Assembly: GCA_021794075.1 (NCBI GenBank)
Contig: JAJYRM010000032.1
Coordinates: 1 to 37,662 of the forward strand
DNA: 37,662 bases
Direction: 5' to 3'
From: Bacteroidota bacterium
GTDB taxonomy: Bacteria; Bacteroidota; Ignavibacteria; Kryptoniales; JAKASW01
Part shown: positions 1 through 37,662 of the stretch, piece after piece
Position numbering within the stretch: the first letter of the stretch is position 1
How the letters are laid out: every line of letters starts with the position of its first letter
Position numbers and translations under genes: made by a program
Notes under the pieces: generated by a model
Told to the model about the DNA's origin: nothing
The model's database searches: none
What the model saw: the letters and a program-made list of their open reading frames with translations, nothing else

Positions 1-1
1 C

Positions 2-88
2 GGCTCGCGGCTGGCGAGCGGTGTATACTTCTACCGGCTCGTTGCTGGAAGTCATGTCATCACGAAGAAGATGCTGATGATCAAATAA
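2..88 (+). CDS. 3' end of a T9SS-secreted protein (C-terminal sorting domain), 5' truncated
   Basis: The frame is open from the window edge and stops at TAA 86-88. The readable tail contains LASGVYFYRLVAG and ends in KKMLMIK. This is the typical end of a type A T9SS C-terminal sorting domain: a G-x-Y-x-Y/F-x-L strand, then a basic strand ending in lysine. In that family the tail directs an outer-membrane-translocated cargo protein to the T9SS and is cleaved off. Only 28 residues are visible, so the cargo's own function cannot be told. A PorV/PorQ-family gene at 20051-21109 fits the presence of a T9SS in this organism. Confidence 0.75.
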   Translation, partial: GSRLASGVYFYRLVAGSHVITKKMLMIK

Positions 89-100
89 GCATTGTAAACT

Positions 101-125
101 GCGACTCACCTCCAAGGTGAGTCGC
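101..125 (+). terminator. Hairpin after the T9SS cargo gene
   Basis: A perfect 10-bp inverted repeat (101-110 with 116-125, loop TCCAA) lies 12 bases after the plus-strand stop. There is no T tract directly behind it on the plus strand, so it may act together with the second hairpin at 136-162. Confidence 0.5.
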
Positions 126-135
126 ACTGGGAAAA

Positions 136-162
136 AAAGGGCGGCCCATCGGACCGCCCTTT
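136..162 (-). terminator. Rho-independent terminator of the 2-oxoacid oxidoreductase operon
   Basis: AAAGGGCGG at 136-144 pairs with CCGCCCTTT at 154-162. Read on the minus strand, the GC-rich stem runs straight into seven T residues (complement of 132-138), the classical intrinsic terminator form. It sits 26 bases downstream of the beta-subunit stop codon. Confidence 0.8.
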
Positions 163-188
163 CACTATGCGCGATATTTTCAGACGAC

Positions 189-1232
189 TCAGTTCGCCGA
201 AACGACCCAGGTGTTTCCTGACTTCAGAAGCTTGTCGAGGCTGCCCTCGCCGCGTTTCTTGGTCACCGCCTGTATCTGTTCGGTCATCATCTCTTCGTAC
301 GACTTCCTCTCGGTCTGGAAGAATACGCCGATCGGGGTCGGGAAACCGGCGCGGTCGCTGAACGTCGCCAGCACCGTCGCCATCTCGAACGACTTCTCGT
401 CGTACACGAGGAGATCGTTGACGGTGTACTTCCCGTCTTTCAGAGAGACTATCTCCGGTTTGAATCCGTCGACTCTCACGCCTTTGTCGTTTTCCTTTCC
501 GAAGACGAGCGGCTTGCCGTGTTCGAGATACAGTACGTTGTCCGGCTTCGTGTCCTTCTCGGTAAGGAGGAGGAACGCGCCGTCGTTGAAGACGTTGCAG
601 TTCTGGTAAATCTCAATGAACGCCGTCCCCTTATGTCTCGCCGCACGCAGGAGAACCTGCTGAAGATGCTTAGGGTCCCTGTCGAGACAGCGTGCCACGA
701 AAGTCCCCTCTGCGCCGAGAGCGATCTGCACCGGGTTGAAAGGATAGTCGATCGTTCCGAAAGGAGTCGACTTCGTCTTCTTCCCGAGCTCCGATGTCGG
801 CGAGTATTGTCCCTTCGTCAGGCCATAGATGCGGTTGTTGAACATGAGTATCTTCAGGCCGATGTTGCGCCTGAGAGAATGTATAAGGTGGTTGCCGCCT
901 ATCGAGAGCGCGTCTCCGTCACCCGAGGCAACCCAGACTGTGAGGTCAGGGTTGGCGGTTTTGACGCCGCTGGCAATAGCTGGTGCGCGGCCGTGAATGC
1001 CGTGGACGCCGTATGCGTTCATGTAGTACGGAAACCGGCTCGAGCAGCCGATACCCGATATGAAGACATGCTTTTCCTTCGGCGTGTCGAGCTCCGGAAG
1101 AATTCTCTGAACCTGCGCGAGTATCGAGTAATCGCCGCAACCCGGGCACCATCTTACATCCTGGTCGGAAGCGAAATCTTTCGCCGTGTATTTCTTCGTC
1201 TGAGTATCACCATTTCCATTTGACGTAGTCAT
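189..1232 (-). CDS. 2-oxoacid:ferredoxin oxidoreductase, beta (TPP) subunit
   Basis: This is the thiamine-pyrophosphate-binding subunit of a 2-oxoacid (pyruvate or 2-oxoglutarate):ferredoxin oxidoreductase. The enzyme oxidatively decarboxylates a 2-oxoacid with CoA and reduces ferredoxin, or runs in reverse for CO2 fixation. The 347-residue length fits the two-subunit KorB/OforB type. Visible signatures are RWCPGCGDYSIL near residue 28 (cluster-ligand cysteines), SGIGCSSR, SGDGDALSIGGNH (the GDG TPP/Mg motif) and NNRIYGLTKGQYSPTS. The start ATG overlaps the TAA of the alpha gene as TAATG and is preceded by a GGAGGTG ribosome site inside the alpha gene, implying translational coupling. Substrate preference cannot be read safely from the sequence; the layout is closest to 2-oxoglutarate/2-oxoacid (Kor-like) enzymes. 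Confidence 0.93.
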   Translation of the reverse strand: MTTSNGNGDTQTKKYTAKDFASDQDVRWCPGCGDYSILAQVQRILPELDTPKEKHVFISGIGCSSRFPYYMNAYGVHGIHGRAPAIASGVKTANPDLTVWVASGDGDALSIGGNHLIHSLRRNIGLKILMFNNRIYGLTKGQYSPTSELGKKTKSTPFGTIDYPFNPVQIALGAEGTFVARCLDRDPKHLQQVLLRAARHKGTAFIEIYQNCNVFNDGAFLLLTEKDTKPDNVLYLEHGKPLVFGKENDKGVRVDGFKPEIVSLKDGKYTVNDLLVYDEKSFEMATVLATFSDRAGFPTPIGVFFQTERKSYEEMMTEQIQAVTKKRGEGSLDKLLKSGNTWVVSAN

Positions 1233-3067
1233 TACTTTGCACCTCCTAAAGCATCTTTGATTGCCTGTTCGAGTTCAGCCGACCTGATTGGAAGGCCTCT
1301 GACCTTATTGAACTGAACTACCGGGACGAGGTATTCGGCTTTCAGAAGTTTCGCCAGCTGTCCCAGGTTGATCTCCGGGACGAAGACGGTCTTGAACTTC
1401 TTAAGCACTTCGCCCAGGTTCCGCGGGAACGGGTTCAAATAGCGCAGGTGCGCGTGAGATATCTTGTATCCGTTCTTGCGCATTCTCTCGACAGTCGACC
1501 TGACGCTTCCGAATGTGCCTCCCCAGCTGACGACTAGCAATTCGCCGCTCTGCTCGCCGTAGACTTCCTGGAGAGGGATATCTTTCTCTATTCCCTTCAC
1601 CTTCTCGGCCCTGAGGTGCACCATGAAATCATGATTATCGGGGTCGTAACTGACGTTTCCGGTGATGTTCGCCTTCTCGAGTCCGCCGATCCTGTGCTCG
1701 AGCCCAGGAGTACCGGGAAGCGCCCACGGACGGACGTTGTTCTCGTTTCTCGCGTACGGGTGGAAGTTCTCGGGATCTGTCCTGAAGTGGACTGGAATCT
1801 CCGGAAGGTCCTTCGCGTCGGGTACCAGCCACGGTTCGCTTCCATTGCCGAGATAGCCGTCGGTCAGAAGATAAACCGGTGTCATGTACTTCACGGCCAA
1901 CCTTGCCGCTTCGAAAGCCATGTGGAAGCAATCCGCGGGTGTCGACGCCGCGATCACAACCGCAGGGGCTTCGCCATGTCGGCCGTAAGTGACGAACATT
2001 AGATCGGACTGTTCGGTCTTTGTCGGCAAACCGGTTGAAGGACCACCGCGCTGGACGTCCACGATAACGAGCGGAAGTTCAAGCATGATCGCGAGGCTGA
2101 TCGTTTCGGATTTGAGCGCCGCGCCGGGACCGCTTGTCCCCGACACAGCCAGGCTCCCCGCGTAAGCAGCTCCGACCGCCGCGCCCGCGGCCGCGATTTC
2201 ATCCTCAGCCTGGTAGGTTTTCACGTTGTAGTTCTTGTACCCCGACAGGTTATGAAGAATATCACTAGCCGGAGTGATGGGATAGCTGGCGTAGTAGAGA
2301 GGGAGCTTCGCCTTCTGCGCCGCCGCGACGACACCAAGGGCAACAGCTTCGTTACCCGTGATATTCCTATAGAGCCCCGGTTTCAGCTGCGCAGGCTTCA
2401 CTTCAAACCTGGCGCCGAAAGCTTCGGTCGATTCACCGTAGTAATAACCCGCCTTCAGCGCCTTGTCGTTCGCTTCAGCTATCTGAGGTTCTTTTCCGAA
2501 TTTTTCTTTGATCCAGTCAGCGGTCGGTTCAATCGGGCGCGAGTACATCCAGTACATAAGCCCAAGAGCGAAGAAGTTCTTGCAGCGTACCATCTCTTTC
2601 TGCGACAGCCCGCTCCCCTGCAACGCGTTAAGCGTAAGCTTCGTGATCGGGACCTCTATCAGCTGGTAACTGGCGAGAGAGTCATCCTTGAGCGGATTTC
2701 CCTCGTAGCCGGCAAGTCCGAGGTTCTTGTCGTCGAACGCATCTATATTCGCTACGATGACGCCGCCTTTCTTAAGATCTTTAAGGTGGACTTTCAGCGC
2801 GGCGGGGTTCATGGCCACAAGCACGTCCGGATGATCTCCAGGCGTCAGAATATCCCAGCTTGAAAAGTGAAGTTGAAAACTCGATACACCGAACAACGTT
2901 CCGGCAGGAGCGCGTATCTCCGCCGGATAATCCGGTAACGTGCTGAGGTCGTTCCCGACCAGAGCGGTGGTGTTGGTGAACTGCGTACCGGTAAGCTGCA
3001 TCCCGTCACCAGAATCCCCGGCAAATCGTATCACCACATCATCCAATGTCTCAATAGTCTTGCTCAT
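1232..3067 (-). CDS. 2-oxoacid:ferredoxin oxidoreductase, fused gamma-alpha subunit
   Basis: This is the partner of the downstream TPP subunit. Residues about 10-190 form the gamma domain ([14 protein letters not shown] near the N-terminus, then [18 protein letters not shown]). Residues about 230-600 form the alpha/pyrimidine-binding domain, with [14 protein letters not shown], the [19 protein letters not shown] stretch and [21 protein letters not shown]. The gamma-alpha fusion of about 610 residues is characteristic of two-subunit 2-oxoacid oxidoreductases. The ATG at 3065-3067 has an AGAGG ribosome site 8 bases upstream. No ferredoxin domain is fused, so electrons go to a separate ferredoxin. 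It lies 25 bases downstream of the CcdA-like remnant and no promoter is obvious in that gap. Confidence 0.93.
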
Positions 3068-3092
3068 TCATGTTTCCTCTGATTAGTTGCTT

Positions 3093-3461
3093 TCATGACA
3101 TTTGGTTAAGGAACAGGAACCACTTGGCAAAGTAACCTGAAAGCCCGGTTAAATTATTGGTCACGATAACCACTGCTGTGATGATCAAGAATACTATCCC
3201 TGTCACCTCGATCCAATTGATATATCTCTTGTATCTTTTTACGAACGCATGAAATGCTTTGGAAGTCAGACTCGCCGCGATTAACAGCAGTCGAACCCCG
3301 GAAGGATTCTCTGAAGATATCGACATGCTGCTTGCCGGCATTAGATACTTAGGAAGGTAGAATGATACCGACAAAACAGGCAGGGTACACGACGAGGGAG
3401 AGGAGAACATCCCCTTGATATATTCCGTCGATATCCTAACCTTTTTCACCGCTATCTCCAC
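3093..3461 (-). pseudogene. CcdA-like C-terminal remnant (cytochrome c biogenesis / thiol-disulfide membrane protein)
   Basis: The last ~65 codons read like the end of a CcdA/DsbD-type membrane protein: LLLIAASL, a basic KRYKRYINWIEV segment, then a hydrophobic helix (GIVFLIITAVVIVTNNL) and a short tail. Family members have about 220-240 residues and six membrane helices. Here only the last helix and a half is recognisable, and the upstream ~55 codons (serine/proline-rich, without the conserved cysteine motif) do not resemble the family. This is best read as a decayed or rearranged gene. It might instead be a short unrelated membrane protein, since the match rests on pattern memory only. Confidence 0.4.
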
Positions 3462-3746
3462 AAAAAATAACTCAGAAACGACGTCTAAACAAGGTAAGAC
3501 AGAATGGAAGGAGTGAAAATAGCGTGCCGAACAGGCCCGCCTTCGTCGATGAATTCTGCACTATGAAACATCCATAGGCTTAAGGACGGGGCAACTTCCC
3601 CCGGCGCGTGGACGAGAAGCCTCAAACAAAGGAGGCTTCACCGGTAGACTTTAATCATATCCGTCAGCCTGCGGGGACCGAGTCCCCGCCAACAACGTCG
3701 AACAGACAGCGGGTTGGATTCGTCGCCTCACCGCCGCCGTGACTCG
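3462..3746. other. Intergenic region with two strong hairpins after rplI
   Basis: No convincing gene is present. Two perfect 8-bp stems lie here: 3616-3623 with 3632-3639 (8-base loop), and 3671-3678 with 3682-3689 (GCGGGGAC / GTCCCCGC, 3-base loop). Neither is followed by a T tract on the minus strand, so they may be mRNA 3'-end or repeat structures rather than standard intrinsic terminators of the rplI operon. Confidence 0.5.
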
Positions 3747-4196
3747 TTACTCCTGCTGCTTGACGACCTGGACGCCAACTTCAGCGGAGACCTGCTGGTG
3801 CAGCTTAATGGGAACCTTGTAGCTGCCGAGCGTCTTGATAGGTTCCGCGAGCTCGATGCGTCTGCGATCGACCTCGATCCCCTTCTCCGCGAGCTTCTCT
3901 GCTATCATTTGTGACGTGACCGATCCGAAGAGTTTGTCCTCTTCACCGGCTTGGACTTCGATGGTCAGTTCGACGGCATTGAGTTTCTCCGCGAACACTT
4001 TCGCGTCCTGTATCTCACGGTTCACCCGCGCCTCGTAGGCTCTCTTTTCATTCTCCATCATCTTGAGGTAACCCGGCGCGTAGGGATACGCGACCTTCTG
4101 CGGAATCAGAAAATTCCGGGCATAGCCGTCGCGAACGTCGACCACTTTGCCGATCTCTCCGAGTCCCTCGTAATTTTTTCTCAATATTACTTTCAT
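3747..4196 (-). CDS. rplI: 50S ribosomal protein L9
   Basis: L9 binds 23S rRNA near the base of the L1 stalk. The protein starts MKVILRKNYEGLGEIGKVVDVRDGYARNFLIPQ, the conserved L9 N-terminal domain, followed by the long connecting helix and a C-terminal domain; 149 residues is the normal length. I chose ATG 4194-4196 because an AAGGAG site lies 6 bases upstream. An in-frame extension reaching 4274 would add a non-conserved, hydrophobic leader not found in L9. It is the last gene of the prs-rplY-pth-rpsF-ssb-rpsR-rplI cluster, separated from rpsR by about 120 bases. Confidence 0.97.
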   Translation of the reverse strand: MKVILRKNYEGLGEIGKVVDVRDGYARNFLIPQKVAYPYAPGYLKMMENEKRAYEARVNREIQDAKVFAEKLNAVELTIEVQAGEEDKLFGSVTSQMIAEKLAEKGIEVDRRRIELAEPIKTLGSYKVPIKLHQQVSAEVGVQVVKQQE

Positions 4197-4318
4197 ATCA
4201 ACTCCTTGGTGAAAAGCGTAATTAGCGTATAGTAAGGAGCAAGTAGCGGTAATAAGCAACGCCGCGGAAAACACATTCGCAGACGTGTACTTACCTACTA
4301 TCTACTACCTACCTATCC

Positions 4319-4555
4319 CTATCTTATTATGTCCGAGACAAACGGCAGCAGCGCGAGGTGACGTGCACGCTTTATCGCGAGCGCGAGCTGGCGCTGATGC
4401 TTCGCGCAGGTCCCTGTTACCCGGCGGGGAATGATTTTCCCCTGCTCGGAGGTAAACTTCACGAGGCGTTTCTCGTCCTTGTAGTCAATATAGACATCGC
4501 CGCTTTCGCAGAACCTGCAGACTTTTCTTTTCTTGATTTCTTTTACCGGTAGCAA
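4319..4555 (-). CDS. rpsR: 30S ribosomal protein S18
   Basis: S18 sits on the platform of the small subunit and pairs with S6. The sequence has [20 protein letters not shown] and the conserved [20 protein letters not shown] and [12 protein letters not shown] blocks; 78 residues is normal. The start is TTG at 4553-4555: the nearby ATG at 4558-4560 is out of frame, and the reading frame is closed by a stop at 4583-4585 with no ATG or GTG between. It begins 5 bases after the ssb stop, so translation is probably coupled. Confidence 0.95.
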
Positions 4556-4560
4556 TTCAT

Positions 4561-5043
4561 TTACTCGCTGATTTTGTGACCATTATTTCTCAACAATTCG
4601 GCTTCTTCGTTCGTCAGGAAGTGATCGAACGACTCATCCGTAAAACTTGATGGTTCATCTTCTGTAACCTGTTCCATTGTAACATCCGACATGTGTCCGC
4701 GTTTGTTCAGGAACTGAATTCTTCTCGCCTTGATCTCGACGATCGAGCGGTTGTGTCCGTCGTCGGTCTTCCAGTTTCGGCTTTGGAGTTCGCCGTCAAT
4801 TAGAACGGCACTCCCTTTCTTCAACCTGTCCCGGCAGCTGTCGGCCAGTTTGTTCCAAGCAACGATGCCCACATAGCAAACGTCTTCCTGCCATTGGTTT
4901 CCACTGTCACGAAACTTCCTGTTCGACGCGACGGTGAAATTGACGACCGGGGTACCGTTGGTCGTCTGCCGGAATATCGGGTCTTTTGTCAAGTTACCCG
5001 CGATAACGACGCAGTTCATTTCGGGCATCTTTAGGTCAGCCAT
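4561..5043 (-). CDS. ssb: Single-stranded DNA-binding protein
   Basis: This SSB coats single-stranded DNA in replication and repair. The OB fold occupies residues about 8-115 ([35 protein letters not shown], then [20 protein letters not shown] and [17 protein letters not shown]). The start ATG 5041-5043 has a GGAGG site. It lies between rpsF and rpsR as in most bacteria. The C-terminus ([10 protein letters not shown]) lacks the acidic D-D-D-x-P-F type tip that housekeeping SSBs use to recruit partner proteins; the tail is shorter and ends basic/neutral. Confidence 0.93.
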
Positions 5044-5086
5044 AAGTCCTCCATCAATAGTTTGGCCTTACTCTCGATTCTTACAT

Positions 5087-5530
5087 CTACTCTTGATCTT
5101 TGCCGACAGCCGAAGCGGTACGCCCACCCGACGGATGCTGTTCCTCCGTGCGGAAAGATGGTTCAGTTTGCTCGCTTCTCGCGACGCGCTGATGGCGACG
5201 TTTCTTAACTCCAGCCCGGGCTTTCAACATATTCTTATCTACTACAACCGTAAGGTGACGGATCACTTCCTCGTCAAGCTTGAAGGTCTGTTCGAGTTTT
5301 GCGACGATATCCGTCGGCGATTTATGGAGCACTTGGACGTAGAAGCCCGCGTTCTTCTTCTTGATAGTATAAGCCAGGCGTCTTCTTCCCCAGCGGTCTA
5401 CCGCGGTAACTTCGCCGCTATTCTTCGTGATAAACTCCTGATAGCGCGTTACGACCGCCTCGATCTGAGCGTCTTCCAAGTTAGAATTGATGATGAAAGT
5501 TGTCTCGTATTCTCGCTGAATGATGTTCAG
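5087..5530 (-). CDS. rpsF: 30S ribosomal protein S6, probable CTG start
   Basis: S6 binds 16S rRNA together with S18. Conserved content includes REYETTFIINSNLEDAQI at the N-terminus, DRWGRRRLAYTIKKKNAGFYV, and a basic C-terminal tail. The conserved first strand (YETTFII) lies upstream of the first ATG/GTG/TTG codon (a TTG at 5479), so the true start must be further up. The frame is closed by TGA at 5537-5539, and between it and 5479 there is no ATG, GTG or TTG. An AGGAGG site at 5540-5545 lies 9 bases before CTG 5528-5530, which I take as the start (147 residues). ATT or ATC codons nearby (5534-5536, 5522-5524, 5519-5521) have worse spacing. Confidence 0.88.
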   Translation of the reverse strand: MNIIQREYETTFIINSNLEDAQIEAVVTRYQEFITKNSGEVTAVDRWGRRRLAYTIKKKNAGFYVQVLHKSPTDIVAKLEQTFKLDEEVIRHLTVVVDKNMLKARAGVKKRRHQRVARSEQTEPSFRTEEQHPSGGRTASAVGKDQE

Positions 5531-5567
5531 TTTAATTCACCTCCTTTGGTCTTTTAATCCTGTTAAT

Positions 5568-6143
5568 TCAGTTAAACCTGTTCATGGCGGTTTGAATACC
5601 GGATCCGATGAAGACGAACGCCGCGTCCGCGGCGTTCTTTATCATCTTCTCGACTTCCGGCAGTTCCTCTTCTTCAAATTCGGACAGCACAAAACCCGCC
5701 ATATCTCTTTTCAGAACGCTCCTTTGGGCCGGCAGAGCTTCACCGGTTCCAATACCGCACCTGAGCCTCGGAAAGCTGTCGTCGTTTAAATTATAGATTA
5801 TAGAATACATCCCGTTATGGCCGCCGTCGCTTCCGCCTTTGCGGAGTCGAAGCTTGCCGAGGGGGATGTTGAAATCATCGTATACAACAAGCAGGTCAGT
5901 CGTCTCCACGCCAAATCTCTGCGACGCATCTTTGACGGCTATGCCGCTGTTGTTCATGAAAGTAGTCGGCTTGATCAGGACGACATCCTCGCCGGAATGT
6001 CGCATCTCCGCGAAATAATACTCGCCTTTCCCTGGCTTGAACGTCTTCCGGGCATTAGCCGCGAGGAGATCGACAACCATGAACCCGACGTTGTGCCTCG
6101 TGGCCTCATATTCGGATCCAACGTTCCCGAGCCCGACTATCAT
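5568..6143 (-). CDS. pth: Peptidyl-tRNA hydrolase
   Basis: This enzyme releases tRNA from peptidyl-tRNAs that drop off the ribosome. The signatures are IVGLGNVGSEYEATRHNVGF (with the catalytic His), KPTTFMNNSG, and YDDFNIPLGKLRLRKGGSDGGHNG. The length of about 191 residues is typical. The start is ambiguous: ATG 6141-6143 gives MIVGLGN, close to the family norm, while TTG 6153-6155 would add four residues (MGTK). No ideal ribosome site precedes either. It lies in the translation operon between rplY and rpsF. Confidence 0.94.
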   Translation of the reverse strand: MIVGLGNVGSEYEATRHNVGFMVVDLLAANARKTFKPGKGEYYFAEMRHSGEDVVLIKPTTFMNNSGIAVKDASQRFGVETTDLLVVYDDFNIPLGKLRLRKGGSDGGHNGMYSIIYNLNDDSFPRLRCGIGTGEALPAQRSVLKRDMAGFVLSEFEEEELPEVEKMIKNAADAAFVFIGSGIQTAMNRFN

Positions 6144-6206
6144 CTTCGTGCCCAATCCACCGGATCCCTTGAGAATATCGTCATATGCAGCAGGGAATAA
6201 ATCCGC

Positions 6207-6881
6207 TTACTTCTTGGCCTTTTCATCAGGAGCCGCTTCGGCGCCTTCTTCGGTCTTCTTAGTCTTTCCGATGACCTCAGGCTCGGCAGGAGCTTCAGCA
6301 GCTGCTGCAGCCGCGGCTTCCGGAGTCTCTTCCTTGATAACTGGCGGCGGCACGACGGTAACGATCGCGGACTCGAGGTTGTCCATGATCTTGATTCCTT
6401 CGAGCTTCAAGTCTTTTATGTGGACCGAGTCGCCGATCCCGAGTTCAGCAACATCCACGGTGACGTGCTCCGGCACGCTGTCAGGTTCGCAGTGGATCCT
6501 GATCCTGTGAATTGACTGCTGGAGGATCCCACCGTCCTTGATTCCTTTGGCTGAACCTGTCAGGCGAACAGGTATCTCGACGGTGATCTTCTCACCCGCC
6601 CTGATACCATGGAGATCGAAATGAAGGATCTTCCCAACGACGGGGTCGAACTGAACTTCGCTCAGTACCGCGCGCTGCTCAGAACCATCCTCAAACTTTA
6701 CTTTTATGACATGAGCGGCGTGAGATCTGACCAACGTGCGTATCGGAGCTTCGTCCGCCTGGAGCGTGACATTCTCACTCCCCATATAAAACACACCGGG
6801 GACTTTCTTTTCCGAGTAAAGCGTCTTAGCCTTCTTGCCCACCAATGTCCTCTTCTGAACATTAAGCACAACGTCTTGCAT
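6207..6881 (-). CDS. rplY: 50S ribosomal protein L25 / general stress protein CTC
   Basis: This is a 5S rRNA-binding protein of the long CTC/TL5 form. The N-terminal L25 domain (residues 1-95: RTLVGKKAKTLYSEKKVPGVFYM, then FDPVVGKILHFDLHGI) is followed by the TL5 C-terminal beta domain (about 96-185, with VPVRL/VDVAELGIGDSVHI elements) and a charged Ala/Glu-rich tail (about 188-224). ATG 6879-6881 follows an AAGAGG site. The gene begins 9 bases after prs, the conserved prs-ctc pairing. Confidence 0.95.
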   Translation of the reverse strand: MQDVVLNVQKRTLVGKKAKTLYSEKKVPGVFYMGSENVTLQADEAPIRTLVRSHAAHVIKVKFEDGSEQRAVLSEVQFDPVVGKILHFDLHGIRAGEKITVEIPVRLTGSAKGIKDGGILQQSIHRIRIHCEPDSVPEHVTVDVAELGIGDSVHIKDLKLEGIKIMDNLESAIVTVVPPPVIKEETPEAAAAAAAEAPAEPEVIGKTKKTEEGAEAAPDEKAKK

Positions 6882-6890
6882 TTTATCCTC

Positions 6891-7823
6891 TTACTTAATT
6901 TCGAATAATGAACTTATCGATTCGTTCTGGTAAGTCCTCCGAATCGCTTCCGCGAAGAGTCTCGCGACAGATTCCACCTCGATCTTATCCGATTTCCGCT
7001 TCATCGGGACGGTGTCGCTAACGATGAGTTTCTTCAACGGACTGCTTTCTATTCTCTCATAGGCGTTGCCGCTGAAGATCGGATGTGTGCACGCGCCGTA
7101 AATGTCGTTCACCCCCGCGGCCTTCAGTGCGTTTACGCCGGCGACAAAAGTACCGGCGGTATCGATCAGGTCGTCGACGATCAGGACATTCTTTCCCTTC
7201 ACATCGCCGATTATGTTGACAACTTCCGCGATGTTTGCCTTGGGACGTCTCTTGTCGATGAGGACCAGATCAGCTTCAAGCCTTGTGGCGTACGCGCGGG
7301 CGAACTTTATTCCACCGACGTCCGGCGAGACCACGACCAGGTTCGGGATCTTAAGATCTTTTATTTTCTTGACGAAGACCGCGGATGAATAAAGGTGATC
7401 CACGGGTATATCGAAGAAACCCTGTATCTGCGCGGCGTGCAGATCCATGGTTAGAATCCGATCCGCCCCGGCTACGGTCAGGAGATTCGCAACGAGCTTG
7501 GAAGAGATCGCAACTCTCGGCTGATCCTTCCTGTCCTGGCGAGCGTAGCCGAAGTAAGGGATCACCGCCGTAATTCTAGATGCGGAGGCGCGTTTTGCCG
7601 CGTCAACCATGATGAGAAGTTCCATCAGATTCTCAGCCGGGGGGCAAGTGCTCTGAATGATAAAGACATCCGACCCGCGAATGTTGTCGGAGTATTTCAC
7701 CCAGATCTCGCCGTCACTGAAATTGACGATTTCCCTCTCACCTAGAGGTTCGCCGATCTCGTAGGCAATCTTCTCCGCCAGAGCAAGATTGCTTCTTCCA
7801 GAGAATATCTTAATACCGTCCAT
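6891..7823 (-). CDS. prs: Ribose-phosphate pyrophosphokinase (PRPP synthetase)
   Basis: It makes PRPP from ribose 5-phosphate and ATP for nucleotide, His and Trp synthesis. Class I features are FSDGEIWVKYSDNIRGSDVFIIQS, PYFGYARQDRK, the Mg/PRPP-site DLHAAQIQGFF, and the PRPP loop VLIVDDLIDTAGT; 310 residues is normal. ATG 7821-7823 is chosen because the conserved N-terminus begins MDGIKIFSGRSN. It is the first protein gene of the translation operon and lies downstream of tRNA-Gln on the same strand, a common order in this phylum-level group. Confidence 0.97.
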   Translation of the reverse strand: MDGIKIFSGRSNLALAEKIAYEIGEPLGEREIVNFSDGEIWVKYSDNIRGSDVFIIQSTCPPAENLMELLIMVDAAKRASASRITAVIPYFGYARQDRKDQPRVAISSKLVANLLTVAGADRILTMDLHAAQIQGFFDIPVDHLYSSAVFVKKIKDLKIPNLVVVSPDVGGIKFARAYATRLEADLVLIDKRRPKANIAEVVNIIGDVKGKNVLIVDDLIDTAGTFVAGVNALKAAGVNDIYGACTHPIFSGNAYERIESSPLKKLIVSDTVPMKRKSDKIEVESVARLFAEAIRRTYQNESISSLFEIK

Positions 7824-7980
7824 TAGTCTCGTTTTCTTCGCCGGTTCGCAAGGATCCTCCGCGGATGGCGGATTCGGATGTCTCGAAAGCGCCTAAGCGC
7901 AACCGAGGTACCTTACCACTGGCATTTTCAGGATATGTCAAATCTCGAAGCCGCTAAAGATTATTCCACGGCCGTGCATC

Positions 7981-8022
7981 AATACGTTCTTCGTTCCGAT
8001 CAAAAAAACTCGAACGAAGTAT
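7981..8022. other. Long imperfect hairpin between tRNA-Gln and prs
   Basis: On the minus strand, CTTCGTTC followed by a T-rich loop pairs with GAACGAAG. The flanking AATAC and GTATT can extend the stem across a 4-base bulge. It begins just 10 bases after the 3' end of tRNA-Gln and could be a processing or termination signal between the tRNA and prs. The run of seven T lies in the loop rather than after the stem. Confidence 0.45.
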
Positions 8023-8032
8023 TCCATCTACG

Positions 8033-8104
<72 letters not shown>

Positions 8105-8151
8105 ATAGGACTTCCAAGAAACCGCCCACGCCACAATACGCGTAGCGGCTT

Positions 8152-8183
8152 AAAATATACTCCTTCACACGCTTAAAATCAAA
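8152..8183 (-). promoter_or_regulatory. Candidate Bacteroidota-type promoter for tRNA-Gln/prs
   Basis: On the minus strand TTTG (8180-8183) is followed after exactly 20 bases by TATATTTT (8152-8159). This is close to the Bacteroidota primary-sigma consensus TTTG-N19/20-TAnnTTTG. It would start transcription about 40 bases before the tRNA. Confidence 0.5.
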
Positions 8184-8385
8184 GTCCAAACAGACGATTT
8201 GCTTCTCACGTCAAATCGCCTAATTCGGCAAAGTACTCAAAAAGATGCGCTTAGCCGCGTTGCTTGTGGGTATCCCTTTCCAGACAAGATCAAATCATCG
8301 CCAAGTCTGGCAAGTCCGGTTTCCGAACGGAAGGCGTGCTCCGATATTGTCCTCGCCTCAACCTCACCGAAAAGACGATACCGAC

Positions 8386-8769
8386 TTACTTGATCGCCCG
8401 TAAAGCTATTCTATTTCCTTCCGTGTCCTCGAAGACCGACATGTAGCCCATCTCGGGAGATATCTGAGTCCTGGCTATGACAACCCTGCCACCGCCATCT
8501 TCGACTCTATCAATGACATTCTGCAATTCCGGATTTGCATTCAGGTATACAAGCACACCGTCGTGGCTCGGCTTGTAAAAGCGATCATACTCGCACAAAG
8601 CCCCTCCGACCGTTCCCACCCTGACCGGGAAAATCGCCATCTTCAAACCGGTCCCAAGCGTTACCTGCTGCATCCTGATTTCAAAAATCATCTCATAGAA
8701 TTCTTTCGCCCTCGCCAGGTTATGCACCGGTATCTCGAACCAGTTCAATGCACCTTCCATTGACTTCAT
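8386..8769 (-). CDS. VOC-family (glyoxalase-like) protein
   Basis: This is a 127-residue protein with one vicinal-oxygen-chelate fold: NWFEIPVHNLARAKEFYEMIFEI at the N-terminus (the standard beta-alpha start), GTVGGALCEYD in the middle, and YMSVFEDTEGNRIAL at the C-terminus. VOC proteins act as metal-dependent lyases, dioxygenases or resistance proteins. The EDTEGNRIAL ending with the expected Glu supports a metal-binding fold, but the substrate is unknown. The start ATG 8767-8769 has an AGGAGGTG site; a longer frame to 8811 lies upstream of that site. It stands alone between the tRNA promoter and a gene-poor stretch. Confidence 0.85.
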   Translation of the reverse strand: MKSMEGALNWFEIPVHNLARAKEFYEMIFEIRMQQVTLGTGLKMAIFPVRVGTVGGALCEYDRFYKPSHDGVLVYLNANPELQNVIDRVEDGGGRVVIARTQISPEMGYMSVFEDTEGNRIALRAIK

Positions 8770-9108
8770 TGCCCACCTCCTGCGCTGTATAACTAATGCC
8801 CACTTTCCCAATTGCCCTGCTGCACATAAGTGTGTGGGAAATCAGTGAGTGACACGACGCACTCCCCTTGATCACGCACTCTATCGCAGCGTCAGAAAAC
8901 TACCCTGACACCATACAAAATGCAACTAATGGAGGCCCAATCGCCAGACTAATCCGGGCACCGCTTCGGCACGGTATAGCTGACACGTGTTACCAAACAA
9001 AAACCGTTCCCCAATTATGAAGGGCCTGCCTGTTGCATGAGCCACTTTCCCTTTCGACGCCAAAGCGGTTGCAATCTCGACAGGCCGGGAGCTAAGCTCG
9101 CACGAATT
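8770..9108. other. Gene-free stretch
   Basis: No credible coding region, RNA gene or strong hairpin was found. It separates the VOC gene from the DUF4097-like relic and may be decayed coding sequence. Confidence 0.4.
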
Positions 9109-9358
9109 TCAGCGAGCCGATCCCGACGGCAGGATATCGATACGTCCGCTGACTGTCCTCAGGCAGATCGGCGCATCGCCGTTACTAAGCATCCTTGTTA
9201 GACTTGCGCCCAAACGGACGAACGGATTGTGTTCAACTTCAAGTGACAATCTCATTCCTATCGCGAGCCAATACATTCACGTTGCCATTGACATTCCGAA
9301 GGCTTACGGTTCGGTTAGAGGTTAAAGGCCGCCGAAAGGAAGCCGAAAATTCCGGCAA
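9109..9358 (-). pseudogene. Frameshifted DUF4097-like remnant
   Basis: Two minus-strand frames meet here. The first, after a TGA at 9359-9361, reads RTVSLRNVNGNVNVLARD and stops at 9239-9241. The second, overlapping near 9240-9260, reads LEVEHNPFVRLGASL and continues to LRTVSGRIDILPSG, stopping at 9109-9111. The alternating S-G-x-I/V-x-V pattern is like the beta-helical repeats of the intact DUF4097-type gene immediately upstream. No start or signal peptide is present. I read it as a truncated, frameshifted paralogue or a former C-terminal extension. Confidence 0.5.
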
Positions 9359-9395
9359 TCATCGATTCGCCCCATCTTACTTCGCGCACTCCTTC

Positions 9396-10529
9396 CTAAT
9401 GTTCGATGGAGCTAAACTGCTTGATATAGATGTTCCCCGAGGTAGTATGCAGAAGGACTTCTTGACCGCCTCCGTTTATCGTGAACTCAGCCCGACGGGT
9501 CCCATAGCTTCCGGATGTAAAGGTCATCGGGAAGTCCGAGATAATTTTGTCGTCATCGCCACCTGAGATATCGGCTTTGATCGTCACCTTCGCGTCGGAG
9601 GGAAGGTATAGATAAACATCGCCGCCGCTCGACTCGATCCTGCTCGTCCCGTCACCCTTTGGGATCAGACCAACCTTGACAGTTCCGCCGGATGAGTAAA
9701 CATTGGCCGAGCCCACCGCCTGCATGACGTTCACATCGCCGCCGGAGGTGTTTGCACTGACTGTCCCGTCGCCGGACTTAAGAGCGATGTCGCCGCCGGA
9801 AGTGGAGAGTGTCACGTTACCGCCGACTTTACCTACCGAGACATTTCCGCTTGAAGTCGAGGCCGATAGGCTTCCGCCGACGTTGCCGATGCTCATGTCG
9901 CCGCCGGAGGTAGAGGCACGTAGACTGCCCCCCACGGAAGTTACCGCGATGTCGCCGCCAGAAGTGGAGACATCGACATTCTTGACGGCGTGACCGACCC
10001 GGATGTCCCCGCCAGAGGTGGTAAGCTTGGCATCGCCTTCAATATCGCGAAGCGTGATGTCGCCACCGGATGTCTGTCCGCTAACTTCGCCGCTTAAGCC
10101 GTCAAGCGTGAGATCTCCGCCGGAAGTGTGCATGGCCGCCCCACCTTGAAGAGGCCCTGTTATCCTGATATCGCCGCCGGAGGTTGCTAAAGCAACATTG
10201 AAATCCTTCGGCACGTAAAAGTCGAAACGCAGGTTACGCTCCGAAGAAAACCAGCCATGATGCGGATGGAAATCCACCTGCACCGTATTGCCATGAAGTT
10301 CGGCTTTGAGATAATCGGCTTCATCTCCAATGTTCTGGGCCGTCAACTGCACCTGCATCTTGTCCCACACTTTGACCGTAATGTCGCCTCCACTCACCGA
10401 GACAACAAGCTTTCCGCCGTTAGAAACGTTGAAGTCCTTCTGAACGTCTGCGGACGCGCGTTCTGTTCCGAAAGCCATGACGGCCATAAACAGGACCAAC
10501 GTTACCGACAATGAAATATTCTTTTTCAT
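9396..10529 (-). CDS. DUF4097-family repetitive beta-helix envelope protein
   Basis: This is a 377-residue exported protein. A signal peptide (about 1-27, ending FGTERASA) is followed by a repeating beta-solenoid. TSGGD-type motifs recur about every 18 residues, at positions near 116, 135, 153, 171, 189, 207, 225, 243 and 261, with variants at 279 and 300. Such DUF4097 proteins often lie beside ECF sigma/anti-sigma pairs and are predicted envelope or adhesin-like proteins of unknown function. ATG 10527-10529 has an AAAGGAG site and follows the anti-sigma gene by 2 bases, so it is the third gene of a sigma operon and possibly its target or a signal sensor. Confidence 0.85.
   Translation of the reverse strand: MKKNISLSVTLVLFMAVMAFGTERASADVQKDFNVSNGGKLVVSVSGGDITVKVWDKMQVQLTAQNIGDEADYLKAELHGNTVQVDFHPHHGWFSSERNLRFDFYVPKDFNVALATSGGDIRITGPLQGGAAMHTSGGDLTLDGLSGEVSGQTSGGDITLRDIEGDAKLTTSGGDIRVGHAVKNVDVSTSGGDIAVTSVGGSLRASTSGGDMSIGNVGGSLSASTSSGNVSVGKVGGNVTLSTSGGDIALKSGDGTVSANTSGGDVNVMQAVGSANVYSSGGTVKVGLIPKGDGTSRIESSGGDVYLYLPSDAKVTIKADISGGDDDKIISDFPMTFTSGSYGTRRAEFTINGGGQEVLLHTTSGNIYIKQFSSIEH
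9687..10184 (-). repeat. In-gene 54-bp-period repeat (TSGGD coils)
   Basis: Nine to ten degenerate copies of a unit of about 54 bases encode the 18-residue coils of the DUF4097 protein. The plus strand shows recurring GCCGCCGGA-type words. Copies are diverged, so this is an old internal amplification rather than a recent tandem expansion. Confidence 0.75.
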
Positions 10530-10531
10530 GA

Positions 10532-11515
10532 TTACAGCTCCTTTAATTCTTTGAGCATATCTTTTGCCTTAAGTCTAACATATCGGTTTTGATCCGAAGT
10601 GGATTTCTCCCTTAGAACATTGAGGACCTGAGGGTCTACTCGACTGTTGGCGGCCAACGAACCGCGCCTCAACTCTTTTCCCGCCAGGAAGTTGATGGCT
10701 GCCACGCGCATCCCCGGGTTTTTGTCATGCTGAAGGACATAGAGCATCGCTTCCTTGATATTATTATTAAACGGAAGTTTATCAAGCGAAACCAGCGCTT
10801 CCCTCCTGACGCCAGCATTGTCGTCACTCTTGACGGCCCTTATCAGTGCATCCTCTACCTCCCTGTCGGGTCTCCCCGAAGCATCGATCATTCCTATTGT
10901 TTTCAACCTGACGCCTGGATTATCCGAATTCACCAACGCGTACGCCAGTATCTTCTGAATATTCCTGTTATCAATAGAACCTTCCACCTCGTATGGCTTG
11001 ACGACGTTGAATGAGAACTTAAGATTGCCCGACGCGGTCTCACCTTCGAGGAAACGAACGTCCGTTATGGCGGCCGCGCCCGCTCCCTTCGCGGAAATCT
11101 CTGAGACAACATTGCGAACCGATTGCGCACCATACCTTCCGCCGAAGATCAGATAGCCCGAGATAACTCCCGCTGCAAGCGCCACCAATGCCACTCCGGC
11201 GACTTCATAAGCAGGCGTTAAGCTATTTATCCAGCGCTGCCGAGACTGTGAATCCGCATATCCGGCCCTTCCAGCTTTCTGATTTTTTTTCCGGGTCAAG
11301 AAGTTCCTTACCCGACTTCTTGCTTCCTGTATTAGCTGCTCGATATCCATTTCCGGTCGCGCATCCACTTTCGGAAGGAGTTCGTCCAGCTGCCGGGACA
11401 ATTTGGAGCATGACGGACACTGCTTGAGGTGATTTTCCAACGACGCTTCGTCGTCGCGCCCTATTTCGTCATAGCGGGAAAGGACAATGAGTTCTTCATA
11501 CCTTTTGTGTCTCAT
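10532..11515 (-). CDS. Zinc-finger anti-sigma factor with C-terminal HEAT repeats
   Basis: This protein of about 327 residues has an N-terminal zinc-finger anti-sigma domain (H29, C33, C36 in ENHLKQCPSC). A linker is followed by one membrane helix (about 104-124, VAGVALVALAAGVISGYLIF). The C-terminal extracytoplasmic part contains HEAT-like helical repeats from about residue 180 (NSDNPGVRLKTIGMI, SDDNAGVRREALVSL, DKNPGMRVAAINFL). ATG 11513-11515 has an AGGAG site; an ORF extended to 11545 would overlap the sigma gene. It begins 13 bases after the sigma gene, so it should bind and hold that factor at the membrane. HEAT repeats on the outer side suggest a protein-binding sensor. Confidence 0.88.
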   Translation of the reverse strand: MRHKRYEELIVLSRYDEIGRDDEASLENHLKQCPSCSKLSRQLDELLPKVDARPEMDIEQLIQEARSRVRNFLTRKKNQKAGRAGYADSQSRQRWINSLTPAYEVAGVALVALAAGVISGYLIFGGRYGAQSVRNVVSEISAKGAGAAAITDVRFLEGETASGNLKFSFNVVKPYEVEGSIDNRNIQKILAYALVNSDNPGVRLKTIGMIDASGRPDREVEDALIRAVKSDDNAGVRREALVSLDKLPFNNNIKEAMLYVLQHDKNPGMRVAAINFLAGKELRRGSLAANSRVDPQVLNVLREKSTSDQNRYVRLKAKDMLKELKEL

Positions 11516-11528
11516 AATCGATCTCCTC

Positions 11529-12164
11529 TTAAAGAACGGCTTCAAGTTCCTTCTGCAGCCTGCGAACGGCCTCGTAAAGATGCTTTTTCACCGTGCCTTC
11601 GGAACAATCAGCCAACGAGGCAATTTCTCTGAGCTTGTAGCCTTCATAGTGCTTCATTGTGAATACGAACCTCTGCATCGGAGAAAGCCCGCAGAGTGCC
11701 CGCTCGATTTGCCTGCCAAGTTCGGCCTTGAAAAACTCCCCCTCCGTTGTGTGCGATGAAGGAGGTTCATGCGAGTACGCGTCTTCCTGTGCATCGTCGC
11801 GCAGGCCCTCCCCCGCTAAAGAAACATTCAGGTGCCGCTTTTGGGCTGTCCTAAAGCGAATACAAACATTGGTCGCGATCCTGTAGAGCCAAGTCGAAAA
11901 CTCACTCCGCATTTCAAATTTCCCAATGGATCTATACGCCCGTATGAGTGTCTCCTGGTAAATGTCTTTTGCATCGTCTGAATTTCTGGCATAAGAAAAT
12001 GCAAGCGAGAGAATCCGCCGGTCGTATCTCTGGACCAGCTCTTCGAAAGCATTAACATCCCCGCCCTGCGCGCTTATTATCAGTTCTCTGTCAGTGACGA
12101 TGCTCGTTGCGGCCGAGATTTCCGGCAATTGTTCCTCTTTTTTTTCGTCTCTGGGCGTTTTCAT
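11529..12164 (-). CDS. RNA polymerase ECF sigma factor
   Basis: This 211-residue sigma-70-family factor has region 2 at about residues 45-115 (FEELVQRYDRRILSLAFSYARNSDDAKDIYQETLIRAYRSIGKF, then FSTWLYRIATNVCI) and region 4 at about 150-208 (LSPMQRFVFTMKHYEGYKLREIASLADCSEGTVKKHLYEAVRRL). It has an extra charged N-terminus of about 25 residues. ATG 12162-12164 follows an AGGAG site 9 bases upstream. It leads an operon with a zinc-finger anti-sigma factor and a DUF4097 protein, so it probably controls an envelope response; its target promoter cannot be deduced here. Confidence 0.93.
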   Translation of the reverse strand: MKTPRDEKKEEQLPEISAATSIVTDRELIISAQGGDVNAFEELVQRYDRRILSLAFSYARNSDDAKDIYQETLIRAYRSIGKFEMRSEFSTWLYRIATNVCIRFRTAQKRHLNVSLAGEGLRDDAQEDAYSHEPPSSHTTEGEFFKAELGRQIERALCGLSPMQRFVFTMKHYEGYKLREIASLADCSEGTVKKHLYEAVRRLQKELEAVL

Positions 12165-12308
12165 TGGTTTGGACTCCTAATGCCATGAAAAAGTTGGGGG
12201 CACAGGTCCAGATTGTTTCAGGAATCGCGTGCTTTTGGAATTGACTACGCCGGGGAGGAATTGGGGGGTACAGACAAGGGCAATCCGGAGAGGATATGCC
12301 AGGCCGGA

Positions 12309-12956
12309 TTACAGGTGCACGAGGACTCTTAAAGAAGTGCCCAGAAAATAAAGCGATAGGAGAATCAGCACAACCCCCAGCGCATAGTTGACCTTCTTCA
12401 TCATTTCATTCGAAATGAATCTCTTTGCCCAGTGGAGGGTATTCGCGAGTGTGATGAGGTAAGATGCAAGCCCGATAGTTCCGGCAGCCAGGAACAGAAG
12501 CGAAATATGAGTGTCAAAGTCCGTGACAAGGCCGAGGTCCTTGATTATTCTCACGCCGATCAGCCACCAAACGATCATCATCGGGTTCGTCACCGCCAAC
12601 GAAAAACCGGTGACGTATGAAAGCCTCTTGCTCTTCAAGGTAGGGTGAGTCAACTCGAGCATATTCGCCTTCTTGCCGTCGCGGAATGTGAAGAAAGCAA
12701 GGAGCCAGAGTATGACGGTAGCAACAATTCCAAAAATTGCGACTACAGTCGGGCTCTTCAGAAATGGCGCGACACCAAAGAGCGCTACACTGCCGTACAT
12801 GAAATCCGAGCTCACAGATCCGAGCGCGACCATGTAAGCGGCGCGCAAATGGCTGTTCAGAGATCGCTTGGCAATTTCAATCTGTGTAGCGCCGATGGGA
12901 ATCGCTGTAAGAAAACCCATGACATACGTGATAAGCAGGAACAAAACTGTATCCAT
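12309..12956 (-). CDS. LysE-family transporter
   Basis: This 215-residue membrane protein has about six hydrophobic helices. It has the family-typical N-terminus MDTVLFLLITYVMGFLTAIPIGATQIEIA (compare the G-x-x-P-G-P loop of LysE/RhtB proteins, here AIPIG) and FSLAVTNPMMIVWWLIGV in the middle. LysE/RhtB proteins export amino acids or related small molecules; the substrate is unknown. ATG 12954-12956 follows AAAGGTG. It lies 35 bases downstream of the GT9 gene on the same strand, probably co-transcribed. Confidence 0.85.
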   Translation of the reverse strand: MDTVLFLLITYVMGFLTAIPIGATQIEIAKRSLNSHLRAAYMVALGSVSSDFMYGSVALFGVAPFLKSPTVVAIFGIVATVILWLLAFFTFRDGKKANMLELTHPTLKSKRLSYVTGFSLAVTNPMMIVWWLIGVRIIKDLGLVTDFDTHISLLFLAAGTIGLASYLITLANTLHWAKRFISNEMMKKVNYALGVVLILLSLYFLGTSLRVLVHL

Positions 12957-12991
12957 CGCACCTTTTTGATTGTTTAAATCAATATAGGCCT

Positions 12992-14320
12992 TTACTTGAC
13001 AAGAATCCGCATCCGCGCGTTGCTGATGATCTTGCCTGCGGACTCTAAATGCCTTAAAGCTTCAAGAGCGACGTCAGACGGGTCGAGGTTGCGGAAGCAG
13101 CGAACTTCCTTACATGTCTTAGCCATCTTGTTGATGCAGGTAATATTCCTGCACTGACTCTTCGCGACGAAGGACCTCGACGGCGCGTCCTGGTTGGCGG
13201 CGAAGAAGCCTGGGGCCGACGAATCATACCCGTAGATATGAAACGGCGTGCCTCCGAATACAGACAACACAGCAGTTTTGTTCCTAAGACTCTTTCCGGT
13301 TCGTCTTGAGTACTTGCGGGCGGCAGCAAGATGAAGCGGGCCGGTATCGCCGCTTATAAAAACGTCGGACAAATCCACGAGAGCAGTATAGACATCAAGT
13401 GGGGTCGATGGTGGGATTACGGTAATCTTCTTCCGGTGTTCAGGCGAAAGTGAAAAGAGGAGCTCATGTTCTATGAGCTTCTCGACATGACCGGCGCCAA
13501 GCAAAATCGAGCAGTTCATCCCGGAGAGCTTCCTCAGGACGCTGAGCTGGAAATCGAAAGGCATCCTTGTAAATTTTGCCGAGGCATCCGGATTGAATAA
13601 TACGATCGGGTTGTCGGTCGAGATGTCATTACTCTCGAGGAAATTCCTCGCAGCGTCGATAGCTTCGTCGGACAGGTACAAATCAGCGCCCTTAAACTCT
13701 GCGGAAGTTCCTTCCTTGAGTCGGTCGCGGAATACATCCCGGATAAAATCGTAAGACCTGTAAACGACGTTATTGATTACTTCTCCCCGCTTCCCTTCAT
13801 TCCTGACAAGTTCCGCGGCCATCATGGCATAGTTTACTACGTTCTTCTTCCCGAAGATCCTGTCATCCAACATCGGGCTGAAGTTGATTACTAGATCATA
13901 TTCATAAGACTCAGCGATCTCTGCAAGTCTCTCGATGTCGCTATCCTTCGGATAGGGTGCGCCCTCGTAAACCGGGTAGAGATTTGAAATCTTTGGATTG
14001 CCTTCGATAAGGTCTTTGGCTGATTTTTTTATTACACAGTCCAACCGTGCGTCAGGGAGAATCTCTCTCAGCGCAGTGATGGCGCCCTGCGCAATGATAG
14101 CATCACCGATATTAATGTCGGAGGCGACGAGCACAGCTTCAATTTTCTTCGCCCTTCCGAACTGCTTTCTCGCCTGCTTTTCGACAGCCTTATAGACCAG
14201 GATATTACCGAGAAGATTCCTGACCGTAACGTCAAGAATCCGTCCGCCACGTTGCGGGAAGACATCGGTTACAAGACTTGTGAACTGAAAAAACTTCTTA
14301 AACTGTGTCTCCTTGTCCAT
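12992..14320 (-). CDS. Glycosyltransferase family 9 (heptosyltransferase-like)
   Basis: This 442-residue GT-B-fold enzyme resembles ADP-heptose:LPS heptosyltransferases. The N-terminal domain has VLVASDINIGDAIIAQGAITALREILPDA. The C-terminal donor site has the hallmark FISGDTGPLHLAAA near residue 325, preceded by ILLGAGHVE. It is about 90 residues longer than a typical heptosyltransferase: it has an N-terminal extension of ~60 residues and a C-terminal cysteine cluster (C-x4-C, then C-x4-C around SQCRNITC and KTCKEVRC). It probably adds a sugar to LPS or another glycan; the donor is not certain. Confidence 0.85.
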   Translation of the reverse strand: MDKETQFKKFFQFTSLVTDVFPQRGGRILDVTVRNLLGNILVYKAVEKQARKQFGRAKKIEAVLVASDINIGDAIIAQGAITALREILPDARLDCVIKKSAKDLIEGNPKISNLYPVYEGAPYPKDSDIERLAEIAESYEYDLVINFSPMLDDRIFGKKNVVNYAMMAAELVRNEGKRGEVINNVVYRSYDFIRDVFRDRLKEGTSAEFKGADLYLSDEAIDAARNFLESNDISTDNPIVLFNPDASAKFTRMPFDFQLSVLRKLSGMNCSILLGAGHVEKLIEHELLFSLSPEHRKKITVIPPSTPLDVYTALVDLSDVFISGDTGPLHLAAARKYSRRTGKSLRNKTAVLSVFGGTPFHIYGYDSSAPGFFAANQDAPSRSFVAKSQCRNITCINKMAKTCKEVRCFRNLDPSDVALEALRHLESAGKIISNARMRILVK

Positions 14321-14519
14321 CTAGATCGGTTCCTTCTGCTGCCCCCCGGACAAGTGTGCGAAACCCGCGATATTGTTCAAATGAATCTCCTCTCTTTTCT
14401 TGAAGACTGCCCGGTAATCTACTGATTCGACAAGAATAGCTCTAGAGAAGTCGGAAACATTCGCCGTATTCAATATAATGGTTCAAAATGAAATTAGAAT
14501 GATTATTTAATTAGAAGCT

Positions 14520-16268
14520 CTAAATTCCGTGGAATTTCACGCATAATTGGGTTATGTCGTCGCTTTGAGGCGCCTGTCCAACGAACAACGCGACATCTTT
14601 CCTGACAGTTTCCAGAATTTCATCCGGGTCTAGGCCTGCATTTAACCTTAATAGATCCTCGATCCGTTCCTCTGAAAACTGGTCGCCATTTTCGTTTAGG
14701 GCCTCATTGACACCATCGGTAAACATGTATAAGATGTTTTCGGGCGCGATTTCTTCGGTTCCAACTTCATAACTGACGTTTGGGACCACGCCAAGCATCA
14801 AACCGCCGGCCTCGAGCCTTAGGACACTCCCATTCTCCTTCAGCAGAAACGGATAGTTATGTCCGGCATTTATGTAAGTAAGCCGCCTCTCGACGGAATC
14901 ATAGACAGCGATGAAGAACGTTATAAACCTGTCAAAATCGGTGTTCTCGTAGACTATATTGTTTAAACGTCCGACGATTTGATTGAGTTTCAGCTCGGTT
15001 GCCATGAGCGCCCTGAAAGCCGACTGAAGATTTGCCATCAAAAGGGCGGCAGGAAAACCTTTCCCCGATACATCGGCGATCGCCACACAGATCAATCTAT
15101 CACTCAGCTTCATCACATCGAAATAGTCGCCTCCTACCTGCTTGGTTGGGATATGGAACGTTCCGACGGTGCAGCCGGCAAACCTGGGATTCTCTCTCGG
15201 GAGAAGTTTCTCCTGAATAGAATGAGCAAGATTGAGTTCTTCCTCGAGGCGTTGCTTGGCAAGCGACTCCTCGAAAAGTCTTGCGTTATCTATAGCCATT
15301 GCCGCAAGATTGCAGAGCGACGAGATGAAGCTCATCTCGGCGTCGGTGTATTTCGCGTGCGACAGCCTCTCACCCAGCACGAGAATCCCATCCGTTTTTC
15401 CCTGAAGTTTGAACGGGATGACGACCTCGGCTCCGAGCTCAATCAGCCTGGCTGCCGACGCGTTCTTCCCCACCAATTCTACCAGTCTCACCGGCGCCTC
15501 GTGGGAGCACATCGTGCTTAGGTCAGCTTCTTCGAGACCGGGGATCTTGTTGACGACTATTCTCCCTTTCGAATTTTGGACCAAACAGATTGCGTATTTC
15601 CTGGCGCCGGTCTGACCCATGACCGCGAACTCGAGAGTTCTTATCGCCCTCACTTCGTCGGTAAGCAGATTGAATTCCTTGCTCAGCTCGAACAGAGTTT
15701 GGAGTTCCTGGACGCGCCTTTGAAGCTCGGAGTTAGACTCCTTGTACTGCTGAAACACAATTGCGTTCTCGATAGCAGCCGCGGCGATGTTGCAGAGGGT
15801 CGAAACGAACTCTATCTCGCTCGAGAGAAGTTCGGTCCCTACGAGTTTCTTGCCAATGAAGAGATAACCTAAGAGTCGGTGAGACGTGCGGATAGCAAAG
15901 AGTCTCACCGCACCGGCGACGGCAAGGTCTCCACCGGCGCCGTTCCGCATCTCCGAAACCGCGACCGATCCTTCCATGTCGAGAGTGAACAGTCTTGAAA
16001 TCGTTTCATCTTCCAGGACAATCCCTTTGCCGATCCTTAGGAACTCTTCCTTACCGGAAGAAACGTCCGGAAGGCGAACTACGGCAGCGGTCTTGGAAAC
16101 AGCCAGCTTCCCCATTGAGGCCAGCATGATATGATTGATGATGAACTTATAGTCGAGAGATGAATTTAGAATCTTCGCGGTTTCGATTAGCGACGTGAGT
16201 TCGACTATTCTGTCGCTGCCGCTTTTTTTCGGCCGCCGTCCGGCGGGCGATTTAAGACTTTTGCTCAT
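14520..16268 (-). CDS. Cytoplasmic GAF-GAF-PP2C phosphatase (RsbU/SpoIIE type)
   Basis: This 582-residue protein dephosphorylates Ser/Thr on STAS-domain antagonist proteins. Two GAF-like sensor domains (about 25-165 and 195-335) are each followed by helical linkers (REL/EEEL coiled-coil segments). The C-terminal PP2C SpoIIE domain (about 350-580) keeps the metal-site motifs GGDYFDV, VSGKGFPAAL, MFTDGV and SDDITQL. No membrane helix is seen, unlike its paralogue at 17157. It overlaps the HATPase gene by 17 bases, so the two are translationally linked. Confidence 0.92.
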   Translation of the reverse strand: MSKSLKSPAGRRPKKSGSDRIVELTSLIETAKILNSSLDYKFIINHIMLASMGKLAVSKTAAVVRLPDVSSGKEEFLRIGKGIVLEDETISRLFTLDMEGSVAVSEMRNGAGGDLAVAGAVRLFAIRTSHRLLGYLFIGKKLVGTELLSSEIEFVSTLCNIAAAAIENAIVFQQYKESNSELQRRVQELQTLFELSKEFNLLTDEVRAIRTLEFAVMGQTGARKYAICLVQNSKGRIVVNKIPGLEEADLSTMCSHEAPVRLVELVGKNASAARLIELGAEVVIPFKLQGKTDGILVLGERLSHAKYTDAEMSFISSLCNLAAMAIDNARLFEESLAKQRLEEELNLAHSIQEKLLPRENPRFAGCTVGTFHIPTKQVGGDYFDVMKLSDRLICVAIADVSGKGFPAALLMANLQSAFRALMATELKLNQIVGRLNNIVYENTDFDRFITFFIAVYDSVERRLTYINAGHNYPFLLKENGSVLRLEAGGLMLGVVPNVSYEVGTEEIAPENILYMFTDGVNEALNENGDQFSEERIEDLLRLNAGLDPDEILETVRKDVALFVGQAPQSDDITQLCVKFHGI

Positions 16269-16695
16269 TTCTCAGGTACCGGACAAGCCTCACCTCGTTG
16301 GAAGTGTCCCTGTCCTGATATTCGACTGTGTCCATGAGCTTCTTCATCAGGAAGATGCCGAGGCCGCCCGCCTTATGCTTCCTGTATTTGTCCCGGATAT
16401 TGGGGACGGGGACTTCATCCGGTTTGAAGCTCGCGCCCCAATCGCGGACGACTATCTGAAATTCCCTGCCTGTGGCAAGCACCCTGACTTCAAACTCAGC
16501 GTCGGGTTTCCCTTTGTAAGCATGCTTGATCACGTTGGTGCACGCCTCATCGACCGCGAGCGTGATCTCCGAGACCTCTTTATCGCCGAAGCCGAACCGC
16601 GCGGCCAGTTCATCGACAAATTCCCGCACTTCGGCAAGGGCATTTGTGGTGCTCTTAAAAACTCTCTTGGCTTCTATTTTTTCGGAACTTTTCAC
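16252..16695 (-). CDS. RsbW/SpoIIAB-type ATP-binding anti-sigma (serine kinase) protein
   Basis: This 147-residue GHKL/HATPase_c protein has the N box VDEACTNVIKHAY at about 68-80, the VRDWG G1-like box at about 100, and the GGLGIFLMKKLMD G2/lid segment at about 124-136. In partner switching this type of kinase binds a sigma factor or other target and phosphorylates the STAS antagonist. It lies between the STAS gene and the PP2C gene. No general-stress sigma factor gene is present here, so its target is unknown. Confidence 0.9.
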   Translation of the reverse strand: MKSSEKIEAKRVFKSTTNALAEVREFVDELAARFGFGDKEVSEITLAVDEACTNVIKHAYKGKPDAEFEVRVLATGREFQIVVRDWGASFKPDEVPVPNIRDKYRKHKAGGLGIFLMKKLMDTVEYQDRDTSNEVRLVRYLRNEQKS

Positions 16696-16724
16696 CTTCG
16701 TTCGCTGCGCTTGTGACGAAACGG

Positions 16725-17075
16725 TTAGCGGCTGTTGAACTTCTTCAGTGCTTCTTCCTGGTCTTTATATATCTCATATAGATATGGAAAGCCGAGAAGA
16801 TCGAAGACGTTGAAGACTTTTTGCTGCATATTGGCGAGCTTAATGTCGCCGTGATTGTTTCGCACCTCGTCGATATAGGCCATGAAGACGCCGAGACCGG
16901 CGCTCGATATATAATTCAAAGCGTCGAAGTTGACCACGATATTGTATTTGCCTTTGGACATGAGTTCAGAAAATGTCTTTTCAAGATCGGGCGCGGTATG
17001 GGCGTCAAGGAAGCCTTGGAGCTCCATGACAACCGCGTTGCCCGATTCTCGAGTCAGCACCTTAAACTCATTCAT
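16725..17075 (-). CDS. STAS-domain anti-sigma factor antagonist
   Basis: This 116-residue single STAS domain protein has VVMELQGFLDAHTAPDLEKTF, then the VVNFDALNYISSAGLGVFMAY core whose Ser in ISSAGL is the usual phosphorylation site. It is the substrate of the adjacent HATPase kinase and of the PP2C phosphatases. ATG 17073-17075 is preceded by a GGAGG site with ideal spacing; a longer frame to 17132 includes sequence upstream of that site. It is 29 bases upstream of the kinase gene. Confidence 0.92.
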   Translation of the reverse strand: MNEFKVLTRESGNAVVMELQGFLDAHTAPDLEKTFSELMSKGKYNIVVNFDALNYISSAGLGVFMAYIDEVRNNHGDIKLANMQQKVFNVFDLLGFPYLYEIYKDQEEALKKFNSR

Positions 17076-17156
17076 TACTTCCTCCACCTTTGCTAGAATT
17101 TTCCCGTCCGTCGGCATCCCGGCTGAAAACAAGGTCCAATCGAACGCAACTCAAAA

Positions 17157-19232
17157 TTATCTCCACTTCAATATCAGCACGGTCGTGTCATCGACCGCGT
17201 CCGTTCCCTGCGAAAATTCAGCCAGGGCGCGGATAATGCCTCCCTTGATTTCAGTCGCGGATCCTGCGCTCAACTCCTTCAACAGCGCGTAGAACCGCTC
17301 CTCTCCAAACTCCTTACCGGCGGGATCACGCTGATCGGTAATTCCGTCGGTGTAAAGCACAATTGTATCGCCAGCTTTCAACTCATACTTCTCTTCGCCA
17401 AGATGCCTGCCGAAATCCGCCGACGGTTCCAGCCCGAGCCCGACTCCGGTCGGCCTGATTAGCCTGCAAATCTTTTCGCCGGACTCGCCATTTAAACTTA
17501 TCAAAACACCGGGCGTATGACCGGCCCTCACGACGGAGAGCTCTCCGGTTTCGCCGTTCAGCATCGCGTAGATCAATGTAATAAAAAAATTCTTCTGCAG
17601 TGTGTTCCCGACAGCCTCGTTTGCGGCCATCATGAACTCCGACGGCGATTTCCCGGAAGCCGAGAGCGATTGGAACACGCCCTTCATATAGGCCATGTAG
17701 AAAGCCGCGGATGTTCCCTTTCCGGAAACGTCTCCGACGACGAAAGCATATCGGCTCGGGTCGATCTGCGAGCAGTCAATATAGTCACCACCTACTTCGA
17801 ATGCAGGGAACGAAAGAAAATCGGTCTCGAACTTGTCCGAGCTTGGCAGGCTCGTCGGCAAGAGCTTCAGCTGCATCTCATGCGCAATCCGCAGCTCGTG
17901 CTGCAGTCGCTCGTTCTCAAGCGACTTCGAGAAGAGAAGAGAATTCTGAATCGCGACGGCGGCGGTGTCCGCGAACGCGCTCACGGTGGAAATCTCCTCC
18001 TCGTCGAACGCGTAGGGCATCTCGTGAGCCGCGTAAAGCATCCCGATGAACTCTTCGTGCGCGATAAGAGGAACCGCCAGCAGCGATCTGGACGGGAAAT
18101 TCTTCAATCCAAATTTGCCGAACTCCTCAATATCATGTATGATCACACGCTTGTTCACCCTGACTTCTTTGCGCACTTCGTCGAAGTCAAATGCCGATAG
18201 TTCGTATTGGCTCGTCCTGTGAGTGGCCGAAATCCTGTACTCATCCGGCGAACTTCCGTCCCCTTCGTACCTGAGCTCAATCCACACTTTGTTCGCCTGA
18301 GTGACGGCGCCGACCACGGCAACGGTATTATTGAGTACCTCCGTTGTGTCCATCACGTTCGTGATGACTTTGCTGAGATTCTGATACGAGTCCAGCTCTC
18401 TCTTCTTCTTTTCGAATACCCCGCTCGTCGGTATGTGAAATATCGTTATGATGAATGCGAAGGAGAAGTAAATCGTCAGGAAGAGGAAGACTATCTTCGC
18501 GAACTCACTCATGGGCGGGCTGTAGAAGCCGAGCACCCCTCCCGCCAGGTTTGCCGGACCTATCGAAGCATACGAGTAGCCGAAAAGGACGATCAGCACC
18601 AGGGAGTGAACCAGGGATTTATATTTATCCTTCCTTGTCAGGAAGACTATCCAGTTCATGCTGACGATGTGAAGCACGGCAATGAAGACTGCAACCACGA
18701 ACGCGATTTCCCTTATCGTGGAGAGGAACGGCGAACCGCCGAAAACGCTGAGCAGCGAAGCGGCGACCGTGAAGCCTAAGAAGACTTCGAATCGCCTCCT
18801 CACCTTCCTCTCAGGCTTTATGTAAATAATATCGCTTACCGTCATCAAAAGGATGAATACGAACGCGCCTATGCCATACGCGAAAGCGGTAGTGGCGATG
18901 AGCTGCATTACGTTTGACGGGACGAACTTTCCGGCGGAGGTGCCTTTGCCTTCGAGGAGAATGCCCCAGGCTGATATTATGGCCGCGGAGAAAAACCCGT
19001 AGCCTACAAGCTTTCGGAGAATTTCAAGCGGTTTCGCGGAGGTCTTTGTCCTGAAATTCCTAAGCGCGGCATAAAGGAAGAAAAACGAGCCGATTGTGAA
19101 GAGGCTTCTAATGCTATTAAGAACGGGATCCTCCAGGCCGATCGATATTCTGATCCAGTCAAAGACCAGTAAGGCTGCTGCAATCGACCCGGCTGCGACG
19201 AAGTAGAGGCTATTTCTGAGGCTTATTCGCAT
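17157..19232 (-). CDS. Membrane 7-8 TM + GAF + PP2C phosphatase (RsbU/SpoIIE type)
   Basis: This protein of about 691 residues has an N-terminal membrane region of seven or eight hydrophobic segments over the first ~290 residues. Next comes a GAF domain (about 300-440, including VWIELRYEG and FADTAAVAIQNSLLF), a coiled linker (LQHELRIAHEMQLKLLP), and a PP2C SpoIIE domain (about 480-690) with GGDYIDC, VVGDVSGKGTSAAFYMA, YTDGITDQRD and VDDTTVLILKW. It should be the membrane sensor phosphatase of the partner-switching module. I chose ATG 19230-19232, next to the first membrane helix; the frame is open to 19340 but the extra 36 residues are basic and not family-like. The ribosome site is weak. 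Confidence 0.9.
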   Translation of the reverse strand: MRISLRNSLYFVAAGSIAAALLVFDWIRISIGLEDPVLNSIRSLFTIGSFFFLYAALRNFRTKTSAKPLEILRKLVGYGFFSAAIISAWGILLEGKGTSAGKFVPSNVMQLIATTAFAYGIGAFVFILLMTVSDIIYIKPERKVRRRFEVFLGFTVAASLLSVFGGSPFLSTIREIAFVVAVFIAVLHIVSMNWIVFLTRKDKYKSLVHSLVLIVLFGYSYASIGPANLAGGVLGFYSPPMSEFAKIVFLFLTIYFSFAFIITIFHIPTSGVFEKKKRELDSYQNLSKVITNVMDTTEVLNNTVAVVGAVTQANKVWIELRYEGDGSSPDEYRISATHRTSQYELSAFDFDEVRKEVRVNKRVIIHDIEEFGKFGLKNFPSRSLLAVPLIAHEEFIGMLYAAHEMPYAFDEEEISTVSAFADTAAVAIQNSLLFSKSLENERLQHELRIAHEMQLKLLPTSLPSSDKFETDFLSFPAFEVGGDYIDCSQIDPSRYAFVVGDVSGKGTSAAFYMAYMKGVFQSLSASGKSPSEFMMAANEAVGNTLQKNFFITLIYAMLNGETGELSVVRAGHTPGVLISLNGESGEKICRLIRPTGVGLGLEPSADFGRHLGEEKYELKAGDTIVLYTDGITDQRDPAGKEFGEERFYALLKELSAGSATEIKGGIIRALAEFSQGTDAVDDTTVLILKWR

Positions 19233-19437
19233 GTGCTTTAATCTAATCCTACTCTTCGCATTCTGCAATCTTTTGTTACATAGGAGCACTGAATGGATCC
19301 CATAGGCAACCATGCTATGCGTGCCACGACGGCGAGACAAATGGCATCGCAGTTTACTGACGGAGTCTATGCCATATTCAGGCGTCTATCTTCACTATGA
19401 TTTGAATCGTGCCAGCTCCCTGAGGCATTGCACTAAT

Positions 19438-20073
19438 CTAATGCTTCATTTCCCCCGCGTCAATCTTCACATCAAGGTGATTCTCTGCCGGTACTATGGG
19501 ACAGCTGAAATCGTGATTGTAAGCGCAGTAAGGATTGTAGGCATAGTTGAAATCCAACGTATACTCCCCTGTATCATTCTCCCGCAGATCGATATACCTT
19601 CCTCCAGCGTAGGAGGTGTTTCCGCAAGTCTCGTCAGTGAATGGGAGAAAAAGGTCGTTCCCTCCATCACCGATCATCTTATAGACGTGGAGTGTCAGCT
19701 TCCTGCCGTCGATTTCAAACTCGAATCTCCCGTACTTTATCGCGGGACGCGTTTCACCCCCGGTCGCTTGTATGCCGACATGTTCCGGCTTCCTCTCTCT
19801 AATCAGCTTCACGCGAAAGATCAGGCTGAAATTGGGAGGATAGTAATTCAGATGCTTGAACGCGCTTCTCTGCTGAATTGTCAGAGGCGACGACGGATCG
19901 GATTTGAAATACGAGTCCTTCCTCTCCCTGAATGAATCAAGGCGCAAAAGATAATCACGCCGTTCGGCGGAATCGAAGGTGAGTTTCTTGTAGTTTGCTG
20001 AGCAGGATGCCAGCGTGAGGCAGGCGAGAGCCAGGAGGAGTGAGGAAAGCCTACTTGCTGTTATCGAGGACAA
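19438..20073 (-). CDS. DUF1684 lipoprotein
   Basis: This secreted lipoprotein has a hydrophobic leader ending LTLASC, a lipobox with Cys at about residue 24 from the chosen start. The mature part has the DUF1684 pattern: RRDYLLRLDSFRERKDSYFK near the N-terminus, GGRYIDLREN, then the highly conserved LDFNYAYNPYCAYNHDFSCP and a final I-D-A-G-E. The function of DUF1684 is unknown; it is common in Bacteroidota and actinobacteria. The start is uncertain: TTG 20071-20073 gives a normal signal peptide, while GTG 20100 or TTG 20103 would lengthen it. It overlaps the upstream porV-like gene by about 23 bases. Confidence 0.82.
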   Translation of the reverse strand: MSSITASRLSSLLLALACLTLASCSANYKKLTFDSAERRDYLLRLDSFRERKDSYFKSDPSSPLTIQQRSAFKHLNYYPPNFSLIFRVKLIRERKPEHVGIQATGGETRPAIKYGRFEFEIDGRKLTLHVYKMIGDGGNDLFLPFTDETCGNTSYAGGRYIDLRENDTGEYTLDFNYAYNPYCAYNHDFSCPIVPAENHLDVKIDAGEMKH

Positions 20074-21109
20074 GTTCCAGGGATATCCTGTGCGTGTCAC
20101 CAAGAGCTCCGGCGTAGGCGAAACGGGCGAAAGAATAGTCTATCTCCAGTTTCGGGAGGTGGATTCCTGCGCCAACGGTGAACTGCTTCACTTCATTATA
20201 GCCCGCCCTTATCGCGATGACATTCTTGTAACTGATCTCCGCTCCCATGCGGACGTCTGCGCTGAACGGGCCGAGATGAACAGTCGACGAAGCTCCGAGG
20301 TTGTCGGCATTGAAGATCAGATCGAGGGCGGGCATTACCTGTACCGGTCCTATATCGAGTCCATAACTCGCGCCCGTGGCGAGCGTCGGCGGTGCAACTT
20401 CGGTGGTCCCGTCGGTCCAGGCCACGATAGTGGTCGTGGCGTTCTGAAGGTCTGCGCCGAGATTGAAGCGACTGAAAGGACTGTAGAGCGCTCCGATATC
20501 GAAACCGATACCGGTTCCGTAAGTAGAACCTATATTTCTTCTTATAAACTTGATGTTCGCGCCGTAAGAAAAATTATCCGTCACGCGCCGCGCGAAGCTT
20601 CCGATAAGGGCGACGTCTGTCGCGCTGAAGAAAGTTATCTTGGAGTAATCGAGCCTGCTCAGGTTACTCGGATAGTCCGAGCCCAACGGTATGGGATTGC
20701 CGTTCGCGTCTATGCCTGCCAGCTGCGTGTTCGGGATGCCGCTGACGTTAAGGACGATGAGACTCAAACCGACAGTCTCGTTCTTGGAAAGCGATATCGC
20801 CCCCGCGCCGTAATTGAAGCTGACAGCGTTGGCGTAGCGCTGATCGTGCATTAGCATGATTTCAGGATATTTTATGCGGGCAAGTCCCGCCGGGTTCCAG
20901 TAACCCGCAGTGACGTCATTCGCTACAGAGGTGTACGCGCTTCCCATCCCAAGCGCCCTTCCCCCGACGCCTATCGAGAGGAAATCGTTGGCGTACTTGG
21001 CGAGCGTCAGTCCCTGAGCGTGCGCGGTTGGCGCACTACCAAGGCCGATTAGTACTATGAAGAACGCGCCAAGTAAGAGACGATTTTCTTTACTCAAGCG
21101 GCTCGGCAC
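20051..21109 (-). CDS. PorV/PorQ-family outer-membrane beta-barrel protein (T9SS-associated family)
   Basis: This 352-residue exported barrel protein has a signal peptide ending TAHAQ. The family signature FLSIGVGGRALGMGSAYTSVANDVTAGYWNPAGLA follows (residues about 43-78), then alternating beta-strand sequence to an amphipathic final strand (HRISLELVL). PorV shuttles T9SS cargo to the attachment complex in Bacteroidota, but many homologues in this family are uncharacterised, so a direct T9SS role here is inference. The start is GTG 21107-21109, overlapping dnaX by 20 bases; TTG 21097 is an alternative. Confidence 0.85.
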   Translation of the reverse strand: MPSRLSKENRLLLGAFFIVLIGLGSAPTAHAQGLTLAKYANDFLSIGVGGRALGMGSAYTSVANDVTAGYWNPAGLARIKYPEIMLMHDQRYANAVSFNYGAGAISLSKNETVGLSLIVLNVSGIPNTQLAGIDANGNPIPLGSDYPSNLSRLDYSKITFFSATDVALIGSFARRVTDNFSYGANIKFIRRNIGSTYGTGIGFDIGALYSPFSRFNLGADLQNATTTIVAWTDGTTEVAPPTLATGASYGLDIGPVQVMPALDLIFNADNLGASSTVHLGPFSADVRMGAEISYKNVIAIRAGYNEVKQFTVGAGIHLPKLEIDYSFARFAYAGALGDTHRISLELVLDNSK

Positions 21110-22745
21110 CGAACTCGTCCTTCAAGTATTTCACCAACGGATCATTCGCATCTTTGTCGACAGGCTGTTCGCTGTCAACTATCGTAAAATCAATTGCAAC
21201 GCGCGCCCCCAGGGTTCTCTGGATCGCTTCCTGTATATATGTCTTGTAGGGCCTTGTCATGCCTATAACAATCTCGTTCGGCGCGCCGAGCATTAGCCAG
21301 CCTCTCTGCACGCCGATCGGCTTCAGGTTTATGAGCTGCGACCAGACGCCGATCCTTTCTTTTCTGATCGCGAGGAGAAGTTCATCCCAGCGAACGTTGA
21401 TTTCCTGGAACGAGGCTTCGCTGACGGCATTCACAGGTTTTTCTTCCTGAACTTTAGGAGTTGGCCTCTGGGCCGGCCTTGACAAGGGGGACGTTTTCCT
21501 TTCCGCATAGACGGGACGCGATTCTTTCAGGTAGGGATCCGGGGCAGGATGATTTGCCGCGGGACGAACTGTCGGCGACGTCGCTACTCCTTCCGTGCGG
21601 CTAGATAAGTTTTTTTTTAGATCTTCGACTTTGGTTAGAAGATCCCTAAGGATGATGGCCCGTTCCATGTTAACCAGCTGAAGGAGCGTCATCTCGAGCT
21701 TAATTCTGGGCTGGGAAACATATTTGATTTGCTGGACCGCTTCGCTCGTCAATTTCAACATCCTGAGGAGATCAAGCTTGTCGAACCCGGCCGCGGTATC
21801 AAGATATCGTTTCCTGTGGTCCTGGGACGCCTCGATGAGGTCCGCCTTCCCCGTGGTCGACGCGACAAGGAGGTTCCTGAAATGTTCGGAGAGCCCTTCC
21901 AGGAAATCCACCGCGTCGTATCCGCGGCTGACAATCCTGGATACAAGCTCTATCGCCCCTTTAGAATCGTTCTTCCGGATAAGATCCGTAGTCTCGAAGA
22001 ACAGCTCGCTGTCGACGAGGCTGAGGGCGTTCACTACAACTTCATGCTTTATCTCGCTTCCGCAGAACGCGGCGACCTGATCGAAGATGCTGAGCGCGTC
22101 GCGCATTGAGCCGTCGCCCTTCTTGGCGATCGTCACGAACGACTCCTCATCGACCGCGATCTTCTCCTCCTTCGCGATGAAGCGCAGCCGTTCGATGATC
22201 TGTTCGATTTCTATTCTCTTGAAATCGAATCTCTGGCAACGCGTCAGGATGGTGGGAAGCACTTTGTGCGGCTCCGTAGTCGCGAGGACGAAGACGGCAT
22301 ACGCCGGAGGTTCTTCGAGCGTCTTGAGGAGCGCGTTGAACGCCTCCTTCGTAAGCATGTGAACTTCGTCGATGATGTACACCTTGTATTTCAGCCGCGA
22401 GGGAGAGTATCGCACTGATTCGCGAAGATCCCTGATCTCATCGATTCCGCGGTTGGAGGCGCCGTCTATCTCGATCACGTCGAGGCTTCGCCCCTCGGTG
22501 ACCTCCTTGCAAATGTCGCACTCGTTGCACGGCTCACCCTCCTTAGCGTTCGGACAATTTATCGCCTTCGCGAAAATGCGGGCGGTCGTTGTCTTTCCGA
22601 CTCCGCTAGGTCCGCTGAAGAGGTAGGCGTGCGCGATGCGGTTACGGATGATCGCGTTCTTCATCGTGACGGTGACGTGCTCCTGCGCGGTCACTTCGTC
22701 GAAACGCATCGGGCGCCACTTGCGGGCTGTTACCAAATAGGACAT
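21090..22745 (-). CDS. dnaX: DNA polymerase III subunits gamma/tau
   Basis: This is the clamp-loader ATPase, 551 residues as tau. Domain I has Walker A GPSGVGKTTTAR near residue 45, a four-Cys zinc module (CPNAKEGEPCNECDIC), VYIIDEVHML (Walker B) and LATTEPHKVLPTILTRCQRF with the SRC-like sensor. Domains II-III run to about 370. After that comes a Pro/Lys-rich linker and a tau C-terminal domain (about 430-540). ATG 22743-22745 follows the lon stop by 7 bases. A run of nine A (21610-21618) at codons 376-379 sits exactly at the domain III/linker boundary and may yield a gamma form (see the separate entry). Confidence 0.95.
   Translation of the reverse strand: MSYLVTARKWRPMRFDEVTAQEHVTVTMKNAIIRNRIAHAYLFSGPSGVGKTTTARIFAKAINCPNAKEGEPCNECDICKEVTEGRSLDVIEIDGASNRGIDEIRDLRESVRYSPSRLKYKVYIIDEVHMLTKEAFNALLKTLEEPPAYAVFVLATTEPHKVLPTILTRCQRFDFKRIEIEQIIERLRFIAKEEKIAVDEESFVTIAKKGDGSMRDALSIFDQVAAFCGSEIKHEVVVNALSLVDSELFFETTDLIRKNDSKGAIELVSRIVSRGYDAVDFLEGLSEHFRNLLVASTTGKADLIEASQDHRKRYLDTAAGFDKLDLLRMLKLTSEAVQQIKYVSQPRIKLEMTLLQLVNMERAIILRDLLTKVEDLKKNLSSRTEGVATSPTVRPAANHPAPDPYLKESRPVYAERKTSPLSRPAQRPTPKVQEEKPVNAVSEASFQEINVRWDELLLAIRKERIGVWSQLINLKPIGVQRGWLMLGAPNEIVIGMTRPYKTYIQEAIQRTLGARVAIDFTIVDSEQPVDKDANDPLVKYLKDEFGAEPLE
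21610..21618 (-). promoter_or_regulatory. A9 slippery run in dnaX (candidate gamma-producing site)
   Basis: On the minus strand the codons read CTA AAA AAA AAC. Adding one A puts the frame into CTT ATC TAG, a stop at 21601-21603. Losing one A gives ACT TAT CTA and then a stop about seven codons later. Either way a protein of about 381-386 residues results. Thermus thermophilus dnaX uses transcriptional slippage at nine A to make gamma, so the same mechanism is plausible here. Confidence 0.55.
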
Positions 22746-22752
22746 ACGAGAC

Positions 22753-25161
22753 TCATTTCCTCTTGCGTGCTGATCTTACTTTCTTCGAACCTTTCTCGAA
22801 CACATGCTCCATCGCGTCTTCAATTTTCTCAAGCGGGATCACCGTTATCCCTTCTTTGAGTTTCGCGGGGATTTCTGTCAGATCCTTGAGGTTATCCTTC
22901 GGGATCAGGATCTTTTTCATGCCGTACCTCCGGGCCGCGAGCATCTTCTCCATCAATCCGCCTATCGGGAGGACTTCCCCATTGAGATTGATCTCGCCGG
23001 TCATGGCAACGTCAGCCTTGATCGGCCTCTTGCTCGCCGCGGAAATAAGCGCCACGGACATCGTGATTCCGGCAGACGGTCCGTCTTTCGGCGTGGCCCC
23101 TTCGGGGACATGGATGTGAATTTCTTTTCCCTTCTGAAAATTCTTCGGGATACCGAACTTCGAAGCATTGGCCCTGACATAGGTAAGCGCGGCTCTCGCC
23201 GATTCCTGCATCACATTTCCCAGGCGTCCCGTCAATTGCAACCTGTCCGGTCCTTCCATTAATATTGCTTCAACATTCAGAATATCGCCACCTCCACTTG
23301 TCCACGCAAGGCCAAGAGCGACTCCAACGCGGTTTTTCTTCCCCACCTGTTTCGAGTGGAATACCGGCACACCGAGAAATTCTTCGACCTTCTTCTCATC
23401 GACGACAATCCGCTTTATCTTCTTGTTGCTGCCGTTTTTCTGGAGAACTACTTCCTTCGCTATCTTACGGCACACTCCAGCGATGGCGCGTTCGAGGTTC
23501 CTGACGCCCGCCTCCCAGGTATATTCGCGAATGATCTTCATCAGCGCGGCCTCCTCGCACTTCGCGTGCTCGACGCTGATGCCGTGCTCCTTCAGCTGCT
23601 TCGGTATGATATGCCTCTTCGCGATTTCTATCTTGTCGTAATCGAGATAACCGGGAAGCTCTATCACTTCCATCCTGTCCTGAAGAGGCTCCGGAATATT
23701 CTCGCGGACGTTCGCGGTTGTTATGAAGAATACCTTCGAAAGGTCGTACTCGACCTCCAGGTAATGATCCTGGAAAGTATGGTTCTGTTCCGGGTCAAGA
23801 ACTTCGAGAAGGGCGGCAGACGGATCGCCGTGAAAATCGAAGGCAAGCTTGTCGACTTCGTCGAGGAGCATGACCGGATTCACCACGGCGGCCTTCTTCA
23901 TCGCCTGGATGATCCGACCGGGCAACGATCCGACGTAAGTGCGGCGGTGCCCTCTTATCTCGGCCTCGTCCCGGATCCCGCCGAGTGACAGCCTCACGAA
24001 ATTCCTCCCGATCGCGCGCGCGATCGATTTGGCGAGCGACGTCTTGCCCACGCCCGGAGGACCGACGAAGCAAATTATCTGCGAGCGCATCTCCTTGACA
24101 AGGTTGAGAACGGCAATCTGTTCGACGATGCGGTCCTTCGCCTTATCAAGCCCGTAATGATCCTCATCGAGCACTTCACGGACATGCTTGATGTCCAGGT
24201 TATCCTTCGTCTTCTTGTGCCACGGAACATCGGCGAGCCAGTCGAGGTAATTCCTGATCACCGTAGCTTCGGGCGAGAAAGCCTGGGTCCTTTTCAATTT
24301 GTCGAGCTCGTCCAGAGCCTTGCTCTTTACCGTGTCGGGCATATGAGCCCTGTCGATTCTCTCCTTAAGCTGCGCGAACTCGCCGGTCGGGTTATCGTCG
24401 CCAAGCTCGTCCTGCATTATCCTGACCTGTTCCTGCAGGTAGTACTTGCGCTGATTCTTCTGGATGCTGTCCTGGACCTTGTTATCGATCTCCTGCTCGA
24501 TCTTGAGGATGTTTATTTCGCCGAGCAGAATCTTTATAAGAGATTCATACTGCTCACGAAGACTTTTCAAACCGAAGATCTCGACCTTGTCCGGGACGGA
24601 GAGCTCCATGTTGGCCAGGATGTAGTAGAACTTCCTGTCCGCCTGCTCCATGTTCTCGTAAGACATGATCGTCTCCGGCGGTATGTCCCGGCTGTTCCGC
24701 ACATAATCGCGGAACAACTGCCCCGAGTGTTTCACATACGCGTCGAGCGAAGGATCCTTCTTTGAAGACGTTAAGTTTGGCGAGTACTCGGCGTGAACGA
24801 TTCCCTTCTCTTCATAGAATTTCTTGACAAAAGCCTGCGCGACGCCGTCGACCAAAACTTTCAACAGCCCATTCGGCAACTTGAGGACCTGTAGTATGCG
24901 GGCTACCGTGCCAACTTTGTAAAGCTCATCTTTCTGAGGATCTTCAACCGAACTATCCTTCTGCGCTATCAGCAGAATGAACTTGTCCGCTTTCGCCGCC
25001 TGCTCGACGGCTTCTACCGATTGCTCGCGCCCCACGAGTATCGGGAAGAGCATGTAAGGAAGAATAAGAGAGTCCCTAAGGGGAAGAACCGGCAGACGGG
25101 TCGGAATGTCTTCGACCTTCTTTATCTCGTCAACATCTTCAATTTCTTCAAAATCCTTCAA
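22753..25161 (-). CDS. lon: ATP-dependent protease Lon, TTG start
   Basis: Lon degrades damaged and regulatory proteins in the cytosol. Order: the N-terminal LON domain (LPVLPLRDSLILPYMLFPILVGRE), a helical linker (YYLQEQVRIMQDELGDDN), an AAA+ ATPase (GPPGVGKTSLAKSIARAIG, LLDEVDKLAFD), and the Ser-Lys protease domain (KDGPSAGITM with the catalytic Ser; GGLMEKMLAARR with the Lys). I chose TTG 25159-25161 (N-terminus MKDFEEIEDV, 802 residues): a GGAG site lies 6 bases upstream, and a promoter-like element at 25205-25236 lies inside the longer open frame to 25371, which would add a non-conserved 70-residue leader. Confidence 0.95.
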   Translation of the reverse strand: MKDFEEIEDVDEIKKVEDIPTRLPVLPLRDSLILPYMLFPILVGREQSVEAVEQAAKADKFILLIAQKDSSVEDPQKDELYKVGTVARILQVLKLPNGLLKVLVDGVAQAFVKKFYEEKGIVHAEYSPNLTSSKKDPSLDAYVKHSGQLFRDYVRNSRDIPPETIMSYENMEQADRKFYYILANMELSVPDKVEIFGLKSLREQYESLIKILLGEINILKIEQEIDNKVQDSIQKNQRKYYLQEQVRIMQDELGDDNPTGEFAQLKERIDRAHMPDTVKSKALDELDKLKRTQAFSPEATVIRNYLDWLADVPWHKKTKDNLDIKHVREVLDEDHYGLDKAKDRIVEQIAVLNLVKEMRSQIICFVGPPGVGKTSLAKSIARAIGRNFVRLSLGGIRDEAEIRGHRRTYVGSLPGRIIQAMKKAAVVNPVMLLDEVDKLAFDFHGDPSAALLEVLDPEQNHTFQDHYLEVEYDLSKVFFITTANVRENIPEPLQDRMEVIELPGYLDYDKIEIAKRHIIPKQLKEHGISVEHAKCEEAALMKIIREYTWEAGVRNLERAIAGVCRKIAKEVVLQKNGSNKKIKRIVVDEKKVEEFLGVPVFHSKQVGKKNRVGVALGLAWTSGGGDILNVEAILMEGPDRLQLTGRLGNVMQESARAALTYVRANASKFGIPKNFQKGKEIHIHVPEGATPKDGPSAGITMSVALISAASKRPIKADVAMTGEINLNGEVLPIGGLMEKMLAARRYGMKKILIPKDNLKDLTEIPAKLKEGITVIPLEKIEDAMEHVFEKGSKKVRSARKRK

Positions 25162-25204
25162 GTTTATCTCCGGTTGGTAAGAATGTTTAATGGGATTAGG
25201 TGTG

Positions 25205-25236
25205 AAAATATAGCAGAGTCGGTAGGGCGAAACAAG
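25205..25236 (-). promoter_or_regulatory. Candidate promoter of lon
   Basis: On the minus strand CTTG (25233-25236) is followed after 20 bases by TATATTTT (25205-25212). The downstream box is identical to that in front of tRNA-Gln, and the pair resembles the Bacteroidota TTTG-N19/20-TAnnTTTG promoter. The predicted leader before TTG 25161 is about 37 bases. No CIRCE-type heat-shock operator is visible. Confidence 0.45.
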
Positions 25237-25360
25237 GTTAGCATTGGGAGGCATCGCCCTTAAGCCGCGATCCGGAGGATGTGGATACATCGTACCAACG
25301 CGGCGTTGTACTTTCAGGTTGCGCTGACTAACTTTTTCCAAGAAACAGGCTACATACGAG

Positions 25361-25420
25361 CGTCCCGCCAAAAGCGAGACGTCCGGGCATGTCCCGATGA
25401 AAATCGGGATCCTTTGGACG
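25361..25420 (+). promoter_or_regulatory. Structured leader upstream of the malic enzyme gene
   Basis: Two consecutive hairpins precede the gene. CGTCCCGC / GCGAGACG (25361-25381, one mismatch) is followed by a perfect TCCCGAT / ATCGGGA stem with a GAAA loop (25392-25409). The second is enclosed by CGTCC and GGACG. It ends about 20 bases before the ribosome site. It could be a regulatory leader or a copy of a dispersed palindromic repeat. Confidence 0.4.
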
Positions 25421-25442
25421 AGTCATAAATAAGGAGTATCAG

Positions 25443-27713
25443 ATGAAGATCAGAGTAGAAGATGCCCTTGAATACCACTCAATCGGTAGAAGAGGGAAAG
25501 TCGAAGTTGTGCCCACAAAACCGTGCGTGACCCAGCGTGACCTTTCACTGGCGTACACACCTGGGGTAGCGGAAGTTTGCAGAGTCATAGACAAGGAACC
25601 CGATGCCGCTTACGAATTCACGTCAAAGGGAAATCTTGTCGCTGTGTTGTCGAACGGGACCGCCGTCCTGGGGCTCGGCAACATCGGCCCGCTTGCGGGG
25701 AAACCGGTCATGGAAGGAAAGGGAGTCTTGTTCAAGAGGTTCGCGGATATTGACGTCTTCGATATTGAAATAAACGCGAAGACACCCGAAGAAATTATCG
25801 CGGTGGCGAAGGCTCTCGAGCCCACATTCGGGGGAATTAACCTGGAAGACATCAAGGCGCCCGATTGTTTCGTCGTCGAAGAGACTCTTAAGGCTTCGAT
25901 GAATATTCCGGTGTTCCATGACGACCAGCACGGAACGGCGATCATCAGCTCAGCGGCGCTTCTTAACGCGCTTGAAATTGCGGGGAAAGATATTTCGAAA
26001 GTAAAGATAGTCGTCAACGGCGCGGGCGCGGCGGCCATCGCCTGTACCAAGCTTTATATCAAGCTCGGCGCCAGGCTGGAAAACATAACTATGTGCGATT
26101 CAAAGGGGGTTATCTACAAAGGCAGGACCGATTCCATGAATCGGTACAAGGAACAGTTTGCCCGCGAGACGCAGGCGCGCACTCTGGGCCAGGCCTTTGT
26201 CGGAGCGGATGTCTTCGTGGGGCTTTCGGTGGCCAATGTGGTAACAAAAGAGATGGTCCGCTCGATGGGTCCCGTCCCTATAATTTTCGCCATGGCTAAC
26301 CCGGACCCGGAGATCGCCTATGAAGACGCTGTCGCCGCGCGAGCAGACGTGATAATGGCAACCGGCCGAAGCGATTATCCAAACCAGGTCAACAACGTTC
26401 TCGGGTTCCCGTTCATTTTCAGAGGGGCTCTGGACGTGCGGGCGCGAAACATAAACGATGATATGAAGATAGCGGCCGTCAACGCTCTCGCCACCCTGGC
26501 GAAGGAGCCGGTGCCGGACTCGGTGAAGGTCGCTTACGGCGGCATCGATCTGCAATTCGGCAAGGACTATATCATACCCAAGCCGTTCGACCCGAGGGTG
26601 ATAACCTGGGTGGCCCCCGCCGTCGCGAAGGCCGCGATAGAAACGGGAACGGCGCGCGTCAATATCGACGATTGGGACAAGTATGTTTTCCAACTCGAAG
26701 AGAGAATGGGAATAACCCGAAGCGTCGTGAGAACGGCGATCACCAAGTCACAGGGGAGCGGGATAAGAATAGTTTTCCCGGAGGGAGAGGAAGCGAAGAT
26801 ACTCCACGCAGCGCAGATCATCATCGACGAAGAGATTGCCAGGCCGGTGCTTCTCGGAAAGAGAGCCCAGATAGAGTTGAAAGCCCACGAGATGAAGATC
26901 GACATGGAAGGCATCGAAGTAATCGAGCCCTCCCGGTTCGATAAATCCCAGGAATACATCGATGAGTTTTTCAAGATGCGCCAGCGCAAAGGAATCACTC
27001 GCGCCGAAGCCGCGCGCTATTTGGAAAGGCCCAACTATCTCGGAGCCATGATGGTACACATGGGAGACGCCGACGGACTCGTCTCGGGCCTGACGCAATC
27101 GTATCCCAACACTATCAGACCCGCCCTACAGGTAATCGGCATGCAGGAGAAGAGAACGAGAGTCGCCGGGCTTTACATCGTGATGACTAAGAGGGACACT
27201 TACTTCTTTGCCGATACCACGGTGAACGTCGATCCCACCGCCGAGGATCTTGCCGAGATCGCCATCATGACGGCGGAAGTCGTGAGGAGGTTCAACATGG
27301 TCCCGAAGGTCGCCATGCTTTCGTTCAGCAACTTCGGAAACACGAGACTTCCGCAGTCTATCAAGGTCCAGCAGGCCGTCGCGCTCGCGCAAAAGCTCGA
27401 CCCGACGCTCATCATCGACGGCGAGGTGCAGGCAGACGTCGCGCTCTCGCCCGATATGCTCGATGAGGTCTATCCTTTCTCGAGTCTCAAGAACGGCGCG
27501 AACACGCTTATCTTCCCCGATTTGAACGCGGGCAACATAGCGTACAAGCTGATGGGCAAGATAGGCGGCGCGGCGCTTCTCGGACCGATACTGATGGGGA
27601 TGAAGAAACCCGTCCATGTCCTTCAGCAGGGATGCGACGTGAACGCGATTGTCAACATCGCGGCGGTCTGCGCGGTCGAAGCGATAGATAAGGTTAAGAA
27701 CGGCGCTCATTGA
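25443..27713 (+). CDS. maeB: NADP-dependent malic enzyme with C-terminal phosphotransacetylase domain
   Basis: This enzyme converts malate to pyruvate and CO2 with NADP reduction. The N-terminal malic enzyme half (about 1-425) has LAYTPGVAEVCR, TAVLGLGNIGPLAGKPVMEGKGVLFK, FHDDQHGTAI and VVNGAGAAAIACTKLY (nucleotide loop). The C-terminal half (about 440-756) is a phosphate acetyl/butyryltransferase-like domain (VFPEGEEAKILHAAQIII, and MLSFSNFGNTRLPQ). In MaeB-type fusions that domain serves acetyl-CoA regulation and oligomerisation rather than proven PTA catalysis. Length 756 matches MaeB. ATG 25443 has an AAGGAG site. It is the only complete plus-strand gene here, divergent from lon. Confidence 0.95.
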   Translation: MKIRVEDALEYHSIGRRGKVEVVPTKPCVTQRDLSLAYTPGVAEVCRVIDKEPDAAYEFTSKGNLVAVLSNGTAVLGLGNIGPLAGKPVMEGKGVLFKRFADIDVFDIEINAKTPEEIIAVAKALEPTFGGINLEDIKAPDCFVVEETLKASMNIPVFHDDQHGTAIISSAALLNALEIAGKDISKVKIVVNGAGAAAIACTKLYIKLGARLENITMCDSKGVIYKGRTDSMNRYKEQFARETQARTLGQAFVGADVFVGLSVANVVTKEMVRSMGPVPIIFAMANPDPEIAYEDAVAARADVIMATGRSDYPNQVNNVLGFPFIFRGALDVRARNINDDMKIAAVNALATLAKEPVPDSVKVAYGGIDLQFGKDYIIPKPFDPRVITWVAPAVAKAAIETGTARVNIDDWDKYVFQLEERMGITRSVVRTAITKSQGSGIRIVFPEGEEAKILHAAQIIIDEEIARPVLLGKRAQIELKAHEMKIDMEGIEVIEPSRFDKSQEYIDEFFKMRQRKGITRAEAARYLERPNYLGAMMVHMGDADGLVSGLTQSYPNTIRPALQVIGMQEKRTRVAGLYIVMTKRDTYFFADTTVNVDPTAEDLAEIAIMTAEVVRRFNMVPKVAMLSFSNFGNTRLPQSIKVQQAVALAQKLDPTLIIDGEVQADVALSPDMLDEVYPFSSLKNGANTLIFPDLNAGNIAYKLMGKIGGAALLGPILMGMKKPVHVLQQGCDVNAIVNIAAVCAVEAIDKVKNGAH

Positions 27714-27730
27714 TCGAACACGCATGCTTC

Positions 27731-27777
27731 AGGGTTCCGCGGCCGCTAATTCGTCATTCTGGCTGCCGCGGGACTCT
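27731..27777. terminator. Bidirectional terminator between maeB and the PAS gene
   Basis: AGGGTTCCGCGGC (27731-27743) pairs with GCCGCGGGACTCT (27765-27777) with two G-U pairs. On the plus strand it is followed by TTCTTCTT. It lies between two convergent genes. Confidence 0.6.
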
Positions 27778-27832
27778 TTCTTCTTCGGATAGATTAGAGA
27801 TTACTTGCAGGTATTAACGGCGCCGGCGGAGA

Positions 27833-28294
27833 TCATTCCCCCTGCGAGCGCATTAGGATGGCCCTCAGATCGGTTATCTCTCGCTCCTGAGTCTCAAGCT
27901 TGCTGTAAAGATCGACAAGGTGTTCGTAAAGCTGATTCTCCAATATTCTCGACTGAGACACGTCTTCAAAGTGAAATACAATTTCGCCCCTTGTGTCGTT
28001 CAGGTTATAAGCCTTCACCTTGAAGTACTTCTCCGTTCCCCTCTGCTTCAGAGTACGCGAACTCTCTCCTCGCGACAGACACTCCGAAACCATTCGTTCA
28101 ATCGCGGCCGAATCTTCCGACTGGAGCAAATTTTCCAACTCCACCTTTTTCCCTCTCTCCAATCTAATCGGCAAGGCTTCCCTGGCACACTGGTTCGCGT
28201 ATATAAGTAAAAGTTCGTCGTCGGTCAGCACGAATGGGATCCGCACGGTCTCGAAGACCCGATAGCAATCGGAAAAGAGTGTCTCTTCTGCCAT
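27833..28294 (-). CDS. PAS-domain protein with C-terminal coiled coil
   Basis: This 153-residue cytoplasmic protein has one PAS-like sensor fold (about 8-118: FETVRIPFVLTDDELLLIYANQCAREALP at the start and GEIVFHFEDVSQSRILENQL at the end). A short heptad-like helix follows (LVDLYSKLETQEREITDLRAILM). No output domain (kinase, GGDEF, HTH) is attached, so it must act through a partner. ATG 28292-28294 has no clear ribosome site. It lies 159 bases downstream of the chaperone-usher-like locus on the same strand, which may be coincidental. Confidence 0.8.
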   Translation of the reverse strand: MAEETLFSDCYRVFETVRIPFVLTDDELLLIYANQCAREALPIRLERGKKVELENLLQSEDSAAIERMVSECLSRGESSRTLKQRGTEKYFKVKAYNLNDTRGEIVFHFEDVSQSRILENQLYEHLVDLYSKLETQEREITDLRAILMRSQGE

Positions 28295-28402
28295 ACATGA
28301 ATTATCTCATTATTCATGCCGATGAAATAAGCGTAAAACTAGAGCCTTTTGGCTCATTCCAAAACCGCCGGTAAATTAGCGTTACGGTTTAGTAAGGGAA
28401 GG

Positions 28403-28421
28403 TTACGTTATCTTCACGTAA
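28403..28421. promoter_or_regulatory. Small dyad upstream of the PAS gene
   Basis: TTACGT and ACGTAA form a 6-bp dyad around a 7-base centre, in the gap between the small secreted protein gene and the PAS gene. It could be an operator; no match to a named regulator is claimed. Confidence 0.2.
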
Positions 28422-28453
28422 TTGAATGGAGGAATGACGCAAGAAAATAAACT

Positions 28454-28813
28454 TCAGCTACCGAGGTAAACTACTTCTACTTTCGAGACCCCTTTGAAAT
28501 CTTTCTCGCTGAAATCGCGGACTTGCCCCTGCCTCAGGCTGATCGTCATTTTTGTGGAGTTGTTCTTCTTCATCTGAATCAAGACATTCTGCGGACAGCT
28601 GAAAGAGAGGATGGGCTGATCCTGCGAGGCGTGTTTGGAGACAAAAGAGAGCGCCCGAGTTTGTCTTGAGACCGGAGCTATCTTTAGACCGGGCGCAGCA
28701 ACGACAGTAAGGGTCACCGTCGCCGTAGCGGTTACCTGAGCCTGGGTCGTGGGCGCCCATAACACTACCGCGGCAACCGCGAGCATCAACGATATGTACC
28801 AGGTATTCTTCAT
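28454..28813 (-). CDS. Small secreted protein of the chaperone-usher-like locus
   Basis: This 119-residue protein has a clear signal peptide (1-26, ending PTTQAQ). The mature start VTATATVTLTVVAAPGLKIAP resembles the N-terminal alternating strand of the DUF4402-like subunits further upstream (compare ATISLSILPAISI). The rest is shorter than a full domain and has a single Cys (SFSCPQNV), lysine-rich turns and the end KVEVVYLGS. ATG 28811-28813 has a GGAAG site. It lies 220 bases downstream of the usher-like gene. It may be a minor or tip subunit, a terminator subunit, or unrelated; I do not recognise a named family. Confidence 0.7.
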   Translation of the reverse strand: MKNTWYISLMLAVAAVVLWAPTTQAQVTATATVTLTVVAAPGLKIAPVSRQTRALSFVSKHASQDQPILSFSCPQNVLIQMKKNNSTKMTISLRQGQVRDFSEKDFKGVSKVEVVYLGS

Positions 28814-29032
28814 CGTCTTCCGGCATGATATCTACGAAGACAATGCCAAACCACGTCAGTGGGCCCCTCCCTGCGCCTGCCCTTATAAGTATCAGCAAAT
28901 GCACGACTTAGAAGACGGGCGAAGGACTTCCTTTACTCGCGAGGTTCAGACAGGATGTAAGATTTTCCGATTAGGAGGAAGGAACTACGTGAATGGAATT
29001 GTGGTGGTGATCGCCGGAGAGGGCGTGAATGT

Positions 29033-32000
29033 TCAACGATGAGGTAGCAATTGGGTTGCATTGAGATCGCAGTACGATTTGATCTCTTTGGCAGCCTTCA
29101 GAACTTCCCTGATGCTCTTAAAGGCGGATGTGAAGACACTGAACTCGCATTTGTCGCGGTTAAATTCCACGAACGCAAGCCCGCCCGTACGAAATCGAAA
29201 TAGTCTCGCGAACTCCAAAGCCTCACGTTCATCATGAAAATCGCCGAGCGTAAAGCCAAACCGCCTTTGGTTATCCGACTTTCCGCTGATCACGACAACG
29301 GCATTACTTAAATGATATTTCTTACTCAGGACACCCAAAGCTTCATCGGCCTCTCTTCTGGTACGGTATGATTCGGCGATTACAGTGAAGAGGCCAGTAG
29401 ATCTATTATAATTTACTTGAGTAGGAATGTGATCTTCTCTTCTAATTAAGGAATCATAACGGATGGCGGTTGGCAGATGACGGAATGTCCCGAACTGAAT
29501 CGCAAAGAAATATTTCGTGCCGCTGTCGGCGGAAGAGCTGATAAATGCGTCGAGGTAACCGAACCTGTTAATCATTACATCCAGCCGCTCCATCGCGAGC
29601 TTCCTGCTGTCCAGCGAATCCGACTGCACCACATATAATCCCGATCTTGAGGAGTGATGCTCGACAAAATCCTGGCCCGTTTTGATTCTGGTAGCCCTCG
29701 CGAATTTTGCCGCGCGCTCACTGGAAGTGAAAGCGCCTACCTGTACGAAGTATTTTTCTCTTGGCGCTGTCATCCCAACCTTTACCGGAGGCTTTGTCTC
29801 AGTCGGCGTTGGCTTCTGGCGCGGCTTGAGGATGATCTTGAGTCCTTCTATGATGTCTCCGTCCTTTGTAGGTTTAACGGCGAATTTTAGGATAGATGGA
29901 TCCGCGGTGAGCCCGAGTATCGACAATTGGGCCGAGTCGACGTAAGCCCTATATCCGCCGGGAGGAAGTCCCATGTAATAGAAACTTCCGTCGTTGAACA
30001 CCGGGACCGTCGTCTTGAAGCTTCCGCTGTCGGATGCGATCTCCAGACTCAATCCGGGAATTGCAGATAACACTCCCTTTTCATCCCGCAGGACGTTTCC
30101 CTGAGCAATTCCTCCGGCGTAGAATGGTATATCGACCCTCTTGTATGAATTCGGATCGGTGATGAATGAGAAGGATTTCCATTTCGGGATCAGTAGGGGA
30201 TTTCTGATCGTGCTTAAATCGACATCGGCGCTGTACTGCGTGTACGGAAGCATGTTCCATTCTCTTGTGATACCGTTGCTCGATGTTTCCGACGACACCG
30301 CCTGCCTCAGCGTGATCGAGCCGTGTCTGATAATTTCTTCACCTTTATCGTATCTCCCGTTGCCGTTGGCGTCGACAAACATTCTAACTGACGCGGCGGA
30401 GCGCCCGACCCAGCCGAGGTCGTTAAAGAGAAATTGGCCGTAATTGCTGTCGTACCCTACGGAGCCCGAGAAATTCTGGCTGTAGAAACCTGAGCCGCCC
30501 TGGAACTGCGCGCTCGTGGTCGACCTGATGAAAGGAAGATCGGCAATTATCTGCAGGTTGAACGTCGTCGCTTTGTTGATGTAATTCCGATCCGCCGTGA
30601 ATCCAATTCTAATGTATCGGAGGACATTCTTCGAGAGTTGAAGAGAAATGTCGTCGGGGGAATTCTTCAGGACGCCGTACCTGCCGGTCACGCTGACGAG
30701 CGTCCCGTTCAGAAAATTAAACGCCCCCTGTCCAAAGAAGAGTGAGTAGAGGACTGACCCAGTCAGGTTATAGTTATTGTCGGTCGGCCCGACGCCGTAA
30801 TCGATTATCGATTTGGTATACCCCACAGACACATTCAGTTGCGAAAGGCTCGAGGAGAAATTTGCCGAGTAGCTGTATGATTTCTGTCCGCCATAGTACG
30901 TCTGGGCGATCCCGGCGACTCTGAAATTCAGCGAGTTCCTTCCGATATAAAACGGCACGAACGCGTCGGCCTGCAGCTCCTGCAGGCGGAGACTCGGATT
31001 GTAAAGCATGTTCTGGCTGTAGTGGCCGTATTCGAGATCGAAGGCCGTCTGCGAAGCATAGAGCGCGTTGAAAGAAGTTCTGTAGAACGCGTCCGGCGCC
31101 GCGTCGATGCTCATAGTGTATTCAGGACCGAAGCGAAGATATAGCGAGTTGTAAAGAAGCGGCTTCGAGAACAGAGGGTCGTCGACATAATCGAGTCCCA
31201 GCTTGTCCGTCGCCCAACTGGTGATGCCAAACAACGCGTTCGCCGAGAGAAAATTGTAGTTCGTATTGTTCACCAGTCCCGCGCTGACCGAGTAATTAAG
31301 CTGCCCGGCAGGGACGAATGAAAACGGGATCTGAAGCCGCCGGTCTTCTTCGCGGAACTGCCCGTTAGGCCCGTAGTATTTGAGCTGAATGTAGGTGGTC
31401 CCGTAGACAAGCGGTATGGTGAACTGCGCCCTTCCCTGAGAGTCGGCGCGCTTGTAAGCCGCGAGTTGCCCGTTCAAATAGAGCTCGACATCCCAGTTCG
31501 GATTTGTCCGCGCGTTTATTACGTATTGGCCGAATATTGTTCTCACGGTCAGCGGTTCGTTGGAAACCTGAGCCCCGCGGAATCCATAACTCGTCAGCCC
31601 GTCGGAGTAAAGGTTGCCCAGCCCCGCGTAAGATATGTAAGCCGAAGAATCGAAAGTGTACTTCCAGCTCAGAGTGCTCGAATAGAGGCTTGGGTTCCCG
31701 CCCGAGACGGCGCCGAGTAAGCTCCCTTCGGTCTCTCCGCCCAGTATTTCCGCGCCACCCGTGAGGCTGTAACTATATGACGTCGGCCCTCCGGTGTTGA
31801 AGGCTGACAACGAATAATCGACAACACCTCCGTTCAGCAGATATTTCTTCCCCGGGAATTTCAGCGGCGCCTGTTCCAGATTTGTTTGCGGCGAAACGAC
31901 CATGTAGCCGCGGCGCATCTCGCGCTGGTAATCCCTTACCACCGGAAGTTCCTGCTCGGTGCTGAGTATCAGCGAGAGAGAATTGAAATCGATGTTGAAA

Positions 32001-32407
32001 TGAAGATCGAACGCCTCTTTGAAAAAAGAAGGAAGGACATAGTAATCGAGCTGTCCACGTATGACATTTGTCGTGTCGAACTGGAACGCCTTCTCGCCCA
32101 CCTTCCCGACGCCGGTTCCGAAATTTATGTCGTACGGATCTTTCTGGTCGATGTAAAATCCCCTAAGAGTCTTCGCGCCCATATCGAGATTTGCGTCTAC
32201 CCTGAGCTGCCTCAGCACCGTTCCGATCGGGATATAGACCGAATCCTTGTAGTAAAGCCCCGTAACTACAGTATTAACGACGCCGCCGAAACTGAAGGAA
32301 AGGTAGACATCCTGCGCCTGTTGATACGCGGACGCACTCTGTGCCCTGGTACAATTGGCAGAGAGCGTGATGAGAATGATTACCCAGATGAACCTTCGTG
32401 CGCAGAT
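29033..32407 (-). CDS. Usher-like outer-membrane protein with three C-terminal SPOR repeats, probable ATC start
   Basis: This protein of about 1124 residues has a signal peptide (FIWVIILITLSANCTRAQ) and an N-terminal domain (DVYLSFSFGGVVNTVV and following). A beta-barrel region follows, with an inserted plug-like domain (about 288-373: VELYLNGQLAAYKRADSQGR, YYGPNGQFREEDRRLQIPF, PAGQLNYSVSAG). After the barrel come a Ca-loop-like DANGNGRYDKGEE (about 679) and a usher C-terminal-like beta domain (GLPPGGYRAYVDSAQL, about 813). Three SPOR-like repeats end it (886-958, 966-1040, 1049-1122). The features match alternative (CS1-like) ushers best. The frame is open to a TGA at 32411-32413; the first GTG (32218) would cut off the signal peptide and N-terminal domain. 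The only start near the GGGAG site is ATC 32405-32407. Confidence 0.8.
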   Translation of the reverse strand: MCARRFIWVIILITLSANCTRAQSASAYQQAQDVYLSFSFGGVVNTVVTGLYYKDSVYIPIGTVLRQLRVDANLDMGAKTLRGFYIDQKDPYDINFGTGVGKVGEKAFQFDTTNVIRGQLDYYVLPSFFKEAFDLHFNIDFNSLSLILSTEQELPVVRDYQREMRRGYMVVSPQTNLEQAPLKFPGKKYLLNGGVVDYSLSAFNTGGPTSYSYSLTGGAEILGGETEGSLLGAVSGGNPSLYSSTLSWKYTFDSSAYISYAGLGNLYSDGLTSYGFRGAQVSNEPLTVRTIFGQYVINARTNPNWDVELYLNGQLAAYKRADSQGRAQFTIPLVYGTTYIQLKYYGPNGQFREEDRRLQIPFSFVPAGQLNYSVSAGLVNNTNYNFLSANALFGITSWATDKLGLDYVDDPLFSKPLLYNSLYLRFGPEYTMSIDAAPDAFYRTSFNALYASQTAFDLEYGHYSQNMLYNPSLRLQELQADAFVPFYIGRNSLNFRVAGIAQTYYGGQKSYSYSANFSSSLSQLNVSVGYTKSIIDYGVGPTDNNYNLTGSVLYSLFFGQGAFNFLNGTLVSVTGRYGVLKNSPDDISLQLSKNVLRYIRIGFTADRNYINKATTFNLQIIADLPFIRSTTSAQFQGGSGFYSQNFSGSVGYDSNYGQFLFNDLGWVGRSAASVRMFVDANGNGRYDKGEEIIRHGSITLRQAVSSETSSNGITREWNMLPYTQYSADVDLSTIRNPLLIPKWKSFSFITDPNSYKRVDIPFYAGGIAQGNVLRDEKGVLSAIPGLSLEIASDSGSFKTTVPVFNDGSFYYMGLPPGGYRAYVDSAQLSILGLTADPSILKFAVKPTKDGDIIEGLKIILKPRQKPTPTETKPPVKVGMTAPREKYFVQVGAFTSSERAAKFARATRIKTGQDFVEHHSSRSGLYVVQSDSLDSRKLAMERLDVMINRFGYLDAFISSSADSGTKYFFAIQFGTFRHLPTAIRYDSLIRREDHIPTQVNYNRSTGLFTVIAESYRTRREADEALGVLSKKYHLSNAVVVISGKSDNQRRFGFTLGDFHDEREALEFARLFRFRTGGLAFVEFNRDKCEFSVFTSAFKSIREVLKAAKEIKSYCDLNATQLLPHR
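29042..29752 (-). repeat. Three SPOR-like repeats in the usher-like protein
   Basis: Repeat 1 (29534-29752) begins YFVQVGAFTSSERAAKFA. Repeat 2 (29288-29512) begins YFFAIQFGTFRHLPTAIRY. Repeat 3 (29042-29263) begins RFGFTLGDFHDEREALEFA. Each is 73-75 residues and has the SPOR order: beta strand with x-Q-x-G-x-F, helix, strand with LY/FxV, helix, strand. The first keeps the canonical VQVGAF; the other two are diverged. Short linkers of 7-8 residues separate them. Confidence 0.8.
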
Positions 32408-32486
32408 GTGTCACTCCCGCGTGTTTCTTCTCGTTTAGCCCATGACAACTTCATTTCGGCCCGAAAGGAAATGGGCCGGCAGACGC

Positions 32487-33308
32487 TCACTCCATTCTGA
32501 ACGCGAAAGACTTCTCGACCGTCGGGATTTTAATCATGTCCTCGCCGGGAATGTCGGTCCTTTCGGATTCCAACTTGAAGTCCGCGGTGTACGATCCGCT
32601 CCTTAGATCGGAGAGAGGTACGGGAAATTTCACCACCATCTTGTTCTGATAAATTGCCAGCACCTGCTGATTCGTGTACACTGTGTTTCCCGCGTGATCC
32701 TTCACTACGGCTGACATCCTTCCGAAGAAGGGTGAGTTCCCGCCGCGCGCCACGTCCGCCATCAGGTTCATCGAAGTGCTGTCCTGTTCGGACACAAGTC
32801 TTTGTATCTGAACGCTCGTGTTGACGTACCCCTTTTTGAAAATTACCGTCGTGACCTGCTGGAGCACGAAAGTGATGTTCGCGGTGATCCCGCTTCGAAC
32901 GGTGTCGATGGTCTTCGCCTGCGGAGTCGAACTCGTGATGAGCCTCGTCCAGTACTCGCCGTCCTGTATCCCCGCCGGCGGAGACGCGAGGAGTCGGACG
33001 ACCTGCTGCTGCCCCGGATTGAGGATGAACTTCTGAGGAAACCCGCGAAGCCACGACTCGCAAGAGTGCTCTTGAGCCATCAGGGAATCGTTGTAGTTCA
33101 TCGTGATATTCCCGAGAGAATCGGATTCAGGGAAACCGAACTTGAACGATACCCCGATTTCCTGAGGGGTGTTGGACCTGTTCATCACCACGAACGTGCC
33201 GAAGCGAGACTGGTCGCTCATGAAAAGTATCGTCGGTGCGACGACAACTTGCGCCCTCGCGGCTGCGAAGGAGAAGAGTATCAATAGCGCGGATAGTGTT
33301 TTTTTCAT
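32487..33308 (-). CDS. PapD-like periplasmic chaperone
   Basis: This 273-residue exported protein has a signal peptide (1-19, ending AAARAQ). Domain 1 is Ig-like: VVVAPTILFMSDQSRFGTFVVMNRSNTPQEIGVSFKFGFP, then QKFILNPGQQQVVRLLASPPAGIQDGEYWTRLI. The PGQQQVVRL and DGEYWTRL segments are the usual F1-G1 and following strands of pilus chaperones. A second Ig-like domain ends in KSFAFRME. Such chaperones cap subunits in the periplasm by donor-strand complementation and deliver them to the usher. It lies between the subunit genes and the usher gene, 79 bases upstream of the usher. ATG at the MKKTL start is clear. Confidence 0.85.
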   Translation of the reverse strand: MKKTLSALLILFSFAAARAQVVVAPTILFMSDQSRFGTFVVMNRSNTPQEIGVSFKFGFPESDSLGNITMNYNDSLMAQEHSCESWLRGFPQKFILNPGQQQVVRLLASPPAGIQDGEYWTRLITSSTPQAKTIDTVRSGITANITFVLQQVTTVIFKKGYVNTSVQIQRLVSEQDSTSMNLMADVARGGNSPFFGRMSAVVKDHAGNTVYTNQQVLAIYQNKMVVKFPVPLSDLRSGSYTADFKLESERTDIPGEDMIKIPTVEKSFAFRME

Positions 33309-33347
33309 GCCGGTAATTTAATTGTTTAACAATTATGTCCCAATGAT

Positions 33348-34301
33348 TCAGTAATTAACTGTCACCGTGAAAGTACCACTGTACGCCCCCGCGGGCTGGC
33401 TCGCCGGTACAGGGGCGATCGACCCGCCAAGCCAGAAATAATAGTAACCCGTCTGGCCGGACGTTCCACTCAAGGTCACGGCCGTCTGCGAAGCGACCGC
33501 CGTCGCTCCGGCCTGGCCCGTGGATAGGCTTGAGCCATAGAGGCTCGGGAGGAACGTTATCGTGTTGCCGTACATATCGCTGATGGGAATCGAAGACGCG
33601 TAAGAAACCGTCATGCTCTTACCTCCGCTCCCGGCCGCTGTTAACTCGGGCGCGGAGCCGCTCTGCGCGGAGATCGCGGCAGGCGTCGTGCCTGCTATGA
33701 TCTGTCCAAAATCAAGCGAGCCCGTCTCGCTCAGCGATAGTCCCTGGATTACAGACGCGGTCACGGGGATAGTCTGACTCGCCGTGTAACTGGCTTTCGG
33801 CTTTGAAACGGACACCTTGGCCGTGACAGATATTGTCCCGGTGTAATTTCCCGAAGGGAGCCAGCTTCCACCGGGCGCGGCGGTTCCACCGATCCAGACG
33901 TATAGATTGAGCGGCGTGTTGGCGTAGATATGCTGGTAGATTCCCGAGCTCGGACCGAAGTAAGTAATTCCCGAGAAACTGTTGGTCGTGTTCCAGCAAG
34001 CCGAGTTGGTGGAATAGGATACGTTCATGGTATGGCTGCCGCCCGCCGTCAGGCTATAGGGTAGTGTAATCGAGACATTAATGCTGGCATAAGCATACTT
34101 CGACATCGTGTACCCGGGCACCTGGATCAAGAAAGCCGCTGCCGTCGGGTCGGTTGGAGCGACGGTGTTCGTCGTGTTCCCCAGCGACATGCCGAATGTC
34201 AATCCCTGGAATACTGTAATGGTTGGAGACTGCGCCCTCAAGGCGGGGACTTCAATCGTCGCCATGGCGAGCAAAACTATTATTTGGAAAAGCTTCTTCA
34301 T
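33348..34301 (-). CDS. Two-domain DUF4402-like secreted subunit
   Basis: This 317-residue protein has a signal peptide ending ALRAQ and two similar beta-rich domains. Domain 1 (about 25-170) has GLTFGMSLG and NLYVWIGGTAAPGG, ending SGNYTGTISVTAKV. Domain 2 (about 180-317) has GSLDFGQIIAGTTPAAIS and YYFWLGGSIAPVPASQ, ending AGAYSGTFTVTVNY. The LDFG...WLGG...GxYxGxxxVTV pattern is that of DUF4402 proteins. The alternating hydrophobic C-terminal strand ending in Tyr resembles pilins assembled by chaperone-usher systems. ATG 34299-34301 follows AAGGA. It lies 39 bases upstream of the chaperone gene. Confidence 0.82.
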   Translation of the reverse strand: MKKLFQIIVLLAMATIEVPALRAQSPTITVFQGLTFGMSLGNTTNTVAPTDPTAAAFLIQVPGYTMSKYAYASINVSITLPYSLTAGGSHTMNVSYSTNSACWNTTNSFSGITYFGPSSGIYQHIYANTPLNLYVWIGGTAAPGGSWLPSGNYTGTISVTAKVSVSKPKASYTASQTIPVTASVIQGLSLSETGSLDFGQIIAGTTPAAISAQSGSAPELTAAGSGGKSMTVSYASSIPISDMYGNTITFLPSLYGSSLSTGQAGATAVASQTAVTLSGTSGQTGYYYFWLGGSIAPVPASQPAGAYSGTFTVTVNY

Positions 34302-34472
34302 ATAGTCCTTCGGTATCGCGACTCAAGCCGGCACGTGAGGTGGATCTGCTGAAGGGAGGCACTCTACGCGTATCGAGGGCTCCTCCGGGGGCAGACTTAA
34401 AGAGAGCGTCGGGTTTTCGTAATATAACCATCTTCGCGGGATATGTAACCACAATGCGCGGCTCTCCTCGCA

Positions 34473-35396
34473 TCACTGGACCACGGTAATTATAAAGTTA
34501 CCGGAATATTTTCCCGGAGCCTGGCCGATCAGTACGGCGCTGATCGAACCGCCCAACCAGAAATAGTAGACTGTAACCCCTCTTCCCGTCTTCAGAGCGG
34601 AACCGGAAGCGATCGGCACAGCCTTGGCCTGGTTGTTTTTCGCCGAGCCGTAAAGGCTCGAGGTGAAGTCGAGCGTATGGCCGTTCCCGTCGCTCAGCGC
34701 CACGGTGCTCGAATATGTTACGATGCTTTTGTTGTTTCTGACGCCGGTCGCTGTTATTAGCGGCGCCCCTCCGGCAAGCGCGCTCAGTGTGGGCGGAGTG
34801 GTGCCCGCCACCATCAATCCGAAATCGAGCGACCCGCTGACTGAAAGCGATATGTTTCCCTGAAGCGTCGCCGTAATCGTTATTACCTGGCTCGAAACGT
34901 AGTGTTCTGTTCCGACCGTCACGTCAACATTGACGGTCACTTCCCCGGTATAGTCCGAGGCGACGAAATTCTTCGGAGGGGTGACGGTCGCTCCCAACCA
35001 GAAGTAGTCCGTATGCGCGGTCTGACCGAGTGTGCCGCTCAGGCCGGTGCTCGGATTGAAGGCGGTAGCCGCGCTAACGCTGTTCGTGCCGACGCTGTAA
35101 GCGGCGGAATTGGCCGCGAAAGATACTGGAAGATTATTCCCCGCGAGGTCGGTCAAATTCGTCGGGAGAACAAACGTAAGCGCCATGGACGCCGACTGAG
35201 CGTAGTTTGGGAACTGAATCTCGAACGCGGCCGCGTTCGCGTTGCTGTAGGCCAAAGTTGTCGCGGCCGTGATATTCCCGAAAGAAAGCTCACGCGTGAC
35301 AACGATTGTAGCACTCTGGGCAATCGACTCTCCAGCCGCTGCCAGGAGCAGAAAGCCCGTCATGGATGTCTGACGCAACCACTTCTTAGATCTCAT
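34473..35396 (-). CDS. Two-domain DUF4402-like secreted subunit
   Basis: This 307-residue protein is a paralogue of the one at 33348, with the same architecture. The signal peptide ends ESIAQ. Domain 1 (about 28-165) has RELSFGNITA and YFWLGATVTPPKNF, ending SDYTGEVTVNVDVTV. Domain 2 (about 175-307) has GSLDFGLMVAGTTPPTLSAL and VYYFWLGGSISAVLIGQ, ending GKYSGNFIITVVQ. ATG 35394-35396 has only a weak AGGG site. It may be an adaptor, tip or adhesive subunit; function is inferred only from context. A gap of about 170 bases separates it from the next subunit gene. Confidence 0.82.
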   Translation of the reverse strand: MRSKKWLRQTSMTGFLLLAAAGESIAQSATIVVTRELSFGNITAATTLAYSNANAAAFEIQFPNYAQSASMALTFVLPTNLTDLAGNNLPVSFAANSAAYSVGTNSVSAATAFNPSTGLSGTLGQTAHTDYFWLGATVTPPKNFVASDYTGEVTVNVDVTVGTEHYVSSQVITITATLQGNISLSVSGSLDFGLMVAGTTPPTLSALAGGAPLITATGVRNNKSIVTYSSTVALSDGNGHTLDFTSSLYGSAKNNQAKAVPIASGSALKTGRGVTVYYFWLGGSISAVLIGQAPGKYSGNFIITVVQ

Positions 35397-35450
35397 CGCA
35401 AACCCTGCAATCCATTACCCGGAGTCGGACTCCGTCCCACTGATCCTTTT

Positions 35451-35993
35451 TTAATAGGAAACGCTTACCAGATAAGTCCCGCTGTAGACTCCTGGCGGAA
35501 CGTTTCCCACATTGACAGAACCGAAAACATAAACAAACGCCTGCGCCGTCTGATTTGTCCTGTTGGCCTTGAGCCTGAATCCCGATTGTAGTCCGGAGGG
35601 GGTCGTCCATATCGTCGCCGTCGCGGGATCGTCGGCTGTCGCGTTGTAGCCCGCCCCGGGAGCGTACGAGACCGAATCGCTTACGCCCAGAAGCCATGGC
35701 GGCGGCGTCAGCGTGACGTACACCGTCTTGTTGGACTGACCCGATATGGTGACCTTCCCCGCGGCCGCGTCGGTTATCGCGACGGAGCGGGGGCCGCTGC
35801 TCGCCACGGCGCTTCCGAAATTCAGCTCTCTGTCGACGTAAAGAGAGAGACCCACCGCGACGCCTATCGAGGCCGACCTCGTCTGCGTCACCGAAGACTG
35901 GGCGGCAGCTTCGGTCGCGAACGGAAAGCAGGAGAGAATGCCGACGACGAGGAGCGCGGCGCGAGTATAATATCTTTGACCCGCCGTTCTCAT
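35451..35993 (-). CDS. Single-domain DUF4402-like secreted subunit
   Basis: This 180-residue protein has a signal peptide of ~32 residues (ending TEAAAQ), then SSVTQTRSASIGVAVGLSLYVDRELNFGSAV, a long alternating strand that could serve as the donor strand. The body is one beta domain, and the end is PPGVYSGTYLVSVSY. A WLGG-like motif is replaced by FVYVFGSVN. ATG 35991-35993 overlaps the preceding stop as ATGA, so its translation is coupled to the gene at 35990. Confidence 0.8.
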   Translation of the reverse strand: MRTAGQRYYTRAALLVVGILSCFPFATEAAAQSSVTQTRSASIGVAVGLSLYVDRELNFGSAVASSGPRSVAITDAAAGKVTISGQSNKTVYVTLTPPPWLLGVSDSVSYAPGAGYNATADDPATATIWTTPSGLQSGFRLKANRTNQTAQAFVYVFGSVNVGNVPPGVYSGTYLVSVSY

Positions 35994-36538
35994 TGGTATG
36001 CGACGGTGAGGTGAAAATAGCCGGTGTATGTTCCTCCCGCGGCGGAGCTCGGCACGGCGACAGTACCTCCGATCCAGACGTAATAGACTCCCGAGCCGCT
36101 CATGGTTATGGTACCTCCGCTTGTGAGCTGCGCGGCGGTCTGTTGCGAGGAAGAGACCTGAGCTCCGACGGCCAGGAGGCTGAACGAGAGCTTGTTGCCG
36201 AGCGAATCCGTCAGAGTCACGGCAGGCGAGCTGAACGAGGCGGTCATAGGCATGTCCGCCCCCGCGCTTATGGTAAAGAGGCTCGCCGATGAACTCGTGT
36301 GCGGATCTATTGACGCTGTTGTGTTGACGATCGCGAGCCCGAAGTTGAGGTCGCCGGCGCCGTCGTTGCCTGAAGAGGAGGTGATGGAAATGGCGGGGAG
36401 GATTGAGAGGGATATCGTGGCCTTTGCACTAAGTGATATCTGCGCCTCGGCAGCACGGCTTACAAGCATTAGAGGTACCATTAGCAATGGTAGCATCCTG
36501 TATCTGGAACAGCTCGTTTTTAAGAAGGTATTAATCAC
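35990..36538 (-). CDS. Single-domain DUF4402-like secreted subunit, GTG start
   Basis: This 182-residue protein has a signal peptide ending SRAAEAQ and then ISLSAKATISLSILPAISI (an alternating strand). The single domain has GDLNFGLAIV and VYYVWIGGTVAVPSSAAGG, and it ends TYTGYFHLTVAYQ. GTG 36536-36538 has an AGGGA site 6 bases upstream; ATG 36496 would shorten the signal peptide to the MLPLLM start. The C-terminal VAYQ is shared with the first subunit at 36848. Confidence 0.8.
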   Translation of the reverse strand: MINTFLKTSCSRYRMLPLLMVPLMLVSRAAEAQISLSAKATISLSILPAISITSSSGNDGAGDLNFGLAIVNTTASIDPHTSSSASLFTISAGADMPMTASFSSPAVTLTDSLGNKLSFSLLAVGAQVSSSQQTAAQLTSGGTITMSGSGVYYVWIGGTVAVPSSAAGGTYTGYFHLTVAYQ

Positions 36539-36847
36539 GAGATTCCCTAGTAACCGATGTTATAGCGCGCACATAATCCTCACCAAGCAAATTCTACACG
36601 CACCTAACTGCGGGCTCTTGTTTATCTAGTTTAAAACATCAGCCATTCACCACTATGCCACTCTCAGAATCGGCAAAGGAATTTAAGAGCACCCGATCAC
36701 TTTACCGAAGTGCGCGCTTGATAGCTGCATTTTCAAAGCACTTCTTTGTTTAAATAAAATAGTCGAAGGCTCAAAACTGCTGAGCCTTCATTTGTTCCTT
36801 CCTGAAACAGTTGAAATTTCGCAACATCTCACGACTGTTAACGTTTG
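36539..36847. other. Intergenic region between first and second subunit genes
   Basis: It contains the hairpin terminator at 36765-36789 and no credible gene. A weak promoter-like pair, CTTG-N19-TATAACAT (36557-36587, minus), lies just upstream of the GTG start, but the implied leader is very short, so it is doubtful. Confidence 0.4.
36765..36789 (-). terminator. Intrinsic terminator after the first subunit gene
   Basis: A perfect 9-bp stem, GAAGGCTCA (36765-36773) with TGAGCCTTC (36781-36789), has a 7-base loop. On the minus strand it is followed by an A/T-rich tract (GACTATTTTATTT). It lies 58 bases after the stop of the gene at 36848 and before the rest of the locus. Confidence 0.75.
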
Positions 36848-37345
36848 TCATTGATAAGCAACGGTCAGCGTGTATGTGCCCTTATACAATCCCGCCGCCT
36901 CGTTGCCTGTAAGAGTTATGCTACCGCTTAGGGTGAAATAGTAATTCCCAGAACCAGGGAAGCTCCCCTGCAACTGATAAGAGGTGCTCGTGTTCGCATC
37001 GGTCGATGTGGGAGTGGTAGTCGTACTGGCAGTAAGCGTAGGGCTAAACGTTATGCTTCCATTCGCGCCTGATGAGGAGTCACCAAGCGTTACAGTCGTC
37101 GGCATATTCGTGATTTGAATGTTAGCTCCCGCAGTTCCGGTCACTGTGAAAGTGGCTTCACTTGTTGAGTTGACCGTCCCACTTGTAATAGCCACATTTC
37201 CGAAGCCTACGCTTCCAGACACGGTCATCGTAAGGCCCTTGAGCAAGTTGGCCTGAATTTCAGCACCAGCGTTGGCGTTCAATTGGGCTTTAGATACCCC
37301 TGCAAGGCCCATCACCATTGTGGCAATGACGAATAATTTCTTCAT
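36848..37345 (-). CDS. Single-domain DUF4402-like secreted subunit, probable major subunit
   Basis: This 165-residue protein has signal peptide MKKLFVIATMVMGLAGVSKAQ, then LNANAGAEIQANLLKGLTMTVSGSVGFGNVAI, and one beta domain rich in Ser/Thr/Gly. It ends YYFTLSGSITLTGNEAAGLYKGTYTLTVAYQ, the DUF4402-type ending. It has the strongest ribosome site of the locus (AGGAGG, 7 bases before ATG 37343-37345) and is followed by its own terminator, so it is the best candidate for the abundant subunit. A promoter-like element lies at 37418-37448. Confidence 0.83.
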   Translation of the reverse strand: MKKLFVIATMVMGLAGVSKAQLNANAGAEIQANLLKGLTMTVSGSVGFGNVAITSGTVNSTSEATFTVTGTAGANIQITNMPTTVTLGDSSSGANGSITFSPTLTASTTTTPTSTDANTSTSYQLQGSFPGSGNYYFTLSGSITLTGNEAAGLYKGTYTLTVAYQ

Positions 37346-37662
37346 TTGTAACCTCCTGTCAAAAACTCTTTTTGTCTCCTGAAGCCTTCCCTTCCGGGGC
37401 CGGCATCCTTAGAGACTGTTCTATAAACTGTTTTGCTCGATAGCCAATACTCTCCCATGAATGAAGCAAGGCTCGTGCCGGAAATGGCCTGTCTTCCGAT
37501 TCGATTTCGGCCCCCTTATGGCGATTCACCGGGGCGGGTTACGGGAACGTAATCCCGGCGGTCGTGAACGTAACGCCGGCGACGCGGTCAATTACGACTC
37601 GTGGAGGCGGGTAGCGGTTTGGTCGCCGCCCCCGGCGCTGCCGGTCGCCGAAAGGAGGCCGC
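37346..37662. other. Upstream region of the subunit locus; no certain gene
   Basis: The first ~100 bases are the likely promoter and leader of the first subunit gene. From about 37480 on the sequence is GC-richer, with frames open to the window edge on both strands (for example minus-strand VVIDRVAGVTFTTAGITFP before a stop), but no start, homology or ribosome site supports any of them. Confidence 0.35.
37418..37448 (-). promoter_or_regulatory. Candidate promoter of the first subunit gene
   Basis: On the minus strand ATTG (37445-37448) is followed after 19 bases by TATAGAAC (37418-37425). The spacing is right for a Bacteroidota-type promoter but both boxes deviate from the consensus. The predicted leader before ATG 37345 is about 65 bases. 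Confidence 0.3.

Follow-up and report, generated by a model that had tools for sequence, protein, structure and literature searches.

A candidate usher with a putative peptidoglycan-binding SPOR tail, and its motor-linked relatives, in Bacteroidota

The window that we analyzed, a stretch of 37,662 nucleotides that makes up an entire contig of a 4.5 Mb genome (99.8% complete), encodes a protein whose N-terminal residues (~865) form an usher-like core and whose C-terminal end consists of three SPOR repeats. We consider it fairly probable that this protein is a divergent usher, belongs to a chaperone-usher system for the export of DUF4402 subunits, and would be held to peptidoglycan by its own three-SPOR tail. 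The case is built on homology, domain order, conservation, and the recurrence of wall-binding tails among relatives.

The gene encoding the protein lies on the reverse strand within a stop-to-stop open frame (32410-29036) that spans its whole length. No ATG, GTG, or TTG occurs ahead of residue 64: there are none in frame upstream of ATC 32407, and the first later one (GTG 32218) lies beyond the signal peptide. The initiation codon is probably AUC: an ATC that ten congeneric loci share without exception lies six bases behind a Shine-Dalgarno (SD)-like sequence, and a good signal peptide begins with it. The spacing to the SD-like sequence is also kept in these 10 loci, 5 of which have an in-frame stop one codon ahead. 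Coordinates of the gene, its domains, and its neighbors are given in Table 1.

Table 1. Features of the usher-SPOR locus, with positions in the window, strand, and the basis for each assignment.
Feature	Position	Strand	Basis or remarks
Usher-SPOR gene	29033..32407	(-)	1124 aa; probable start ATC 32407-32405, stop 29035-29033
SD-like GGGAG (32418-32414), then 6 nt including in-frame TGA one codon before ATC	32408..32418	(-)	Sequence
Signal peptide (ICARRFIWVIILITLSANCTRA)	32342..32407	(-)	Sequence inspection; n-/h-region conserved in orthologs
N-terminal periplasmic domain (usher NTD position)	31958..32314	(-)	AlphaFold pLDDT mostly about 55-86; covered by Foldseek alignments to FimD/PapC
Usher barrel region including plug, collinear with FimD about 180-768	30197..31843	(-)	hhalign
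Plug/middle-domain segment (WDVELYLNGQ...IPFSFVPAGQ)	31298..31525	(-)	hhalign to FimD plug segment; conserved across class
C-terminal CnaB-like beta-sandwich domain (GLPPGGYRAYVD)	29795..30115	(-)	VIA-align Z up to 11.9, 100 residues, rmsd 2.8
SPOR repeat 1 (FVQVGAF)	29531..29755	(-)	PF05036 28 bits alone; RlpA SPOR Z 9.8; Gln and Phe invariant
SPOR repeat 2 (IQFGTF)	29282..29512	(-)	PF05036 17.5 bits alone (35.7 in L004); fold
SPOR-like repeat 3 (FTLGDF), Gln lost	29045..29260	(-)	Fold; PF05036 silent alone
PapD-like periplasmic chaperone	32487..33308	(-)	PapD_N E 0.024; family profile vs FimC/EcpB
Long DUF4402 protein, 317 aa, two matched stretches, possible tip adhesin	33348..34301	(-)	PF14352 E 2.8e-11; pilin-like C-terminal motif
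Long DUF4402-like protein, 307 aa, two stretches, possible tip adhesin	34473..35396	(-)	PF14352 9.9e-5, 23.4 bits, below cut-off 25.2
DUF4402-like pilin-like protein	35451..35993	(-)	PF14352 5e-5, 24.4 bits, just below cut-off
DUF4402 pilin-like protein (Gly -14, Tyr -2)	35990..36538	(-)	PF14352 4e-7
DUF4402 pilin-like protein (Gly -14, Tyr -2)	36848..37345	(-)	PF14352 4.5e-7
Small secreted protein, 119 aa, directly downstream of usher	28454..28813	(-)	tblastn: about 9 congeneric genomes, 30-72% identity
PAS-domain protein, downstream, synteny conserved	27833..28294	(-)	PAS_4 E 3.7e-6; 55-85% identity in congeneric loci

Usher homology had been proposed in an earlier note on this DNA from recognition of sequence patterns, and it was borne out by comparison of profiles. 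Using hhalign, we aligned a profile of the core family (96 sequences) with five Escherichia coli gamma ushers and obtained a score of 97.3% (E = 1.7e-11) over 499 columns, with an alignment that was collinear from the barrel start through the plug to the barrel end. A profile of 31 core sequences scored 95.9% against the same five ushers, while three unrelated E. coli proteins used as decoys scored 0.1 to 0.2%. A comparison with the single sequence of EcpC, an alpha-type (ECP/CS1) usher, returned 5 to 7%, but has little power because EcpC scores only 3.5% even against gamma ushers. The Pfam Usher model (PF00577) had no match in the window's protein, and no Pfam or NCBIfam family was matched to the usher core. 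The same Pfam model did match four relatives from group f39 (E = 1.9e-5 to 7e-4, all below the cut-off), inside open reading frames found by the family profile.

A fold search points in the same direction. When the AlphaFold model was searched against the PDB with Foldseek, the top 12 matches were all FimD or PapC (best E = 1.8e-11 across 927 columns); their TM-scores were only 0.1 to 0.2, so that these matches reflect the order of elements rather than geometry. In a second structure comparison, PapC ranked first (Z = 12.0 over 176 residues), with unrelated porins close behind (Z = 11). In the predicted model, the GLPPGGYRAYVD domain is a beta-sandwich of the CnaB or carboxypeptidase-regulatory-like type, and CarboxypepD_reg was matched at this domain in 18 of 22 relatives. 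For the barrel, pLDDT values from a 9-sequence alignment were mostly below 30-60, and AlphaFold did not resolve the barrel of 20 to 24 strands named in the earlier note. By homology, the core of the protein is a highly divergent usher with a putative barrel.

The genes surrounding the usher are consistent with a chaperone-usher system. Five DUF4402 pilin-like genes and a chaperone gene lie upstream on the same strand, and among relatives with enough flanking sequence, a member of the chaperone family is found near or directly upstream of the usher in nearly all cases. The profile of this family scored 71% against the FimC family and 63% against EcpB, with decoys below 1%. A Foldseek search with a chaperone model of moderate quality gave WxLIP as the best match, with GH2 enzymes also among the leaders and EcpB at rank 23 (E = 5.4e-4). 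Two of the five DUF4402 proteins carry the exact combination of Gly at -14 and Tyr at -2, the pilin pattern of P and type 1 pili; the other three have Gly at -13. Some of these observations would also fit an outer-membrane barrel that serves something other than pili, with DUF4402 proteins that are not built into fibers: the similarity of the chaperone to FimC and EcpB is modest, its model is closest to WxLIP, the usher barrel was not resolved by AlphaFold, and no relevant paper on DUF4402 was found in the open-access literature searched. We regard this explanation as highly improbable, however, in light of the collinear usher homology that includes the plug segment, the adjacency of the chaperone gene, and the pilin-like C-terminal motif of the subunits.

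The SPOR identity of the tail on this candidate pilus usher, also suggested in the earlier note, was upheld by a profile search, in which PF05036 matched the whole protein with an E-value of 6.7e-10 and 39.6 bits over three stretches (cut-off of 21). When the repeats were scanned singly, repeat 1 scored above the cut-off, repeat 2 slightly below it, and repeat 3 went unrecognized; the third repeat of one ortholog (L004) reached 18.9 bits. All three repeats adopt the beta-alpha-beta-beta-alpha-beta arrangement of SPOR domains in the AlphaFold model, and repeat 1 aligned with the crystal structure of the RlpA SPOR domain (6i05) over 74 of 76 residues (Z = 9.8, rmsd of 2.5 Å). In the RlpA-glycan structure, Q270, F274, and the cluster R302/R309/R311 touch the sugar chain, with the basic residues R309 and R311 holding the lactyl group (PMC6895207). 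Gln889, Gly891, and Phe893 of repeat 1 match Q270-G272-F274 of RlpA and are invariant in eight full-length orthologs, while most of the tail varies. In the same eight proteins, the Gln is present in most copies of repeat 2 and absent from every copy of repeat 3. Counterparts of R309 and R311, which we sought in the repeats by eye, appear to be absent. Judged by these features, one or two of the repeats may be able to bind glycan, through a modified site. Competence of all three is not supported: the glycan-contacting Gln and Phe are kept in repeat 1 and mostly in repeat 2, the Gln is lost from repeat 3, and the arginine clamp seems to be missing. The full triple tail is not essential, since two orthologs have a tail of only about one and a half repeats, and in another it is broken within repeat 1.

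How such a tail could reach the cell wall follows from usher topology. Both chain ends face the periplasm in ushers of known structure (FimD and PapC). The tail is separated from the last usher domain by a linker of ~20 proline-rich residues, and with usher ends in the periplasm it would therefore reach the sacculus. We propose that the usher would form the outer-membrane pore through which DUF4402 subunits are exported, and that the SPOR tail, placed in the periplasm by analogy with FimD and PapC, would bind sacculus glycan from the periplasmic side, chiefly via repeats 1 and 2. This tether would anchor the platform against pulling on the pilus and may in addition place it where amidase-denuded glycans occur. 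Counting against a tether are the apparent absence of R309/R311 counterparts, the loss of Gln in repeat 3, the orthologs with a shortened or broken tail, and the 27 of 96 relatives that are tailless.

The same usher-SPOR fusion was found in about 12 orthologs (52-82% identity) and in a second paralog in the same genome. An assembly artifact is excluded, because congeneric genomes, the paralog, and other families all share the fusion. At a broader scale, 60 of 197 class genomes contain whole-protein matches (core or tail), and 90 of 395 phylum genomes contain core-profile matches. The architecture is not unique; it is common in the phylum. The earlier note had named no described usher with SPOR domains; in the open-access literature searched, usher and SPOR are each known and no description of the two joined on a pilus platform was found.

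The tails themselves differ among relatives. Across 96 distinct cores, which we labeled with Pfam for about 20 representatives and by eye for the remainder, we counted 42 SPOR tails, 1 SPOR+LysM, 1 TPR+SPOR, 5 OmpA, 18 TPR, and 2 other tails, and 27 cores without a tail. A peptidoglycan-binding tail was thus present in 49 of the 96. The OmpA domains (E = 1e-7 to 1e-18) and the SPOR+LysM tail occupy the same place as the SPOR tail. On a FastTree tree, no fewer than 19 changes of tail label are required, and for SPOR no fewer than 10 on branches with good support; long branches and the relatedness of some genomes lower the quality of these counts. Even so, the tail is plainly a module that can be exchanged. 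SPOR, LysM, and OmpA are known peptidoglycan binders, and nothing argues more strongly for a wall tether than the alternation of tails among these three. It also strengthens the logic of the earlier proposal, in which the tail would link the platform to peptidoglycan. OmpA and LysM are not confined to septal wall in their binding, so their occurrence at the same place makes anchorage the common denominator. For this reason we find it unlikely that the tail chiefly targets the usher to septa or poles, with pili formed there and anchorage incidental, even though the SPOR domains of characterized proteins recognize septal denuded glycan (PMC6895207) and repeat 1 keeps its glycan-contact residues without variation.

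Relatives in sister lineages are associated with genes resembling parts of the flagellar motor. At locus L143 (genome G264), an usher with a short TPR tail is closely followed by a FliG-half protein, a TPR lipoprotein, a MotA-like protein, and a MotB-like protein. Domain matches at this locus include FliG_C (1.5e-11) and MotA-like (7e-17), and the MotB-like protein has plug, OmpA, and SPOR domains. Against E. coli profiles, the cassette scored 96% for FliG, 98% for MotB, and 84% for MotA. The ion-binding Asp of MotB aligns in the MotB-like protein, and the N-terminal half of the FliG-like protein resembles the last periplasmic stretch of FliF weakly (2%). With wide flanks, the FliG-/MotA-/MotB-like cassette was found directly downstream of all 17 ushers with one kind of short TPR tail (for one of them, L189, the contig ends after the FliG-like gene) and beside none of 54 other ushers, the window's included, in a comparison that takes in some short flanks as well as related genomes. 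Genus g136 holds both states, and one motor-linked locus (L149) belongs to the window's own class. Of the 395 phylum genomes, 18 encode a FliF/FliG-like protein, in most cases next to the usher; the window's genome yielded no match to it at an E-value threshold of 1e-15.

These loci bear on whether the SPOR tail might instead be a docking module for a periplasmic or inner-membrane protein partner rather than a glycan binder. The constant pairing of TPR-tailed ushers with motor-like genes would fit docking, as would the lost Gln of repeat 3 and the apparently missing arginine clamp. Yet the glycan-contact motif of repeat 1 is invariant, and motor genes are absent from the vicinity of the window's usher, as is a FliF/FliG-like protein from its genome at the threshold above. 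We judge docking to be improbable. In f39, the SPOR repeats of the MotB tail are related to those on motorless ushers (up to 84 bits) and are not recent copies of them. An origin of the usher tail by recent in-frame deletion and fusion to the MotB tail is unsupported, as the MotB tails and f39 usher tails are each closer to their own group; the window's tail is about equally distant from both.

Wall tethering, which we continue to prefer for the window's usher, may be one form of a wider arrangement. Tentatively, and with somewhat less than even confidence, we suggest that Bacteroidota and kin possess one family of usher platforms that is mechanically wired into the envelope. Some members would be tied to the wall by their own SPOR, OmpA, or LysM tail, the window's usher being a static wall-anchored form, and sister lineages would combine a TPR tail with a rotor of the FliF/FliG type and a stator of the MotA/MotB type, encoded further along the operon, in a motor-driven (rotating or energized) pilus assembled without flagellar export. 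Nothing relevant on usher, MotA, and FliG together was found in the open-access papers searched. As a lead, the motor-linked loci are potentially more novel than the usher-SPOR fusion.

Compared with FimD and PapC (PF00577), the window's usher shows a collinear profile match over barrel and plug, N- and C-terminal periplasmic domains, an adjoining chaperone gene, and pilin-like subunit genes in the operon. It differs in falling under the Pfam Usher cut-off and in having a CnaB-like last domain, DUF4402 subunits, and the added three-SPOR tail. With RlpA, FtsN, DamX, and DedD (PF05036), the tail shares the fold and, in repeat 1, the glycan-contact Gln and Phe. In contrast to those proteins, its SPOR domains sit on an outer-membrane export platform and not on a division protein or enzyme, and they come as three copies, the third without Gln, with no arginine clamp. 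Among secretins, LspD of the Legionella type II secretion system (T2SS) carries a SPOR-like domain, and others are wall-anchored through GspB/OutB or, for PilQ, through AMIN domains and the LysM protein TsaP (PMC9239104). The resemblance lies in a wall-binding module on the outer-membrane pore of an assembly machine (PMC9239104). However, secretins are unrelated multimeric pores with the module N-terminal or on a partner, whereas the module of the window's usher is C-terminal. A likeness to the flagellar stator protein MotB is seen in sister lineages, where the neighboring MotB-like protein has OmpA and related SPOR repeats; unlike those loci, the window's usher has no adjoining motor genes, nor was its tail recently copied from that of MotB. 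In textbooks, ushers are presented as free machines of the outer membrane that require neither a wall link nor ion energy. If our interpretation is true, a widespread usher family in which some members carry wall-binding tails and others adjoin a stator and rotor of the flagellar type would show that chaperone-usher platforms can be anchored or energized like type IV pili, the T2SS, and flagella.

The usher gene of the window appears to start at an AUC codon. This ATC was invariant across ten congeneric loci, and an SD-like GGGAG is conserved at the usher start. A second chaperone-usher operon of the same genome has its own SPOR-tailed usher (40% identity), which starts at a normal ATG, together with DUF4402 genes. 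Directly 3' of the window's usher lies the gene for a small secreted protein, an arrangement kept across the genus; no informative family match was found for this protein, and genes of similar look occur near L022, L146, and L147.

The ends of the usher relatives varied. The SPOR tail was truncated or frameshifted in three orthologues (L005, L008, and L019), and the usher of L135 ends in SPOR repeats plus a LysM domain. Others (L136, L137, L140, and L153) end in an OmpA-type peptidoglycan-binding domain. The usher relatives of L057/L139, L030, L038, L087, and L091 carry an N-terminal extension of about 250 to 570 aa ahead of the core.

At L143, the chaperone-usher operon extends into genes for a fusion protein of FliF/FliG-like type and for a TPR lipoprotein, after which come those for MotA and MotB. 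The usher was TPR-tailed in all loci with this extended operon (17/17), and the MotB has an OmpA domain, with SPOR in addition in f39. Several genomes encode FliF/FliG-like proteins distant from the usher locus, for the most part second copies, which may represent another motor system. The 17 usher, FliF/FliG-like, and MotA/MotB operons could possibly encode a motor-coupled pilus.

Features of the usher loci and their positions
Feature	Location	Coordinates
Usher start codon (ATC)	window	32407-32405
Usher start region (SD-like GGGAG and ATC)	window	32405-32418
Small secreted protein	window	28454-28813
Second chaperone-usher operon	L134, G000:C183	9916-16742
Usher with SPOR and LysM	L135 (G035)	3026-6532
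Truncated or frameshifted SPOR tail	L005	10590-11001
Usher operon with FliF/FliG-like and MotA/MotB genes	L143	3954-11680
Same operon layout	L144, L149-L152, L159, L162-L170, L189	
FliF/FliG-like proteins off the usher locus (genome:contig)	G421:C24, G226:C61, G255:C2, G320:C12, G238:C12, G305:C8, G436:C22
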